Assembly (NCBI RefSeq): GCF_002551245.1
Contig: NZ_NTGZ01000001.1
Location: 62,001 to 126,000 of the forward strand
From: Streptomyces sp. rh34
GTDB lineage: Bacteria > Actinomycetota > Actinomycetes > Streptomycetales > Streptomycetaceae
Direction of reading: 5' to 3'
DNA length: 64,000 nucleotides
Of this stretch, positions 1 through 64,000 are shown piece by piece. A program made the position numbers and the translations under genes. Below the pieces are notes generated by a model, which made no database searches, was not told the origin of the DNA, and saw only the letters and a list, made by a program, of their open reading frames with translations. Position 1 is the stretch's first letter. Each line of letters opens with the position of its first letter.

Positions 1-349
1 CGATGTTGAGGACGGTGCGGCGGGTGTGGAGCCGCAGCTGCGTGGCCGCCTGTGGATAACTTTCCACCCCGTCACGGTCCCATAGCGACATCATGTCGCT
101 ATGGAAGGATCGCAGGTCAGAGCCGCGCAGCACGCGCATCCCGTTCTCGGTGAACTCCTCCTGATGCCGGTCGGTCAGCCTCCTGACCGCCCTTGTGGAT
201 ACTTCGAAGTAACGAGCCACATCATCTGTGCGAACGTGAATTCCGTCCGGGAGCATGACCAGGCTCTTCACCTTGTCGAGGACGTCGACGCGCCCCATCT
301 GCTCCCCGCGCAACGCGCGCGATTCGAGCAGGGCGACTTCCGTGGGCAT
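1..349 (-). CDS. Hypothetical protein with HTH-like segment, N-terminal part only (runs off window)
   Basis: An open frame runs from an ATG at 349 to the window edge (116 codons), so the C-terminus is missing. A purine-rich GAAAGGC lies 7-8 nt before the ATG. Residues about 37-64 (key stretch DDVARYFEVSTRAVRRL) look like a helix-turn-helix. It resembles, from memory, a Streptomyces family sometimes annotated as restriction-endonuclease-like, but no catalytic motif is visible in the part seen and I assign no function. A perfect DnaA box (TGTGGATAA, 51-59) and a one-mismatch box (194-202) lie inside the coding sequence. Confidence 0.7.
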   Translation of the reverse strand, partial: MPTEVALLESRALRGEQMGRVDVLDKVKSLVMLPDGIHVRTDDVARYFEVSTRAVRRLTDRHQEEFTENGMRVLRGSDLRSFHSDMMSLWDRDGVESYPQAATQLRLHTRRTVLNI

Positions 350-655
350 GGGTGTGCCTTTCGTACGAGGGAATGACGAGGGCGGCCCACACCCCGGGCT
401 TCAGGGGTGGAGGACGCTCACGGTTGCCACTCACTCGATGACCGGTCCGGTGGGCTGAGCCACACCCGGTGCCGGCATTCCCCTATTTCACGATCGCTAC
501 GACGTCACGGATTCCAGTTGCCTCCACGCGCCCTGTTCAACGACCTGATAAACACAACGACACGCATGGTTCGTCCGGTCGTACGACAGACGGCTCCCGC
601 CCTGTCCCGGGCGGGAGCCGTCGTGCGCGTGGACCTCAGTCCCGGGCCGGGGCCC
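350..655. other. Intergenic stretch without a gene
   Basis: 306 bases between the minus-strand start at 349 and the stop of the ABC permease at 656. It should hold the promoter of the gene starting at 349 and contains the strong hairpin at 590-621 that ends the upstream ABC operon. I see no convincing small gene, RNA gene or repeat in the rest. Confidence 0.6.
590..621 (-). terminator. Hairpin terminator of ABC export operon
   Basis: Perfect 13-bp stem (ACGGCTCCCGCCC with its complement) around a 6-nt loop (603-608), 34 bp past the stop of the last permease gene. It has no T-run, as is usual for Streptomyces terminators. Confidence 0.75.
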
Positions 656-1375
656 TCACTCCTCACCCGCGAGCTTCAGCGCCCGCAGCTTCTGGCCCGC
701 GTACCAGGTGGCGGCGACCGTGACCGCGACCAGCAGGACCGTGGCGAGCGGCAGGCCGACGTCCGAGGTCACCGCACCGTCGCCCGCGACCTTCTGGGCG
801 ACCGCCAGGGACCACTGCTGGACGCTGAGCGTCCGCGCACCGGGCACCAGACTGCCGAACAGGGCCTCCCAGACCAGCGCGTAGACCAGGCCGAGGACGA
901 CCGCGTGCCGGCTGACCGTGCCGAGCAGCAGGAACAGGGCGCTGTACGCGATCGAGGCGACCAGCGCCGCGATCGTGTAGGCGACGGCGACCTGCTGCCC
1001 GTTGCCGTTGAGGATCAGGCCCGCGAGAAGCGTCGGCAAGGCCGAGAACACCATGGTCACCGCGATGGCCACGATCAGCTTGGTGAAGATGATCGTGGGC
1101 CGTTTCACCGGCTTGGCGAGCAGATAGACGATCGAACCGTCGTCGATCTCGGGGCCGATCGCGCCGGTGCCCGCGATCACGCCGATCAGCGGCACCATCG
1201 TGGCGATGGCGAAACCGCCGAGGACGTCCGAGGCGACCTGGTCATCGGTTCCGGCGAACATGCGCACGGCCGCGGCGATCAGCAACAGCAGTGCGGGCAG
1301 GACGAACAGGATGGCGGCCCGGCGCCGGCCGAGCAGGGCCCGGTAGGTGAGCCGGGCGACTGTGGGGTCGTACAT
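656..1375 (-). CDS. ABC-2 type transporter permease
   Basis: 239-aa integral membrane protein of the ABC-2/NosY-like permease type, last gene of a four-gene export operon. About six hydrophobic segments are visible, the first at residues 20-40. The stretch near residues 76-105 (DDGSIVYLLAKPVKRPTI) matches the loop typical of these permeases. AAAGGAG precedes the ATG. It presumably forms the membrane channel for the ATPase gene 30 bp upstream. The substrate cannot be read from sequence; such pairs export lipids, drugs or peptides. Confidence 0.85.
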   Translation of the reverse strand: MYDPTVARLTYRALLGRRRAAILFVLPALLLLIAAAVRMFAGTDDQVASDVLGGFAIATMVPLIGVIAGTGAIGPEIDDGSIVYLLAKPVKRPTIIFTKLIVAIAVTMVFSALPTLLAGLILNGNGQQVAVAYTIAALVASIAYSALFLLLGTVSRHAVVLGLVYALVWEALFGSLVPGARTLSVQQWSLAVAQKVAGDGAVTSDVGLPLATVLLVAVTVAATWYAGQKLRALKLAGEE

Positions 1376-1405
1376 GACGGTGCACAGCTCCTTTCAGGCC
1401 ACTAC

Positions 1406-2317
1406 TCAGGCCGCTACGAGGTAGGAAAAGACCGATTCGAGGGACTCGTCGGACGGCGAGACGGTGAGCAGCCTGATGCCCTGCTCGCGGGCCACCCTCG
1501 GCAGCAGTTCGGTGAACCGCCCGAAGTCGACGGCCTGGATGCGCAGCGCCTTCTCGGTCACGTCGATCTCGATGCCCGCCGTGGACGGATCGGCGATGAG
1601 CGCGGCCGCGAGGGCCCGGTCGTCGCTGGAGCGCACGAGGTAGCGGTGCGGCCGGTCCGTCATCAGCCGGCGGATCTTCCGGAAGTCACCGGACGCGGCG
1701 TGACGGCCCGCCACGATCACCTCGATGTGCGAGGCCAACTGTTCGACCTCTTCGAGGATGTGGGAGGAGAACAGGACCGTGCGCCCCTCGTCCCCCATCC
1801 GCCGCAGCAGTTCCATCAGCTGCATCCGCTGGCGCGGGTCCATCCCGTTGAACGGCTCGTCCAGGAGCAGCACCGAGGGCTCGTGGACCAGTGCGGACGC
1901 CATCTTCACCCGCTGGCGCATGCCCTTGCTGTACGTGGAGATCTTGCGGTCCTGCGCGTACTCCATCTGGACCGTGGCGAGCGCCTTCTGCGCCTCGGCG
2001 CCTCCCAAACCCTGGAGTTCGGCGTTGGCGACGACGAACTCCTTGCCGGTGAGGAAGTCGTACATCCCCTCCCGCTCCGGGACGATGCCGATCTCCTTGT
2101 AGACGGCCTCGTTGCGCCAGATCGGCCGGCCGTCGAGCGTGACCTTCCCGGTCGAAGGGGCGAGGAATCCGCCCATCATGTTGATGAGGGTGGACTTTCC
2201 GGCGCCGTTCGGGCCGAGGAGTCCGGTGACGCCGGGCTCCACGGTCATGGAGACGTCGTTGACGGCGACCACGTTGCCGAACCAGCGCGAGGTGTGGTCG
2301 ATCTCGATGGTGGTCAC
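1406..2317 (-). CDS. ABC transporter ATP-binding protein
   Basis: 303-aa ATPase started at GTG 2317, whose GTGA overlaps the stop of the preceding permease, so the two are translationally coupled. Walker A GPNGAGKS is at residues 35-42, the signature YSKGMRQR at 129-136 and Walker B LLLDEP at 150-155. The Q-loop position has Glu in VPERE, common in this export subfamily. A C-terminal domain of about 90 residues follows the NBD. It energises export through the neighbouring ABC-2 permeases in the cytoplasmic membrane. Substrate unknown. Confidence 0.92.
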   Translation of the reverse strand: MTTIEIDHTSRWFGNVVAVNDVSMTVEPGVTGLLGPNGAGKSTLINMMGGFLAPSTGKVTLDGRPIWRNEAVYKEIGIVPEREGMYDFLTGKEFVVANAELQGLGGAEAQKALATVQMEYAQDRKISTYSKGMRQRVKMASALVHEPSVLLLDEPFNGMDPRQRMQLMELLRRMGDEGRTVLFSSHILEEVEQLASHIEVIVAGRHAASGDFRKIRRLMTDRPHRYLVRSSDDRALAAALIADPSTAGIEIDVTEKALRIQAVDFGRFTELLPRVAREQGIRLLTVSPSDESLESVFSYLVAA

Positions 2318-3222
2318 AGCCCGACCCTCCGGTAGCGGCGCATCAGGACGGCGTACGAGCCGGCGACGAGCGCGAGAACAACGATCAGGTAGACCACACC
2401 GGCCCCGGCCCCCGGGCCTTCCCCTCCGGGGAAGGCGGAGGTCGCGCCGAGGAACGCGGTCTGCACGCCGTCGATCAGCGTGATCGGCGAGAACAGGCCG
2501 AGCCACTGCACGGACCCTTCCGAACCGGTCTCCCAGGCGATGGCCTGGACCGTGGAGACGGCGCCGTAGGTGATGGTCAGGAGGGCGATCACCGCGGCGA
2601 CGCCGAAGCCGCGCCGCGGGGTCAGGGCGGCCATCACGAGGCCGAGACCGGCGAACAGCACGGACAGCAGCGCCACCGACACCAGTCCCTGGCCGAACCA
2701 TAGGGTCTGATCGGCGAAGTCGAACTTCGCGAGCAGAGAACCCACATAGAGGATGAGCAGCGGCACGCCCGTGAGGATGAAGAGCGCGGTGGCGGTGGCG
2801 GCGAACTTCGCCATCACGTAGTCGGCGCGTTCGATCGGCCGCGAGAAGTACAGGGGGACGCTCTTGAAACGGAGGTCCCTGGATACCGCCTGCGGTGCCT
2901 GGGCGGCGATGAACAAGCCGATGACGGCCTGGAGGTAGAGCGCGTACGAGGTGTACTCGACCACCAGCTTGCTGGTGTCCGGGGCGACCATGGAGACCGC
3001 CACCAGGATCGCCGCGACCAGCGCCATGACGCCGAACAGCAGCATGGGCAGCACCTTGGACTTGGCGGAGCGGCCCAGTCCGAAGGAGCCCCGCAGCGTC
3101 TGCGAGAACAGGGAGCGGCGGGCGTAGGCCCGGCCGAGCCGGGGTCCGTCGTAGGAGCGGTAGCCGATGTTGTGGATCCGGGAGGCGTCGCGCCCGGCCG
3201 CGGTCCCGGTCTCAGTGCTCAT
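2314..3222 (-). CDS. ABC-2 type transporter permease
   Basis: 302-aa membrane protein. A soluble N-terminus of about 55 residues is followed by roughly six membrane spans (first near 60-82). The motif near residue 125 (RFKSVPLYFSRPIERADYV) is typical of ABC-2 permeases. It overlaps the upstream ATPase gene by 11 bp and the downstream one by 4 bp. The order ATPase-permease-ATPase-permease suggests either one heteromeric exporter or two duplicated systems made together. Confidence 0.88.
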   Translation of the reverse strand: MSTETGTAAGRDASRIHNIGYRSYDGPRLGRAYARRSLFSQTLRGSFGLGRSAKSKVLPMLLFGVMALVAAILVAVSMVAPDTSKLVVEYTSYALYLQAVIGLFIAAQAPQAVSRDLRFKSVPLYFSRPIERADYVMAKFAATATALFILTGVPLLILYVGSLLAKFDFADQTLWFGQGLVSVALLSVLFAGLGLVMAALTPRRGFGVAAVIALLTITYGAVSTVQAIAWETGSEGSVQWLGLFSPITLIDGVQTAFLGATSAFPGGEGPGAGAGVVYLIVVLALVAGSYAVLMRRYRRVGL

Positions 3223-4240
3223 CGCGACCGCTTCCCTTCTGCTGTACGGCCCCGGCGGCGGCCGGGACGGCGGTGCTGCGCGCCCCGCCCTGTTCGGTAC
3301 GGAAGACCTCGGCGATGTGGTGGCGGCGCTGTTCCATGCGGACCAGGCCGAGTCCGAGCCCGGCGACGCTGTCGCGGACCAGGTCGTACGTGTCCTCGTC
3401 GGCCGCCTCGATCAGCAGGATGTGGCCCGCGCCCGGCAGCCCCTCCGTGTCGATCCCGTCGTGGCCGATGAGGGTGACCCCCGCGTCGGTGAGGACCTTG
3501 CGCAGCGCGCCGGTGCCGTCGGGGTGGGTGTCGCTGTCGGTCACCTCGACCGCGAGGGTCGCGGTGGTCTGGGTGAAGTCGCTGGTGGAGCTGGAGCGCA
3601 GAAGGGTTCCGCCGTCGATGACGACGACGTGGTCGCAGGTGCGTTCCAGCTCGCCCAGCAGGTGCGAGGTCACCAGCACGGAGATACCGAAGTCGGTGTG
3701 GATCCGGCGGATCAGGCCGAGCATCTCGTCGCGGCCGACCGGGTCCAGGCCGTTGGTCGGCTCGTCGAGGAGTACCAGCTGGGGGTCGTGGACGAGGGCC
3801 TGGGCCAGCTTCACCCGCTGCTTCATGCCGGTCGAGTAGCCGCCGATGGGGCGGTAGCGCTCCTCGTAGAGGCCGACGTGGCGCAGGGTGTCGGCCGTGC
3901 GCTCGCGGGCCGCCGTCGGCGGCAGACCCGACATGCGGGCCATGTGCACGACGAACTCGGTCGCCGAGACGTCGGGCGGCAGGCAGTCGTGCTCGGGCAT
4001 GTACCCCACCCGCTCCCGGATGGCGGCGCCGCTGGTCGCGACATCGAGCCCGAGCACTGCGGCCCGGCCTTCGGTGGCGGGGGAGAGACCCAGCAGGATC
4101 TTGATCAGTGTGGACTTGCCGGCTCCGTTGGAACCCACCAGACCGGTCACACCCGGTCCGATGTCCAACGTGAGCCGGTCAAGCGCGGTCACCCGGGGGA
4201 ACCGCATGCTCAGGGCTTCGGTAGCGATTACGGCTGTCAC
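3212..4240 (-). CDS. ABC transporter ATP-binding protein
   Basis: 342-aa ATPase, first gene of the export operon. Walker A GSNGAGKS is at residues 36-43, the signature YSTGMKQR near 140 and Walker B VLLDEPTNGLDP follows. A C-terminal extension of about 100 residues carries no recognised domain. Start chosen at GTG 4240 because homology begins there (VTAVIATEALSMRF). No Shine-Dalgarno is visible, but TAACGT lies 7 nt before the GTG, so the message may be leaderless. The open frame continues upstream without similarity to the family. Confidence 0.9.
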   Translation of the reverse strand: MTAVIATEALSMRFPRVTALDRLTLDIGPGVTGLVGSNGAGKSTLIKILLGLSPATEGRAAVLGLDVATSGAAIRERVGYMPEHDCLPPDVSATEFVVHMARMSGLPPTAARERTADTLRHVGLYEERYRPIGGYSTGMKQRVKLAQALVHDPQLVLLDEPTNGLDPVGRDEMLGLIRRIHTDFGISVLVTSHLLGELERTCDHVVVIDGGTLLRSSSTSDFTQTTATLAVEVTDSDTHPDGTGALRKVLTDAGVTLIGHDGIDTEGLPGAGHILLIEAADEDTYDLVRDSVAGLGLGLVRMEQRRHHIAEVFRTEQGGARSTAVPAAAGAVQQKGSGRDEH

Positions 4241-4443
4241 GGGAATGACGTTAGTGGCGCGGGCCACAGAGGTCGTCAGCCCTGACGGCTGGATCCGCGT
4301 CAGACTCCAGGCGTACGCGCCCGTAGGGGACCCCGCGAAGGACGAGGCCGGATCTCCGGGACGGGCGGCGCGACCGGGGTTCACCAGGGCCGGGGCCCGG
4401 GTTCCCACGGGCGGAGCCCCGGTTCCCTCGGGCCGGGCCGGCG

Positions 4444-4477
4444 TTTTCCACAGGGCGGGCGCCTGCGGTTGTCCACA
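4444..4477. other. Pair of DnaA-box-like 9-mers
   Basis: TTTTCCACA (4444-4452, one mismatch) and TTGTCCACA (4469-4477, matching the Streptomyces DnaA-box consensus) lie in the same orientation 25 bp apart, in the divergent promoter region of the ABC operon and the M24 peptidase gene. Confidence 0.55.
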
Positions 4478-4575
4478 GGACGTGCGGCCCCCTTGACGCA
4501 ACCGCTGGACATTGTCACATTCATCAGTGTCACGTTACGGGCACGTACCGCACACGGCAGGGAACGGACGGTGGC

Positions 4576-5436
4576 ATGACCGGCATGATCTCGGCAGTGC
4601 AGCACGAAATCGCCCCGGAGCTGCGGGGGTTCAGGGAAGTCCAGCGCATGGCCTACGCCTGCGCGGAGGCGGTCGCCGGTCAGTTGCGATCGGGGGTGAC
4701 CGAGCGCGAGGCCGCCCGGATGCAGCGCGCGTGGCTGCGCGAGCGCGGCGTGCGCGACTGGTTCCACCTCCCGTTCGCGTGGTTCGGGGACCGCACGGCG
4801 TTCGCCGGGTTCAAGGTGCCGCTGCAGTTTTTCCCGACCGACCGGAAGCTGGAGCCGGGGATGCCGTTCATCCTCGACATGGCCCCGGTGTACAAGGGCT
4901 TCACCGCCGATGTCGGGTATGCGGGGTGCCTCGGCCTCAATCCACTGCACGACAAGCTGATGGCCGATCTGGAGCCCCACCGCGAGCTGATCCTGCGGGA
5001 GGTGCGCGAGCGCCGTTCGCTGCGTGAGATATACGAGGACGTCGAACGCCTCATGCTGGCGCAGGGATACGCGAACAGACACCGGGCCTATCCATTCGGC
5101 GTGATCGCCCACAAGGTCGACCGCGTCGCCGAACGCCGTTGGTCGCCGCAGGTGTTCGGATTCGGCGCCCAATCCCTCAAGGGGTTGGTGAGCGACGCCC
5201 TGCACGGGCACCGGGACGGGTGGTCGCCGCTGTGGAGCCCCTATCGCTTCTCCGACCACCCGCCGCGGCCGGGCCTGTGGGCGGTCGAACCTCACCTCGG
5301 ATTCCGGGGTACGGGCGCGAAGTTCGAGGAGATCCTGGTCGTCACCGACTCCAAGGACCCCGAGCAGAGCGCATTCTGGCTGGACGACGATCTGCCGCAC
5401 GTGCGGCGCTGGGCCGAGGAGAGGGTGGCGGCGTGA
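4576..5436 (+). CDS. M24 family metallopeptidase-like protein
   Basis: 286 aa with the creatinase/aminopeptidase (pita-bread) fold. Residues D101 and D112 (LDMAPVYKGFTADVGY), H179, E238 and E251/E252 fit the five metal ligands of M24 enzymes, so it is likely active on peptides or a related substrate. Start ATG 4576; a second ATG nine bases on is possible. Its TGA overlaps the next GTG by 4 bp, making a coupled three-gene operon with the hydrolase-SDR fusion and a MerR regulator. The exact substrate is unknown. Confidence 0.88.
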   Translation: MTGMISAVQHEIAPELRGFREVQRMAYACAEAVAGQLRSGVTEREAARMQRAWLRERGVRDWFHLPFAWFGDRTAFAGFKVPLQFFPTDRKLEPGMPFILDMAPVYKGFTADVGYAGCLGLNPLHDKLMADLEPHRELILREVRERRSLREIYEDVERLMLAQGYANRHRAYPFGVIAHKVDRVAERRWSPQVFGFGAQSLKGLVSDALHGHRDGWSPLWSPYRFSDHPPRPGLWAVEPHLGFRGTGAKFEEILVVTDSKDPEQSAFWLDDDLPHVRRWAEERVAA

Positions 5437-7205
5437 ATCTGTCACAAGCGCGTGAGCGACGCGTGGTCACGGGAGGCGTCGAGCTGTGCGTCGCCGAACT
5501 GGGCGACGCGGGCCGGCCGACCGTGGTGCTGGTCCACGGCTATCCGGACAGCAAGGAGGTCTGGTCGGACGTCGCCGTCCGGCTGGCCGAGCGCTGGCAC
5601 GTGGTGCTGTACGACGTGCGGGGGCACGGCAGGTCCACCGCCCCGAAACCCCTCCGCGGCGGCTTCACCCTGGAGAAGCTGACCGACGACTTCCTGGCCG
5701 TGATCGACACCGTCAGCCCGGACCGGCCGGTGCACGTGGTCGGTCACGACTGGGGGTCCGTCCAGGCCTGGGAGTTCGTCACGGTCGGCCGGACCGAGGG
5801 CAGGATCGCCTCCTTCACCTCGATGTCCGGGCCGTCCCTGGACCACTTCGGGCACTGGATCAAGCGCCGGATGACCCGCCCCACCCCGCGCCGGGTCGGC
5901 CAGCTGCTCGGCCAGGGCGCGAAGTCCTGGTACGTGTACATGCTCCACACGCCGGTCCTGCCGGAGCTCGCCTGGCGCGGCCCGCTCGGGAAGCGGTGGC
6001 CCCGGATCCTGGAGCGGATGGAGAAGGTGCCCGCGGGCGACTACCCCACCGCGTCCCTCCCCGACGACGCGGCGCACGGGGCGTGGCTCTACCGCGACAA
6101 CGTCCGCGCCCGGCTGAGCCGGCCCCGCGCGGACGCCTTTGCCCACGCACCTGTCCAGCTGATCACGCCGACCTGGGACTCCTTCCTCTCCGAGCGGCTC
6201 TACGACGGGCTGGAGGACTGGGTCCCCACGCTGGTGCGCCGCTCGCTTCCGGCCAAGCACTGGGTGCCCCGCACCCGGCCGGACCAGCTGGCCTCCTGGG
6301 TCGACGAGTTCGTCACCACGAACGAATCCGCCGGGCGGGAGGGCGCGCCCGTGCAGCAAGCGGTGACGCAGGGCCCCTACGCGCAGCGGTTCGGCGGTCA
6401 GCTGGTCCTGGTGACGGGCGCGGCCTCCGGGATCGGGCGGGCCACGGCGTTCGCGTTCGCCGAAGCGGGCGCCCGGGTCGTGGCCGTGGACCGGGACGCG
6501 GAGGGGGCCGCCCGGACCGCGGAGATGGCGCGGCTGATCGGGGCGCCGGCGGCCTGGGGCGAGGCGGTCGACGTCAGCGACGAGGCCGCGATGGAGAAGC
6601 TCGCCGTCCGGGTCGCCGCCGAATACGGCATCGTCGACGTCCTGGTCAACAACGCCGGGATCGGGCTGGCCGGCTCCTTCATGGAGACCACGAGCGAGGA
6701 GTGGAAGAAGGTCCTCGACGTCAATCTGTGGGGAGTCATCCACGGCTGCCGGATCTTCGGCAAGCAGATGGCGGACCGGGGCCAGGGCGGCCACATCGTC
6801 AACACGGCGTCGGCTGCCGCCTTCAAGCCCTCCCGGGCACTGCCCGCCTACAGCACGTCGAAGGCGGCCGTGCTGATGCTCAGCGAATGCCTGCGGGCCG
6901 AGCTGGCGGAGAAGTCGATCGGGGTGAGCGCGATATGCCCCGGCATCGTCAACACCGGCATCACCGCCACCACGCGTTTCGCGGGGGCCGACGCGGCGGA
7001 GGAGGAGCGGCTGCGGAAGCGGACGAGCCGTCTCTACGGCCGGCGCAACTACCCGCCTACGAGGGTAGCCGACGCGATCCTGCGGGCGGTCGTGCGCAAC
7101 CAGGCGGTGGTGCCGGTGACCCCGGAGGCGCGCGGCGCGCGGCTGCTGTCCCGGCTGAGCCCCGGGGCCCTGCGCTCCGTCGCCCGGCTGAAGCCTCCGC
7201 TGTGA
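5433..7205 (+). CDS. Epoxide-hydrolase-like / short-chain dehydrogenase fusion (EphD-like)
   Basis: 590-aa two-domain protein. The N-terminal alpha/beta hydrolase (about 10-300) has the HGYP oxyanion motif at 35-38 and the Asp nucleophile motif GHDWG at 104-108, as in epoxide hydrolases. The C-terminal SDR (about 320-590) has TGAASGIG near 328 and YSTSK near 473. Domain order and length match mycobacterial EphD (about 590 aa), linked there to mycolic-acid modification. Streptomyces make no mycolates, so the substrate here must differ. GTG 5433 overlaps the upstream stop by 4 bp, and its own stop overlaps the MerR start, indicating strict co-expression. Confidence 0.9.
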   Translation: MNLSQARERRVVTGGVELCVAELGDAGRPTVVLVHGYPDSKEVWSDVAVRLAERWHVVLYDVRGHGRSTAPKPLRGGFTLEKLTDDFLAVIDTVSPDRPVHVVGHDWGSVQAWEFVTVGRTEGRIASFTSMSGPSLDHFGHWIKRRMTRPTPRRVGQLLGQGAKSWYVYMLHTPVLPELAWRGPLGKRWPRILERMEKVPAGDYPTASLPDDAAHGAWLYRDNVRARLSRPRADAFAHAPVQLITPTWDSFLSERLYDGLEDWVPTLVRRSLPAKHWVPRTRPDQLASWVDEFVTTNESAGREGAPVQQAVTQGPYAQRFGGQLVLVTGAASGIGRATAFAFAEAGARVVAVDRDAEGAARTAEMARLIGAPAAWGEAVDVSDEAAMEKLAVRVAAEYGIVDVLVNNAGIGLAGSFMETTSEEWKKVLDVNLWGVIHGCRIFGKQMADRGQGGHIVNTASAAAFKPSRALPAYSTSKAAVLMLSECLRAELAEKSIGVSAICPGIVNTGITATTRFAGADAAEEERLRKRTSRLYGRRNYPPTRVADAILRAVVRNQAVVPVTPEARGARLLSRLSPGALRSVARLKPPL

Positions 7206-8146
7206 CCGGGGGCGCACCGGCCGCCGAGTACCGGATCGAGGACCTGGCGCACGCCAGCGGGGCCACGGTGCGCACGATCCGCGCGTATCAGGACCGGGGG
7301 CTGCTCCCGACGCCCGAGCGGCGCGGGCGGGCGAATGTGTACCGGGAGGCCCATCTGACCCGGCTGCGGCAGATCGCGGACCTGCTTGACCGGGGTTACA
7401 CCCTGGCCAGCATCAAGGAGTTGCTGGAGGCGTGGGACGCGGGACGGGGGCTCGGCGGGGTGCTCGGTCTGGTCGCGGAGGTGCACGGCCCGTGGACGGA
7501 CGAGGAGGCCGACCGGATCAGCCGCCGGGAGCTGGACGCGCGGTTCGGCGGCCGGCAGGACGACGAGGCCATCGCCGAGGCGGTGGAACTCGGCGTGCTG
7601 GAGCGCGTGCCCGGCCGGGACGACGAATTCCTCGTACCCAGCCCGCAGGAGCTGGCCGTGGCGGTCGAGTTGTACGGTGCCGGGGTCCCGCTGTCCGCGA
7701 TCTCGGGCCACCTGAGGGAACTTCGCGGTCAGGTGGAGCACATCGCCTCCCGCTTCCTGGAGTTCACCACCGAGCACGTCTTCGCCCGCTATCTCGGCCA
7801 CCGGCCGCCCAGCGACTCCGACGCGGCCGAGGCGGCGTCCCTCGTGCGGCGTCTGCGGCCGCTCGCCCAGCAGACGGTGGACGCCGAACTGGCACGCGCC
7901 ATGCGGACGTTCGCGACCCGCCATCTGCATCACCACCTCGGCACGGAGGAAGCGGCGATCAGCGAGGACGCGATCCGCCCCGTGCTGCTTCCGGCCCGGA
8001 CAACACAGGCCGTTCAGGCGCTGGTTGGCGCGGAGCGTGTGGCGGCCTTCGTGGCAGCGGCCACGGAACGGGAAGTACAGGCCCGCACGTTGGATGATCT
8101 CACAGCAACACACATCAAAGAGAGCAAAATTGATGAAAGCCCCTAA
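7202..8146 (+). CDS. MerR family transcriptional regulator
   Basis: 314 aa. A winged-helix MerR DNA-binding domain occupies residues 8-78 (RIEDLAHASGATVRTIRAYQ). The C-terminal two-thirds is a long helical effector domain without the Cys ligands of metal sensors, so an organic ligand is more likely. GTG 7202 overlaps the stop of the EphD-like gene by 4 bp. As last gene of the coupled operon it may control it, but its position gives no direct evidence. Confidence 0.88.
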   Translation: MTGGAPAAEYRIEDLAHASGATVRTIRAYQDRGLLPTPERRGRANVYREAHLTRLRQIADLLDRGYTLASIKELLEAWDAGRGLGGVLGLVAEVHGPWTDEEADRISRRELDARFGGRQDDEAIAEAVELGVLERVPGRDDEFLVPSPQELAVAVELYGAGVPLSAISGHLRELRGQVEHIASRFLEFTTEHVFARYLGHRPPSDSDAAEAASLVRRLRPLAQQTVDAELARAMRTFATRHLHHHLGTEEAAISEDAIRPVLLPARTTQAVQALVGAERVAAFVAAATEREVQARTLDDLTATHIKESKIDESP

Positions 8147-8158
8147 ATCTCAAGAGGG

Positions 8159-8212
8159 TTGTCCACAGAACCGTCAAATTGCTTGTGGATAACCTGAGTT
8201 CGCTGTGGATCA
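8159..8212. other. Cluster of three DnaA boxes
   Basis: TTGTCCACA (8159-8167, consensus), TGTGGATAA (8184-8192, reverse complement of perfect TTATCCACA) and TGTGGATCA (8204-8212, one mismatch) lie within 54 bp of unusually AT-rich intergenic DNA between the MerR gene and kptA. Three boxes so close, two of them perfect, suggest a DnaA-binding or titration site. S. coelicolor has reported DnaA-box clusters near oriC (D78, H24, H69, from memory), and this may correspond to one. Confidence 0.7.
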
Positions 8213-8352
8213 AACCTGACGAAGGAAAAAGGCCGAAGAACTGCGGAAGAACGAGAACCCGACGAACCGACGAACCGAAGAGGCTACGAGGCGACGAGGC
8301 GACGAGCCGAAATGCGGATGCACGGCAAAGCCCGCCCGGGCACGCTGACGCC

Positions 8353-8907
8353 ATGGACGAACGTCGCACCGTCAAGGTGTCCAAGTACCTCTCGACCCAT
8401 CTGCGGCATCAGCCGGAACGCATCGGCCTCACCCTCGACGAGAACGGCTGGGTGGCGGTCGAGGAGCTGCTGCGCGCTGCGGCTCGGCACGGATTCGGCT
8501 TCTCCCGCGCCGAGCTCGACCACGTCGTCGCCGCCAACGACAAGCGGCGCTTCACCGTCGAGAGCGGCGTCGAGGGCGACCGCATCCGCGCCAATCAGGG
8601 CCACACCGTCGCGGTCGACCTGGACCTGCCGCCGGCCGAACCGCCCGCGTACCTCTACCACGGCACGGTCGCCCGGGTGATGGACGCGATCCGGACCGAG
8701 GGCCTGCGCCCCATGGCCCGCCACCACGTCCACCTGTCCCCCGACCGGGAGACGGCCACCCGGGTCGGCGCCCGCCGCGGCCGCCCCCTCGTCCTCACCG
8801 TGGACGCGGGCGCGATGCACCGCGCCGGCCATGTCTTCCGGGTCAGCGCCAACGGGGTCTGGCTGGCCGACGCCGTACCTCCGCGGTTCCTGCGACTGCG
8901 CGGCTGA
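8353..8907 (+). CDS. kptA: RNA 2'-phosphotransferase (KptA/Tpt1 family)
   Basis: 184 aa, usual length for the family. It would move an internal RNA 2'-phosphate to NAD, giving ADP-ribose 1'',2''-cyclic phosphate. Conserved elements seen are the N-terminal KYLSTHLRHQP (12-22), the RFTVE and RIRANQGH motifs of the RNA-binding half, and YHGT plus the H-x-H segment ARHHVHLSPD in the NAD-binding half. Start ATG 8353 fits family N-termini, although no Shine-Dalgarno is visible. Its bacterial role is unclear because bacteria lack the tRNA splicing that makes the substrate. Confidence 0.92.
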   Translation: MDERRTVKVSKYLSTHLRHQPERIGLTLDENGWVAVEELLRAAARHGFGFSRAELDHVVAANDKRRFTVESGVEGDRIRANQGHTVAVDLDLPPAEPPAYLYHGTVARVMDAIRTEGLRPMARHHVHLSPDRETATRVGARRGRPLVLTVDAGAMHRAGHVFRVSANGVWLADAVPPRFLRLRG

Positions 8908-8951
8908 GAGAGGCACGCGGCTGAGAGACCCCCGGGCCCCCCGCCCCCGCG

Positions 8952-9854
8952 CTACATCAGCTGCGCGGGCGCCTCGGTCGCGATGCGCTCGAAGACCTTC
9001 GGGTCCGTGGCGAAGTCCGAGTCCGGGATCGGGGCGTGGACGACGATCTCGGTGAAGCCCAGCGCCGCGTGGCGGCCCGCGAAGTCGACGAACGCGTCCA
9101 CGGACTCCAGCGGGCCGTTGCGGTCCGGTGTGAAGCCGGTGAGCAGGACCCGGCCCAGCTCGGAGGCGTCCCGGCCGATCTCCGCGCAGGCCGCCGTGAG
9201 CCTCTCGTTCTGCACCCGCAGCGCGGCCCGTGACTCCTCCGGGGTGCCGTTCTCGTACAGCTGGGGGTCGCCGGTGGTGACCCAGGCCTGCCCGTGGCGG
9301 GCGGCGAGCCTCAGCCCTCGCGGCCCGGTCGCGGCGACCGCGAAGGGCAGCCGGGGGCGCTGGACGCAGCCGGGGATGTTGCGGGCCTCCTCCGCGGTGT
9401 AGTGCTTCCCGCGCTCGGTCACCGCGTCCTCGGTGAGCAGCCGGTCCAGGAGCGGGACGAACTCGGCGAAGCGATCGGCGCGTTCGCGCGGGGTCCAGGC
9501 GTCCTGACCCAGGGCGGTGGCGTCGAAGCCGCTGCCCCCGGCGCCGATGCCGAGGGTGATCCGGCCGCCCGAGATGTCGTCCAGGGAGATCAGCTCCTTG
9601 GCCAGCGTGACCGGGTGGCGGAAGTTCGGCGAGGTCACGAGGGTGCCCAGCCGCAGGCGTTCGGTGGCCGTCGCCGCGGCGGTGAGCGTGGGCAGCGCCC
9701 CGAACCACGGGCCGTCCCGGAAGGTCCGCCAGGACAGGTGGTCGTAGGTGTAGGCGGTGTGGAAGCCCAGTTCCTCCGCGCGCTGCCAGCGGTCGCGACC
9801 GCCCTCCAGCCAGCGGTGGACGGGAAGGATCACGGTGCTCAGGCGGAGGCTCAT
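8952..9854 (-). CDS. LLM-class (luciferase-like, likely F420-dependent) oxidoreductase
   Basis: 300 aa, TIM-barrel flavin/F420 monooxygenase-like protein. N-terminal [23 protein letters not shown] near residue 35 and the segment [17 protein letters not shown] typify actinobacterial F420-dependent LLM proteins. Start ATG 9854 has AGGGGC 1-6 nt upstream; an ATG at 9893 adds 13 residues with no family similarity. It is convergent with kptA, 44 bp away. Substrate unknown. Confidence 0.87.
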
Positions 9855-10002
9855 GCCCCTGAGCCTACGACCGTGCGCACGCGTGACGGCCACCTGATGG
9901 CTTTGGCATATGCCAGAGGAACCTTCCGCAGATCAGGGTCCTGCCCACTCAGATGTGCGCCCCTCCGCACGCCCGTGCACCCTTGTGGGCGAGAATGGCC
10001 CG

Positions 10003-10860
10003 GTGACCTCAGTGACCGATACGCCTCTTCCCGCCGTGACCCGGCTGATCGCGACCGACCTCGACGGCACCCTGCTGCGCGACGACAAGACGCTGTCCGC
10101 GCGCACGGTCGCGGCCCTCTCGGCCGCCGAGGAGGCCGGGATCGAGGTCTTCTTCGTCACCGGCAGGCCGGCCCGCTGGATGGACGTCGTGCGGGACCAC
10201 GTCCAGAGCCACGGTACGGCGATCTGCGCCAACGGCGCCGTGGTCACCGACCTGCGGACGGACGGCGACCTGCTCTCCGTACGGCCGCTGGAGCGCGCGG
10301 CCGCCCTGCACGTCGTGCGCGCCCTGCGCGAGGCGGCCCCCGGCACCTCCTTCGCCGTCGAGATGACCACCGGCATCAACTACGAACCGGCCTACCCGCC
10401 CTTCCACCTGGACCCGGGAGCCACGGTGGCGGTCGCCGAGAAGCTGCTGCACGAGGACGCCGCCGGAGCCGGCGCGCCCGTGCTCAAACTGCTGGCCCAC
10501 CACACCGAGCTGGCGCCCGACGCCTTTCTCACGCTGGCCCGTACCGCGGCCGGCGACCGGGCCGCCTTCACCCGCTCCAGCCCCTCCGCGCTCCTGGAGG
10601 TCAGCGGACTCGGCGTCTCCAAGGCCACCACGCTCGCCGCCTGTTGTGCCGAGCGCGGCATCTCGCCCGCCGAGGTGGTCGCCTTCGGCGACATGCCCAA
10701 CGACATCGAGATGCTCAGCTGGGCCGGTGCCTCCTTCGCGATGGGCAACGCCCACCCGGACGCGCTGGCCGCCGCCTCGGGCCGGACCGCGACCAACGAG
10801 GAGGACGGGGTGGCCCTCGTCATCGAGCGGATCCTCGCCGCCCGCACAGAGACCCGCTGA
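10003..10860 (+). CDS. HAD family (Cof-type) hydrolase
   Basis: 285 aa, subclass IIB HAD phosphatase. Motif I is DLDGT at residues 19-23, with D19 the expected nucleophile and D21 the acid/base. Motif II is the T of FFVTGR near 49, and motif IV is GDMPNDIEM near 229. Such enzymes dephosphorylate sugar or flavin-type phosphates in the cytosol. GTG 10003 was chosen because similarity begins just after it; an in-frame ATG at 9910 would add 31 low-complexity residues. Confidence 0.88.
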   Translation: MTSVTDTPLPAVTRLIATDLDGTLLRDDKTLSARTVAALSAAEEAGIEVFFVTGRPARWMDVVRDHVQSHGTAICANGAVVTDLRTDGDLLSVRPLERAAALHVVRALREAAPGTSFAVEMTTGINYEPAYPPFHLDPGATVAVAEKLLHEDAAGAGAPVLKLLAHHTELAPDAFLTLARTAAGDRAAFTRSSPSALLEVSGLGVSKATTLAACCAERGISPAEVVAFGDMPNDIEMLSWAGASFAMGNAHPDALAAASGRTATNEEDGVALVIERILAARTETR

Positions 10861-10908
10861 AACCTTTCGTCACACCAGCACACCGGATCGTGGGCCCGGC
10901 GTGGCCCG

Positions 10909-10927
10909 CCCCGCCCGTCCGGCGGGG
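10909..10927. terminator. Hairpin between convergent HAD and kinase genes
   Basis: 7-bp GC stem (CCCCGCC with GGCGGGG, 5-nt loop) in the 84-bp convergent gap. Short but placed as expected for a shared terminator. Confidence 0.45.
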
Positions 10928-10944
10928 TCCCCGTCGGGCCGCCC

Positions 10945-12651
10945 TCACAGCGGCGCCTCCCACACCACCGTCGTACCGCCGCCGCCCTCCCCGATCCCCG
11001 GTTCGATCCGGCTCGAACCGCCCAGGGACTCGGCCCGGCGGGCCAGGTTGCGCAGTCCGCTGCGGCGGCCACCCTCCGGGATGCCCACCCCGTCGTCGGC
11101 GACCGAGAGCCGCACCGCTCCCCGCCCGTCCGGCAGGGCCACCGTCGCGTCGACGACCACATCGATCAGCGACGCCCCCGCGTGCCGGAACGCGTTGGAG
11201 AGGGCCTCGCGCAGCGCGGCGACCAGGTTCTTGCCGGTCAGCTCGCCGACGAGCGAGTCCACCGGGCCCAGGAAGCGGTGCGAGGGCTTGAAGCCGAGCG
11301 GGACGGCCGCCATGTTGATCTCCCGCAGCACGCGGGTGCGCAGCCCCGAGGGGACCTCGGCCGGTTCCTGCTGGAGGGCGAAGATGGCCGTACGGATCTC
11401 CTGGATCGTCACGTCCAGCTCGTCGACAGCCCGTCCGACCCCGGTTCGCACCTCGGGCACCACCGATCCGCGCTGGGCGCTCTCCAGCATCATCCCGGTG
11501 GCGAACAGCCGCTGGATGACCAGGTCGTGGAGGTCACGGGCGATCCGGTCGCGGTCCTCGTACACCGCGAGACGCTCCCGGTCCCGCTGCGCCTCGGCCA
11601 TCATCAGCGCGAGCGCCGCCTGGGAGGCGAACTGCGTGGCGAGCGTCCGCTCGGTCTCCGTGAACGGGCGTGCGCCCCGCGAACGGGGGGTGGCCAGCGC
11701 ACCGAGCACCCGGCCGCCGCTGTGGAGCGGCAGCATCATGCTGGGGCCGAACCGGCCGGCCAGCCTGGTGATCATCCGGCTGTCGGTGGCCGAGTCGTCG
11801 ATGAACACCGCCTCGCCCGCCAGGAGCTTCGCCACCACCGTGCTCCGGGGCGGGATGATCACGCCGAGCGAGGACGCGGGGTCGTCGGACGATACGGCGA
11901 CGATCTCCAGACCGCCCTCCTCGGCGGGCAGCAGCACGATCCCGGCGGCGGAGTCGGCGAGCCGGCGGGCGTGTTCGGCGACCACGGACAGCGCCTCGTC
12001 GGCGTCCCCACCCGACAGGAGCGCCGTGGTGACCGCGACCGAACCGTCGATCCAGTGCTCCCGCTGCCGCGCCGCCTCGTACAGCCGGGCGTTGCCGATG
12101 GCGATCCCGGCCTCCGTGGCGAGCACCCGGACCATGTGGAGGTCGTAGTCGCTGAACTCCGCGCCGTGTTGCTTCTCGGTGAGGTAGAGGTTGCCGAAGA
12201 TCTCCCCCTGGACCCGGATGGGCACCCCCAGGAAGGTCCGCATCCGGGGGTGCTCCGGCGGGAAGCCCGCGGACCGCGGATCGGTGGACAGGTCGGCCAG
12301 ACGGACCGGGGCGGGGTCGTGGATGAGCGCGCCGAGCAGACCCCGGTGACCGTCGGGGCGCCGCCCGATCGCCTCGGCCACCTCCCGCGGGACGCCGTAC
12401 GTGACGAAGTCCGACAGGCCCTCACCCAGCTCGTCGACGACGCCGATGGCCGCGTACCGGGCGTGGGCGAGCTCGGCCGCCGTCTCACAGATCCGGTCCA
12501 GGGTGGAGTGCAGTTCCAGCCCGGCGCCGACGGAACGCATCGCCTCCAGGAGTTGCGGCACCCGCGCGGTCAGCTCGGTGGACAGACCCTGGAGGCTGCG
12601 GGTGGCCCGGGTGGCGGCGTCGAGGGAGTCCTGCGGGTCGGGCTCTGCCAT
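10945..12651 (-). CDS. Double-GAF sensor histidine kinase (DevS/DosT-like), orphan
   Basis: 568 aa, no membrane span. GAF domains lie at about 60-200 and 225-355, then a HisKA_3 dimerisation domain with the phospho-acceptor His in DRIARDLHDLVIQRLF near residue 372, and a HATPase_c domain (N-box EALSNAFRHA near 482, DDGVGIPE near 520). The layout is that of mycobacterial DevS/DosT, cytoplasmic heme sensors of oxygen, NO or redox state. No response regulator is adjacent, so its partner is encoded elsewhere. A DevR-box-like motif lies just upstream. Heme binding cannot be shown from sequence alone. Confidence 0.9.
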   Translation of the reverse strand: MAEPDPQDSLDAATRATRSLQGLSTELTARVPQLLEAMRSVGAGLELHSTLDRICETAAELAHARYAAIGVVDELGEGLSDFVTYGVPREVAEAIGRRPDGHRGLLGALIHDPAPVRLADLSTDPRSAGFPPEHPRMRTFLGVPIRVQGEIFGNLYLTEKQHGAEFSDYDLHMVRVLATEAGIAIGNARLYEAARQREHWIDGSVAVTTALLSGGDADEALSVVAEHARRLADSAAGIVLLPAEEGGLEIVAVSSDDPASSLGVIIPPRSTVVAKLLAGEAVFIDDSATDSRMITRLAGRFGPSMMLPLHSGGRVLGALATPRSRGARPFTETERTLATQFASQAALALMMAEAQRDRERLAVYEDRDRIARDLHDLVIQRLFATGMMLESAQRGSVVPEVRTGVGRAVDELDVTIQEIRTAIFALQQEPAEVPSGLRTRVLREINMAAVPLGFKPSHRFLGPVDSLVGELTGKNLVAALREALSNAFRHAGASLIDVVVDATVALPDGRGAVRLSVADDGVGIPEGGRRSGLRNLARRAESLGGSSRIEPGIGEGGGGTTVVWEAPL

Positions 12652-12675
12652 GACCTGAGCCTAGTTAGTGCCGAT

Positions 12676-12691
12676 AGGGGGCGAAAGTCGA
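12676..12691 (-). promoter_or_regulatory. DevR/DosR-box-like motif upstream of the GAF kinase
   Basis: On the minus strand TCGACTTTCGCCCCCT, 25-40 bp before the kinase start. Its core GACTTTCGCCCC agrees at 10 of 12 positions with the DosR/DevR core GACTWWAGTCCC. It is only a half-conserved palindrome, so this is a candidate site. Confidence 0.4.
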
Positions 12692-12750
12692 GAATGTGCT
12701 CGACGGCGAAGGGGCGCCGCCGTCCGGGGGCCGGGTTGGTGCCGTCGCCG

Positions 12751-15700
12751 CTATCGGGCTCCCGCCCCGACCGCCTCCCGTTCGCGCTCCAGCATGCGTC
12801 GCAGCGGCCCGTCCTCGGCGGCGAGTTCGGCGTACGGCCCGCGCTGTACGACCCGGCCCTCGTCCAGCACCAGTACCTCGTCGACCGTGTCGAGGCCGGT
12901 CAGCCGGTGGGTGATCAGTACCGTCGCACGGCCCCGGGTCGCGTCCAGCAGGTCCGCGGTGAGGGCGTCGGCGGTCGGCAGGTCGAGGTGTTCGGCCGGC
13001 TCGTCCAGAACGAGTACCGGGAAGTCCGCGAGCAGCGCGCGGGCCAGGGCGAGGCGCTGGCGCTGACCGCCGGAGAGCCGCGCGCCGTGCTCGCCCACCG
13101 GGGTGTCGAGCTCCTCCGGCAGGGCCAGCACCCAGTCCAGGAGCCGGGCCCGGGAGAGCGCGTCGCGCAGTTCGGCGTCGGTCGCACCGGGGCGGGCCAG
13201 GCGCAGGTTCTCGCGGATCGTGCTGTCGAAGACGTGCGCGTCCTGGGCGCACAGCCCGACCGAGCGCCGGACCGTCTCCGATTCCAGCGCGGACGCCTCG
13301 ACGCCGCCCAGCCGGTACGTCCCCGACGAGGCGTCCAGGAAGCGCAGCAGGACCTGTGCGAGCGTCGTCTTGCCCGAGCCGGAGGGGCCCACGACCGCGA
13401 TGCGCCGCCCTCGCGTCAGCGTCAGGTCGAGCGAGGCGAGCGCGTCGTGCCGGGCCCCCGGGTAGCGGGCGCTCAGCCCCCGTACCTCCAGCGGGAACGG
13501 GGACGTGGACTCCTCGGCGGGGGCCTCGGGCTCCCGTACGGGCACGGGGGCGTCCAGCACCTCGAACACCCGCTCGGCGCTCCGGGCGACGCGCTGCCGG
13601 TACTGCACGGCGAGCGGCAGCCCGGTGACGGCCTCGAAGGCGGCGAGCGGGGTCAGCACCACCACGGCGAGCGCGACACCGGACAGCCGGCCGTCCTGCA
13701 CGGCGGGGACGGCGACGGTCGCGGCGGCCACCACGGTGAGGCCGCAGACCAGGGCGGACAGCCCGCCGCCCAGTGCCGTCGCGGCGGCGGCGCGCGAGGC
13801 GATCCGGGTCAGCAGCGTGTCGGCCGCGCGCAGCCGTGTCTGCCGGGCGGGCAGCGCGCCCGCGACGGTCAGTTCGGCGGTGCCACCGAGGAGGTCGGTG
13901 ACCCGGGTGGCCAGAGCGGCGCGGGCGGGAGCGAGCTGACGTTCCGTACGGCGGGCGCAGGCGCCGCTGACGAGCGGGACGCCGACCCCGGCGATCAGCA
14001 GTCCGACAGCCAGGACGGCGCCCGCCTCCGGGAGCAGCCAGCCGGTGAACCCGGCGGCCGCGGTCCCCACCACGACGGCGGTGCCGGCGGGCAGCAGCCA
14101 GCGCAGCCAGTAGTCCTGGAGCGCGTCCACGTCGGCGACGAGCCGGGACAGCAGGTCTCCGCGGCGCCTGGTGCGCAGGCCCCCGGGGGCGATGCGTTCG
14201 AGACCCCGGTAGACGGCGACGCGCAGTCCGGCGAGGAGCTTCAGGACGGCGTCGTGCGAGACGAGCCGCTCGGCGTAGCGGAAGACCGCCCGGCCGATCC
14301 CGAAGGCGCGGGTCGCGGTGACCGCCATCATCAAGTACATGACCGGCGGCTCTTCGGAGGCGCGGGAGATCAGCCAGCCGGAGACCGCCATGAGTCCCAC
14401 GGCCGACCCGACCGCCAGGCTGCCGAGCAGCAGGGCCAGGGTCAGTCGTCCGCGCTGCGCCCCGGCGGACTCGCGGACCCGCGCGAGCACCCGTCCGGAA
14501 CGGGCACCGGTCCTCCCCGGACCGCCGTCGGCCGCGCGCAGTTCCTCCGCCCGGCGGGCATCCAGGAGTTCGCCCCCGGCGAGCGGCTGCGGGACGGCCG
14601 GTCCGGCAGCACCCGGGCTCTGGGGCGCCGCCGCGGGCCCCGTGGAAACGCCGGTACGCGGCTCCAGCGTCACCACGCGGTCGGCGACCGCCAGCAGGGC
14701 CGGGCGGTGGACGACCAGCAGCACGGTCCGCCCGGCGGCCAGCCTCCGTACGGCGTCGACGATGCCCGCCTCGCTCTCGCCGTCCAGGCTCGCGGTCGGC
14801 TCGTCCAGCAGCAGGAGCGGCCGGTCGGCGAGGAACGCCCGGGCGAGGGCGAGTCGCTGGCGCTGGCCCGCGGAGAGTCCGGCGCCGTCCTCGCCCAGCA
14901 ACGTCCGCATCCCGTCGGGCAGTGCCGCGACGAAGTCGTACGCGCCCGCCTCCCGCAGCGCCGCGAGGACCGCCTCGTCGTCGGCGTCGGGCCGGGCGAG
15001 GCGTACGTTCTCGGCGATCGTGCCCGCGAAGAGGTGGGGGCGCTGGGGGACCCAGGCGATGCGGCCGCGCCAGCGTTCGAGGTCCAGGTCCGCGAGGTCC
15101 CGGCCTCCGACCCGGACGTGCCCCTCGTCGGGTACGGCAAACCCGAGGAGCACGTTCAGCAGGGTGGACTTGCCGACCCCGCTCGGGCCGACCAGGGCGA
15201 CGGTCTCCCCCGGCTCCACGGTGAGCGACGCGGCGTCCACCGGGGGTTCGGTGCGGCCCTCGTGGCGCACGGTCACGCCCGCCAGTTCCAGGCGCAGCGT
15301 GTCCGGGACATCCTCGGCGCCCGAGGCCCGGGGTTCGGTCTCCAGGACCGCGAAGATCTCCTCGGCCGCCGAGAGGCCCTCGGCCGCCGCGTGATACTGC
15401 GCTCCGACCTGGCGGATCGGCAGATAGGCCTCCGGAGCCAGGATCAGGACCACCAGACCGGTGTAGAGGTCGAGTTCGCCGTGGACGAGGCGCATGCCGA
15501 TCGTGACGGCGACGAGGGCCACCGAGAGGGTCGCCAGCAGCTCCAGCGCGAACGAGGACAGAAAAGCGATCCGCAGGGTGCGCAGGGTGGCCCGGCGGTA
15601 GTCGGAGGTGATCGTGCGGATCGATTCGGCCTGGGCCTTGGCCCGTCCGAAGACCTTCAGGGTCGGCAGCCCGGCGACGACGTCCAGGAAGTGCCCGGAG

Positions 15701-16296
15701 AGCCGGGACAGCAACTGCCACTGACGGTCCATCCGGGACTGGGTGGCCCAGCCGATCAGGATCATGAAGAGCGGGATGAGCGGCAGCGTGACGACGATGA
15801 TCGCCGCCGACACCCAGTCCTCGGTGACGATCCGGGCGAGCACCGCCACGGGCACCACGACCGCGAGCCCGAGCTGCGGGAGATAGCGGGCGAAGTAGTC
15901 GTCGAGCGCGTCGATGCCCCGGGTCGCCAGAGCGACGAGCGAACCGGTGCGCTGCCCGCTCAGCCAGTCGGGGCCCAGCCGGGCGGCCCGCTCCAGGAGG
16001 CGGCCGCGCAGTTCGGACTTGACGGCCGCGCTGGCACGATGGGCCGCCAGCTCGGTGAGCCAGGCGACGAGGGCCCGCCCGAGAGCGACCGCGGCGAGCA
16101 GCAGAAGGGGGGTGCGCAGCGCGGTGACCGTGAGTCCGCCCTCGAAACCGCCCACCACGATCTCGGCGATGAGCATCGCCTGGGCGATCACCAGGAGGGC
16201 GCCGACCAGGCCGAGGGCCACCACGGCCGCCAGGAAGAGGCGGGTGGCCCGTGCGTGGTGGAGCAGACGCGGATCGATCGGTTTCACGTGAAACAT
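12751..16296 (-). CDS. cydCD: Fused CydD-CydC thiol-reductant ABC exporter
   Basis: 1181-aa fusion of two half-transporters, each membrane domain plus ATPase. The N-terminal CydD half has Walker A GPSGVGKST near 370 and an LSAGQ signature near 472. The CydC half has GPSGSGKTT near 969 and LSGGQ near 1072. It exports cysteine/glutathione-type thiols needed to assemble cytochrome bd. The separate E. coli cydD and cydC are fused in many actinobacteria. The start ATG is unusual: it overlaps a parS site, so the protein begins MFHVKP. It lies 78 bp after cydB. Confidence 0.95.
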   Translation of the reverse strand: MFHVKPIDPRLLHHARATRLFLAAVVALGLVGALLVIAQAMLIAEIVVGGFEGGLTVTALRTPLLLLAAVALGRALVAWLTELAAHRASAAVKSELRGRLLERAARLGPDWLSGQRTGSLVALATRGIDALDDYFARYLPQLGLAVVVPVAVLARIVTEDWVSAAIIVVTLPLIPLFMILIGWATQSRMDRQWQLLSRLSGHFLDVVAGLPTLKVFGRAKAQAESIRTITSDYRRATLRTLRIAFLSSFALELLATLSVALVAVTIGMRLVHGELDLYTGLVVLILAPEAYLPIRQVGAQYHAAAEGLSAAEEIFAVLETEPRASGAEDVPDTLRLELAGVTVRHEGRTEPPVDAASLTVEPGETVALVGPSGVGKSTLLNVLLGFAVPDEGHVRVGGRDLADLDLERWRGRIAWVPQRPHLFAGTIAENVRLARPDADDEAVLAALREAGAYDFVAALPDGMRTLLGEDGAGLSAGQRQRLALARAFLADRPLLLLDEPTASLDGESEAGIVDAVRRLAAGRTVLLVVHRPALLAVADRVVTLEPRTGVSTGPAAAPQSPGAAGPAVPQPLAGGELLDARRAEELRAADGGPGRTGARSGRVLARVRESAGAQRGRLTLALLLGSLAVGSAVGLMAVSGWLISRASEEPPVMYLMMAVTATRAFGIGRAVFRYAERLVSHDAVLKLLAGLRVAVYRGLERIAPGGLRTRRRGDLLSRLVADVDALQDYWLRWLLPAGTAVVVGTAAAGFTGWLLPEAGAVLAVGLLIAGVGVPLVSGACARRTERQLAPARAALATRVTDLLGGTAELTVAGALPARQTRLRAADTLLTRIASRAAAATALGGGLSALVCGLTVVAAATVAVPAVQDGRLSGVALAVVVLTPLAAFEAVTGLPLAVQYRQRVARSAERVFEVLDAPVPVREPEAPAEESTSPFPLEVRGLSARYPGARHDALASLDLTLTRGRRIAVVGPSGSGKTTLAQVLLRFLDASSGTYRLGGVEASALESETVRRSVGLCAQDAHVFDSTIRENLRLARPGATDAELRDALSRARLLDWVLALPEELDTPVGEHGARLSGGQRQRLALARALLADFPVLVLDEPAEHLDLPTADALTADLLDATRGRATVLITHRLTGLDTVDEVLVLDEGRVVQRGPYAELAAEDGPLRRMLEREREAVGAGAR
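16281..16294. other. parS: parS site overlapping the cydCD start
   Basis: Perfect GTTTCACGTGAAAC, the Streptomyces ParB-binding palindrome. The cydCD ATG occupies 16294-16296, so the site encodes codons 1-5. Confidence 0.9.
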
Positions 16297-16328
16297 CCCC
16301 CCGGCGGGGTCGGTGAACTCTTCGGGAC

Positions 16329-16370
16329 GGTGAGCTGCCGCAGGCCTCCCGGGGCCCGCGGCAGCTCACC
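16329..16370 (-). terminator. Hairpin between cydB and cydCD
   Basis: Perfect 13-bp stem (GGTGAGCTGCCGC with its complement) around a 16-nt GC-rich loop, 5 bp past the cydB stop. It could end cydAB transcripts or lower readthrough into cydCD. Confidence 0.6.
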
Positions 16371-16374
16371 CGAG

Positions 16375-17376
16375 TCAGTGCGCGTCGGCGATGTGCTGCG
16401 TGCCGATGCGCTTGCGGAAGACCCAGTAGGTCCAGCTCTGGTAGAGCAGCACGATGGGCGTGGCGATGCCCGCGCACCAGGTCATGATCTTGAGCGTGTA
16501 CGGGCTGGACGAGGCGTTGGTGACCGTGAGGTTCCAGGCGTCGTTCAGCGAGGACGGCATGACGTTCGGGAAGAGCGTCAGGAAGAGCATCGCGACCGCC
16601 GCCGCGATCGTCACGCCCGAGAACGCGAACGACCAGCCCTCGCGGCCCTTGGCGATGGCCCCGATCGCGGCCACGAGTGCCACCACCGCCACGACCAGGG
16701 CTCCCAGGCTCCAGGCGTCCCCGTTGTCCGCCTGCGTCCAGACCAGGAAGCCCCCTGCGAGCACCGCGGTGACCGGCCCCAGCTTCAGCGCCAGCGCGCG
16801 GGCCCGGACCCGGATGTCGCCCGCTGTCTTGAGGCCGGCGAACACCGCCCCGTGGAAGGTGAAGAGGGTGAGCGTGACGAGACCGCCGAGGATCGCGTAC
16901 GGGTTGAGGAGATCGAGGAAGGTGCCGACGTACTCCATGTCGGCGTCGATCTTCACGCCTCGCACGATGTTCCCGAACGCCACGCCCCACAGCACCGCGG
17001 GGATCAGGGAGGTCCAGAAGATCGCGGTCTCCCAGTTCGTCTGCCACCGCTCCTCGGGCCGCTTGGCGCGGTACTCGAAGGCGACGCCGCGGACGATCAG
17101 GCAGAACAGGATGACCAGCAGCGGCAGGTAGAAGCCCGAGAAGAGTGTGGCGTACCACTCGGGGAAGGCGGCGAAGGTCGCCCCGCCGGCGCTGAGCAGC
17201 CAGACCTCGTTGCCGTCCCAGACGGGCCCGATCGTGTTGATCAGGACCCGCCGCTCCTTGCGGTCGCGGGCCAGCAGCTTGGTGAGGACCCCGATGCCGA
17301 AGTCGAATCCCTCCAGGAAGAAGTAGCCGGTCCAGAGGACGGCGATGAGCACGAACCAGACGTCGTGGAGTTCCAT
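16375..17376 (-). CDS. cydB: Cytochrome bd ubiquinol/menaquinol oxidase subunit II
   Basis: 333 aa, strongly hydrophobic with about eight to nine spans. The start MELHDVWFVLIAVLWTGYF and the segment LINTIGPVWDGNEVWLL near residue 46 are hallmarks of CydB. With CydA it forms the high-affinity cytochrome bd oxidase that reduces oxygen to water at low oxygen tension. It begins 14 bp after cydA and is surely co-transcribed with it. Confidence 0.96.
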   Translation of the reverse strand: MELHDVWFVLIAVLWTGYFFLEGFDFGIGVLTKLLARDRKERRVLINTIGPVWDGNEVWLLSAGGATFAAFPEWYATLFSGFYLPLLVILFCLIVRGVAFEYRAKRPEERWQTNWETAIFWTSLIPAVLWGVAFGNIVRGVKIDADMEYVGTFLDLLNPYAILGGLVTLTLFTFHGAVFAGLKTAGDIRVRARALALKLGPVTAVLAGGFLVWTQADNGDAWSLGALVVAVVALVAAIGAIAKGREGWSFAFSGVTIAAAVAMLFLTLFPNVMPSSLNDAWNLTVTNASSSPYTLKIMTWCAGIATPIVLLYQSWTYWVFRKRIGTQHIADAH

Positions 17377-17390
17377 CTCTCAGCTCCTGC

Positions 17391-18902
17391 TCAGTACGAG
17401 AAGGCCATCGGCCGGTCGGCGTCTTCTTCGTCGTGGCCGCCGATCCGGGTGGGCGGGTTGAGGTCGTCCTCGGTGAGTTCTGGGGGGCCGGCCTTGATGT
17501 ACTTCACGAGCAGCTTCACCTCGATCACGGCGAGCACCGCGTACAGCAGGGTGAAGACGATCATCGAGGTGATGACCTCGCCCTGCGAGACACCGGGGGA
17601 GACCCCGGCACGGGTCTGGAGCACTCCGTAGACGACCCACGGCTGGCGGCCCATCTCGGTGAAGATCCAGCCCCAGGAGTTGGCGATCAGCGGGAAGAGC
17701 AGGGTCCAGAGCGCGACGACCCAGTAGAGCTTGGTGAGCCTCGGGCTCAGCGCCTTGTTCCTGAAGAGGACCAGCTGCGGCACCTCGTCCTCACCGGTCC
17801 GCAGCGCCGGTGGCAGCAGGAACTTCTTCCGGGTCAGCCAGAGCCCCAGGAGGCCGAGGCCGAAGGAGGCCATACCGAAGCCGATCATCCACCGGAAGCT
17901 CCAGAACGCGACCGGGATGTTGGGGCGGTAGTCACCGGGGCCGTACTTCTCCTCAAGGCTCTTGTTGATGTCGTTGATGCCGGGGACGTAGGAGTTCGGG
18001 TCGTTGTTGGCGAGGAAGGAGAGCACTCCGGGGATCGAGATCTCGACCGAGTTGTGGCCCTTGCTGACGTCCCCGTACGCGAAGATCGAGAACGGCGCCC
18101 CGTTCTGTCCGTCCCAGAGGGCCTCGGCGGCGGCCATCTTCATCGGCTGCTGCCGGAACATGACCTTGGCGAGGCTGTCGCCGCTGACGGCGGTGAGCAT
18201 TCCGGCGACCACGACGGTGATGAGGCCCAGGCGCAGCGAGGTCCGCATCACCGGGATGTGCTTCTTGCGTGCCAGGTGGAAGGCGGCGATGCCGACCATG
18301 AAGGCCCCGCCGACCAGGAACGCCGCCGTGATGGTGTGGAAGAACTGGGTGACCGCGGTGTCCTGGGTGAGCACCCGCCAGAAGTCGGTCAGCTCGGCGC
18401 GGCCGCGCTCCTCGTTGATCAGGTAGCCGACCGGATGCTGCATCCAGGAGTTGGCCGCCAGGATGAAGTACGCGGAGAGGATCGTGCCGATCGAGACCAT
18501 CCACATGCAGGCGAGGTGGATCTTCTTCGGCAGCTTGTCCCAGCCGAAGATCCACAGGCCGATGAAGGTGGACTCGAAGAAGAAGGCGATCAGCGCCTCG
18601 AAGGCGAGCGGAGCGCCGAAGACGTCACCGACGAAGCGCGAGTAGTCCGACCAGTTCATGCCGAACTGGAACTCCTGGACGATGCCCGTGACGACGCCCA
18701 TGGCGATGTTGATCAGGAACAGCTTGCCCCAGAACTTCGTCGCCCTGAGGTACTTCTCGTTCTCCGTCCGCACCCAGGCGGTCTGCAGGCCGGCGGTGAG
18801 CGCGGCGAGCGAGATCGTCAGGGGGACGAAGAGGAAGTGGTAGACGGTGGTGATGCCGAACTGCCATCGCGCCAGGGTCTCCGGCGCCAGAGCGAGGTCC
18901 AC
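17391..18902 (-). CDS. cydA: Cytochrome bd oxidase subunit I
   Basis: 503 aa, heme-bearing subunit of cytochrome bd. H22 (TTVYHFLFVPLTI) and the His near residue 190 (QFFHTITAAFLVGG) fit the axial heme ligands; GRQPWVVYG is the conserved quinol-site motif. Its length suits the short Q-loop form usual in Gram-positive bacteria. First gene of the cyd cluster, with a Rex operator 85 bp upstream, so expression is expected to rise when NADH/NAD rises under oxygen limitation. Confidence 0.96.
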   Translation of the reverse strand: MDLALAPETLARWQFGITTVYHFLFVPLTISLAALTAGLQTAWVRTENEKYLRATKFWGKLFLINIAMGVVTGIVQEFQFGMNWSDYSRFVGDVFGAPLAFEALIAFFFESTFIGLWIFGWDKLPKKIHLACMWMVSIGTILSAYFILAANSWMQHPVGYLINEERGRAELTDFWRVLTQDTAVTQFFHTITAAFLVGGAFMVGIAAFHLARKKHIPVMRTSLRLGLITVVVAGMLTAVSGDSLAKVMFRQQPMKMAAAEALWDGQNGAPFSIFAYGDVSKGHNSVEISIPGVLSFLANNDPNSYVPGINDINKSLEEKYGPGDYRPNIPVAFWSFRWMIGFGMASFGLGLLGLWLTRKKFLLPPALRTGEDEVPQLVLFRNKALSPRLTKLYWVVALWTLLFPLIANSWGWIFTEMGRQPWVVYGVLQTRAGVSPGVSQGEVITSMIVFTLLYAVLAVIEVKLLVKYIKAGPPELTEDDLNPPTRIGGHDEEDADRPMAFSY

Positions 18903-18986
18903 GTCGTCAGTCTCCTTACATCGCCGTGGTCATACCGGCACTACGCCCCTTTGATCCCACCGATTACGGGAGAAAGCAGGCGAGCT

Positions 18987-19002
18987 TGTGAACGCGTTCA
19001 CA
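18987..19002. promoter_or_regulatory. Rex operator of cydA
   Basis: Perfect 16-bp palindrome TGTGAACGCGTTCACA, matching the Rex operator consensus known upstream of the S. coelicolor cyd operon. Rex is a repressor that releases DNA when NADH is high. Confidence 0.88.
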
Positions 19003-19080
19003 TTCACAAGCAATTATGGCGCACACACTTTCGGACCCTTCGTCGGGGGTACCCCTTTTCGGCCCCCGCCCCACGCAAAG

Positions 19081-19112
19081 GGCCCCGGACCTCACGTTCG
19101 AGGTCCGGGGCC
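19081..19112 (-). terminator. hisC terminator hairpin
   Basis: Perfect 13-bp stem GGCCCCGGACCTC with its complement and a 6-nt loop, 26 bp beyond the hisC stop. Confidence 0.8.
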
Positions 19113-19137
19113 ACGGCCGTACAGGCGTGTGCGGGTT

Positions 19138-20217
19138 CTACAGCTCCGCGCGGAACGCCTCCGCCGCCTTCAGGAACAGGTCGTTGCCCTCGTCCTCGCC
19201 GATGGAGACCCGCACCCCCTCGCCCGCGAACGGCCGCACGACCACACCGGCCCGCTCACAGGCCCGCGCGAAGTCGAGGGTCCGCTCGCCGAGCCGCAGC
19301 CAGACGAAGTTCGCGTGCGACTCCGGCACGGTCCAGCCCTGACGCACCAGCTCCGCGCTCACCCGGGTGCGCTCGGTGACCAGCGAGCCCACCCGGCCCA
19401 GCAGCTCGTCCTCCGCGCGGAGCGAGGCCACCGCCGCGTCCTGGGCGAGCTGGCTCACCCCGAAGGGGACGGCCGTCTTGCGCAGCGCCGCGGCCACCGG
19501 CTCGTGGGCCACCGCGAAGCCGACCCGCAGCCCGGCCAGACCGTACGCCTTGGAGAAGGTCCGCAGCACCGCCACATTGGGCCGGTTCCGGTAGATCTCG
19601 ATGCCGTCCGGCACCTCGGCGTCGCGGATGAACTCCCTGTACGCCTCGTCGAGCACCACCAGCACATCGCTCGGCACCCGGTCGAGGAACCGTTCCAGCT
19701 CGGCCCGGCGCACCACCGTGCCGGTGGGGTTGTTGGGATTGCAGACGAAGATCAGCCGGGTCCGGTCGGTGATCGCGTCCGCCATCGCGTCGAGGTCGTG
19801 CACCTCACCGTCGGTCAGCGGGACCTTCACCGAGGTCGCGCCGCTGACCTGGGTGATGATCGGGTACGCCTCGAAGGACCGCCAGGCGTAGATGACCTCG
19901 TCGCCGGGCCCGGAGGTGGCCTGGAGCAGCTGCTGGGCCACCCCCACCGACCCGGTGCCGGTGGCGAGATGCGTCAGGGGCACACCGAAACGGTCGGCCA
20001 GCTCGTTCATCAGGCCGGTGCACGCCATGTCCGGGTAGCGGTTGAAGTTCCCCGCGGCGGCGAGCGCCGACTCCAGAACCCCCGGCAGCGGCGGATAGGG
20101 ATTCTCGTTGGAGGACAGCTTGTACGCGACCGGTCCGCCGGCCGCCGCCGGCTTCCCCGGCACATAGGCGGGAACGCCGTCCAGCTCGGCGCGCAGCTTG
20201 GGGCTCGTCTCGCTCAC
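19138..20217 (-). CDS. hisC: Histidinol-phosphate / aromatic aminotransferase (class I/II, PLP)
   Basis: 359 aa, fold-type I aminotransferase. SSNENPYPP (35-43) binds substrate, NPNNPTG near 160 and [14 protein letters not shown] near 220 hold the PLP lysine (about K222). It transfers an amino group to imidazole-acetol phosphate in histidine synthesis, or to aromatic keto-acids. No other his gene is nearby, so this may be a second, broad-specificity copy. GTG start with GAGGAGG upstream. Monocistronic, with its own terminator. Confidence 0.88.
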
Positions 20218-20622
20218 CGCAGGTCCTCCTCGACCGTCCGTTCACAGCAATACTGCACACCTTATGAGGATTGGGCCCCGCTGCGAATGGCCCGAGCGGG
20301 AAATCGACCGCAGTGCCCGGGAATGGGGCCTCGCACGGGGCCGGTCCGAGGCCTCTCCGAGGGGGAGTGTTTCCCGATCCGGCGCGCGCCGGTGGCTCGC
20401 GCCGTGGCGCGCGTCCCCCGAAGTGGTGAGTTGAGACCTCTTCGAGACATCACACATTCAGCAGGCTGTCGGCCCTCGACACCTGAAACACATATGCAGA
20501 ACCGTCCAACTCCCTTGCATTATAAGGATTCTGATGGGCAGTGACCTTGCAGAAACGTGCCTGTCAACGTGTGCATATGCGACCGGACCGACCACCCCTC
20601 GGAGCCCTACTATCGGCTCGCC
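20218..20622. other. Divergent promoter region hisC / LacI regulator
   Basis: 405 bases with no supported gene. The right half (20480-20620) is more AT-rich. It contains two CATATG-centred palindromes (20491-20496 and GCATATGC at 20573-20580) and TACTAT at 20608-20613, placed as a -10 for a nearly leaderless start at 20623. A 16-codon frame at 20494-20544 has no ribosome site and was not called. Confidence 0.5.
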
Positions 20623-21735
20623 ATGACAGCAGCAGGGAAGCACCAGGTGAGCCGGACGGAGACCCCCCGGCGCAGCGGCCGGCCAGGACGGGCGGGGATC
20701 CGTGATGTGGCCGCCGCGGCCGGAGTCTCGATCACGACCGTCTCCGACGCGCTCAACGGCAAGGGCAGGCTCCCGGACGCCACCCGCAGCCATGTCCGCG
20801 AGGTCGCCGAGCGCCTGGGCTACCGCCCGTCCGCCGCGGCCCGAACCCTCCGTACGGGCAAGTCGGGCCTGATCGGCCTGACCGTGACCACGTACGGGAA
20901 TGAACCTTTCACCTTCACCGAATTCGCGTACTTCGCGGAGATGGCGAGAGCCGCGACCTCCGCGGCGCTCGCCCGCGGATACGCGCTCGTCATCCTCCCC
21001 GCCACCTCCCGGCACGACGTCTGGTCGAACGTCGCGCTCGACGGGACCGTCGTCATCGACCCCTCCGACCAGGACCCGGTCGTCACCGAACTCGTGCGCC
21101 AGGGACTGCCCGTCGTCTCGGACGGCCGCCCGGCCGGGACGCTCCCCGTCACCGCCTGGGTCGACAACGACCACCGGGCCGCCGTTCTCGACCTCCTCGA
21201 CCATCTCGCCGCCGCCGGGGCCCGCCGTATCGGCCTGCTGACCGGCAACACGACCGACACGTACACCCGGTTGTCCACCACCGCCTACCTCCACTGGTGC
21301 GAGCGGGTCGGCCAGGACCCCGTCTACGAGTCCTACCCGGCCCACGACCCCTGCGCGGGGGCGGTCGCCGCCGACCGGCTGCTCGCCCGCCCGGACCGCC
21401 CGGACGCGGTCTACGGGCTCTTCGACCCCAATGGGACCGATCTCCTCGCGGCGGCACGCCGGTACGGGCTGCGGGTCCCCGAGGACCTGCTGCTGGTCTG
21501 CTGCAGCGAGTCCACCGTGTACGCGGCAACCGAGCCGCCCATCACGACGCTCTCGCTCAAGCCCCGCCGCATCGGCACGGCCGTCGTCCAACTCCTCATC
21601 GACGCCATCGAAGGGGTCGAACACGACGGTCCGGTGGAGCAGGTCATACCGACGGAGCTCATCGTCCGGACCTCCTCGCAACGACGTCCACCGCGCACCA
21701 CGGTCAGCGCACCGCGCTCCCCCAGTGGGGACTGA
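20623..21735 (+). CDS. LacI family transcriptional regulator
   Basis: 370 aa. The N-terminal HTH (GIRDVAAAAGVSITTVSDALNGKGRL, here residues about 26-51) is followed by a periplasmic-binding-protein-like effector domain, with a well conserved hinge (RPSAAARTLRTGKSGLIGL). It likely senses a small metabolite, unknown here; no sugar operon adjoins it. Start uncertain: ATG 20623 with a -10-like TACTAT just before it (leaderless), or GTG 20647, which has GGGAAG upstream. Confidence 0.9.
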   Translation: MTAAGKHQVSRTETPRRSGRPGRAGIRDVAAAAGVSITTVSDALNGKGRLPDATRSHVREVAERLGYRPSAAARTLRTGKSGLIGLTVTTYGNEPFTFTEFAYFAEMARAATSAALARGYALVILPATSRHDVWSNVALDGTVVIDPSDQDPVVTELVRQGLPVVSDGRPAGTLPVTAWVDNDHRAAVLDLLDHLAAAGARRIGLLTGNTTDTYTRLSTTAYLHWCERVGQDPVYESYPAHDPCAGAVAADRLLARPDRPDAVYGLFDPNGTDLLAAARRYGLRVPEDLLLVCCSESTVYAATEPPITTLSLKPRRIGTAVVQLLIDAIEGVEHDGPVEQVIPTELIVRTSSQRRPPRTTVSAPRSPSGD

Positions 21736-21909
21736 TCAGCTCTTTTCGGACCAATCGACCGGTGAACCGCGCGTGCTCCCGGATTCACCACCCCTGGTGC
21801 GTCACACAGGTCGATCCGCATTCCTATGATGGGCGCACGACACCGCGGACCACCTCTACCAGGCAGGGCCCGTCAGGTGTACGGCGGCGCGACGGTGGTG
21901 GAGGGGTCG

Positions 21910-23070
21910 ATGACTCAGGGGGCCGGTCAGGAACCCGTGGTGCGGACGGCGACGTTGCGTGACTTCCGGGTACCGCCGTACGCGCAGACACCCGTGCCAC
22001 CGCAGGCGCGGGCGGCACCACCTTCACCGGTGCCGCCGCGTGCACCGGAACCGAACCCTCCGGCGCCGGGCGCCTCCGTACCGCCGCACGCTCCCGTGCC
22101 GCCCCGTCCCCCGCACCCCGGCAACGCCGTCGTGGGCGACGGGCAGCCGGAGGGCTACACACCGACCGAGCGGGACCTTCCGGTCATCCGCCGCGGCGAC
22201 ACGGTCCAGGTACGGACCGTTCCCGAGCCGAGCCCCGCGGCCGAGGACAGCCGCGGCCCGCTCTTCGTCGTCGGCGACGTCCACGGCTACCTGGACGAGC
22301 TGCTCTCCGCCCTCGGCGAACAGGGCCTCATCGACGCCGACGGGAGCTGGGCCGCGGGCAACGCCCGGCTGTGGTTCCTCGGCGACTTCACCGACCGCGG
22401 ACCGGACGGCATCGGGGTCATCGACCTCGTCATGCGGCTCTCCGCCGAGGCGGCGGCGGCCGGCGGCTACTGCAAGGCCCTGATGGGCAACCACGAGCTG
22501 CTGCTGATCGGCGCCAAGCGGTTCGCCGACACCCCCGTCAACTCCGGGGCGGGCACCGCCACCTTCCAGGCCGCCTGGCTCCTCAACGGCGGCCAGAAGA
22601 CCGACATGGAGCGCCTCCAGGACGTCCACCTCCAGTGGATGTCCCGGCTCGACGCGGTCGTCGAGGAGGACGGGCATCTGCTGATGCACTCCGACACGAC
22701 GGCCTACCTCGACTACGGGTCCACCATCGAGGACGTCAATGACACGATCACGGCCATTCTCACGCGCAATGACGCCGACGAGTGCTGGGACCTCTTCCGC
22801 AAGCTCACCAAGCGGTTCGCCTTCCGCGACGAGGGCGGCGCCCAAGCGGTGCGCGAGCTGCTGACGACGTACGGCGGACAGCGCGTCGTCCATGGTCACA
22901 GCCCCATTCCGTACCTCCTGGGCGAGGTCGGCACGGAGGAGGGCGAGGACGGCGCGGGGCCCGTGATCAACGGCCCGCACGTGTACGCGGACGACCTCGC
23001 CATCGCCATGGACGGCGGAGTGACCATGGCCGGAAAGCTGTTGGTGGTCCAACTCCCGCTGCATGACTGA
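21910..23070 (+). CDS. Metallophosphoesterase (PPP-type serine/threonine phosphatase-like)
   Basis: 386 aa. The first 85 residues are Pro/Ala-rich and probably disordered. The catalytic domain then shows the calcineurin-like series GDVHG (about 121), GDFTDRG (157), GNHE (193) and HGHS (329), the di-metal ligands and catalytic His of PPP phosphatases. Cytosolic, with no signal peptide. It could act on phosphoproteins or nucleotides such as Ap4A. ATG 21910 follows GGAGGGG; TATGAT at 21823-21828 could be its -10. Confidence 0.85.
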   Translation: MTQGAGQEPVVRTATLRDFRVPPYAQTPVPPQARAAPPSPVPPRAPEPNPPAPGASVPPHAPVPPRPPHPGNAVVGDGQPEGYTPTERDLPVIRRGDTVQVRTVPEPSPAAEDSRGPLFVVGDVHGYLDELLSALGEQGLIDADGSWAAGNARLWFLGDFTDRGPDGIGVIDLVMRLSAEAAAAGGYCKALMGNHELLLIGAKRFADTPVNSGAGTATFQAAWLLNGGQKTDMERLQDVHLQWMSRLDAVVEEDGHLLMHSDTTAYLDYGSTIEDVNDTITAILTRNDADECWDLFRKLTKRFAFRDEGGAQAVRELLTTYGGQRVVHGHSPIPYLLGEVGTEEGEDGAGPVINGPHVYADDLAIAMDGGVTMAGKLLVVQLPLHD

Positions 23071-23124
23071 CCGTCGGCGGGGAAGGCGATTCAGGTTCCG
23101 CCTGCGCCGACCTCGCCGATCGAC

Positions 23125-23142
23125 GGGCCCGTCACCGGGCCC
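23125..23142 (+). terminator. Possible terminator of phosphatase gene
   Basis: 7-bp stem GGGCCCG/CGGGCCC with a TCAC loop, 55 bp after the stop and followed by AATT. Confidence 0.45.
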
Positions 23143-23273
23143 AATTCTGGAAACACCCTGTCACCCCGTGCCGTGAGCGCTCTACCATCGGCGTATCAGT
23201 GGCAGGCTCTCCTCCGTTTCCGCCCGATCGCCCGGTCCACGCGGGCAGCCGGGCACCGACGGAGCATCGGGGG

Positions 23274-24104
23274 ATGCAGATGACAAGCGCTCCGCACCTG
23301 CTGGCCGAGGACGGACCCGAGTACGAGCGGATCCTGGGCGACGCACTGCGCCACGCTCATGAACGCCCGGACCTGGAGGGCGTCGGGGACCGGCTCAACA
23401 CCGAACAGCTGCGCACCATGGCGCTCAGCGCCACGGCGCTGATCACCGCGGCCGCGGCCACCGAGTACGAGCACTACGTCAAGGCCCGGGGCGAGCTGCG
23501 CCGCGCGGCGACCGCGGAGGGGGTCGACGGCGGTCCGGCCGCGGACGGGCCGCGGAGCACGGCGGCCGGATCGGGCGCCGGCATAGGCGCGGTCATCACG
23601 GTCCTGACCCCGCTGCTGGCCGGCTCGGCGGCCGTCATCTTCCTGGTCGTCGGCTACCTCCTGAAGGCGGTCAGCCCGTTGGTGGCCTTCGGCGGCTCGA
23701 TGGTCGCGGCCGGATGGTTCTTCGCCGCGGTCGCCGCCGCGGCGATCCTGGTCGCGGCCGTCGGGCTGCTCGTCACCGCGCTCCGCAACGGCGCGACGTC
23801 ACTGGCCGCCGAGAACGAGGAGCAGGAGCTTCCCGAGGACGTCGCGCGGGCCAGGGAGGCGTGGCGCCACGCGCTGCTGGAGCGTGGCATCCTCCCGTTC
23901 CTCCGGGACGCCCTCGCCGACCCCACTGCGGGGCCCGCCGCACGGACCCCGCACCGTTCGCCCGACCGCATCCCGAAGGTCGGGTACAGCAGGCCGGACT
24001 TCTCCGGCCCGGACGACGGCCCGGCGGCCGGCCCCCGGCCGACCTTCACCAGCCCCGACTTCACGAGCCCGGACTTCGGCGGACCCGAGCACCGCCCGGA
24101 CTGA
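23274..24104 (+). CDS. Membrane protein of unknown function
   Basis: 276 aa, no recognised family. A soluble helical N-terminus of about 85 residues is followed by two membrane spans (about 100-130 and 140-168) and a cytosolic or extracellular tail. The C-terminal 50 residues are Pro/Asp-rich with repeated F-T/S-S/G-P-D units (TFTSPDFTSPDFGGPE). The start ATG 23274 has GGAGCATCGGGGG upstream; ATG 23280 is also possible. It stands alone, convergent with the DUF805 gene. Confidence 0.75.
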   Translation: MQMTSAPHLLAEDGPEYERILGDALRHAHERPDLEGVGDRLNTEQLRTMALSATALITAAAATEYEHYVKARGELRRAATAEGVDGGPAADGPRSTAAGSGAGIGAVITVLTPLLAGSAAVIFLVVGYLLKAVSPLVAFGGSMVAAGWFFAAVAAAAILVAAVGLLVTALRNGATSLAAENEEQELPEDVARAREAWRHALLERGILPFLRDALADPTAGPAARTPHRSPDRIPKVGYSRPDFSGPDDGPAAGPRPTFTSPDFTSPDFGGPEHRPD

Positions 24105-24177
24105 GATCCGGGGCCCCGGCACTCGCCTCGGACACGCCGCGGGCCGGGGCGGCAAGTGCCGCGCCCGGCCCGGGGAG

Positions 24178-24198
24178 CGCTCCGGTCGGACCGGAGCG
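24178..24198. terminator. Bidirectional terminator hairpin
   Basis: Perfect 9-bp stem CGCTCCGGT/ACCGGAGCG with a 3-nt loop, between two convergent genes and 6 bp from the DUF805 stop. Confidence 0.7.
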
Positions 24199-24203
24199 GT
24201 GGA

Positions 24204-24560
24204 TCACATGCCCTGCGGAGCCAGCTTCGGGTTGGCACCGTGCTGGTTCGTCTCCGGCTTGCCCTCCGAGGCGAGGAAGACGAGCAGGATGATGAAGCCG
24301 ACCAGCGGGATGAGCGAGATGAAGAACCACCAGCCCGAGCGGCCGGTGTCGTGCAGACGGCGCACGATGACCGCCAGCGACGGAACGATGGTCGCCGCCA
24401 GGTAGAGGTAGTACGGGATCTGCGTGCTGATCGCCGCGCCGATGGCCGACAGCACCACGGCGATGATGAAGTTGAAGAGCACGAACATCCAGTACTCCTT
24501 GCGGCGCGCGCGTCCGCTGAAGCCTGCGTAGTTCTTGAGTACGGCCAGGTACCAGTTCAC
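24204..24560 (-). CDS. DUF805 family membrane protein
   Basis: 118 aa. The opening WYLAVLKNYAGFSGRARRKE is the DUF805 signature, followed by three to four membrane spans and RRLHDTGRSGWW near residue 70, also typical. Function of the family is unknown. GTG 24560 has GAGGGA 6 nt upstream. Confidence 0.9.
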   Translation of the reverse strand: MNWYLAVLKNYAGFSGRARRKEYWMFVLFNFIIAVVLSAIGAAISTQIPYYLYLAATIVPSLAVIVRRLHDTGRSGWWFFISLIPLVGFIILLVFLASEGKPETNQHGANPKLAPQGM

Positions 24561-24619
24561 TGTGTTCCCTCCCCGGCCCTCGTTCCGAGGGCCCACCAAT
24601 TCAAGCCAAGCAAGCCGGA

Positions 24620-24648
24620 AAGTAAGCCACAGATAAGGAAAGGGTCAA
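24620..24648 (-). promoter_or_regulatory. Putative promoter of DUF805 gene
   Basis: On the minus strand TTGACC (24648-24643), a 17-bp spacer and TTACTT (24625-24620), 60 bp before the GTG. The -35 is close to the vegetative HrdB consensus; the -10 is weak. Confidence 0.45.
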
Positions 24649-24775
24649 GCGCAGGTGAGCTGCGGACCAAACGTACATACAGCTGCCACACGACCGTGTC
24701 CATACTGTCGCTTAACAAGGCGATCAATCACGCCAAAGTCCAGCGAACCAGGCCAGTCCCCCATAGGTGACAGAA

Positions 24776-24813
24776 CGCCCCCGGCCGCCGAGGACGATCC
24801 GGGGCCGGGGGCG
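24776..24813 (-). terminator. thiC terminator hairpin
   Basis: 11-bp GC stem CGCCCCCGGCC with its complement and a 16-nt loop, 21 bp after the thiC stop. Confidence 0.75.
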
Positions 24814-24834
24814 GGTCGATCAGCGAGGGGCGGG

Positions 24835-26775
<1,941 letters not shown>

Positions 26776-26851
26776 GCAAAGGTGCCTCCACGCTAGCGTC
26801 CTTTCCGGCGAGCTGACCAGAGGGACCTCGTGTTCTTGCGATGATCGCCCC

Positions 26852-28186
26852 GTGACCTCCCCCCAAAGCGACCCCGCACCCCAGCCGCCCCAGGGCCACA
26901 CCCACAGCCACGGGCCGGCCGCTCCGGTCTCCCGGCACCTGCGCAAGGTCATCGCCGCCGTGCTGATCCCGTTCGCGACGGCGGTCGTCGTCGGGCTGAT
27001 CGCGTTCTGGCCCGGCGGCGCGCCCGACCACGAGCGCACCGGCGTCGGATTCGACCGGCAGACCCAGGACGGCAAGGTCGTCCAGGTCGTCAAGGTCGAC
27101 TGCGCGGACGTCAACGCCGCGCAGGTGCCCCCGACCGGCGACACCTCCACGCCCTCGGGCCGGGAGGCCGTCAACGAGCAGGAGGGGGAGTGCGCGAAGG
27201 CCACCATCGAGGTGACCAGCGGCGACGACACCGGCCGAAAGTTCGTCGAGGTGGTCCAGCCGGACGCGCCCCGACAGCTCAAGGAGGGTCAGGGCGTGGT
27301 CGTGGCGTACGCCCCCGACGCGCCGCGCGACCTCCAGTACTCCGTGACCGACGTGGACCGGAAGATCCCGATGGCGGTCCTGGCCGGGATCTTCGCGCTG
27401 GCGGTGGTCCTGGTGGGCAGGATGCGCGGCGTGATGGCGCTGGTGGCGCTGGCCGTGTCGTTCACCGTGCTGACCCTGTTCATCCTGCCGGCGATCCTGC
27501 AGGGTTCGAACCCGCTGGTCGTGGCGGTGATCGGAGCCAGCGCGATCATGCTGGCGGCCCTCTATCTGTGCCACGGGGTGACGGCCCGTACGTCTGTCGC
27601 GGTCGTCGGCACACTGATCTCGCTGCTGCTGATCGGGCTGCTGGGCTCCCTGTTCATCGGCTGGGCGAGCCTGAGCGGCAACACCGACGACAACACCGGC
27701 CTCATCCACGGCCTCTACCCGGACATCGATATGAGCGGTCTGCTGCTGGCCGGCGTCATCATCGGTTCGCTCGGGGTGCTCGACGATGTGACGGTCACCC
27801 AGACCTCCGCCGTCTGGGAACTGCACCAGGCGGACCCGCGGATGGGTTGGAAGGGTCTGTACCGGGCAGGTATCCGCATCGGAAGGGACCACATCGCCTC
27901 GGTGGTCAACACCCTGGTGCTGGCGTACGCGGGCGCGGCGTTGCCGCTGCTGCTGCTCTTCTCCATCGCCCAGAGCAGTGTGGGGACGGTGGCCAACAGC
28001 GAGCTGGTCGCCGAGGAGATCGTCCGCACGCTGGTCGGGTCGATCGGCCTGGTCGCCTCGGTGCCGGTGACCACGGTGCTCGCCGCGCTGGTCGTCTCCG
28101 CGGACCGTCCGGGGTCCGGCGGCGCACAGGCGGCTACGGCCGCACCCGCGCGGACGGGTCGGGGCCGTCGTCGAAGGAAGGGGTGA
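26852..28186 (+). CDS. YibE/F family membrane protein
   Basis: 444 aa. One N-terminal span (about 32-52), an extracytoplasmic region to about 165, then six to seven spans. The conserved segment GLIHGLYPDIDMSGLLLAG and the following IIGSLGVLDDVTVTQ are hallmarks of YibE/F proteins, whose function is unknown. A His-rich stretch (HTHSHG) lies near residue 14. GTG 26852 was chosen because similarity and composition begin there; no clear Shine-Dalgarno is seen. Confidence 0.88.
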   Translation: MTSPQSDPAPQPPQGHTHSHGPAAPVSRHLRKVIAAVLIPFATAVVVGLIAFWPGGAPDHERTGVGFDRQTQDGKVVQVVKVDCADVNAAQVPPTGDTSTPSGREAVNEQEGECAKATIEVTSGDDTGRKFVEVVQPDAPRQLKEGQGVVVAYAPDAPRDLQYSVTDVDRKIPMAVLAGIFALAVVLVGRMRGVMALVALAVSFTVLTLFILPAILQGSNPLVVAVIGASAIMLAALYLCHGVTARTSVAVVGTLISLLLIGLLGSLFIGWASLSGNTDDNTGLIHGLYPDIDMSGLLLAGVIIGSLGVLDDVTVTQTSAVWELHQADPRMGWKGLYRAGIRIGRDHIASVVNTLVLAYAGAALPLLLLFSIAQSSVGTVANSELVAEEIVRTLVGSIGLVASVPVTTVLAALVVSADRPGSGGAQAATAAPARTGRGRRRRKG

Positions 28187-28192
28187 GGGGCC

Positions 28193-28208
28193 ACCGGGTG
28201 CACCCGGT
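28193..28208. terminator. Palindrome between convergent YibE/F and ssgA
   Basis: 16-bp perfect palindrome ACCGGGTGCACCCGGT filling the 21-bp convergent gap. It could act as a weak bidirectional terminator. Confidence 0.35.
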
Positions 28209-28645
28209 CAGCCCGCGTTCTGCTCCTCGGCGAGGATGCGGCCCAGCGCATCCTCCAGGTTCCCGTCGAAGTCACCCAGCGTGTGTTCCTGACCGAGCGG
28301 CACGAGCTTGTCCGTCCGGTCGAGAAACGCCACCAGCGGCGCCGTCCCCGCCCGGAACAGCGCACGGTCCGCGCCGACCTGAAGCCGGATGTGCACATCG
28401 CCGAGGCCCTCGGGCTCGGTCGGGCCGATGTGCACATCGCCGTCGCCGCTCGGGCTGTTGAGCCCGTCCAGCAGCAGTTCGCGGCCGAATGCCCAGGTCA
28501 CAGGGGCATCGCCGGGCAGGTGGAACGTCATCCGGATGGCGTACGGATCGCCGACCTCGTACCGGAGCTCCACCGGAATACGGAACGAGAGCTCCTCGGA
28601 GACGAGGAAGCTCATCATGACCTCTGCTTGAACCGACTCGCGCAT
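28208..28645 (-). CDS. ssgA: Sporulation/cell-division activator SsgA
   Basis: 145 aa, SsgA-like protein. MRESVQAEVMMSFLVSEELS at the N-terminus, DPYAIRMTFHLPGD near 33 and the C-terminal ILAEEQN match SsgA itself rather than its paralogues. SALPs occur only in sporulating actinomycetes; SsgA activates septum-site selection and sporulation-specific division. The IclR-type gene ssgR just upstream supports the assignment, since SsgR activates ssgA in S. coelicolor. ATG 28645 follows GGGG at about 6-9 nt. Confidence 0.95.
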   Translation of the reverse strand: MRESVQAEVMMSFLVSEELSFRIPVELRYEVGDPYAIRMTFHLPGDAPVTWAFGRELLLDGLNSPSGDGDVHIGPTEPEGLGDVHIRLQVGADRALFRAGTAPLVAFLDRTDKLVPLGQEHTLGDFDGNLEDALGRILAEEQNAG

Positions 28646-28746
28646 CGTTCAACCCCGCAGTAGATGAAACTGGCCAGGAATGATCCCCCATGGCCCTATT
28701 GACGCCATCGTGGTGCACGCGATAGCAGATCACAAGGAGTGATTTT

Positions 28747-29523
28747 TCAGATACTGATAGAGAACACGAACGAACGCAAGAGGCTGGCGACTTCGCCACG
28801 TAGCTGTTCGACTGCGGGCAGCAACCGATCTTCCCGGTCCAGGGGTACGGAAATGGCCATCGCCGCAATGGTGGCACCGGCCGTGACGGGAATCGCGGCG
28901 CAGACGGTCCCCAGTGCGTACTCCTGGCGTTCGATGACCGGTTCACCTCGTCGGAGGGTGCGCAACCGCTCCAGAAGCGTGGCGCGATCTCGCACTGAGT
29001 AACGGGTGAGTGGGCGTACGGGATGCCGGTCGAGGTGGTCCTCGCGGGCCCCCTCGTCGAGTTGGGCGAGCAGACACTGACCGATGGCGTGCGCGTGGGC
29101 GGTTTCCCGGAAGGAGGCCCACTCCTCCACCGCCGGGGTGTCGGGAGCGTCCGCGACCGCGATGAGGTCGATCTCGCCGTCGCAGTAGACGGCGCAGTAC
29201 ACCGGGGCTCCGATGACGTCCCGCCAGTGTCCGAGGGAATCGGCGACGGAGGCGGGGCGGGGGCGGCCCCTGACCCCGGGGGCGGCGGTCAGGTTCTCGG
29301 CGGCAGCGCCGAAGAGGAAGACACCGTTCTCGCGGCGCAGATATCCCTCGTGGGTGAGGGTGCGCAGCAAGTGGTACGCGGTCGGGAGCGGAAGCCCCGC
29401 CTCACGTGCCAGTTGCTTGGCGGGCGCCCCGTCCCGATGGGTGCCCACAGCCTCCAGCAGCCTCAACGCCCGCTGAACCGAACCGATCAACGTCGGGACA
29501 GCGGTGCTCGATGCCGTGGTCAA
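28747..29523 (-). CDS. ssgR: IclR family regulator SsgR
   Basis: 258 aa. An N-terminal IclR winged helix (SVQRALRLLEA from about residue 13; LPLPTAYHLLRTLTHEG about 39-55) precedes an effector domain. Its place directly before ssgA identifies it as SsgR, the pathway-specific activator of ssgA. No ATG or GTG fits; the best start is TTG 29523 with GGGGGTGG upstream. The frame is open further upstream but that part is low-complexity and lacks similarity. Confidence 0.88.
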   Translation of the reverse strand: MTTASSTAVPTLIGSVQRALRLLEAVGTHRDGAPAKQLAREAGLPLPTAYHLLRTLTHEGYLRRENGVFLFGAAAENLTAAPGVRGRPRPASVADSLGHWRDVIGAPVYCAVYCDGEIDLIAVADAPDTPAVEEWASFRETAHAHAIGQCLLAQLDEGAREDHLDRHPVRPLTRYSVRDRATLLERLRTLRRGEPVIERQEYALGTVCAAIPVTAGATIAAMAISVPLDREDRLLPAVEQLRGEVASLLRSFVFSISI

Positions 29524-29560
29524 GGGCCACCCCCAGGCATGGTGACGGGCCGTCGGCCCT

Positions 29561-29583
29561 CCCGTGGGGGCCGCCCCCACGGG
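29561..29583. other. Strong hairpin in the ssgR leader
   Basis: Perfect 10-bp stem CCCGTGGGGG/CCCCCACGGG with a 3-nt loop, 38 bp upstream of the ssgR TTG. If the ssgR transcript starts further upstream, this would fold in the leader and could limit translation or transcription. Confidence 0.55.
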
Positions 29584-29711
29584 CCTGCCGCGATCCCGAG
29601 CGCCGGAGGCCGGAGATCCGGCCCGTGACCGGCGAGGACCGGTCCGGGCGCCGGCGATCGAAGGCCAACGACCGGACTGTCGTACCCAGGACCGATCAGG
29701 CGATCGATGTG

Positions 29712-29756
29712 GTGACGGGAGGTCACATTCCGGATGGCGGCAGTGATATGTCACTG
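29712..29756. promoter_or_regulatory. Two palindromes upstream of ssgR, candidate operators
   Basis: GTGAC-N5-GTCAC (29712-29726) and CAGTGA-N4-TCACTG (29741-29756) share GTGA...TCAC half-sites and are centred about 30 bp apart, near three helical turns. Placed for control of ssgR; the binding protein is unknown. Confidence 0.5.
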
Positions 29757-29896
29757 TATCGGCCGCCTGCGGCAGACGGGTGGTTTCCTCCGGGACTTAG
29801 CTCTGCTGGGCTAATCCGCCCGCGCCTGAGCTGACCGTGCCTCGCGCTGCGGGCCCGATGGGACGGAACCCGCGGGCCCGAGCCGGTCGGGCCGAA

Positions 29897-29932
29897 CGGA
29901 ACAGGCCGGCCCCCGCGCCGGCCCGCGTTCCG
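29897..29932 (-). terminator. Terminator of DUF5326 gene
   Basis: Nested hairpin: GGCCGGC/GCCGGCC inner stem and CGGAAC/GTTCCG outer arms, ending 5 bp from the stop of the minus-strand gene. Confidence 0.65.
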
Positions 29933-29936
29933 TGGA

Positions 29937-30155
29937 TTACCAGTCGCCCCGCGAGGACGAGGACGACATGAACTTGCGGACGACGAAGATCAGCCCGCCG
30001 ACCAGGACGACGAAGACCAGCGCCTTGAAGAGCAGGCTGATCACGAAGCCGACCACGCTGGCGATCAGGCCGCCGAACACGAAGATCGCAACGACGGGCA
30101 CCGCGATCCACTTCACCCACCAGGGCATTCCCGCGAATATCTCCCGCACGGCCAT
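29937..30155 (-). CDS. DUF5326 family small membrane protein
   Basis: 72 aa. After MAVREIFAGMPWWVKWIAVP come two membrane spans (about 17-36 and 38-62) and a short Ser-rich tail (KFMSSSSSRGDW). A Streptomyces-specific small membrane family of unknown role. Single-gene unit with a terminator immediately downstream. Confidence 0.85.
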   Translation of the reverse strand: MAVREIFAGMPWWVKWIAVPVVAIFVFGGLIASVVGFVISLLFKALVFVVLVGGLIFVVRKFMSSSSSRGDW

Positions 30156-30300
30156 CTCCTCTATCTCAACTCTCCGAGTCCTTGCCTCGATGCTAAAGGC
30201 GCGGAGGCCCTCCGCGGGGGCCGGGCAGCCCTTGAAGACCCCTGATCGAACCCCTAGGGATCCCCGGGGCGGCCTCGCCCGGATTCCCCGGGGCGATGGC

Positions 30301-30618
30301 TCAGCTCTCGGGCGGCGAGAAGACGACCATCACTCTCAGGTCCTCGGTGATGTGGTGGAACTTGTGGGCCACGCCCGCGGGCACGTAGACGACGCTTCCC
30401 CTGCCGACCTGCGTCGTCTCCGTCCCCACCGTGATCGACGCCCGCCCGCTGACGACGAAGTAGACCTCGTCCTGCTGGTGCGGCTGTTGCGGATCGAGTT
30501 CTCCCGCGTCCAGGGCGTACAGGCCGACCGACATATTGCGCTCCCGCACGAACTGCAGGTAGGCACCGTCGTTGGCGGCCCGCTCCGCCTCCAGCTCGTC
30601 CAGTCTGAATGCCTTCAT
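30301..30618 (-). CDS. Cupin domain protein
   Basis: 105-aa single-domain cupin. The stretch HQQDEVYFVVSGRASITVG (about 47-65) gives cupin motif 1 and VPAGVAHKFHHI (79-90) motif 2, with H and E residues in place to bind a metal. Such proteins range from small dioxygenases to sugar-binding proteins; the function is open. ATG 30618 follows GGGACGG. Divergent from the holin-like gene. Confidence 0.88.
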   Translation of the reverse strand: MKAFRLDELEAERAANDGAYLQFVRERNMSVGLYALDAGELDPQQPHQQDEVYFVVSGRASITVGTETTQVGRGSVVYVPAGVAHKFHHITEDLRVMVVFSPPES

Positions 30619-30705
30619 GGCCCGTCCCGCCCCTTGTACCCACGCCGTCGGCTGTGCCTGTGCTGCCGGTGTCCACCACCGGTCCTGTCTGCCACGATCA
30701 GACAC

Positions 30706-31083
30706 ATGAAGAATTTCGTAGTCAAGACGATCGCCAACGCGGGTGCGCTGGCCGTTGCCATCTGGCTCATCGGCAACATCACGCTGGAGGGCGGCAGCAC
30801 GGGCCGCAAGGCCCTCACCCTGATCCTGGTCGCGCTGATCTTCGGCCTGGTGAACTTCCTGGTGAAGCCGGTGGTCCAGCTGCTGACGTTCCCCTTGTTC
30901 ATTCTGACGCTGGGGTTGATCACCCTGGTGGTCAATGCCCTGATGCTGATGCTGACCTCCTGGCTGGCCGGCGTGTTCGATCTCAGCTTCCACGTCGAGG
31001 GGTTCTGGACGGCGGTGCTCGGCGGACTGATCATCTCGGTCGTGTCCTGGGCGCTCAATGTCGTCCTGCCCGACGAGAACTGA
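30706..31083 (+). CDS. Phage-holin-like (4_2 superfamily) membrane protein
   Basis: 125 aa with four membrane spans. NFLVKPVVQLLTFPLFILTLGL near residue 46 is the signature of the Phage_holin_4_2 family. Members are ordinary chromosomal membrane proteins in actinobacteria, and nothing nearby is phage-derived. Role unknown. Confidence 0.87.
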   Translation: MKNFVVKTIANAGALAVAIWLIGNITLEGGSTGRKALTLILVALIFGLVNFLVKPVVQLLTFPLFILTLGLITLVVNALMLMLTSWLAGVFDLSFHVEGFWTAVLGGLIISVVSWALNVVLPDEN

Positions 31084-31188
31084 TCCCGGTATCCGGGATT
31101 CCGGACCTCCGAGGAAGGCTGCTCCGGGGGCTCTGGAAGAGTGCGGGGACACCGGTCCACCACCGGGGAGAACAGCGGAGGAGCAGGC

Positions 31189-32313
31189 ATGAGCACCATG
31201 GGCGACGGAACGCGCGCGGTACGCGCCGGGCTTCCCGAACCGGAGCAGTTCGAACCCACCCTGCCCGGCCCGGTCTTCGCCGCGCACTTCCACCTCTCCG
31301 GCGAACCGGTGGGTCCCTACACCTACGGCCGGGAGACCAACCCGACCTGGACCCACCTGGAGCGGGCCATCGGCGAGCTGGAGGCCCCCGGTGAGGTGGT
31401 GGGCACGACCGTGTTCGCCTCGGGCATGGCGGCGATCACCGCGGTGCTGCTCTCCCAGGTCCGCTCGGGCGACGCCGTGGTCCTGCCCGACGACGGCTAC
31501 CAGGCGTTGCCGCTCGTACGGGAGCAACTGGAGGCGTACGGGGTCGAGGTCCGGACCGCCCCGACCGGCGGCGATGCCCAGCTGGCCCTGCTGACCGGGG
31601 CCAAGCTGCTCTGGATCGAGAGCCCGTCCAACCCGGGCCTGGACGTCTGCGACATCCGGCGACTGGTCGAGGCCGCACACGCGGCGGGCGCGCTGGTCGC
31701 CGTCGACAACACCCTGGCCACCCCGATCGGCCAGCGCCCGCTGGAGCTGGGCGCCGATTTCTCGGTCGCCAGCGACACCAAGGGCATGACCGGGCACGGC
31801 GACATCCTGCTCGGCCACGTGACCTGCCGCGATCCCCGGCTGACGGCGGACGTACGTCGGTGGCGCAAGGTCGTCGGGGCGATTCCGGGGCCGATGGAGG
31901 CCTGGCTCGCGCACCGCTCGCTGGCCACCCTCCCGCTGCGCATCGACCGCCAGTGCACCACCGCCCTCGCTCTCGCCGAGGCGCTGACGAGGCGGACGGA
32001 GGTCACCGGGCTGCGGTATCCGGGGCTGCCCACCGACCCGTCGCACGCGGTCGCGGGGCGCCAGATGCGGCGCTTCGGATCCGTGGTGTCCTTCGAGCTG
32101 GCCGACCGGGAGACCGCGGAGCGGTTCCTGTCCGCGCTGCGCCTGGTCGACGACGCGACGAGCTTCGGCGGCGTCCGGTCCACCGCGGAGCGCCGGGGCC
32201 GCTGGGGCGGCGACGCCGTGGCGGAGGGCTTCATCCGCTTCTCGGTCGGCGCGGAGGACCCCGAGGATGTGCTCGCCGATGTCGAACAGGCGCTGGACAC
32301 GGCGGTCCGGTAG
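31189..32313 (+). CDS. Cystathionine gamma-lyase/synthase-type PLP enzyme
   Basis: 374 aa, Cys/Met metabolism PLP family. YTYGRETNPTWTHLE (44-58) and ASGMAAI near 83 bind cofactor; the PLP lysine lies in SDTKGMTGHGD near 200. Likely eliminates or replaces the gamma substituent of cystathionine or a relative. No other sulfur gene adjoins it, so the exact reaction is open. ATG 31189 has GGAGGAG 5 nt upstream; a second ATG at 31198 is less well placed. Confidence 0.88.
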   Translation: MSTMGDGTRAVRAGLPEPEQFEPTLPGPVFAAHFHLSGEPVGPYTYGRETNPTWTHLERAIGELEAPGEVVGTTVFASGMAAITAVLLSQVRSGDAVVLPDDGYQALPLVREQLEAYGVEVRTAPTGGDAQLALLTGAKLLWIESPSNPGLDVCDIRRLVEAAHAAGALVAVDNTLATPIGQRPLELGADFSVASDTKGMTGHGDILLGHVTCRDPRLTADVRRWRKVVGAIPGPMEAWLAHRSLATLPLRIDRQCTTALALAEALTRRTEVTGLRYPGLPTDPSHAVAGRQMRRFGSVVSFELADRETAERFLSALRLVDDATSFGGVRSTAERRGRWGGDAVAEGFIRFSVGAEDPEDVLADVEQALDTAVR

Positions 32314-32357
32314 GCCGGGGGAGTTTCAGACCGTCCTCCACGGGCCACTCTCTTGCC

Positions 32358-32837
32358 ATGACCGAACGTCCTGTGGTCAAGCGCACCGCACGCGCCGTCC
32401 TGCTCGACGGCGACGACCTCATCCTGATCAAGCGCACGAAGCCGGGAGTCGATCCGTACTGGCTCACGCCCGGCGGCGGGGTCGAGCCGGAGGACGCCAC
32501 CGTCGTCGACGCACTGCACCGCGAGGTCGACGAGGAGCTGGGCGCCAAGATCGTCGACGTGGTCCCGTGCTTCGTCGACACCGTGGAGCACATCGCGGAC
32601 GGTGGCGTGACGGGAGTGAAGGTCCAGCACTTCTTCGTCTGCCGACTGGCGTCGATGGACGTCTCCCTGCGGCACGGCCCGGAGATCGACGAGCCCTCAG
32701 GGGAGTACGAGATCGTCCGGGTGCCGTTCAGCCGGGTCGGGATCGCGGCCGTGCACCTCGTTCCGCTGTCCCTGCGGCACTACCTCGACGGCAACATCGA
32801 AGGCGTACGGGCGATGCACGCCCCCGACCTGGGCTGA
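32358..32837 (+). CDS. Nudix hydrolase
   Basis: 159 aa. The Nudix segment starts GGGVEPED near residue 37 and ends REVDEELG near 54; it is one residue longer than the canonical G-x5-E-x7-REUxEExGU box, with the catalytic REVDEE intact. Cleaves a nucleoside diphosphate linked to X. 44 bp after the PLP enzyme gene and perhaps read with it. Confidence 0.87.
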   Translation: MTERPVVKRTARAVLLDGDDLILIKRTKPGVDPYWLTPGGGVEPEDATVVDALHREVDEELGAKIVDVVPCFVDTVEHIADGGVTGVKVQHFFVCRLASMDVSLRHGPEIDEPSGEYEIVRVPFSRVGIAAVHLVPLSLRHYLDGNIEGVRAMHAPDLG

Positions 32838-32946
32838 CACCCCCCGCGGCGGGGAGGCGCCCCGGCCCTGCCGGGGGTCGTACTCCCCAGCGGGTACCCG
32901 TGGATACTCCCGCTGCCGGACGCCCCGGGAACCCCCGCTCGGCATC

Positions 32947-33483
32947 GTGTTTCACGTGAAACCACTCAAGCGCCCCGTACGCCGAGGAATCCTCGTCTCC
33001 CATGTCGCCGTCTCCGTCAGCTGGCTCGGCCTGACCGTCGGCCTGCTGACGCTCGGCATCACCGCGTTCGCCACCGGAGATCCGGCCACCGCGGACGCCG
33101 CCACGCGGTCCATGAAGATCTACGGGGACTGGCTGGTGGCCCCGGTGGCTCTGCTCGCCCTGGTGAGCGGCCTGGTGCTGTCGCTGGGCACTCCGTGGGG
33201 CCTGGCCCGGCACCGCTGGGTGTGGACCAAGTTCTGGCTGACCCTGGTGACGACGGGCCTGTCGATCTTCTCCCTGCGCCCCGGCATCAACGCCGCGGTC
33301 GCCGACGGAGCGGTGGGCGTCGACCTCGTGATCGCGCCGTCGGTGGCCACGGCCACCTATCTCTTCATCACCGCGATCTCGGTGCTCAAGCCCTGGGGGC
33401 TCACCAGGCGCGGCAGGCGACTGCGGATCTCGGCCAGTTCCGCGAAATCGGTGGACGCGCGATCACCCCGTCGGACAGCCTGA
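32947..33483 (+). CDS. Four-span membrane protein, DUF2269-like
   Basis: 178 aa with four membrane spans (about 15-38, 57-80, 95-112, 122-140) and a basic tail. No catalytic motif. The start is remarkable: GTG 32947 is followed by a perfect parS, so the protein begins V/M-F-H-V-K-P, exactly as cydCD does. No good Shine-Dalgarno is visible, and GTG 32956 inside parS could be the true start. The next gene begins 4 bp after the stop. Confidence 0.8.
   Translation: MFHVKPLKRPVRRGILVSHVAVSVSWLGLTVGLLTLGITAFATGDPATADAATRSMKIYGDWLVAPVALLALVSGLVLSLGTPWGLARHRWVWTKFWLTLVTTGLSIFSLRPGINAAVADGAVGVDLVIAPSVATATYLFITAISVLKPWGLTRRGRRLRISASSAKSVDARSPRRTA
32949..32962. other. parS: parS site at a gene start
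   Basis: Perfect GTTTCACGTGAAAC lying over codons 1-6 of the membrane protein gene that starts at 32947. Confidence 0.9.
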
Positions 33484-33487
33484 CCCC

Positions 33488-34375
33488 ATGCACAGCCCAT
33501 CACCCCTCTCCCTCGTCGACCTGCCGATCCGACGCCTGAACCGGGGAGACCTGGTCCCCTGCGCCGACCTCTGCGAGGACCGCGGCTGGCCGCGCGACGA
33601 ACACCGGTGGGGGCTGCTCCTCTCGGCCGGCACCGGGTACGGGATCGACGCCCCGGACGGCAAGGGCCTGGCGGCGACCTGCCTGACCATGCCGTACGGA
33701 TCCGACCTCACCGCGGTCGGCATGCTGCTCGTGGCCGAGCGCTACGCACGTCGGGGGCTCGCCCGCCGGCTCATGCGGCACGTGATGGAGGCCGTGGGGG
33801 ACACCCCGCTCGCCCTGTACGCCACCGAGCTGGGACAGCCGCTCTACGAGGACCTCGGCTTCTCCCCCGTGGGCCGGGCCGAACGCGTCGCCGGCCGTTT
33901 CGGAGCGGGCGCCCCCGACGGCCCCCCTTCGGCCTCTCGCTCGTCCGTGACCACGCGCCCGGCCGCGGCGGACGACGTGCAGGGGTTGGTCCGGCTCGAC
34001 CTCCCCGTGTTCGGCGCCGACCGGACGCATCTGCTCGCCCGGCTGCCCGTCTTCTCCGACCGGCTCCAGGTCGCCGAGGAGCACGGCGTGCTGATCGGCT
34101 ACGCGGCGCTCTGGCCGAGCGGGCAGACCGAGGTGGTCGGGCCGCTGATCGCCCGGGACACGGTCACCGCGCAGGCCCTGGTCGCGGCCCTGGCCGCCAC
34201 GACGGACCGGCCGCTGCGGGCCGATGTCGACGCCCGGCACAAGGAACTGCTGGGCTGGCTGGTGGAAAGCGGGCTGGAACCCCACTCCGGGACCACGGTG
34301 ATGACGTATGGCATCCCGGACCTGCCCGGCGACGCCGCCCGCAGGTTCGCCCCGCTCACCCTGGCGACGGGCTGA
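33488..34375 (+). CDS. GNAT family acetyltransferase, tandem domains
   Basis: 295 aa with two GNAT-like halves. The first (about 12-140) keeps the acetyl-CoA loop in the segment ERYARRGLARRLMRHVM. The second (about 155-285) is degenerate and lacks a clear R-x-x-G-x-G/A loop, so it is probably structural. Starts 4 bp after the parS-started membrane gene and likely shares its message. Substrate unknown. Confidence 0.82.
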   Translation: MHSPSPLSLVDLPIRRLNRGDLVPCADLCEDRGWPRDEHRWGLLLSAGTGYGIDAPDGKGLAATCLTMPYGSDLTAVGMLLVAERYARRGLARRLMRHVMEAVGDTPLALYATELGQPLYEDLGFSPVGRAERVAGRFGAGAPDGPPSASRSSVTTRPAAADDVQGLVRLDLPVFGADRTHLLARLPVFSDRLQVAEEHGVLIGYAALWPSGQTEVVGPLIARDTVTAQALVAALAATTDRPLRADVDARHKELLGWLVESGLEPHSGTTVMTYGIPDLPGDAARRFAPLTLATG

Positions 34376-34378
34376 CGC

Positions 34379-34417
34379 GGGGCATCCGCACCGCCACGAG
34401 CACGGTGCGGATGCCCC
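34379..34417. terminator. Bidirectional terminator between GNAT and MFS genes
   Basis: Perfect 14-bp stem GGGGCATCCGCACC with its complement and an 11-nt loop, in the convergent gap. Confidence 0.82.
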
Positions 34418-34445
34418 GCGATGCGGGGCCGCGGGAGCGGCCGGC

Positions 34446-35657
34446 TCAGTGCCGGGTCGCCGCCACGGCGGCCGGTTCGGGACTGCTCCCGGCGACGATC
34501 CGGCCCTTGCCGGTCTCCCGGCGCTCCAGCAGGCTGGAGAACACCGCCAGGACCAGGGCCGACGCGGCGAGCGCGGCACCGACCCAGTTGGGGGCGGTGT
34601 AGCCGAGGCCGGCCGCGATCACGAGACCGCCGAGCCAGGCGGAGAGGGCGTTGCCGAGGTTGAAGGCCCCGATGTTGACCGCGGAGGCCAGTGTCGGAGC
34701 ACCCGCCGCCTGGTCGAGGACCCGCTTCTGCAGCGGCGGCACGGTCGCGAAGCCCAGCGCGCCGATCAGGACGATGGTGACGGCTGCGGCGATCTTGTTG
34801 TGGGCGGTCACGGTGAACAGGCCGAGGACCACGGCGAGCGCGCCGAGCGAGACGTACAGCATGGGCATCAGGTGGCGATCGGCGAACCTGCCGCCGATCA
34901 GGTTGCCCCCCACCATGCCGAGGCCGAAGAGGACGAGCAGCCAGGTGACGGACGAGGCCGAGTAGCCGGCGATCTCGGTCATCATCGGGGTGATGTAGGT
35001 GATCGCGGCGAAGACTCCGCCGAAGCCCAGAACGGTCATGGCCATCGCCAGCAGGACCTGGACGTTGCGGAACGCGGCCAGCTCGTGGCGGATGCGCACG
35101 CCTTCCGGCCCGGGCTGGTCCGGTACGAGCTTCGCGACGCCGAGCAGCCCCACGACGCCGAGAACGGCGACGAGGAGAAACGTGGTCCGCCAGCCCGCGG
35201 TCTGTCCGATGAACGTGCCGAGCGGAACGCCGACGACGTTGGCGACGGTGAGCCCGGTGAACATCATCGCGATGGCCCCGGCCTTCTTCTGCGGGGCGAC
35301 CAGGTCGGCCGCGACCACCGAGCCGATGCCGAAGAAGGCGCCGTGCGCGAGGGAGGCGATCACGCGTCCGGCGAGCATGACGCCGAAGACGGGGGCGAGC
35401 GCGGACACCACGTTGCCCACGATGAACAGCCCCATGAGGAGCATCAGCATGCGCTTACGGGTGACGCGGGTGCCGAGCAGTGTCATCAGCGGGGCGCCGA
35501 GGACCACACCGAGGGCGTAGCCGGTCACCAGGAAACCCGCGGTCGGGATGGAGACCTGGAAGTCACCGGCGACCTCGGGGAGCAACCCCATGATCACGAA
35601 CTCGGTCGTTCCGATCCCGAATGCCCCGATGGCTAGGGCGAGGAGCGCGAGCGGCAT
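34446..35657 (-). CDS. MFS transporter (DHA1/AraJ-like efflux)
   Basis: 403 aa, twelve membrane spans. GTTEFVIMGLLPEVA in span 1 and the loop motif LGTRVTRKR after span 2 place it with AraJ/YdhP-type arabinose or drug exporters. Divergent from a MarR gene with repeats between them, so the MarR protein probably controls it. ATG 35657 has AAGGTGA about 6 nt upstream; GTG 35666 is an alternative. Confidence 0.9.
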   Translation of the reverse strand: MPLALLALAIGAFGIGTTEFVIMGLLPEVAGDFQVSIPTAGFLVTGYALGVVLGAPLMTLLGTRVTRKRMLMLLMGLFIVGNVVSALAPVFGVMLAGRVIASLAHGAFFGIGSVVAADLVAPQKKAGAIAMMFTGLTVANVVGVPLGTFIGQTAGWRTTFLLVAVLGVVGLLGVAKLVPDQPGPEGVRIRHELAAFRNVQVLLAMAMTVLGFGGVFAAITYITPMMTEIAGYSASSVTWLLVLFGLGMVGGNLIGGRFADRHLMPMLYVSLGALAVVLGLFTVTAHNKIAAAVTIVLIGALGFATVPPLQKRVLDQAAGAPTLASAVNIGAFNLGNALSAWLGGLVIAAGLGYTAPNWVGAALAASALVLAVFSSLLERRETGKGRIVAGSSPEPAAVAATRH

Positions 35658-35709
35658 GGGTGTCACCTTTTCCTAGGATTGCGTCTGCGCCTTACGAGCG
35701 TCCACAATA

Positions 35710-35752
35710 ATTGCAGACGCTGGCTAATTGCAAGCGCGGGCTATTGCAGACG
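35710..35752. promoter_or_regulatory. Three direct repeats in MFS-MarR intergenic region
   Basis: ATTGCAGACG (35710), ATTGCAAGCG (35727) and ATTGCAGACG (35743) are spaced 17 and 16 bp in the 141-bp divergent region. They are a plausible operator array for the adjacent MarR repressor. Confidence 0.6.
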
Positions 35753-35798
35753 TCCCCTATCCTGGAGTCACGCAGCTCCCGTTACGGAGGAGAGAGAC

Positions 35799-36257
35799 AT
35801 GACAGCGACCGACCCCGCCCTGACCGCCATCGCCCAGAGCTGGTGCGCGCTCTCGCTGCTCCACGGGAAGATCGAGGCCCGGATCGAACGGGCGCTCCAG
35901 GCCGGCCACGGACTCAGCGCACGCGAGTACTCCCTGCTCGACGTGTTGAGCCGACAGCACAACGGCACCGGCGGACATCTTCAGATGAAGCAGGTCGCCG
36001 ACGCCGTCGTCCTCAGTCAGAGCGCCACCACCCGGCTCGTCACCCGGCTGGAGGACCGCGGGCTGCTGACCCGGTACCTGTGCGACACCGACCGCCGGGG
36101 CATCTACACCGACGTCACCGAGGCCGGGCTCACGCTGCTGGAAGCCGCCCGGCCGACGAACGACAACGCCCTGCGGGCGGCCCTGGACGAGGCGGCGGAG
36201 AACCCGGAGCTCGCTCCTCTGGTCAGAGCTGTCGAAGAGCTGAAGGTCCCGGCCTGA
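35799..36257 (+). CDS. MarR family transcriptional regulator
   Basis: 152 aa, all within the MarR winged-helix fold. The recognition region is MKQVADAVVLSQSATTRLVTRL (about 64-85) and the wing is CDTDRRG. Strong GGAGGAGAG before ATG 35799. The divergent efflux gene and the repeats between them suggest a local repressor relieved by the exported compound. Confidence 0.92.
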   Translation: MTATDPALTAIAQSWCALSLLHGKIEARIERALQAGHGLSAREYSLLDVLSRQHNGTGGHLQMKQVADAVVLSQSATTRLVTRLEDRGLLTRYLCDTDRRGIYTDVTEAGLTLLEAARPTNDNALRAALDEAAENPELAPLVRAVEELKVPA

Positions 36258-36320
36258 CGGACCGGCCTGACGGACCCGGATCGGCGAGGCATCCCCTGAG
36301 GCCGTCCTAGGATGCCGATC

Positions 36321-36773
36321 ATGAGTGATCTCGCCATACGACCCGCCGTCCCGGACGACCTGCCCGCGGTGGTCGCGATGCTCGCCGACGACCCTCTGGG
36401 GGCACAGCGCGAGTCCCCGGACGACCTCGCCCCCTACCGGGAGGCGTGGCAGCGGCTGGCCGACGACCCGAACCAGCACGTGGTCGTCGCCGTGCGCGAG
36501 GACCAAGTCGTCGGCACACTGCAGCTGACCATCGTCCCGGGGCTCTCCCGCCGCGGCGCGACCCGCTCGATCATCGAGGGCGTCCGCATCCATGGCGACG
36601 AACGCGGCAGCGGCCTCGGCACCCAGCTCATCCAGTGGGCGGTAGACGAATCCCGCCGCCAGAACTGCCAGTTGGTGCAGCTGACCTCGGATGTCACCCG
36701 CGAGGACGCGCACCGTTTCTACGAGCGGCTCGGCTTCACCGCCAGCCATGTGGGCTTCAAGCTGGCGCTCTGA
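36321..36773 (+). CDS. GNAT family N-acetyltransferase
   Basis: 150 aa, single GNAT domain. Acetyl-CoA loop motif in GDERGSGLGTQLIQWAV (about 92-108) and the closing FYERLGF near 134 are complete, so the enzyme is probably active. Start ATG 36321 with AGGATG 6 nt before it; an ATG at 36312 is possible. Its stop lies 12 bp before a 30-bp parS-centred palindrome. Confidence 0.9.
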   Translation: MSDLAIRPAVPDDLPAVVAMLADDPLGAQRESPDDLAPYREAWQRLADDPNQHVVVAVREDQVVGTLQLTIVPGLSRRGATRSIIEGVRIHGDERGSGLGTQLIQWAVDESRRQNCQLVQLTSDVTREDAHRFYERLGFTASHVGFKLAL

Positions 36774-36792
36774 AAAGCGCGGACGGGTGGGT

Positions 36793-36806
36793 GTTTCACG
36801 TGAAAC
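36793..36806. other. parS: parS site in a 30-bp palindrome between convergent genes
   Basis: Perfect GTTTCACGTGAAAC inside a perfect palindrome spanning 36785-36814. It lies between the stops of the GNAT gene (36773) and the serine hydrolase gene (36831), so it may also terminate both. Confidence 0.9.
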
Positions 36807-36830
36807 ACCCACCCACTACCGGCCGGAGGA

Positions 36831-38207
36831 TCAGCCGCCGAGCCCGCGCCACCCCTCCGCGTCCACACCGCCGGGCACGGCCGCACCCACCTCGTACGGC
36901 TCCCGGGTGAAGACGAACGAGCCGAGGTCGAGGTGGTCCACCGAGCCATCGTCCTTGCGTACGACGCGCAGGGTCTCCCCCGCGTAGTAGTCGTTCCGGC
37001 CCGTCCACGTGCCGTCCGGGCCGTATGTGAAGGCCGCTCCGCGTCCCTTGCCTCCCAGCGGCGTGAGTTGCAGGCCCCGGTCCTCGGTGAGCCTCAGCGT
37101 GACCGGGTGGGTGCCCCAGTGCCAGATCCCGGTCAACGCGAGCAGCTCGTCGTCCACCTCGGGCAGCGGACGCCAGGGCGCCGGGATCCGCGGCTCGGCC
37201 TCGGCCACGATCCCCAGGAGTTCGGCGGCCACCATCGCGGCGGGCAGCCCCGAGGTGACATTGGCGAGAACGACCGCGGCCACGTCGTCCTCCTCACTGA
37301 CCCAGAGGCCGGCGACGAATCCGGGAAGCGATCCCGAATGCCCGAAGAGCACGCGTTCTTCGCCTCCGACGATCTGGAGCCCGAGCCCGTAACCACTGCC
37401 GCCCGTCTCGGCCGGTGCGGCGGGCGTCCGCATCTCCCGCACGGAGGAGGCCGACAGGACCCGGTCGTCGCCCTCGGTCAGGAAGGCGGCGAACCGCAGC
37501 AGGTCCGCCGCGGTGGACCAGAGCTGACCGGCGGGCGCCATGATCCCGAGGTCCTCGGCGGGTTCGCTCAGCATGACGTCGGCCCAGGGGTGGACGGCCC
37601 AGCCGCCCGCGTGCGGCGCCACGGGCCCGCTGGTCGTGCGGTGCATGCCCAGCGGCTCCAGGATCTCGCGACGCAGCGCCTCCTCCCAGGAGACCCCGCG
37701 TACCGCCTCCACCAGCGAACCGAGCAGGGTGTAACCGGGGTTGGAGTAGTGATGGCGATGACCGGCCGGGTGCCTCTGCGGCCGGTCGCCCAGCACGTCG
37801 GCGATCTCGGGCCGCAGGCTGCCCGGCGTCCGCTCCCACCAGGGGGCGGGCGCTTCGGCGCCCAGCCCCGCACTGTGGCCCAGCAGCTGGAAGACGGTCG
37901 CCCCGCCCGCCCCCGTGCCGGGGAGGTGCTTCTCCAGAGGATCGTCCAGGTCGATCAGGCCCTCGTCCCGCAGCCTCAGAACCAGAACGGCTGTGAACGT
38001 CTTGGTGATCGAACCGATCCGGTACTGCGTATCGGTGTCGGGAGCATGCCCCTCGACGCACGTGCGCGCCCCGCTCCAGGCCGTACGCCCCTCCCTGCGC
38101 ACCGCGGCCACGAGGGACGGTGCGCGGCCGTCCCGCTGTGCGACAGCGATGCGGTGCAACAGGGCGCGTCGGGTCGGGGGAAGCAGGTCTTCGCCGATAG
38201 AAGTCAT
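36831..38207 (-). CDS. Serine hydrolase, class C beta-lactamase family
   Basis: 458 aa. The catalytic domain (about 20-340) has SITK near 66 (Ser-x-x-Lys), YSNPGY near 153 (Tyr-x-Asn) and HSG near 289 in place of KTG, as in esterases and D-amino-acid peptidases of this family. A C-terminal domain of about 100 residues follows. No signal peptide is seen, so it may be cytosolic. Either peptidase or esterase activity is possible. Confidence 0.88.
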   Translation of the reverse strand: MTSIGEDLLPPTRRALLHRIAVAQRDGRAPSLVAAVRREGRTAWSGARTCVEGHAPDTDTQYRIGSITKTFTAVLVLRLRDEGLIDLDDPLEKHLPGTGAGGATVFQLLGHSAGLGAEAPAPWWERTPGSLRPEIADVLGDRPQRHPAGHRHHYSNPGYTLLGSLVEAVRGVSWEEALRREILEPLGMHRTTSGPVAPHAGGWAVHPWADVMLSEPAEDLGIMAPAGQLWSTAADLLRFAAFLTEGDDRVLSASSVREMRTPAAPAETGGSGYGLGLQIVGGEERVLFGHSGSLPGFVAGLWVSEEDDVAAVVLANVTSGLPAAMVAAELLGIVAEAEPRIPAPWRPLPEVDDELLALTGIWHWGTHPVTLRLTEDRGLQLTPLGGKGRGAAFTYGPDGTWTGRNDYYAGETLRVVRKDDGSVDHLDLGSFVFTREPYEVGAAVPGGVDAEGWRGLGG

Positions 38208-38258
38208 GGTCCAACCCCTACCCGACGGGACGCCGCGTGACGAACCCTTTTCCGCGGC

Positions 38259-38843
38259 TCAGCGCTTGCGGCCGTACGTGCGGACCAGTGCGCCGTTCTC
38301 GAAGGTCCGCACTCCCTCAAGGGTGAACTCGGTGACCCCGGAACCGGACCCGAACATCGGCATGCCGACCCCGTACACCACCGGGTAGGTCTTGATCACG
38401 AGCTCGTCGATCTCGTCGAGCAGCTCCCCCGCCAGCTGGGATCCGCCGCAGAGCCAGATGTCCAGCTCGCTGTCCTCGGCCTTGAGCTCCCTGATCCGCG
38501 CAACCGGGTCCTCCGCGATCAGCTCGACATTCGGGTGCGGGGCCTCCGTGAGCGTCCGGGAGGCGACGATCTCCCGAAGGTGGCCGTACGGGCTGGTGAT
38601 GTCCGCGTCCAACGCCAGCTGATAACTCCGCCGCCCCTGGACCACGGTGTCGAAGCGCTGGTTCTCGGCGTCGTGGAAGCCGAGGATGTCGCGGCCCTCG
38701 CACGAGATGGTCTCCGGGTACTCCGACTTCAGGAAACCGAGGAACTCCTCGCTGACGAAGGCCATCATCGCCGAGGCGTCGCCACGGGAATCCCCGATGA
38801 AGCCGTCGATCGAGCAGGCGATGAAGTAGGTGAGCTTGCGCAT
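38259..38843 (-). CDS. Dihydrofolate-reductase-like (RibD C-terminal) protein
   Basis: 194 aa, RibD_C/DHFR-fold reductase. RKLTYFIACSIDGFIGD at the start and WLCGGSQLAGELLDEIDEL near 133 are typical of the NADPH-dependent family. The true substrate is rarely dihydrofolate. It is 51 bp upstream of the serine hydrolase gene and may be read with it. Divergent from the TetR gene. Confidence 0.88.
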   Translation of the reverse strand: MRKLTYFIACSIDGFIGDSRGDASAMMAFVSEEFLGFLKSEYPETISCEGRDILGFHDAENQRFDTVVQGRRSYQLALDADITSPYGHLREIVASRTLTEAPHPNVELIAEDPVARIRELKAEDSELDIWLCGGSQLAGELLDEIDELVIKTYPVVYGVGMPMFGSGSGVTEFTLEGVRTFENGALVRTYGRKR

Positions 38844-38932
38844 GAGTCCCCGTTCCGTCGATGGGTACGGGCCGGACGGCCCGGTGGTGCGACCCCCATG
38901 ACTGCTCGGCGCCGCACCCCAACCACGTCACG

Positions 38933-38956
38933 TATAGTGCTTCACATGTAGTGGTT
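38933..38956. promoter_or_regulatory. Direct repeats upstream of TetR gene
   Basis: TATAGTGCTT (38933) and TGTAGTGGTT (38947) are repeats 14 bp apart; TATAGT could also be a -10. It lies in the divergent region of the DHFR-like and TetR genes, a plausible TetR binding site. Confidence 0.4.
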
Positions 38957-38999
38957 ACGCAAGCCGCTTTCCGAGGCCGGACGGGCAGGAAGAACGTTG

Positions 39000-39575
39000 A
39001 TGGCGAAGAACCCCGAACGCAGGGTCATGCTCACGGACGCGGCGGTCGACGTCCTCGCGCACGAAGGCGCCCGCGGGCTCACCTTCCGCGCCGTGGACGC
39101 CCGGGCCGGCGTACCGGTGGGCACCGCGTCGAACTACTTCAGCAGCCGCGACGACCTCCTGATGCAGACCGGCGCCCGCATCAGCAGCCGGATGACACCG
39201 GATCCGGCCCAGGTCGAACAGATCATGCTTTCCGCCCCCTCCCGGGAGCTGGTCGCCGAGCTGATGCACTGGCTGATCCGGCGGATGACCGACGACCGGA
39301 CCGGCTACCTGGCCATGCTGGAACTCCGCCTGGAGGCGACCCGCCGGCCTGACCTGCGCACCCAGCTGACCCGAACCGTGCGCGCCGGCTTCGACGAGAG
39401 CCTCTCCTTCCACCGCGACCGGGGCCTTCCGGGCGACCCCGACGCCTTTCTCGTCCTCTACCTGGCCATGACCGGAGTGCTCCTGGAGCACTTCACGCTC
39501 CCGGACATGCTCGGTGACGACGGCCTCGACCACCTGGTCCAGGCGGTCGTCACCCGGATCATCCCCGCCGCCTAG
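39000..39575 (+). CDS. TetR family transcriptional regulator
   Basis: 191 aa. The N-terminal HTH covers about residues 10-55 (LTFRAVDARAGVPVGTASNYF), followed by a helical ligand-binding domain of TetR_C type. ATG 39000 is directly preceded by TTG; AGGAAG lies upstream. It may control itself, the divergent DHFR-like gene or the dienelactone hydrolase 222 bp downstream. Confidence 0.9.
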   Translation: MAKNPERRVMLTDAAVDVLAHEGARGLTFRAVDARAGVPVGTASNYFSSRDDLLMQTGARISSRMTPDPAQVEQIMLSAPSRELVAELMHWLIRRMTDDRTGYLAMLELRLEATRRPDLRTQLTRTVRAGFDESLSFHRDRGLPGDPDAFLVLYLAMTGVLLEHFTLPDMLGDDGLDHLVQAVVTRIIPAA

Positions 39576-39797
39576 CGCTTCCGCCCGGCACGCTCACAAC
39601 GAGCGGAGGAACCCCCTGACGGCCCCGGCGAACGCCCCGGGAACGGTCCCCGTGGACGGTGTGCCCGTACGTCTCCTGCGAGGCGGGCACGACAGCGCGC
39701 ACTGCGGCACAGACCACTTGCGCGCGTCCGCCCGCGCTGAAAGCGTGGGTGCCACCAACGCCGACCCGGCGAACTCCCACAGCGAGGAAGACCCACC

Positions 39798-40532
39798 ATT
39801 ACCACCAAGAGCCTGCAGATCCCCACGACGGACGGCTCGGCGGACGCCTTCGCCGCCTTCCCCGAAGACGGCGAGCGGCATCCAGGGGTGCTGATGTACG
39901 CGGACGCCTTCGGCATCCGGCCCGTACTGCGGGAGATGGCCCGCGAACTGGCCGGGCACGGGTACTACGTGCTCGTCCCCAACTTCTTCTACAGGAACGG
40001 GCCGACCCCGCTCATCGACCTTCCCGAGCACATCGGAGAAGAGGACCGGGCCGCGCTCGTCGGCCGGCTGATGCCCTTGATCGAGGCGCACACGGCCGAA
40101 CGCGTCCTGCGGGACGCCGACTCCTACCTCAGGTTCCTCACGGCCCAGCCCGAGGTGAGCACCGGACCGGTCGCGGTGACCGGCTACTGCATCGGCGGCC
40201 TCCTGGCGACACGCACCGCTGCCGCCCACCCGGGGCAGGTGGCCGCACTCGCCGCGTTTCACGCCCCCGTCGCCGTCGACGGGCCCGACAGCCTGCGCCG
40301 CCTCACCCCCGAGATCCACTTCGGCCACGCGGCGACGGACATCACGCCCGAGGCACTCGGTGAACTCAACCGGTCCCTGGACGCCGCGGGCGTCGGCTAC
40401 ACCTCCGAGATCTACCCCGGCACGGTCCACGGCTTCACCATGGCCGACACCGACGCCTTCGACCCGGCCGCGCTGCGGCACCACTGGGACCGCCTGCTCC
40501 CCCTCCTCGCCCGCACCCTGGCGAACGGCTGA
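39798..40532 (+). CDS. Dienelactone hydrolase family protein, apparent ATT start
   Basis: 244 aa if begun at ATT 39798. GYCIGG near 134 holds the Cys nucleophile, an Asp lies near 180 and the His is in PGTVHGF near 209, completing the family triad. Codons after 39798 (TTKSLQIPTTDGSADAF) are clearly family-like and a GAGGAAG ribosome site sits 8 nt before the ATT. No ATG, GTG, TTG or CTG exists between the upstream in-frame stop (39738-39740) and this point. The next usable start, GTG 39888, would delete the first 30 residues. Either ATT is used or a G has changed to T. Confidence 0.82.
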   Translation: MTTKSLQIPTTDGSADAFAAFPEDGERHPGVLMYADAFGIRPVLREMARELAGHGYYVLVPNFFYRNGPTPLIDLPEHIGEEDRAALVGRLMPLIEAHTAERVLRDADSYLRFLTAQPEVSTGPVAVTGYCIGGLLATRTAAAHPGQVAALAAFHAPVAVDGPDSLRRLTPEIHFGHAATDITPEALGELNRSLDAAGVGYTSEIYPGTVHGFTMADTDAFDPAALRHHWDRLLPLLARTLANG

Positions 40533-40549
40533 GAGCCCCGAACGCGTCC

Positions 40550-40578
40550 GACGGATGCCCTGCCACCGGGCATCCGTC
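40550..40578. terminator. Bidirectional terminator at the dnaB stop
   Basis: 11-bp stem GACGGATGCCC with its complement and a 7-nt loop; its right arm runs into the dnaB stop codon. It lies between convergent genes. Confidence 0.75.
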
Positions 40579-42052
40579 AGGTCTGGGCCATGTCCACGAA
40601 GCGGGAGTAGTGGCCCTGGAACGCCACGGTGATGGTGGCCGTCGGGCCGTTTCGGTGCTTGCCGACGATGATGTCGGCCTCGCCCGCGCGCGGTGACTCC
40701 TTCTCGTACGCGTCCTCGCGGTGGAGCAGGATGACCATGTCGGCGTCCTGCTCGATGGAACCGGACTCACGCAGGTCGGACACCATCGGCTTCTTGTCCG
40801 TGCGCTGCTCGGGACCACGGTTCAGCTGCGAGAGCGCGATCACCGGGACTTCCAGCTCCTTGGCCAGCAGCTTGAGGTTTCGGGACATGTCCGAGACCTC
40901 CTGCTGACGGCTCTCGGACCGCTTCGATCCACCGGCCTGCATCAGCTGCAGATAGTCGATGATCACGAGCTTGATGTCGTTGCGCTGCTTGAGCCGGCGG
41001 CACTTCGCGCGGATCTCCATCATCGACAGGTTGGGGGAGTCGTCGATGTAGAGCGGAGCGGCCGAGACCTCGGGCATCCGGCGTGCGAGCCGCGTCCAGT
41101 CCTCGTCCGTCATCGTGCCGGACCGCATGTGGTGCAGGGCCACCCGTGCCTCGGCCGACAGCAGACGCATCGCGATCTCGTTCCGCCCCATTTCGAGGGA
41201 GAAGATGACGCTGGGCAGGTTGTTCTTGATCGACGCGGCGCGGGCGAAGTCCAGCGCCAGCGTGGACTTGCCCATGGCGGGGCGGGCCGCGATGACGATC
41301 ATCTGGCCGGGGTGCATGCCGTTCGTCAGGGCGTCGAGGTCCGTGAAGCCCGTCGGCACACCGGTCATCTCGCCGCTCCGCGACCCGATGGCCTCGATCT
41401 CGTCGAGCGCGCCCTCCATGATGTCGCCGAGGGGGAGATAGTCCTCACTGGTGCGCTGCTCGGTGACCGCGTAGATCTCGGCCTGCGCGGAGTTGACGAT
41501 CTCGTCGACGTCCCCGTCCGCCGCGTATCCCATCTGCGTGATCTTCGTGCCCGCCTCGACGAGCCGCCGGAGCACCGCCCGCTCGTGGACGATCTCCGCG
41601 TAGTACGAGGCGTTGGCCGCGGTGGGCACGGACTGCACCAGGGTGTGCAGATACGGTGCTCCGCCGACCTTGGTGATCTCTCCACGCTTGACCAGCTCGG
41701 CGGCGACCGTGATCGGGTCGGCCGGCTCGCCCTTGGCGTAGAGGTCGAGGATCGCCGTGTAGACGGTCTCGTGGGCGGGGCGGTAGAAGTCGTGCCCCTT
41801 GATGATCTCCACGACGTCCGCGATGGCGTCCTTGGACAGCAGCATGCCGCCGAGGACCGACTGCTCGGCGTCGAGATCCTGGGGCGGCACCCGCTCGAAC
41901 CCGGGGGAGCCGCCTTCCCATGCCTCGTCCGAGCCGCGGTCATGGCGGTCCTCACGCCCCTTGCGGTCTCCGCGACGCTGGCGGGAGACGGGCAGACGGT
42001 CCCCGGGACCGGTCTCGGTCCAGGGGTCGTCCAAAGGCTCGGGAATGCTCAC
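40577..42052 (-). CDS. dnaB: Replicative DNA helicase DnaB
   Basis: 491 aa. The N-terminal primase-interacting domain (about 45-150; PPQDLDAEQSVLGGMLL) is joined by a linker to a RecA-like ATPase with Walker A ARPAMGKST near 255, Walker B LVIIDYLQLM and the DnaB segment SQLNRGPEQR. No intein interrupts it. It unwinds DNA at the fork as a hexamer. GTG 42052 has GGAGGAGG upstream; an ATG at 42076 has no such site. A DnaA-box cluster lies 180 bp upstream. Confidence 0.97.
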   Translation of the reverse strand: MSIPEPLDDPWTETGPGDRLPVSRQRRGDRKGREDRHDRGSDEAWEGGSPGFERVPPQDLDAEQSVLGGMLLSKDAIADVVEIIKGHDFYRPAHETVYTAILDLYAKGEPADPITVAAELVKRGEITKVGGAPYLHTLVQSVPTAANASYYAEIVHERAVLRRLVEAGTKITQMGYAADGDVDEIVNSAQAEIYAVTEQRTSEDYLPLGDIMEGALDEIEAIGSRSGEMTGVPTGFTDLDALTNGMHPGQMIVIAARPAMGKSTLALDFARAASIKNNLPSVIFSLEMGRNEIAMRLLSAEARVALHHMRSGTMTDEDWTRLARRMPEVSAAPLYIDDSPNLSMMEIRAKCRRLKQRNDIKLVIIDYLQLMQAGGSKRSESRQQEVSDMSRNLKLLAKELEVPVIALSQLNRGPEQRTDKKPMVSDLRESGSIEQDADMVILLHREDAYEKESPRAGEADIIVGKHRNGPTATITVAFQGHYSRFVDMAQT

Positions 42053-42233
42053 CGGGCCGCCTCCTCCCGTCCGCATCGCGGACCTAGCCGTGCCACTCTT
42101 TCTTACGGCACGGCACCGACAAACAGGTCGCCCGACTCCACTTCCGGCGCATCTGGTTCGGTGGATTCCGGTGCCGGAACGGAGTGCGGGCGCCGCACCA
42201 CGGTAGGCCCCTCCGCACCGTCAGCCAATCTGG

Positions 42234-42322
42234 TTATCCACAGGGCATGTGGACGACGGACCAGATGCTGTGGAGAACCCTCCCGAACCTGTGCACGGAC
42301 CGGGGGACAGCACTGTGGACAA
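42234..42322. other. DnaA-box cluster upstream of dnaB
   Basis: TTATCCACA (42234-42242, perfect), TGTGGACGA (42248-42256, one mismatch), TGTGGAGAA (42269-42277, one mismatch) and TGTGGACAA (42314-42322, reverse complement of perfect TTGTCCACA) lie within 89 bp. The perfect boxes face opposite ways at the two ends. It may link dnaB expression or origin control to DnaA. Confidence 0.7.
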
Positions 42323-42473
42323 ACTCATAGCGACAGCGGCGTGACCACCCTGACCTGCACGTTCTCCATCCACTGACTGTGGGGGAGAAAAACTTTCACC
42401 TTCGTTTCAAGATCACTGCAAACGGCGCGGGAAGGAACGCCGCACGGGGGCGAAAGTAAGGGCCGCAGAGCAA

Positions 42474-42503
42474 TTGCATCTCTTACCTGTGGAAGATTAG
42501 ATT
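42474..42503 (+). promoter_or_regulatory. Probable promoter of a leaderless MATE transcript
   Basis: TTGCAT (42474-42479), an 18-bp spacer and TAGATT (42498-42503) end 7 nt before ATG 42511. No Shine-Dalgarno lies before the ATG, so a leaderless mRNA fits both facts. Confidence 0.5.
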
Positions 42504-42510
42504 GACCCCC

Positions 42511-43848
42511 ATGACCAAGGCCCCCGCGACTCCGAAGAACGGCCGCCGACGGCACGACCGCGAGATCATCGCCCTCGCCGTCCCGGCGTTCGGGGCACTC
42601 GTCGCCGAGCCCCTGTTCGTGATGGTCGACAGCGCCGTCGTCGGCCACCTCGGCACCCCGCAACTGGCCGGCCTCGGCATCGCCGCAGCCCTCCTGATGA
42701 CGGCCGTGAGCATCTTCGTCTTCCTCGCCTACGCGACCACGGCCGCCGTCGCCCGCCGCGTGGGGGCGGGCGATCTCCCCGCCGCCATCCGCCAGGGCAT
42801 GGACGGCATCTGGCTCGCCCTGCTGCTCGGAGCAGCCGTCGTCGCGCTCGCGGTCCCGACGGCCCCCTGGCTCGTCGACATCTTCGGCGCGTCCGACACC
42901 GCGGCTCCGTACGCCATCACCTACCTGAGGATCTCCATCCTCGGCATCCCGGCCATGCTCGTCGTGCTCGCCGCCACCGGTGTGCTGCGCGGCCTCCAGG
43001 ACACCCGCACCCCGCTGTACGTCGCCATCGGCGGTTTCACGGTGAACGCCGCCCTCAACATGACCCTCGTCTACGGTGCCGGGCTCGGCATCGCCGGATC
43101 CGCGTGGGGAACGGTGATCGCCCAGGCCGGTATGGCCGTCGCCTATCTCGTCGTAGTGATCCGCGGAGCCCGGAGGCACGGCGCCTCCCTGCGCCCGGAC
43201 GCGGCCGGCATCAGGGCCAGCGCACGCGCCGGCGTACCTCTGCTGATCCGGACCTTGTCCCTCCGGGCCGTCCTGATGATCGCCACCGCCGTCGCCGCCC
43301 GGCTCGGGGACGTCGACATCGCCGCGCACCAGATCATTCTCTCCCTCTGGAGTCTGACCGCCTTCGCGCTCGACGCCATCGCCATCGCCGGGCAGGCGAT
43401 CATCGGCCGCTATCTGGGGGCGAACGACGAGAAGGGCGCGCGCGAGGCCTGCCGCCGCATGGTCGAGTGGGGTATCGGTTGCGGCATCGTGCTGGGCGTC
43501 CTGATCGTGCTCGCCCGGCCTCTGTTCATCCCGCTCTTCACCAGCGACCCCTCGGTGAAGGACACCCTGCTCCCCGCGCTCCTGGTCGTGGCGGTATCCC
43601 AGCCGATCGCCGGCGTGGTCTTCGTCCTGGACGGGGTCCTCATGGGAGCCGGCGACGGACGCTATCTCGCCTGGGCGATGCTGGTGACGCTCGCCGTCTT
43701 CGCGCCCGTCGCACTCCTGGTGCCCTCCCTCGGCGGCGGGCTCACCGCGCTCTGGTGGGCGATGACGCTGATGATGGCCGTCCGCCTCGTCACGCTCTGG
43801 CTGCGTGCCCGGTCGGGCCGGTGGATCGTCACCGGAGCCACACGCTGA
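42511..43848 (+). CDS. MATE family efflux transporter
   Basis: 445 aa, twelve membrane spans, DinF/NorM-type antiporter. EIIALAVPAFGALVAEPLFVMVDSAVVG (about 16-43) is the conserved first span; a second similar half starts near residue 235. It should expel cationic or drug-like compounds using a Na+ or H+ gradient. Appears leaderless. Divergent from dnaB and followed by a parS-centred palindrome. Confidence 0.92.
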   Translation: MTKAPATPKNGRRRHDREIIALAVPAFGALVAEPLFVMVDSAVVGHLGTPQLAGLGIAAALLMTAVSIFVFLAYATTAAVARRVGAGDLPAAIRQGMDGIWLALLLGAAVVALAVPTAPWLVDIFGASDTAAPYAITYLRISILGIPAMLVVLAATGVLRGLQDTRTPLYVAIGGFTVNAALNMTLVYGAGLGIAGSAWGTVIAQAGMAVAYLVVVIRGARRHGASLRPDAAGIRASARAGVPLLIRTLSLRAVLMIATAVAARLGDVDIAAHQIILSLWSLTAFALDAIAIAGQAIIGRYLGANDEKGAREACRRMVEWGIGCGIVLGVLIVLARPLFIPLFTSDPSVKDTLLPALLVVAVSQPIAGVVFVLDGVLMGAGDGRYLAWAMLVTLAVFAPVALLVPSLGGGLTALWWAMTLMMAVRLVTLWLRARSGRWIVTGATR

Positions 43849-43867
43849 TCCGCATGGATCGCGGTCT

Positions 43868-43881
43868 GTTTCACGTGAAAC
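43868..43881. other. parS: parS site in a 28-bp palindrome
   Basis: Perfect GTTTCACGTGAAAC inside a perfect 28-bp palindrome (43861-43888), 12 bp after the MATE stop, where it could also terminate transcription. Confidence 0.92.
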
Positions 43882-43890
43882 AGACCGCCC

Positions 43891-43904
43891 GTTTCACGTG
43901 AAAC
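43891..43904. other. parS: parS site, second of a pair
   Basis: Perfect GTTTCACGTGAAAC centred 23 bp from the preceding site. Tandem parS should favour ParB nucleation. Confidence 0.92.
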
Positions 43905-43925
43905 ACCGCGCGTCACCACGACAGA

Positions 43926-43954
43926 AAGGGCCGCACCCAACGGGTGCGGCCCTT
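43926..43954 (-). terminator. Terminator of the rpsF-ssb-rpsR-rplI operon
   Basis: Perfect 13-bp stem AAGGGCCGCACCC with its complement and a 3-nt loop, 23 bp after the rplI stop. Confidence 0.87.
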
Positions 43955-43977
43955 CACTGACTCAGCTGAGCTCTGCC

Positions 43978-44424
43978 TCAGGCAGCAACGACCTCGACGC
44001 CGAGCTTCGCTGCGACCTCGGGGTGCAGACGGACGGACACCTGGTGTCCGCCGAGCGTCTTGATCGGCGAGCCGAGCTCGACGCGACGCTTGTCGACGTC
44101 GGGACCGCCGGCAGCCTTGATCGCCGCAGCGACGTCGGCCGGGGTCACGGAGCCGAAGAGACGGCCGGCGTCGCCGGAGCGAACAGCCAGACGGACCTTC
44201 ACGCCCTCGAGCTTGGCCTTGATCTCGTTGGCCTGCTCGATCGTCGCGATCTCGTGGATCTTGCGGGCGCGGCGGATCTGCGCCACGTCCTTCTCGCCGC
44301 CCTTGGTCCAGCGAATGGCGAAGCCACGCGGAACCAGGTAGTTACGGGCGTACCCGTCCTTGACGTCGACGACGTCGCCGGCGGTGCCGAGGCCAGAGAC
44401 CTCGTGGGTGAGGATGATCTTCAT
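43978..44424 (-). CDS. rplI: 50S ribosomal protein L9
   Basis: 148 aa, usual length. [30 protein letters not shown] is the invariant N-terminal rRNA-binding domain; the long central helix and C-terminal domain are complete. Last gene of the conserved rpsF-ssb-rpsR-rplI operon, 18 bp after rpsR. Confidence 0.98.
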
Positions 44425-44442
44425 GCTCTTGTCACCCTTCCC

Positions 44443-44679
44443 TTATCGCGCGGTGGACGTGTAGGGCAGCAGCGCCATCTCACGGCTGTTCTTGACAGCC
44501 GTGGCGACGTCACGCTGGTGCTGCGTGCAGTTGCCGGTGACGCGGCGGGCACGGATCTTGCCGCGGTCGGAAATGAACTTCCGCAGCATGTTCGTGTCCT
44601 TGTAGTCCACGTACTGGGTCTTGTCCTTGCAGAACGCGCAGACCTTCTTCTTAGGCTTGCGCACAGGCGGCTTCGCCAT
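44443..44679 (-). CDS. rpsR: 30S ribosomal protein S18
   Basis: 78 aa. [20 protein letters not shown] and [15 protein letters not shown] are conserved S18 segments. It carries a CAFC pair near residue 15, so it is of the Cys-containing type; a zinc-free paralogue may exist elsewhere, as in other actinobacteria. In the operon with ssb and rplI. Confidence 0.97.
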
Positions 44680-44722
44680 GGTGTTTCTCCTGTGTGATCA
44701 AGAAGTGGGGGTACGAGCAGCC

Positions 44723-45349
44723 CTAGAAGGGAGGCTCGTCCGAGTAGCCGCCGCCAGAGGCACCGCCGGAGCCGCCGGAACCGCCGGAGCTTCCGCCCCA
44801 GCCGCCTCCGCCGCCCTGCTGTCCCCCGCCGCCCTGACCGCCTGCCGGCGCGCCGGACGCCCACGGGTCGTCGGCGGGTGCACCGCCGCCGCCCTGCTGG
44901 CCACCGCCACCGGGACCGCCGCCCCAGGTGCCGCCGCCCTGCTGGCCGCCGCCGTATCCACCCTGGCCGCCCTGACCACCGCGACCGGTGGTCTTGGTGA
45001 CCTTGGCCGTGGCGTTCTTGAGGCTGGGGCCGACTTCCTCGACGTCCAGCTCGTAGACCGTGCGCTTGACGCCCTCACGGTCCTCGTAGGACCGCTGCTT
45101 CAGCCGGCCCTGCACGACGACGCGCATGCCTCGCTGAAGCGACTCCGCGACGTTCTCCGCCGCCTGACGCCAGACCGAGCAGGTGAGGAACAGGCCTTCG
45201 CCGTCCTTCCACTCATTGGTCTGCCGGTCGAAGATGCGGGGAGTGGACGCGACACGGAACTTCGCGACCGCCGCACCGGACGGGGTGAAGCGCAGCTCGG
45301 GGTCGTCGACGAGATTGCCGACGACCGTGATGACGGTCTCGCCTGCCAT
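44723..45349 (-). CDS. ssb: Single-stranded DNA-binding protein
   Basis: 208 aa. OB fold in residues 1-110 ([20 protein letters not shown]), then a Gly/Gln-rich flexible linker (about 122-200) and the acidic tip SDEPPF that recruits repair and replication partners. Lying between rpsF and rpsR, it is the main, essential SsbA type. ATG 45349 follows a purine-rich site. Confidence 0.97.
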
Positions 45350-45423
45350 GGGTGAACCTCTCGGCGGGGATTGCTTCTGGCTGCTTGCTGCTACTCGGAC
45401 CCGAAAACCGCTGAGCTAGATGC

Positions 45424-45714
45424 TCAGTGGATCTCGGGACGGAGGACCTTGGTCCGGAGGACCGACTCGTTCAGGTTCATCTGGCGGTCGAGCTCCTTGA
45501 CGACCGCAGGCTCGGCCTGCAGGTCGATGACCGAGTAGATGCCCTCGGGCTTCTTCTTGATCTCGTAGGCGAGCCGACGACGGCCCCAGGTGTCGACCTT
45601 CTCCACCTTTCCGTCGCCCTCACGGACGACGGAGAGGAAGTTCTCGATCAGCGGGGAGACTGCTCGCTCCTCGAGATCGGGGTCGAGGATGACCATCACC
45701 TCGTAGTGACGCAT
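45424..45714 (-). CDS. rpsF: 30S ribosomal protein S6
   Basis: 96 aa. [17 protein letters not shown] and [17 protein letters not shown] mark S6, which pairs with S18 on the 30S platform. ATG 45714 has a near-perfect AGGAGGTGGG upstream; the frame open before it has no similarity. First gene of the operon. Confidence 0.97.
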
Positions 45715-45902
45715 GTGGAACCCACCTCCTTTGGACTCAGCGGCCACGGTCGTTCCGTGGCAGGAGGGTCGTGATGCGTGTTGCAACGGCGTTCCCGAGG
45801 AGAACACCCAGCACGGACAATCCGCTCCCGAACGGTCCCGGAGACGGGGTTCGGGGGGAGGCTCGCCGTGCTGGCCTGGGCAGACACCGGTGCAGACCGT
45901 AC

Positions 45903-45932
45903 AGACTACCCGTAGACCGGCTTCCGGTTGAA
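45903..45932 (-). promoter_or_regulatory. Possible promoter of the rpsF operon
   Basis: On the minus strand TTCAAC (45932-45927), an 18-bp spacer and TAGTCT (45908-45903), about 190 bp before rpsF. Tentative. Confidence 0.4.
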
Positions 45933-46045
45933 ATCAGGAGCTCAGAGGGCACAATCGAGACAGATGCGGTGTGAGAGGCGCGACACCCGCCGCGGTGCGC
46001 GGGGCGCTGGATCCACCGCCCATCCGTCCGGCCAGGAGGTACTCC

Positions 46046-46387
46046 ATGGCACAGACCATCCGACCCGCCGGCTCCCGGTCCCCGGCCGGCCGCCGCGCCA
46101 CCGGTTCACTGTTCGCGACGGACGGCAGACCGCATCCCGTCCAGGACGTCCTGATGGTGGTGACCGGGGTGCTCGGCATCCTCGCGTTCGTCACGGCGAT
46201 GTTCCACCATCTGCACCTGATCAGCTCCTGGGCGGGGCTCGTCGGAATTCTGACCGGCGCCTACGGCCAGTACATCTCGAAGACCACCTGGGAGCGGTTC
46301 GGCCTGATCATGGGCATCGGGGCCTCCGCGGTCGGCTTCTACCTCGGCATGGCCCACGGCGGTCTCTTCGGCGGCGTGATCACCTGA
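46046..46387 (+). CDS. Small membrane protein of unknown function
   Basis: 113 aa. A polar N-terminus of about 35 residues precedes three membrane spans (about 39-58, 63-80, 90-108). AGGAGGTACTCC before ATG 46046 is a strong start. Conserved position between rpsF and femX in Streptomyces, as far as I recall. No function can be given. Confidence 0.82.
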   Translation: MAQTIRPAGSRSPAGRRATGSLFATDGRPHPVQDVLMVVTGVLGILAFVTAMFHHLHLISSWAGLVGILTGAYGQYISKTTWERFGLIMGIGASAVGFYLGMAHGGLFGGVIT

Positions 46388-46558
46388 CCGGAGCGTCGGC
46401 CGAAGGACGCCCGGCGCGGGTGCCCGGGCGTCCGCGCCGGTCCGTCGTGCGTTCCTGGCCCCCGGGACCAGGCCGGGTACCCCTCGGTCACAGTAGGCTT
46501 CGGCGCGAGAGCCGGAGCCCCTGACCGATGGGGACACACCTGCCGAGGAGCGCCCCGC

Positions 46559-47677
46559 ATGAGCCTGACCCTGAGGACCATCAGCCGAGAGCAGCATCTG
46601 GCGTACATCCAGAGCCTGCCCTCGGCCAGTCACTGCCAGGTCCCGGCGTGGGCTGACGTGAAGACCGAATGGCGCTCGGAGAACCTGGGCTGGTTCGACA
46701 AGAACGGCGAGATCGTCGGTGCCGGCCTCGTCCTGTACCGCCAGCTGCCCAAGATCAAGCGCTACCTCGCGTACCTCCCCGAGGGCCCGGTCATCAACTG
46801 GTACGCGCCGAACCTGGACGACTGGCTCCAGCCGATGCTCGCGCACCTCAAGCAGCAGGGCGCCTTCTCCGTGAAGATGGGCCCGCCGGTGGTCATCCGC
46901 CGCTGGGACTCGGCCGCCATCAAGTCCGGCATCCAGGACCCGGACGTGAAGCGCCTGCGCGACGTCGAGGCCACGCACATCGAGCCGCGCGCCTTCGAGG
47001 TCTCGGACAGGCTGCGGAAGATGGGGTGGCAGCAGGGCGAGGACGGCGGCGCCGGGTTCGGTGACGTACAGCCCCGCTACGTCTTCCAGGTGCCGCTGGC
47101 CAACCGCTCGCTCGAAGACGTCCTCAAGGGCTTCAACCAGCTGTGGCGCCGCAACATCAAGAAGGCCGACAAGGCCGGCGTCGAGGTCGTCCAGGGCGGC
47201 TACGAGGACCTGGCCGAGTGGCAGCGTCTCTACGAGATCACCGCCGTGCGCGACCACTTCCGGCCGCGCCCGCTCTCGTACTTCCAGCGCATGTGGACCG
47301 TCCTCAACTCCGAGGACCCCAACCGGATGCGGCTCTACTTCGCCCGGCACAACGGCGTGAACCTCTCCGCGGCCACGATGCTCGTCGTCGGCGGACACGT
47401 CTGGTACTCCTACGGCGCCTCCGACAACATCGGGCGCGAGGTCCGGCCGTCGAACGCGATGCAGTGGCGCATGCTGCGCGACAGCTACGCGATGGGCGCG
47501 ACCGTCTACGACCTGCGCGGGATCAGCGACTCGCTGGACGAGACCGACCATCTCTTCGGCCTGATCCAGTTCAAGGTCGGCACCGGCGGCGAGGCCGTCG
47601 AGTACGTCGGCGAGTGGGACTTCCCGCTCAACAAGCTGCTCCACAAGGCGCTCGACATCTACATGTCGCGTCGCTGA
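46559..47677 (+). CDS. femX: FemX-like peptidoglycan glycyltransferase
   Basis: 372 aa, Fem/MurM family with two GNAT-like domains. Segments PKIKRYLAYLPEGPVINWY (about 64-82), QLWRRNIKKADKAGV near 195 and the closing DLRGISDSLDETDHLFGL near 322 are typical. In S. coelicolor the FemX protein adds the first glycine branch to the lipid II stem peptide, using glycyl-tRNA at the inner membrane face. It heads a pair with an alanine-racemase-like gene 93 bp downstream. Confidence 0.93.
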   Translation: MSLTLRTISREQHLAYIQSLPSASHCQVPAWADVKTEWRSENLGWFDKNGEIVGAGLVLYRQLPKIKRYLAYLPEGPVINWYAPNLDDWLQPMLAHLKQQGAFSVKMGPPVVIRRWDSAAIKSGIQDPDVKRLRDVEATHIEPRAFEVSDRLRKMGWQQGEDGGAGFGDVQPRYVFQVPLANRSLEDVLKGFNQLWRRNIKKADKAGVEVVQGGYEDLAEWQRLYEITAVRDHFRPRPLSYFQRMWTVLNSEDPNRMRLYFARHNGVNLSAATMLVVGGHVWYSYGASDNIGREVRPSNAMQWRMLRDSYAMGATVYDLRGISDSLDETDHLFGLIQFKVGTGGEAVEYVGEWDFPLNKLLHKALDIYMSRR

Positions 47678-47770
47678 TCCGCTTCACCCCCCCATCTGGG
47701 CCGCACACACCTCGGCACACACCGTTCGCTCCTGATTCACCGCAGCCACCAGAAAGGTTCCGGGCCGGCC

Positions 47771-48802
47771 ATGGCGCTCTCCCTCTACGTCGACACCGCG
47801 CGCTGGCGGGCGCACCAGAAGTCCGTGATCGACCAGTTCCCCGGTCTCGTACCCGTCTGCAAGGGCAATGGCTACGGCTTCGGCCACGAGCGCCTCGCCG
47901 ACGAGACGATCCGCTTCGGATCCGACACCCTCGCCGTCGGGACGACCTACGAGGCGGCCCGGATCAAGGACTGGTTCAGCGGCGACCTGCTCGTCCTGAC
48001 CCCGTTCCGGCGTGGTGAGGAACCCGTACCGCTTCCGGACCGCGTCATCCGGTCCGTCTCCTCCGTCGACGGGGTGCACGCCCTGGTGGGCGCCCGGGTC
48101 GTCATCGAGTGCATGAGCTCGATGAAGCGCCACGGCGTCAAGGAGGAGGAGCTCGGCCAGCTGCACGCGGCGATCGAGGACGTACGGCTCGAAGGCTTCG
48201 CCCTGCACCTGCCGCTGGACCGCACCGACGGCTCCGACGCCGTCGAGGAGGTCATCGGCTGGATGGACCGGCTGCGCGCGGCCCGGCTGCCGCTGCACAC
48301 CATGTTCGTCAGCCATCTGCGCGCCGAGGAGCTGGCCCGGCTCCAGCAGCAGTTCCCGCAGACCCGCTTCCGCGCCCGTATCGGCACCCGGCTCTGGCTC
48401 GGCGACCACGAGGCCACCGAGTACCGGGGGGCCGTCCTGGACGTCACCCCCGTCGTCAAGGGCGACCGGTTCGGCTACCGCCAGCAGAAGGCCGCGTCCG
48501 ACGGCTGGCTGGTCGTCGTGGCCGGCGGTACGTCCCACGGGGTCGGCCTGGAGGCGCCCAAGGCACTGCACGGCGTGATGCCGCGGGCCAAGGGCGTCGC
48601 CCGCGCGGGCCTGGCCACGGTCAACCGCAACCTGTCGCCGTTCGTCTGGGCGGGCAAGCAGCGGTGGTTCGCCGAGCCGCCGCACATGCAGGTGTCGATC
48701 CTGTTCGTGCCCTCGGACGCCCAGGAGCCGCGGGTCGGTGACGAGCTGGTCGCCCACCTGCGCCACACCACCACGCAGTACGACCGGCTCGTCGACCGCT
48801 GA
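47771..48802 (+). CDS. Alanine racemase-like PLP protein
   Basis: 343 aa, fold-type III PLP enzyme. K31 in CKGNGYGFG is the PLP lysine, and the barrel domain matches the alanine racemase N-terminal family. The C-terminal domain is shorter than in true alanine racemase, and the catalytic Tyr of that domain is not obvious, so the reaction may differ. Directly downstream of femX, which suggests a role in making or checking D-amino acids for the peptidoglycan stem. Confidence 0.88.
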   Translation: MALSLYVDTARWRAHQKSVIDQFPGLVPVCKGNGYGFGHERLADETIRFGSDTLAVGTTYEAARIKDWFSGDLLVLTPFRRGEEPVPLPDRVIRSVSSVDGVHALVGARVVIECMSSMKRHGVKEEELGQLHAAIEDVRLEGFALHLPLDRTDGSDAVEEVIGWMDRLRAARLPLHTMFVSHLRAEELARLQQQFPQTRFRARIGTRLWLGDHEATEYRGAVLDVTPVVKGDRFGYRQQKAASDGWLVVVAGGTSHGVGLEAPKALHGVMPRAKGVARAGLATVNRNLSPFVWAGKQRWFAEPPHMQVSILFVPSDAQEPRVGDELVAHLRHTTTQYDRLVDR

Positions 48803-48810
48803 GCCGCCCG

Positions 48811-48834
48811 GGCGCGGCCCTGAACGGCCGCGCC
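48811..48834. terminator. Bidirectional terminator
   Basis: 9-bp GC stem GGCGCGGCC/GGCCGCGCC with a 6-nt loop in the 42-bp convergent gap. Confidence 0.65.
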
Positions 48835-48844
48835 GGGCCCCGGG

Positions 48845-50350
48845 TCAGCCGTCCCGGGTGGGCGCCGCGCCCCACTCCACCTGAGGTCCCGTGACCGTCG
48901 GGGCCCTGTTCCCGGACGAACGGGCCTCGGGCGCCAGCACGAACGCGTCCGGAGCCCCGTCGAGGACACCGCCCGACGGGTCGTCCGACCCGTCCCCGCG
49001 CACCGGGTCCTTCTCCGGCTGCAGAATGTCCCGGACGATCAGCGCGCACAGGTACAGCGTGCCCAGCAGGTGCAGGACGATCGCGACCTGGTAACCCTCC
49101 TGCGGCAGCCCCTGGTGCTTGTCCCCGCCACTGGTGTAGGCGAGGTAGAACCAGATCCCGAGGAAGTACATGACCTCGCATGCCTGCCAGATGAGGAAGT
49201 CGCGCCAGCGCGGCCGGGCCAGCACGGCCAGCGGGATCAGCCACAGCACGTACTGCGGTGAGTAGACCTTGTTCGTCAGGATGAACGCGGCCACCACCAG
49301 GAACGCCAGCTGGGCGAAGCGCGGCCGGCGGGCCGCGGAGAGCGCCAGGCCCGCGATGCCCGCGCAGAACACGACCATGAGGACGACCGACGCGGTGTTG
49401 ACCGTCTCCACGTCGATGGGCTTGCCGGTGCGCTGGGTGATGACCAGCCAGAACGAGCCGAAGTCGATGGGCCGCTCCTGGCTGAAGGTGTAGAACTTCC
49501 GCCACCCCTCGGGGGCGAAGAGCATCACCGGCAGGTTCACCACCAGCCAGGCCGCCCCCGCGCCCAGCAGGGCCGTCCCGAACTCGCGCCGCTTGCCCGC
49601 CCGCCAGCAGAGCACCAGGAGCGGGCCGAGCAGCAGAACGGGATAGAGCTTGGCGGCCGTCGCCAGGCCGATGAGGATGCCGAACGCGAGCACCCGCCCC
49701 CGCGACCACATGAGCATCGCCGCAGCCGTCAGGGCCACGGCCAGGAGGTCCCAGTTGATGGTCGCGGTGAGGACGAACGCGGGGGCCAGCGCGACCAGGA
49801 GCCCGTCCCAGGGGCGGCGGCGGTGCGTGCGGACGGTGCAGACGGCGATGACCACCGCGCAGATCATCAGCATGCCCGCGTTGACCATCCAGTACATCTG
49901 CTCACGCTGCTGGATGGGGTCGCTGTCGGGAGTCAGCGTCAGCCAGGCCGCCACCTGCATGAACACCCCGGTCAGTACGGGGTACTCCAGGTACTGCATA
50001 TCGCCGCTCAGCCGGTCGAAGTACGGTACGAGACCGTCGGCGAAACCGCGCCCCATGAAGAGGTGCGGAATGTCGGAGTAACAGGCGTGCGTGTACTGCG
50101 AGGTGGCCCCGCGGAACCAGGCCCATTCGTAGCAGGGGATCTTCTGCACCATGCCGAGGGCGAACATCCCGATCATGACCAGCGCGACGACACGCACGGG
50201 CGTGAGCGGGCCGTCGCCGAGCCGCGCCCAGCGTCCCACCCGGCCACCGAACAGCTCGCTGCCGGCCGCCGCGACCTCGTCCTGATCGGTGGGCCGCACG
50301 ACGGGCCGCTCCTGGTGCACGCTCGTGTCTTCTGCGCTGGGGCTTGGCAT
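48845..50350 (-). CDS. GT87-type membrane glycosyltransferase (mannosyltransferase-like)
   Basis: 501 aa with ten or more membrane spans after a polar N-terminus of about 55 residues. The first loop carries paired acidic/aromatic residues, and WDLLAV, RGRVLAFGILIGLATAAKLYP and SPQYVLWLIPLAVLARPRW are typical of polyprenol-phosphate-mannose-dependent alpha-mannosyltransferases. It should glycosylate an envelope lipid or protein outside the membrane. A C-terminal tail of about 70 polar residues follows. ATG 50350; ATG 50359 is also possible. Confidence 0.88.
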   Translation of the reverse strand: MPSPSAEDTSVHQERPVVRPTDQDEVAAAGSELFGGRVGRWARLGDGPLTPVRVVALVMIGMFALGMVQKIPCYEWAWFRGATSQYTHACYSDIPHLFMGRGFADGLVPYFDRLSGDMQYLEYPVLTGVFMQVAAWLTLTPDSDPIQQREQMYWMVNAGMLMICAVVIAVCTVRTHRRRPWDGLLVALAPAFVLTATINWDLLAVALTAAAMLMWSRGRVLAFGILIGLATAAKLYPVLLLGPLLVLCWRAGKRREFGTALLGAGAAWLVVNLPVMLFAPEGWRKFYTFSQERPIDFGSFWLVITQRTGKPIDVETVNTASVVLMVVFCAGIAGLALSAARRPRFAQLAFLVVAAFILTNKVYSPQYVLWLIPLAVLARPRWRDFLIWQACEVMYFLGIWFYLAYTSGGDKHQGLPQEGYQVAIVLHLLGTLYLCALIVRDILQPEKDPVRGDGSDDPSGGVLDGAPDAFVLAPEARSSGNRAPTVTGPQVEWGAAPTRDG

Positions 50351-50445
50351 GCCGCACATCCTGCCGTACGGGGCTGTGCCCGGGGCAAGGGCCGCCCGGG
50401 GGACACGGACACGGACCGGGATGCCGCACGCCGCCGCCGGGAACA

Positions 50446-50489
50446 CGGCGAGGGCCGCCGCACCCGGGTGGGTACGGCGGCCCTCGCCG
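50446..50489 (-). terminator. Terminator of the penicillin-binding protein gene
   Basis: Perfect 15-bp stem CGGCGAGGGCCGCCG with its complement and a 14-nt loop, 42 bp after the stop. Confidence 0.8.
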
Positions 50490-50531
50490 CTGCGGTGGGC
50501 CGGCCCCTGAGAGACCCGGCCCGTTGTCCGG

Positions 50532-53246
50532 CTATCCGCCGTTGCCCCAGATGGTGTTGCCACCGTTCGGGTTGCCGTTCCCTCCCTGGGGGTCACCGCT
50601 GTCACCGCCGGCGTCGGCTCCCGAGTTGTCGCCCCCGGCGTCGGCTCCCGAGTTGTCGCCCCCGGCGTCCGCTCCGGAGTTGTCACCCCCGCCGTCCGCT
50701 CCGGCGTTCGCCCCGCCGTTGGCCTCCTGGCAGTTCGGGTCCCAGATGCCGCAGGTCCTGGACGGCGACGGCGACGGACTGGGGGTGGTCTGGCTCGGCT
50801 TCGGGGACGGCGGCGGCTCCTCCTCCTCGGAGGGCGTCGGCGAAGGCGTGGGACTCGGCGTCGGGCTGGGGCTCTCCGCGCCACCGCCCCACACGACATC
50901 GCCCAGGTCCTTCGGTTCCGGGAAGGAGATGACCTTCTTGCCCTTCATCGCCCCGGTCATGTAGTCGTGCCAGATGGAGGCCGGGAACGAGGCTCCGTGG
51001 ATCTTCTTCTCCCCACCGGTGCCGAACATCTTCAAGAACTCGCGCTCTTGGTTCGTCTCGTCGTCGTCGTACCGGAACATGCTGATGGCGGTCGAGATCT
51101 GCGGTGTGTACCCGACGAACCAGGCGGACCGGTTGCCGTCCGTCGTACCGGTCTTGCCCGCGGCCTCACGGCCCGCCAGACGGGCGGGCTTGCCCGTTCC
51201 GTTCTCCACGACGTTCTTCAGCACGTCCGTCACGTTGTCGGCGATGACCGGGCTGAAGGCGCGCTTGGGCCTCTTCTCGTGCTTGAAGACGGTCACGCCC
51301 TCCTGCTTCACCTCGGTCACCGAGTACGTGTCGTTCTGCTGGCCACTCGTGGCGAAGGTGGCGTAGGAGCCCGCCATGCGGATGGCGCTGGGCGACGAGG
51401 TGCCGATGGAGAACGAGGGAACGGTCGCGTCGGCCATGAAGTCGTCGTCCTTCAGACCGGAGGCGACGGCGACGTCCTTGACCTTGTCCGTTCCGACGTC
51501 CATGCCGAGCTGCACGAACGGGGAGTTGGCGGACTTTTCCATGGCCGTCCGCAGGTCGATCTCGCCGTAGTCCTGATCGCCGTCGTTGGTCTGACGCCAC
51601 GGTTCGTCGTTCTCGTTCAGCCAGGTCTTGCCCGTGTAGTCCCTGATCTCCAGCTTGTTGTCGCCGTTGTAGATGCTCTCCGGCGAGACCTGGGTGCGCT
51701 GGGAGTTGCTCTGCTCCTTCCCGCCGGAAGGATCGCGCACGCCGTACTGCATGGCCGCGGCCAGCACGAACGGCTTCCACGTCGAACCGACCTGGGCCCC
51801 GGTGGCGTCCGCGTTGTTCATGAAGTGCGTGGTGGCGTTCTGGCCGCCGTACGTGGCGATGATGGCGCCGGTCTTCGCGTCCACGGACGCACCGCCGAAC
51901 TCGACGTGCGTGTCCGTCTTGGGGCGCTCCTCGGGCCGGATCTTGGCCTTGTAGACCTTGTTCACCGCTGCCTCGAGCTCCTCCACCCTCTTCTTCTGGA
52001 AGGTGGTGTGGATCTCGAAGCCGCCCAGTTCGAGCTGCTTGGCGTCGATGTCGCGGTCGTTGTTGGCGAGGAAGTACTTCTTGGCGAGCTCCACCAGGTA
52101 GCCGGTCTGGCCGCCCAGCTTGGCGTCCTTCTTCTTCGGCAGCGGCATGGGGAACTTCGTGAACTTGGCGCGTTCCTCCGCCGTCATGCGCCCGTCCTTG
52201 ACTTGCTCGTCAAGGATCCACTTCCAACGCTCTTTGGCCCGTTTGGTGTTCTTCTCCTTGGTCGCGTTGTCCTTGTCGATGTCGGTGGCGCCTGCGGGGT
52301 CGTAGTAGCTCGCGCCCTTGAGCAGGGTGGCCAGGAAGGCGCACTCGCTCGCGTCCAGGTCGCCGGCGTCCTTGTTGTAGTAGGTGCGGGCCGCCGCCTG
52401 GAGCCCCGAGGCCCCACGCCCGTAGTACGAGACGTTGAGGTAGCCGGCCATCACCTCTTCCTTGCTGTCCTCACCGGCGACCTTGAGCGTGATGAAGAGT
52501 TCCTGGAACTTCCGCTTGAGTGTCTGGTCCTGAGTGAGCATGGAGTTCTTCACGTACTGCTGCGTGATGGTCGAGCCGCCCTGGGTTTCACCGCCCGTGG
52601 CCATGTTCCACACCGCACGGCCTATACCCACCGGGTCGATGCCCTTGTCCGTTTCGAAGCTCTTGTTCTCGGCCGAGATGACGGCGTTGCGCATCTCCAC
52701 CGGGATCTGCTCGTACTTGAGCATCTGACGGTTCGCGTCACCGCCGGTCGCCACCATCTGTGTGCCGTCGGCCCAGTAGTAGACGTTGTTCTGGGCCTTG
52801 GCCGCCTTGTTGATGTCCGGTGGGACCACAAACGCGTAGGCGATACCCCCGATGCCCATCAGTAGCCCGAGGAACCCCACGCAGAGCGCCGACACCAGCT
52901 TCCACGAGGGCACCCAGCGGCGGAACCCGTATTTGCCGTGACGCGGGTAGTCGATGAAGCGCTTCTTGCCGGGGTCGCCGTGGTCGCGCCCCCGGCCTCC
53001 CGGGCCGTTGGCATCGCCGCCACCGCGGCGTCGGCCACCGCCGCGCTGGGCCGCGCGGCGGGCCTCGGCGCGGCTGCCGTACGGACGATCCTCGCCGTAC
53101 GGCTCGGACGACGATTCGGAAGGTGAACCCGACGTGGCTCTGCGTGACGGGACCGCTCGGCGTCCGGTCGACTGCTGGGCGGCGCGTCTGGCCGCGGCAC
53201 GCCCGCCGCCTTGTGGCTGAGGCGTTTTGCGACGGTGCTCGCTCAT
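50532..53246 (-). CDS. Bifunctional class A penicillin-binding protein
   Basis: 904 aa. A basic cytosolic tail of about 112 residues, one span (about 113-137), a GT51 transglycosylase domain with ISAENKSFE (Glu near 190) and GGSTITQQYVKN, then a transpeptidase domain with STWK near 483, SANSP (SxN) and KTGTT near 698. It polymerises and cross-links peptidoglycan outside the membrane. The tail is Pro/Ser/Glu-rich, then Gly/Asp-rich, with repeats (50600-50705). ATG 53246 follows AGGAG. Confidence 0.96.
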   Translation of the reverse strand: MSEHRRKTPQPQGGGRAAARRAAQQSTGRRAVPSRRATSGSPSESSSEPYGEDRPYGSRAEARRAAQRGGGRRRGGGDANGPGGRGRDHGDPGKKRFIDYPRHGKYGFRRWVPSWKLVSALCVGFLGLLMGIGGIAYAFVVPPDINKAAKAQNNVYYWADGTQMVATGGDANRQMLKYEQIPVEMRNAVISAENKSFETDKGIDPVGIGRAVWNMATGGETQGGSTITQQYVKNSMLTQDQTLKRKFQELFITLKVAGEDSKEEVMAGYLNVSYYGRGASGLQAAARTYYNKDAGDLDASECAFLATLLKGASYYDPAGATDIDKDNATKEKNTKRAKERWKWILDEQVKDGRMTAEERAKFTKFPMPLPKKKDAKLGGQTGYLVELAKKYFLANNDRDIDAKQLELGGFEIHTTFQKKRVEELEAAVNKVYKAKIRPEERPKTDTHVEFGGASVDAKTGAIIATYGGQNATTHFMNNADATGAQVGSTWKPFVLAAAMQYGVRDPSGGKEQSNSQRTQVSPESIYNGDNKLEIRDYTGKTWLNENDEPWRQTNDGDQDYGEIDLRTAMEKSANSPFVQLGMDVGTDKVKDVAVASGLKDDDFMADATVPSFSIGTSSPSAIRMAGSYATFATSGQQNDTYSVTEVKQEGVTVFKHEKRPKRAFSPVIADNVTDVLKNVVENGTGKPARLAGREAAGKTGTTDGNRSAWFVGYTPQISTAISMFRYDDDETNQEREFLKMFGTGGEKKIHGASFPASIWHDYMTGAMKGKKVISFPEPKDLGDVVWGGGAESPSPTPSPTPSPTPSEEEEPPPSPKPSQTTPSPSPSPSRTCGIWDPNCQEANGGANAGADGGGDNSGADAGGDNSGADAGGDNSGADAGGDSGDPQGGNGNPNGGNTIWGNGG
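50600..50705. repeat. 27-bp coding tandem repeats in PBP tail
   Basis: About three and a half copies of a 27-bp unit encoding GADAGGDNS at the C-terminus of the PBP. Copies differ by a few bases, so number may vary between strains. Confidence 0.8.
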
Positions 53247-53520
53247 GGAACGACTACTCCTCGGGCAGGCGAGAGCGCCTGGAAGCGGCAGTTGAGATCC
53301 GGTCCCCCCGAATGTCGGACAAGCCACTGCGGAAGGCTCATCCGCAGTACATCCGGCAGTCCGCGATGACTGACGCACGAAAGCGCCTCGCGGTTCCCGG
53401 TGGTCTGCATGCCGCACAGACTACGCACGGTCAAAACCTGCCTAGCGCCGAACTTCACCCCAAATAACGCAAGTCGAACCCTGGGAATTGTTGATGTGAC
53501 GCCGTTCACGAAGGTCGCCC

Positions 53521-53549
53521 TTGTCGAACAGGACGTACCGATCTATCGT
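53521..53549 (+). promoter_or_regulatory. Probable padR-ino1 promoter
   Basis: TTGTCG (53521-53526), a 17-bp spacer and TATCGT (53544-53549), directly followed by the operator palindrome, so the start of transcription would lie inside the operator. Confidence 0.55.
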
Positions 53550-53576
53550 GCTGATGTATCGAGTCGATACATCAGC
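53550..53576. promoter_or_regulatory. Palindromic operator upstream of the PadR gene
   Basis: 13-bp perfect arms GCTGATGTATCGA/TCGATACATCAGC around a single base, 71 bp before the PadR gene. Its size and place fit an autoregulatory PadR site. Confidence 0.75.
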
Positions 53577-53646
53577 GCGGCATAAGTACGCCAGTGGTTC
53601 CGGTGGACCGTGCCGACGGACACAGCGGGAGAAGGGGGAGGCACCG

Positions 53647-54354
53647 GTGAGCAGACGCTCCGGCATCCTCGAGTTCGCTGTCCTCGGCCTGCTCCGCGAA
53701 TCGCCGATGCACGGCTATGAGCTGCGCAAACGCCTCAACACCTCGCTGGGGATCTTCCGTGCGTTCAGCTACGGAACGCTCTATCCCTGCCTCAAGACGC
53801 TGGTCGCCAGCGGCTGGTTGATCGAGGAGCCCGCCGGTGTCCCGGCGGACACCACGCCGGCCGCCGGACGCTCGGCCACTCCCTCCTCCTCACTGACAGG
53901 GCGGCGGGCGAAGATCGTCTACCGCTTGACGGCAGAAGGTAAGGAGCACTTCGAGGAGCTGCTGTCGCACACCGGTCCGGACGCCTGGGAGGACGAGCAC
54001 TTCGCAGCGCGCTTCGCCTTCTTCGGCCAGACCGAACGCGAGGTGCGGATGCGGGTGCTCGAAGGCCGCCGCAGTCGGCTGGAGGAGCGCCTGGAGAAGA
54101 TGCGCGCCTCCCTCGCCCGCACCCGTGAACGACTCGACGACTACACACTTGAGCTGCAGCGACACGGCATGGAGTCCGTGGAGCGCGAAGTGCGCTGGCT
54201 GAACGAGCTCATCGAGAGCGAGCGGTCGGGGCGGGATCGGCGACGATCCTCGCCCGAGGGCTCTGCTCAGCAGGACACACCTGGAGAGACGGGCGGCCTG
54301 CCCCGGCATCGGGACAACACCCGGCCGGATCCGTCCGACGACACCGCCAAGTGA
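53647..54354 (+). CDS. PadR family transcriptional regulator
   Basis: 235 aa. The winged helix (about 5-85) has the PadR segment [20 protein letters not shown] and [13 protein letters not shown]; the C-terminal half (about 100-200) is the helical dimerisation domain of the vinculin-like type. Residues 65-90 form a Thr/Ser-rich insert in the wing. GTG 53647 has GGGGGAGG 5 nt upstream. The operator palindrome before it and ino1 59 bp after it suggest that it represses its own operon, including inositol synthesis. Confidence 0.92.
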
Positions 54355-54413
54355 AGTCATCGCACTCCGCGGCGACTTCATCGGAAACACCGATTACACA
54401 GGGAGCAACCGGA

Positions 54414-55496
54414 ATGGGTTCGGTTCGCGTAGCCATCGTAGGCGTGGGCAACTGCGCCGCCTCGCTGGTGCAGGGCGTCGAGTACTACAAGGACGCCGAT
54501 CCGGCCGGCAAGGTGCCCGGTCTGATGCACGTCCAGTTCGGCGAGTACCACGTCAGTGACGTCGAGTTCGTCGCCGCCTTCGACGTCGACGCGAAGAAGG
54601 TCGGCCTCGACCTCGCGGACGCCATCGGCGCCAGCGAGAACAACACCATCAAGATCGCGGACGTGCCGAACACGGGCGTGACCGTCCAGCGCGGCCACAC
54701 CCACGACGGCCTGGGCAAGTACTACCGCGAGACGATCGAGGAGTCCGCGGACGCCCCGGTCGACGTCGTCCAGATCCTCAAGGACAAGCAGGTCGACGTT
54801 CTCGTCTGCTACCTGCCCGTCGGTTCCGAGGTCGCTGCGAAGTTCTACGCGCAGTGCGCCATCGACGCCAAGGTCGCGTTCGTCAACGCTCTCCCGGTGT
54901 TCATCGCCGGCACCAAGGAGTGGGCGGACAAGTTCACCGAGGCCGGTGTCCCGATCGTCGGCGACGACATCAAGTCCCAGGTGGGCGCCACCATCACGCA
55001 CCGCGTGATGGCGAAGCTCTTCGAGGACCGCGGTGTCATCCTGGACCGCACGATGCAGCTGAACGTCGGCGGCAACATGGACTTCAAGAACATGCTCGAG
55101 CGTGAGCGCCTGGAGTCCAAGAAGATCTCCAAGACGCAGGCCGTCACCTCGCAGATCCGTGACCGTGAGCTCGGTGCGGACAACGTCCACATCGGCCCCT
55201 CGGACTACGTGGCCTGGCTGGACGACCGCAAGTGGGCGTACGTGCGCCTCGAGGGCCGCGCGTTCGGCGACGTTCCGCTGAACCTCGAGTACAAGCTCGA
55301 GGTGTGGGACTCCCCGAACTCGGCCGGTGTCATCATCGACGCCGTCCGTGCGGCGAAGATCGCCAAGGACCGCGGCATCGGTGGCCCGATCCTCTCGGCT
55401 TCCAGCTACTTCATGAAGAGCCCGCCGGTGCAGTACTTCGACGACGAGGCCCGCGAGAACGTCGAGAGGTTCATCAACGGCGACACCGAGAGCTGA
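54414..55496 (+). CDS. ino1: Myo-inositol-1-phosphate synthase
   Basis: 360 aa, actinobacterial short form. The N-terminal Rossmann motif is [16 protein letters not shown] (5-20) and the catalytic domain holds [10 protein letters not shown] near 186 and LNVGGNMDF near 217. It converts glucose 6-phosphate into inositol 1-phosphate with NAD, feeding mycothiol and phosphatidylinositol. Second gene after the PadR regulator. GGGAGCAACCGG precedes ATG 54414. Confidence 0.95.
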
Positions 55497-55562
55497 ACCG
55501 GCCTTCTCGGCTGACACAGCCTCACCGGAGCGCTGAGCGGAGACGCTCACCTCTTCCTGCCG

Positions 55563-55607
55563 CACGTAGGGGGTCCCCGGGCAATCCGCCCGCGGACCCC
55601 CTACGTG
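55563..55607 (+). terminator. ino1 terminator
   Basis: 14-bp stem CACGTAGGGGGTCC/GGACCCCCTACGTG with a 17-nt loop that itself pairs (GGGC/GCCC), 66 bp after the ino1 stop. Confidence 0.85.
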
Positions 55608-55623
55608 TGTGACGCTTGCTCCC

Positions 55624-56892
55624 ATGTCTGTCGCGCGTGACCTGCGCACCCTGCTGCGCCTGCGGAACTTCCGCCGCCTGCTCACCGTGCGGCTGCTGTC
55701 CCAGTCCGCCGACGGCGTCTACCAAGTCGCCCTCGCCGCGTACGTCGTCTTCTCCCCCGAGAAGCAGACGTCGGCCGCCGCCATCGCTTCCGCGATGGCC
55801 GTACTCCTCCTGCCCTACTCCCTGATCGGGCCCTTCGCGGGGGTTCTGCTGGACCGCTGGCCCCGACGGCAGGTCTTCCTCTACGGGAACCTTCTGCGGG
55901 CCGCTCTGGCCTGCTCCACGGCCCTGCTGATTCTCGCCTCGGTGCCCGACTGGCTCTTCTACGCCTCGGCCCTGTGCGTCACCGCCGTCAACCGTTTCGT
56001 GCTGGCCGGTCTCTCCGCCGCCCTGCCCCGGGTGGTCGACACCGACCGCCTCGTCGTCGCCAACTCCCTGTCCCCCACCGCGGGCACCCTGGCGGCCACC
56101 GCGGGAGGCGGCCTCGCTTTCGTCGTGCGGCTGGTGGCTGACGAGTCCGACGCGGCGGTCGTCCTGCTGGGGTCGATGCTCTACCTGCTCTCCGCGCTGG
56201 CGTCCCTGAGCCTGCCCCGCACCCTGCTGGGACCGGATACCGACGGGAGGCCCCTGCGGCTGCGGTCCGCTCTGGCCGTCACCGCACGCGGGCTCATCGC
56301 CGGGCTGCGCCATCTGGCACAGCGGAGACATGCGGCCGGGGCACTGGCCGCGATGACCGTGATCCGCTTCTGTTACGGCGCGCTCACCGTGATGGTGCTC
56401 ATGCTGTGCCGCTACGCCTGGTCGGACACCGAGTCCGACGGGCTGGCGCTGCTCGGTCTGGCGGTCGGGGTGTCCGGCGCGGGGTTCTTCGTCGCCGCCG
56501 TCCTCACCCCATGGGCGGTGGGTCAGCTCGGCCGGTACGGATGGATCGTGGGCTGCGCCGGCGCGGCGGCGGTCCTGGTGCCCGCCCTGGGCCTCTCCTT
56601 CGCTCCCGCCCCGATGCTGATCGCCGCGTTCGTGCTCGGCGTCGTGACCCAGGGTTCGAAGATCGCGACCGACACGGTCGTGCAGACCTCGGTCGACGAT
56701 TCCTTCCGCGGCCGGGTCTTCGCGCTCTACGACGTGCTCTTCAACGTCGCGTTCGTGAGCGCCGCAGGGGTGGCGGCCCTGATGCTCCCGCCGGACGGCA
56801 GATCAGTCGCCGTCGTGACGGTCGTGTCGGTGCTGTACGCGGTGGTCGCGGCGGCGATGTTCCGCCGGCGACGCACCGACGCCCACCGGTAA
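55624..56892 (+). CDS. MFS transporter
   Basis: 422 aa, about twelve membrane spans, of the MFS_3/enterobactin-exporter-like type. LLTVRLLSQSADGVYQVALAA (about 19-39) and the loop DRWPRRQVFLYGN after span 2 support this. Substrate unknown. ATG 55624 has no clear ribosome site; GTG 55609 is an alternative overlapping the preceding terminator. It ends 8 bp before a 54-bp parS-centred palindrome. Confidence 0.87.
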   Translation: MSVARDLRTLLRLRNFRRLLTVRLLSQSADGVYQVALAAYVVFSPEKQTSAAAIASAMAVLLLPYSLIGPFAGVLLDRWPRRQVFLYGNLLRAALACSTALLILASVPDWLFYASALCVTAVNRFVLAGLSAALPRVVDTDRLVVANSLSPTAGTLAATAGGGLAFVVRLVADESDAAVVLLGSMLYLLSALASLSLPRTLLGPDTDGRPLRLRSALAVTARGLIAGLRHLAQRRHAAGALAAMTVIRFCYGALTVMVLMLCRYAWSDTESDGLALLGLAVGVSGAGFFVAAVLTPWAVGQLGRYGWIVGCAGAAAVLVPALGLSFAPAPMLIAAFVLGVVTQGSKIATDTVVQTSVDDSFRGRVFALYDVLFNVAFVSAAGVAALMLPPDGRSVAVVTVVSVLYAVVAAAMFRRRRTDAHR

Positions 56893-56919
56893 CCGGTCAT
56901 GGATGTGCCGAGGGGCGTT

Positions 56920-56933
56920 GTTTCACGTGAAAC
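56920..56933. other. parS: parS site at the centre of a 54-bp perfect palindrome
   Basis: Perfect GTTTCACGTGAAAC exactly at the centre of a palindrome covering 56900-56953 (27 paired bases each side), between the convergent MFS and cca genes. It should fold as a very strong hairpin in RNA. Confidence 0.95.
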
Positions 56934-56962
56934 AACGCCCCTCGGCACATCCAACGGCTGAT

Positions 56963-56976
56963 GTTTCACGTGAAAC
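56963..56976. other. parS: parS site, second of a pair
   Basis: Perfect GTTTCACGTGAAAC centred 43 bp from the preceding one, 15 bp from the cca stop. Confidence 0.92.
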
Positions 56977-56991
56977 ACCGCCCCGCCGGGC

Positions 56992-58434
56992 TCAGTCCTG
57001 CCGCGCCCACCACTCCTTGAGTGCCGCCACCGCCGCATCCCTCTCCATCGGCCCGTGCTCCAGGCGCAGCTCCAGCAGGAACCCGTACGCCTTGCCGATC
57101 ACCGGGCCGGGACCGACACCGAGGATCTGCATGATCTCGTTGCCGTCCAGGTCGGGGCGGATCGATTCGAGCTCTTCCTGCTCCTGCAGCAGGGCGATGC
57201 GCTCCTCCAGCCCGTCATAGGTGCGGGAGAGCGCGTTCGCCTTGCGCTTGTTCCGGGTCGTGCAGTCCGACCGGGTCAGCTTGTGGAGACGTTCGAGCAG
57301 CGGCCCGGCGTCGCGCACATACCGGCGCACCGCGGAGTCGGTCCACTCTCCGTCGCCGTACCCGTGGAAGCGCAGGTGCAGTTCCACCAGCTTCGACACG
57401 TCCTTGACCAGCTCGTTGGAGTACTTGAGCTCGGTCATGCGCTTCTTCGTCATCTTCGCGCCCACCACTTCGTGGTGGTGGAAGGAGACCCTGCCGTCCT
57501 TCTCGAAGCGGCGGGTCCTCGGCTTGCCGATGTCATGGAGCAGCGCGGCCAGACGCAGCACGAGGTCGGGTCCGTCCTCCTCCAGGCCGATGGCCTGCTC
57601 CAGGACGGTCAGCGAGTGCTCGTAGACGTCCTTGTGACGGTGATGCTCGTCACTCTCCAGGCGCAGTGCGGGAAGCTCGGGCAGCACCTGCTCGGCCAGC
57701 CCCGTGTCGACCAGGAGCCCCAGACCCTTGCGCGGGTGCTGAGAGAGCAGCAGCTTGTTGAGTTCGTCGCGGACCCGCTCGGCGGAGACGATGCCGATCC
57801 GCGCGGCCATCCCCGTCATGGCGGTGACGACGTCGGGGGCGACCTCGAAGTCGAGCTGCGCGGCAAAGCGGGCCGCGCGCAGCATGCGCAGCGGGTCGTC
57901 GGAGAAGGAGGCCTCGGGCGTGCCCGGAGTGCGCAGCACCCGCTCGGCGAGGTCCTTGAGACCTCCGTACGGGTCGACGAACTCCTTCTGCGGCAGAGCC
58001 ACGGCCATCGCGTTGACCGTGAAGTCGCGGCGTACGAGGTCGTCCTCGATGGAGTCGCCGTAGGAGACCTCCGGCTTGCGCGAGGTCCGGTCGTAGGCCT
58101 CGGACCGGTAGGTCGTGACCTCGATCTGATAGCCGTCCTTCTGGGAACCGACGGTGCCGAAGGCGATCCCGACCTCCCACACCGAGTCGGCCCAGGGCCG
58201 GACGATCTTGAGCACGTCCTCGGGGCGGGCATCGGTGGTGAAGTCCAAGTCGTTCCCGAGCCTGCCCAGCAGTGCGTCGCGGACCGAGCCGCCGACCAGC
58301 GCGAGGCCGAATCCGGCCTCCTGGAATCGACGGGCGAGGTCGTCGGCTACCGGGGACACCCGGAGCAGTTCACTCACCGCGCGGTGCTGCACCTGGCTCA
58401 GTGCACTGGCGTTCTCTTCGTTGGCGTTCGGCAC
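56992..58434 (-). CDS. cca: CCA tRNA nucleotidyltransferase
   Basis: 480 aa. The class II head has LVGGSVRDALLGRLGNDLDF (about 40-59) with the catalytic D-x-D, then RRDFTVNAMA near 125 and an RNA-binding domain. An HD domain follows (LLHDIGKPRTRR near 297), giving phosphohydrolase activity in relatives. It adds or repairs CCA at tRNA 3' ends. GTG 58434 fits family N-termini (VPNANEENA); GTG 58455 would add seven residues. Neither has a Shine-Dalgarno, so it may be leaderless. Confidence 0.94.
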   Translation of the reverse strand: MPNANEENASALSQVQHRAVSELLRVSPVADDLARRFQEAGFGLALVGGSVRDALLGRLGNDLDFTTDARPEDVLKIVRPWADSVWEVGIAFGTVGSQKDGYQIEVTTYRSEAYDRTSRKPEVSYGDSIEDDLVRRDFTVNAMAVALPQKEFVDPYGGLKDLAERVLRTPGTPEASFSDDPLRMLRAARFAAQLDFEVAPDVVTAMTGMAARIGIVSAERVRDELNKLLLSQHPRKGLGLLVDTGLAEQVLPELPALRLESDEHHRHKDVYEHSLTVLEQAIGLEEDGPDLVLRLAALLHDIGKPRTRRFEKDGRVSFHHHEVVGAKMTKKRMTELKYSNELVKDVSKLVELHLRFHGYGDGEWTDSAVRRYVRDAGPLLERLHKLTRSDCTTRNKRKANALSRTYDGLEERIALLQEQEELESIRPDLDGNEIMQILGVGPGPVIGKAYGFLLELRLEHGPMERDAAVAALKEWWARQD

Positions 58435-58614
58435 AACAGAAAAGGGTACGTGCACGGACCGGCCGGGGCGTCATCGTTTACGGGGACCCTGCGGGATACC
58501 CGCGATCATGTGCGATGGACCCCAGCACTTCGGCCCGCCGCACCTCGTTACCATGCGGGGACGCAGGACCGAGCGATCGACAGCATCTGATGACGACGAG
58601 GGACGGGTAGGCGC

Positions 58615-60909
58615 GTGGCCGAGGCGGCAGACTTCCAGGGGACGCGTCCCTCTCCTGCCCGCCGGTGGCTCCGGCGCACGGCCTCAGCGGTGCTCGGAGC
58701 ACCGCTGCTGGCCGGTCTGCTGGCCGTTCCGGCCGCGGATGCCGCTCCGGCCGCCAAGCCCGCCAAGGCCCCCACCGGCTCCCGTACGGTCGATGTGTCC
58801 CTGAACACGCTCTCCCCGAGCGTTCCGGCGGAGGACGACACCCTGACCGTCTCCGGAACACTCACCAACAGGGGCAAGGAGACGGTCAGCAGCGCCGAGG
58901 TCGACCTGCGGGTCGGCCCCCGGCTCTCCGGCCGTGGAGAGGTCGACGACGCCGCGAAGCGCTCCGCGTACGTTCCGGGCGTCGACCCGGCCACCGTCGG
59001 GGACAAGTACACGGTGAAGTTCCCCAAGCTCGCCAAGGGGATCAGCCAGGACTTCACGCTCACCGTGCCCGTCGACAAGCTCGGCCTGGACGACCCGGGC
59101 GTCTACCAGCTCGGCGTCTCGGTCTCCGGCCGTACGACCACCACCCCCTACGAGCGGGTACTGGGCATCGAGCGCTCGTACCTGCCCTGGCAGCCCGAGG
59201 CGAGCGACAGCAGGACGAAGCTCACCTTCCTCTGGCCCCTGATCGCGTCTCCCCACGTCACGGCGGAGACCCGCTCGGACGAACAGCAGACCCCCGTGTT
59301 CACCGACGACGACCTGGCCAAGGAACTGGCGCCCGGTGGCCGGCTGGAGCAGATGGTGTCCCTGGGCAGTCGGCTCCCCGTGACCTGGGTCGTCGACCCG
59401 GACCTTCTGGCGAGCGTCGCGGCGATGGCCGGGAAGTACGAGGTCGAGTCGGATGACACGACCGTCCCGGGCAAGAACCAGGCCGTCGCCAAGCAGTGGC
59501 TCACCGCGCTGGAGAAGGTGGTGGAGGACGGCAAGGTGGTCGCGCTGCCGTTCGCCGACCCCGATCTGGCCTCCATCGCGCACCGCGGCAAGAACGTCTC
59601 CGGAACGCTCAGCCATCTGCAGAACGCGTCCGCGGTGGCCGCGACCACGGTGGAGACCATCCTCCATGTGAAGCCGTCCACCGACTTCGCCTGGCCCGTG
59701 AACGGCGCCGTGGACTCCTCCATCGTCGATGTGGCGACCTCGGCGGGGGCCCACAACGTGATCGCCCGCAGCGACAGCTTCCGGGAGACCACGAAACTTC
59801 CGTACACGCCGACCGCGGCGCGGCCGATCGGCGGAGGCACCACCGCGGTCGTCGCGGACGCGCGGCTGTCGACCTTGTTCGACGGCGACATGTCGAGGGC
59901 GGGCTCCGCCACCCGCGCGGTCCAGAAGTTCCTCGCCCAGACCCTCGCACTGACCGAGCAGGCGCCGGACAACGAGCGCAGCATCGTCGTGGCCCCGCCG
60001 CGGATGCCCACCGCCGCACAGGCCCAGACGATGGCCCGCGCTCTGGAGGGCCTGGCGGGCAACCGCTGGACCCAGCCCCTCGACCTCGTCGCCGCCGCCG
60101 AGGTGAAGCCCGACCCGAGGGCCACCGCCAAGGTCCCCCGGGCCTCCGCGTACCCCAAGAAGCTCCGGGCCCAGGAACTGCCCACGCAGGCGTTCCAGGA
60201 CATCCGCACCACCCAGGGCTCGCTCGACAGCTTCGAGACGATCCTGACGCAGCCCGAGCGCGTGGTGACGCCCTTCGGCAACGCCGTCAACCGCTCGATG
60301 TCGACGTCCTGGCGCGGACGGTCCCTGGCCGCGCAGCAGTACCGGGACGCGGTCCGCGACTACCTGCAGAGCCTCACCTCCGAGGTGCAGCTCATCGAGA
60401 AGTCCGACGTCACCCTCTCCGGGCGCAGCGCGACGATCCCCGTCACCGTGCAGAACAAGCTGGTGCAGGGCGTGGACCGGCTGGTTCTCCAGCTGACCTC
60501 GGACAACATCCGGCTCAAGTTCAACGACGACGGGAGCACGGCCGAACTGCCGGTCGGCGTCGCGGGGGGCCACAGCCAGTCGGTGAAGTTCGACACGGCG
60601 ACCAGCGCCAACGGCCGCGCCCAGGTGACAGCCCGGCTGTTCACGGAGGACGGCACCCAGTACGGCGAGGAAATGACCTTCACCGTGAAGGTCTCCGAGG
60701 TGACGCCCACCGTGCTGCTCGTCATCGCCGGCGGTCTGCTGCTCCTGGTGCTGGCGGGCGTCAGGATGTACAGCCACCGCAAGCGCGCCGTGGCAAGCGA
60801 CACGGCGGACGGCAACGGCGGCGGACCCGAGCAGCCGAGTGACCCGACTCCGGACACCGGTCCGGAAAGCGGGGCCCCGTCGGGAACGGGTGAGAAAGTG
60901 GACCGTTGA
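58615..60909 (+). CDS. DUF6049-like secreted, membrane-anchored protein
   Basis: 764 aa. A signal peptide with Arg pairs (about 16-45, ending near ADAAPA), a large extracellular part beginning with a CARDB-like beta domain (about 55-175) and a polysaccharide-deacetylase-like region near 210-490, one span near 700-720 (VLLVIAGGLLLLVLAGVRMY) and a short basic tail. It always sits before murJ in Streptomyces, so an envelope role tied to lipid II export is likely. No catalytic site was identified. GTG 58615 after GAGGGACGGG. Confidence 0.86.
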   Translation: MAEAADFQGTRPSPARRWLRRTASAVLGAPLLAGLLAVPAADAAPAAKPAKAPTGSRTVDVSLNTLSPSVPAEDDTLTVSGTLTNRGKETVSSAEVDLRVGPRLSGRGEVDDAAKRSAYVPGVDPATVGDKYTVKFPKLAKGISQDFTLTVPVDKLGLDDPGVYQLGVSVSGRTTTTPYERVLGIERSYLPWQPEASDSRTKLTFLWPLIASPHVTAETRSDEQQTPVFTDDDLAKELAPGGRLEQMVSLGSRLPVTWVVDPDLLASVAAMAGKYEVESDDTTVPGKNQAVAKQWLTALEKVVEDGKVVALPFADPDLASIAHRGKNVSGTLSHLQNASAVAATTVETILHVKPSTDFAWPVNGAVDSSIVDVATSAGAHNVIARSDSFRETTKLPYTPTAARPIGGGTTAVVADARLSTLFDGDMSRAGSATRAVQKFLAQTLALTEQAPDNERSIVVAPPRMPTAAQAQTMARALEGLAGNRWTQPLDLVAAAEVKPDPRATAKVPRASAYPKKLRAQELPTQAFQDIRTTQGSLDSFETILTQPERVVTPFGNAVNRSMSTSWRGRSLAAQQYRDAVRDYLQSLTSEVQLIEKSDVTLSGRSATIPVTVQNKLVQGVDRLVLQLTSDNIRLKFNDDGSTAELPVGVAGGHSQSVKFDTATSANGRAQVTARLFTEDGTQYGEEMTFTVKVSEVTPTVLLVIAGGLLLLVLAGVRMYSHRKRAVASDTADGNGGGPEQPSDPTPDTGPESGAPSGTGEKVDR

Positions 60910-60959
60910 GCGATGTCTGTCGTGGCCGGTCGGCCGGGGACGATGAGGTAGGGGTTTCC

Positions 60960-63122
60960 ATGAACGCGCCGTACGACGGTGACCGCGGCCAGGGCGCGGG
61001 CGGAGCAGCGTCTCCGGGCGGGCCTCCGGTTCCTCCGGGCGCGGGCCAGGACGGCTCCGTGCCGCCGGACCCGTACCTCCAGCACGCCTACGAGGACGAC
61101 CCCTACCGGGCGCAGGGCCTGGCCGCCCAGGACCCGGTGGGCGAGGCGCTCTACGACCGCGCCGCGCACCCACCGCCGCCTCCCGGCACGTACCAGGAGC
61201 CGGGGCCGCTCTACCAGCAGCCGCCCACCACTCCGTACGCCCCCGACCCGCGCATCTGGGCCCAGACGCCGCCCCCCGAGCCGGCGGGGCCCTCACGGCA
61301 CCTGCCGTACGGGGACCGCCCGGCGACCACGCAGTTCGTCGGAGTCGACGCCCTCGTCACTCAGGCGTCGGACGACCGGCAGGAGCCGGACGCCTTCGCC
61401 CATCTCTTCCGGGACCAGGAGGGGTCGGGGAAGCCCCCCGTACCGCCCCAGCCCGAACCGGCTCCCGCACCCGCGCCCGCCCAGGGCGGCGGCGGCAAGG
61501 TCTCCGGAATCCTCAAGTCCAGCGCGGTCATGGCCGCCGGCACCCTCGTCTCCCGGCTCACCGGGTTCGTGCGGTCCCTGGTGATCACCGCCGCACTCGG
61601 CGCCGTACTGCTCGGCGACAGCTTCACCATCGCGTACACCCTGCCGACGATGATCTACATCCTCACCGTCGGCGGCGGTCTGAACTCGGTCTTCGTCCCG
61701 CAGCTCGTCCGTGCCATGAAGAACGACGAGGACGGCGGCGAGGCCTTCGCGAACCGGCTGCTGACGCTGGTGATGGTCGCGCTCGGTGCGATCGTCGCCG
61801 TCGCGGTGTTCGCCGCGCCGACGCTGATCCACATGCTGTCACCCACGATCGCGAACGACGTCGCCGCCAACAGCGTCGCCGTCACCTTCGCCCGCTACTG
61901 CCTGCCGACCATCTTCTTCATGGGCGTGCACGTGGTGATGGGTCAGATCCTCAACGCCCGCGGCAGGTTCGGCGCGATGATGTGGACCCCGGTCCTCAAC
62001 AACATCGTCATGATCATCACGTTCGGGCTGTTCATCTGGGTCTACGGCACATCCGGTGAGTCACAGATGGGCGTGGACACCATCCCGCCGGAGGGCGTCC
62101 GGCTGCTGGGAATCGGCACCCTGCTCGGCCTCGTCGTCCAGTCCCTGGCGATGATCCCCTACCTGCGCGAGACGGGCTTCCGCTTCCGCCCCCGGTTCGA
62201 CTGGAAGGGCCACGGGCTGGGCAGGACCATCAAGCTGGCCAAGTGGACCGTGCTCTTCGTCCTCGCCAACCAGGCCGGTGTGCTGGTCGTCACCCAGCTG
62301 TCCACGGCGGCCGGCGCGGCCTCGGGCCACGACGGCACCGGGTTCCTGGCCTACTCCAACGCCCAGCTGATCTGGGGCATGCCGCAGGCCATCATCACCG
62401 TCTCGGTCATGGCTGCTCTGCTGCCCCGCATCTCCCGCGCCGCCCACGACAACGACCCGGGTGCGGTCCGCGACGACATCTCGCAGGGACTGCGCAACTC
62501 GGCCGTCGCCATCGTCCCGGTGGCCTTCGCCTTCCTGGCGCTCGGCCTGCCGATGGCCACCCTGCTGTACGCGTCCAGCGGCATCGAGGCCGCCCGCTCC
62601 ATGGGCTTCATCCTCATGGCCTTCGCGCTCGGCCTGATCCCGTACTCCGTGCAGTACGTCGTCCTCCGCGGGTTCTACGCCTACGAGGACACCCGCACCC
62701 CCTTCTACAACACGGTCATCGTGGCCGCCGCCAACGCCGCCGCCTCCGCACTCTGTTACGTCGTCCTGCCCGCCCGCTGGGCGGTCGTCGGCATGGCCTT
62801 CTCCTACGGTCTGGCCTACGCGGTCGGCGTCGGCGTCGCCTGGCGCCGGCTGCGCGACCGGCTGGGCGGCGACCTGGACGGCGCGCACATCGTGCGCACC
62901 TACGCCCGCCTCTGCATGGCCGCGGTGCCCGCCGCACTGGTCGGCGGCGCCGCCGGATTCGGCATCCTGGAACTGGTCGGCACCGGCGCTCTCGGCTCGC
63001 TGGCCGCGCTGATCTGCGGCGGCGTCCTCCTCCTCGGCATCTTTTTCGTCGCGGCGAAGAAGATGCGCATCGAAGAGGTCAACGGCCTGGTGGGCATGGT
63101 CCGTGGACGGCTCGGACGCTGA
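60960..63122 (+). CDS. murJ: Lipid II flippase MurJ (MviN)
   Basis: 720 aa. A Pro-rich cytosolic N-terminus of about 180 residues precedes fourteen membrane spans of the MATE-like MurJ fold (first: SSAVMAAGTLVSRLTGFVR, about 189-207). Central Arg residues of the hydrophilic cavity are conserved (SRLTGF). It flips lipid II outward for peptidoglycan synthesis. GAGGTAGGGG precedes ATG 60960. A TTG at 60906 overlapping the upstream stop could give a longer form. The pseudokinase gene follows 129 bp on. Confidence 0.94.
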   Translation: MNAPYDGDRGQGAGGAASPGGPPVPPGAGQDGSVPPDPYLQHAYEDDPYRAQGLAAQDPVGEALYDRAAHPPPPPGTYQEPGPLYQQPPTTPYAPDPRIWAQTPPPEPAGPSRHLPYGDRPATTQFVGVDALVTQASDDRQEPDAFAHLFRDQEGSGKPPVPPQPEPAPAPAPAQGGGGKVSGILKSSAVMAAGTLVSRLTGFVRSLVITAALGAVLLGDSFTIAYTLPTMIYILTVGGGLNSVFVPQLVRAMKNDEDGGEAFANRLLTLVMVALGAIVAVAVFAAPTLIHMLSPTIANDVAANSVAVTFARYCLPTIFFMGVHVVMGQILNARGRFGAMMWTPVLNNIVMIITFGLFIWVYGTSGESQMGVDTIPPEGVRLLGIGTLLGLVVQSLAMIPYLRETGFRFRPRFDWKGHGLGRTIKLAKWTVLFVLANQAGVLVVTQLSTAAGAASGHDGTGFLAYSNAQLIWGMPQAIITVSVMAALLPRISRAAHDNDPGAVRDDISQGLRNSAVAIVPVAFAFLALGLPMATLLYASSGIEAARSMGFILMAFALGLIPYSVQYVVLRGFYAYEDTRTPFYNTVIVAAANAAASALCYVVLPARWAVVGMAFSYGLAYAVGVGVAWRRLRDRLGGDLDGAHIVRTYARLCMAAVPAALVGGAAGFGILELVGTGALGSLAALICGGVLLLGIFFVAAKKMRIEEVNGLVGMVRGRLGR

Positions 63123-63251
63123 ATGAGCACGCGCCCGCACAACCATCGCCGCACTCCGCGTGTCGTGCATAGCGCCGGAGTGTGGGCACAATTGGCGTGA
63201 CTGTGCAGAGCTGGCTGGCATCGCGCAACGGATGGGGAGGCAGGAACGACG

Positions 63252-64000
63252 GTGGCGGAACGTAGCACGGCTGCCGTCGACGTGACCGACAACAGCGGCG
63301 ACGAGCCGCTGGCCGCCAAGGCGGACGAGGCCACGACCGACGGGACGGCGCAAGCCAAGGACACCAAGGGCGCGAGCCCCAAGGACACCGAGAACACGGA
63401 CGGTGGGCGGGAGCGTTCCGAGGCCGTTCCGGCGTCACCCGATCTGCACAGCGGTCACAAACTCGCCGGGCGCTACCGCCTGGAGGAGTGCGTCACCCGC
63501 CTGGACGGCTTCAGCAGCTGGCGTGCTGTCGACGAGAAGCTCCGCCGGGCGGTGGGCGTGCACCTGCTGCCCGCGGACCACCCGCGGGCCCGCTCGGTGC
63601 TGGCCGCCGCCCGCTCCTCGGCCCTGCTCGGCGACCCCCGCTTCGTCCAGGTCCTGGACGCCGTCGAGGAGAACGACCTCGTCTACGTGGTCCACGAATG
63701 GCTGCCGGACGCCACCGAGCTCACCGCTCTGCTGGCCACCGGGCCGATGGAGGCCCACGACGCCTACCAGCTCGTCAGCCAGCTCTCCCAGGCGATGGCC
63801 GCCGCCCACCGCGAGGGCCTGTCCCATCTGCGCCTCACCCCCGGCGCGGTCCTGCGCAGCTCCACCGGGCAGTACCGCATCCGCGGCCTCGCCGTGAACG
63901 CCGCCCTGCGCGGCATCACCGCGGAACACCCCCTCCGGACGGACACCGAGGCCATCGGCGCCCTCCTGTACGCCGCGCTGACCCACCGCTGGCCGTACGG
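63252..64000 (+). CDS. Serine/threonine protein-kinase-like pseudokinase, C-terminus cut by window
   Basis: 249 codons visible from GTG 63252 (AGGA 6-9 nt before it), open to the window edge. A charged Thr/Lys-rich tail of about 65 residues is followed by a kinase-like domain (LAGRYRLEE near 77). The Gly-rich loop is lost, the Lys of the VAVK strand is not seen (VGVHLLP), and the HRDLKP catalytic loop reads SHLRLTP, so it should not phosphorylate. In mycobacteria the MurJ homologue carries a fused pseudokinase; here it is a separate gene in the murJ operon and probably regulates MurJ. Confidence 0.85.
   Translation, partial: MAERSTAAVDVTDNSGDEPLAAKADEATTDGTAQAKDTKGASPKDTENTDGGRERSEAVPASPDLHSGHKLAGRYRLEECVTRLDGFSSWRAVDEKLRRAVGVHLLPADHPRARSVLAAARSSALLGDPRFVQVLDAVEENDLVYVVHEWLPDATELTALLATGPMEAHDAYQLVSQLSQAMAAAHREGLSHLRLTPGAVLRSSTGQYRIRGLAVNAALRGITAEHPLRTDTEAIGALLYAALTHRWPY

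What the first reader, a model, noticed from the sequence alone, without database searches (positions are those of the whole stretch)
56900..56953. 54-bp perfect palindrome centred exactly on parS between convergent genes
27 bases pair on each side with no mismatch, and the innermost 14 are a perfect parS. The element sits 8 bp after the MFS stop and 39 bp before the cca stop. RNA from either side would form a 27-bp hairpin, so one sequence appears to serve both ParB loading and bidirectional termination. Such long perfect palindromes are normally unstable, so retention implies selection.
Basis: partly seen in the sequence, partly recalled or inferred. Interest (0 to 1): 0.75.

Follow-up and report, generated by a model that had tools for sequence, protein, structure and literature searches.

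The report
Centromere site doubling as transcription terminator
In Streptomyces, a DNA site that helps move chromosomes apart (parS) is built into the tip of a long hairpin that most likely stops transcription from the two genes facing it, and matched changes across about 90 species show that evolution keeps the hairpin as well as the site.

Summary
In Streptomyces this gap normally holds two parS. In 71 of 80 related loci at least one has perfect arms of 12 bp or more. The arms vary in sequence but stay complementary, through dozens of double changes on a cca tree.

Long arms follow gene 3' ends: common at convergent junctions, rare at tandem ones, absent from 8 divergent ones. Within one tandem gap, parS near the upstream stop codon often has arms (8/16); parS over the next gene's start never does (0/29). 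With parS masked, only one of 79 cca gaps keeps another strong hairpin. Some genera have an ordinary hairpin in the same slot instead.

Best explanation: parS is the loop end of a U-poor, bidirectional 3'-end hairpin (terminator or 3'-end stabiliser). ParB binding and transcript ends were not measured here. I found no description of this in the open papers searched. Verdict: real, a new variant made of two known elements.

The parts
56900..56953 (.). 54-bp perfect palindrome: predicted bidirectional 3'-end hairpin (terminator) with parS at its apex
   Evidence: RNA folds of the whole gap: -68.8 kcal/mol (z -9.5, + strand) and -70.8 (z -9.1, - strand)
56920..56933 (.). parS core GTTTCACGTGAAAC (tip of the hairpin: 5-bp stem plus ACGU loop)
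56963..56976 (.). second, cca-proximal parS; arm only 8 here, but perfect arms of 12-25 bp in most relatives
55609..56892 (+). MFS transporter gene, transcribed towards the palindrome (start uncertain: 55609 or 55624)
56992..58455 (-). cca, CCA tRNA nucleotidyltransferase (TIGR02692), transcribed towards the palindrome
36785..36814 (.). parS-centred palindrome (arms 15) between a GNAT acetyltransferase and a serine beta-lactamase-fold gene, convergent; orthologous sites in the genus: 15 of 30 parS with arms of 12 or more
43861..43888 (.). parS-centred palindrome (arms 14) between a MATE transporter gene and the ribosomal protein L9 gene, convergent; another parS at 43891-43904

Best explanation
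The palindrome is a composite element: a ParB-binding parS sits at the tip of a long hairpin that acts, in either direction, as the 3'-end signal of two convergent genes (MFS transporter and cca). RNA polymerase from either side copies the whole palindrome, and the nascent RNA folds into a stem of about 25 pairs with an ACGU loop supplied by parS. This most likely ends transcription in the U-poor ('I-shaped') manner proposed for GC-rich bacteria, or sets the stable 3' end. The two roles use different parts: parS fixes the inner 14-16 bp, while the outer arms are free to change as long as they stay complementary. Shown: anatomy, covariation, 3'-end placement, lack of another hairpin in the gap, replacement by an ordinary hairpin in genera without parS there. 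Inferred: termination itself and ParB loading at this copy.
For: (1) Gap conserved: 74 of 81 cca loci (window included) have two exact parS, the rest one; 71 of 80 relatives have at least one perfect arm of 12 bp or more. (2) Covariation: at arm positions 9-17, 618/801 cells are Watson-Crick at the cca-proximal site (permuted partners 383, sd 12) and 714/801 at the distal site (531, sd 9), with 106 and 84 inferred WC-to-WC double changes. (3) Context: arms of 12 or more in 107/146 convergent parS of the cca set and 13/36 elsewhere, against 4/53 tandem, 0/8 divergent, 1/9 in-gene (Fisher 6e-4 outside the cca set). (4) Within-gap control at cydB-cydD: 8/16 parS nearer the upstream stop have arms, 0/29 over or next to the downstream start (Fisher 6e-5). 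(5) With parS masked, only 1 of 79 cca gaps keeps a hairpin scoring 10 or more, and that one (L085) has a damaged parS in an otherwise perfect hairpin scoring 24. (6) Other genera have GTTCCACGTGGAAC-centred hairpins or parS-free hairpins there. (7) T content just after the stem matches non-parS convergent hairpins (0.23 v 0.22; background 0.15).
Against: No Term-seq or RNA-seq data could be read, so termination is inferred. No U-tract: the consensus scan finds no terminator. Mismatches of the G-U and A-C kinds are both common, so RNA-level and DNA-level selection are not separated by wobble. The effect is uneven: outside cca it rests on a handful of loci, and some cca gaps lack a hairpin (L187, L205). 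Gene orientation comes from a home-made gene finder. Double-change counts treat positions as independent, although a whole arm could be rewritten in one event.
Confidence: 0.75

Rival explanations
1. The hairpin is a 3'-end stabiliser, not a terminator: transcription ends further on (Rho or collision) and exonucleases trim the RNA back to the stem.
For: Lack of a U-tract; Term-seq work on Streptomyces says many ends may be Rho-dependent or processed and lie close to the stem base (PMC12207403; PMC8914203).
Against: Nothing here excludes it. It predicts the same covariation and the same 3'-end placement, and is a variant of the favoured reading.
Confidence: 0.3
2. The arms are an extended ParB site or a DNA cruciform used for ParB or SMC loading, independent of transcription.
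For: The symmetry is that of parS; the palindromes are nearly perfect at DNA level; wobble pairs are not clearly favoured.
Against: Arm sequence is free, only complementarity is kept. Divergent parS and start-codon parS lack arms. Some hairpins are symmetric about the middle of two parS or of one and a half parS, not about a parS centre (L204, L222, L180, L290). One hairpin is kept around a damaged parS (L085).
Confidence: 0.08
3. Mutational origin without selection: template switching turns imperfect inverted repeats around parS into perfect palindromes.
For: L017 has an arm that looks copied between the two sites; L020 looks like a deletion between the two parS copies.
Against: The same mechanism should act on every parS, yet cydD start-site parS have arm 7 in 29 of 29 and divergent ones have none of 12 or more.
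Confidence: 0.05
4. ParB bound at parS is itself the roadblock that stops both polymerases, the hairpin being secondary.
For: parS between convergent genes is where a roadblock would matter (inference from position).
Against: Does not explain the arms, nor hairpins without parS in the same slot in other genera.
Confidence: 0.07

Closest known systems
parS of chromosomal ParABS (Streptomyces: 16-24 oriC-proximal sites; PMC4852455)
   Same: Exact 14-bp core, clustered (12 of 18 exact sites of this genome lie in one 178-kb contig).
   Different: The extra arms and their restriction to gene 3' ends are not mentioned in the Streptomyces ParB papers consulted.
I-shaped (U-poor) intrinsic terminators of GC-rich bacteria (Mitra et al. 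2009, as cited in PMC8914203) and long Streptomyces terminator hairpins (PMC12207403)
   Same: Very stable, GC-rich, long stem close to stop codons, few U after the stem.
   Different: The apex is a ParB-binding site fixed by another function; the palindrome is nearly loop-free.
Inverted DNA-uptake sequences used as terminators in Neisseria and Haemophilus (from memory, not tested)
   Same: A repeated, protein-recognised DNA motif also serves as terminator stem-loop between genes.
   Different: There two copies of the motif form the stem; here one copy is the tip and the stem is non-conserved added sequence (double-parS hairpins such as L222 come closer).

Membership tests
parS (ParABS centromere site) | GTTTCACGTGAAAC core | tested here: met
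   Exact match
parS (ParABS centromere site) | One of a cluster of copies in the chromosome | tested here: met
   18 exact copies in the genome, 12 of them in the 178-kb contig of the window, 0 for the reversed control pattern. Distance to oriC not tested
parS (ParABS centromere site) | Bound by ParB in vivo | not testable with these tools
   In S. venezuelae almost all ChIP peaks correspond to parS sites (PMC4852455); not tested for this strain
Canonical intrinsic terminator | GC-rich hairpin just after a stop codon | tested here: met
   8 bp after the MFS stop, 39 bp from the cca stop; folds with z -9.5 and -9.1
Canonical intrinsic terminator | U-tract after the stem | tested here: not met
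   0 terminator-like sites; mild T excess only across relatives
I-shaped (U-poor) terminator | Stable hairpin without U-trail at a transcript end | tested here: inconclusive
   Hairpin without U-trail at gene 3' ends: met; transcript end itself not measured
Bidirectional terminator | Hairpin shared by two convergent genes, foldable on both strands | tested here: met
   ends in vivo not measured

The most novel reading that the evidence does not exclude
parS and terminator are coupled in function: ParB occupancy changes termination of the convergent genes (or the terminator keeps transcription from sweeping ParB off its loading site), so that chromosome segregation and 3'-end formation near oriC influence each other during sporulation.
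Probability: 0.2. Interest if true: 0.85.

Novelty: new variant of a known kind. Interest (0 to 1): 0.62.

Why it matters
It shows one short DNA stretch under two separable selections, centromere function in DNA and (most likely) 3'-end formation in RNA, with many natural compensatory changes as evidence. It gives a reason why parS sites sit where they do in Streptomyces: they are built into gene punctuation (3' hairpins here, and start and stop codons at other sites). It makes a question directly testable: whether ParB-loaded centromeres must be insulated from, or are affected by, transcription.

Tried and rejected
Rfam search: only miRNA families far below gathering score, i.e. generic hairpins. 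Sigma-70 and U-tract terminator consensus scan: nothing. G-U against A-C mismatch counts to separate RNA from DNA selection: both elevated, inconclusive. Literature on parS plus terminators or convergent genes: no relevant hit; papers outside the open library, such as Jakimowicz et al. 2002, could not be read. The first run on the cca loci mis-oriented ten of them; corrected. The palindrome-instability argument was set aside, because parS-free hairpins of similar length occur in convergent gaps.

Full report
Observation. The interval is exactly as described: two 27-nt arms, 56900-56926 and 56927-56953, perfectly complementary and without spacer, with parS GTTTCACGTGAAAC at 56920-56933. The MFS gene ends at 56892 and cca (TIGR02692, CCA tRNA nucleotidyltransferase) ends, from the other side, at 56992. 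Twenty further matched pairs beyond the core have a chance of about 2e-11 at this base composition. A second exact parS stands at 56963-56976 in the same gap. The window holds 7 exact parS and the genome 18. The three longest perfect palindromes of the window are all parS-centred and all lie between convergent genes.

Relatives at the same gap. Eighty cca loci of Streptomyces were fetched. Together with the window, 74 of 81 have two exact parS after the cca stop, usually about 15-30 and 50-110 bp away, and the other 7 have one. In 71 of the 80 relatives at least one of them carries perfect arms of 12 bp or more, up to 26, and eight of the other nine reach 14 or more with one or two mismatches. 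The 27-bp arms of the window are at the long end but not unique: arms of 27 (L191) and 29 (L194) occur.

Covariation. Anchored on parS, arm positions 9-17 are Watson-Crick paired in 618 of 801 cells at the cca-proximal site and 714 of 801 at the distal site. Shuffling the right arms among species gives means of 383 (sd 12, maximum 421) and 531 (sd 9, maximum 562). On a tree of 89 cca genes, parsimony infers 106 and 84 changes from one Watson-Crick pair to another at those positions. These counts treat positions as independent, so a whole arm rewritten in one event counts several times; the conclusion that complementarity rather than sequence is kept does not depend on the exact number. Beyond about position 20 pairing falls to near the shuffled expectation.

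Where arms occur. Genes were called with a small codon-usage gene finder. Perfect arms of 12 bp or more are found at 107 of 146 convergent parS in the cca loci, 13 of 36 other convergent parS, 4 of 53 tandem, 0 of 8 divergent and 1 of 9 in-gene parS. Outside the cca set the convergent excess has Fisher p = 6e-4. Grouping sites by shared flanking sequence shows that the effect outside cca rests on few loci, so two were examined across the genus. At the convergent site 36793, 15 of 30 parS have arms of 12 or more, and several genomes whose parS there is bare carry a separate hairpin. In the tandem gap between cydB and the cydDC fusion gene, the last parS, normally overlapping the start of cydD, has no arms in 29 of 29 cases, while parS nearer the cydB stop has arms of 12 or more in 8 of 16 (Fisher 6e-5). 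This within-gap control argues that the arms serve transcript ends, not ParB.

The slot. With the parS cores masked, only one of 79 Streptomyces cca gaps keeps a hairpin scoring 10 or more. That one (L085) is a hairpin whose second parS is damaged (GTTTCACGTAAAAC) while the rest of the stem is perfect. In some genomes of genus g127 of the family, the hairpin is centred on GTTCCACGTGGAAC, a symmetric variant with 7-14 copies per genome there. In other genera (L213, L221, L209, L211) an ordinary hairpin not centred on parS fills the gap; L209 also has one bare parS. Convergent gaps without parS often hold similar hairpins: 10 of 37 score 12 or more, against 1 of 38 divergent gaps. The T content of the first 8 bases after the stem is 0.23 for parS hairpins, 0.22 for non-parS convergent hairpins and 0.15 in convergent gaps generally. 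RNA of the whole gap folds at -68.8 and -70.8 kcal/mol on the two strands, with z-scores of -9.5 and -9.1.

How it most likely works. parS provides a 5-bp stem and ACGU loop; the arms extend it to a stem of about 25 pairs that forms in RNA from either side. Published Term-seq analyses describe Streptomyces terminator hairpins as the longest and most stable of the species compared, with few U residues (PMC12207403), and interpret structured ends without a motif as I-shaped terminators or Rho-dependent ends (PMC8914203). I infer bidirectional termination or 3'-end stabilisation. The canonical U-tract is absent, so it is not filed as a canonical intrinsic terminator. ParB binding is inferred from the exact core and from ChIP-seq in S. 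venezuelae, where almost all peaks match parS (PMC4852455).

What was not shown. No transcript-end or ParB data were available for this site. Wobble counts do not separate RNA from DNA selection. A few cca gaps lack a hairpin (L187, L205).

Novelty. Searches of the open literature for parS together with terminators, convergent genes or stem-loops found no description, but subscription papers were out of reach. I regard it as a new variant made of two known elements.

Noticed in passing
window 16281-16294 (- strand gene 12751-16287, CydDC fusion); L271-L300: A parS overlaps the start of the cydDC fusion gene in nearly all 29 Streptomyces genomes checked: it spells (M)FHVK, with GTG or the ATG/GTG just before it as start codon. 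It never carries arms there.
   Followed up: partly
window 32949-32962, gene from about 32947 or 32956 to 33483 (+): A second, unrelated gene also starts inside or at parS in the same frame (MFHVK...), here a small membrane-protein-like gene.
   Followed up: no
L118:9477, L139:14529, L106:1501, L126, L132, L015: In 7 cases of the non-cca set parS supplies the TGA stop codon of a gene (overlap of 11 bases), and in 10 it overlaps a start by 7 bases: parS is built into gene punctuation in more than one way.
   Followed up: partly
G257, G254, G248, G263 (genus g127), G247 (g134): In these genomes the main parS-like repeat appears to be GTTCCACGTGGAAC (7-14 copies, against 1-5 of GTTTCACGTGAAAC), whereas G266 of the same genus g127 has 12 of the usual form and none of the variant: a possible centromere-sequence switch within one genus.
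   Followed up: partly
L020, after cca: Apparent deletion between the two parS copies, leaving one parS with mismatched arms.
   Followed up: no
L100 and L101, 1501: A parS stands right after sequence resembling a tRNA 3' part and just before what looks like another tRNA start, with arm 10, about 150 kb from the nearest listed parS.
   Followed up: no
genomes G155 and G071 (same phylum): 114 and 14 exact copies of GTTTCACGTGAAAC in genomes of about 3 Mb, far more than their relatives.
   Followed up: no
L145:18104-18256; L118:16038-16128: Convergent gaps without parS with near-perfect hairpins scoring 29 and 25 pairs, useful controls for long terminator palindromes.
   Followed up: no
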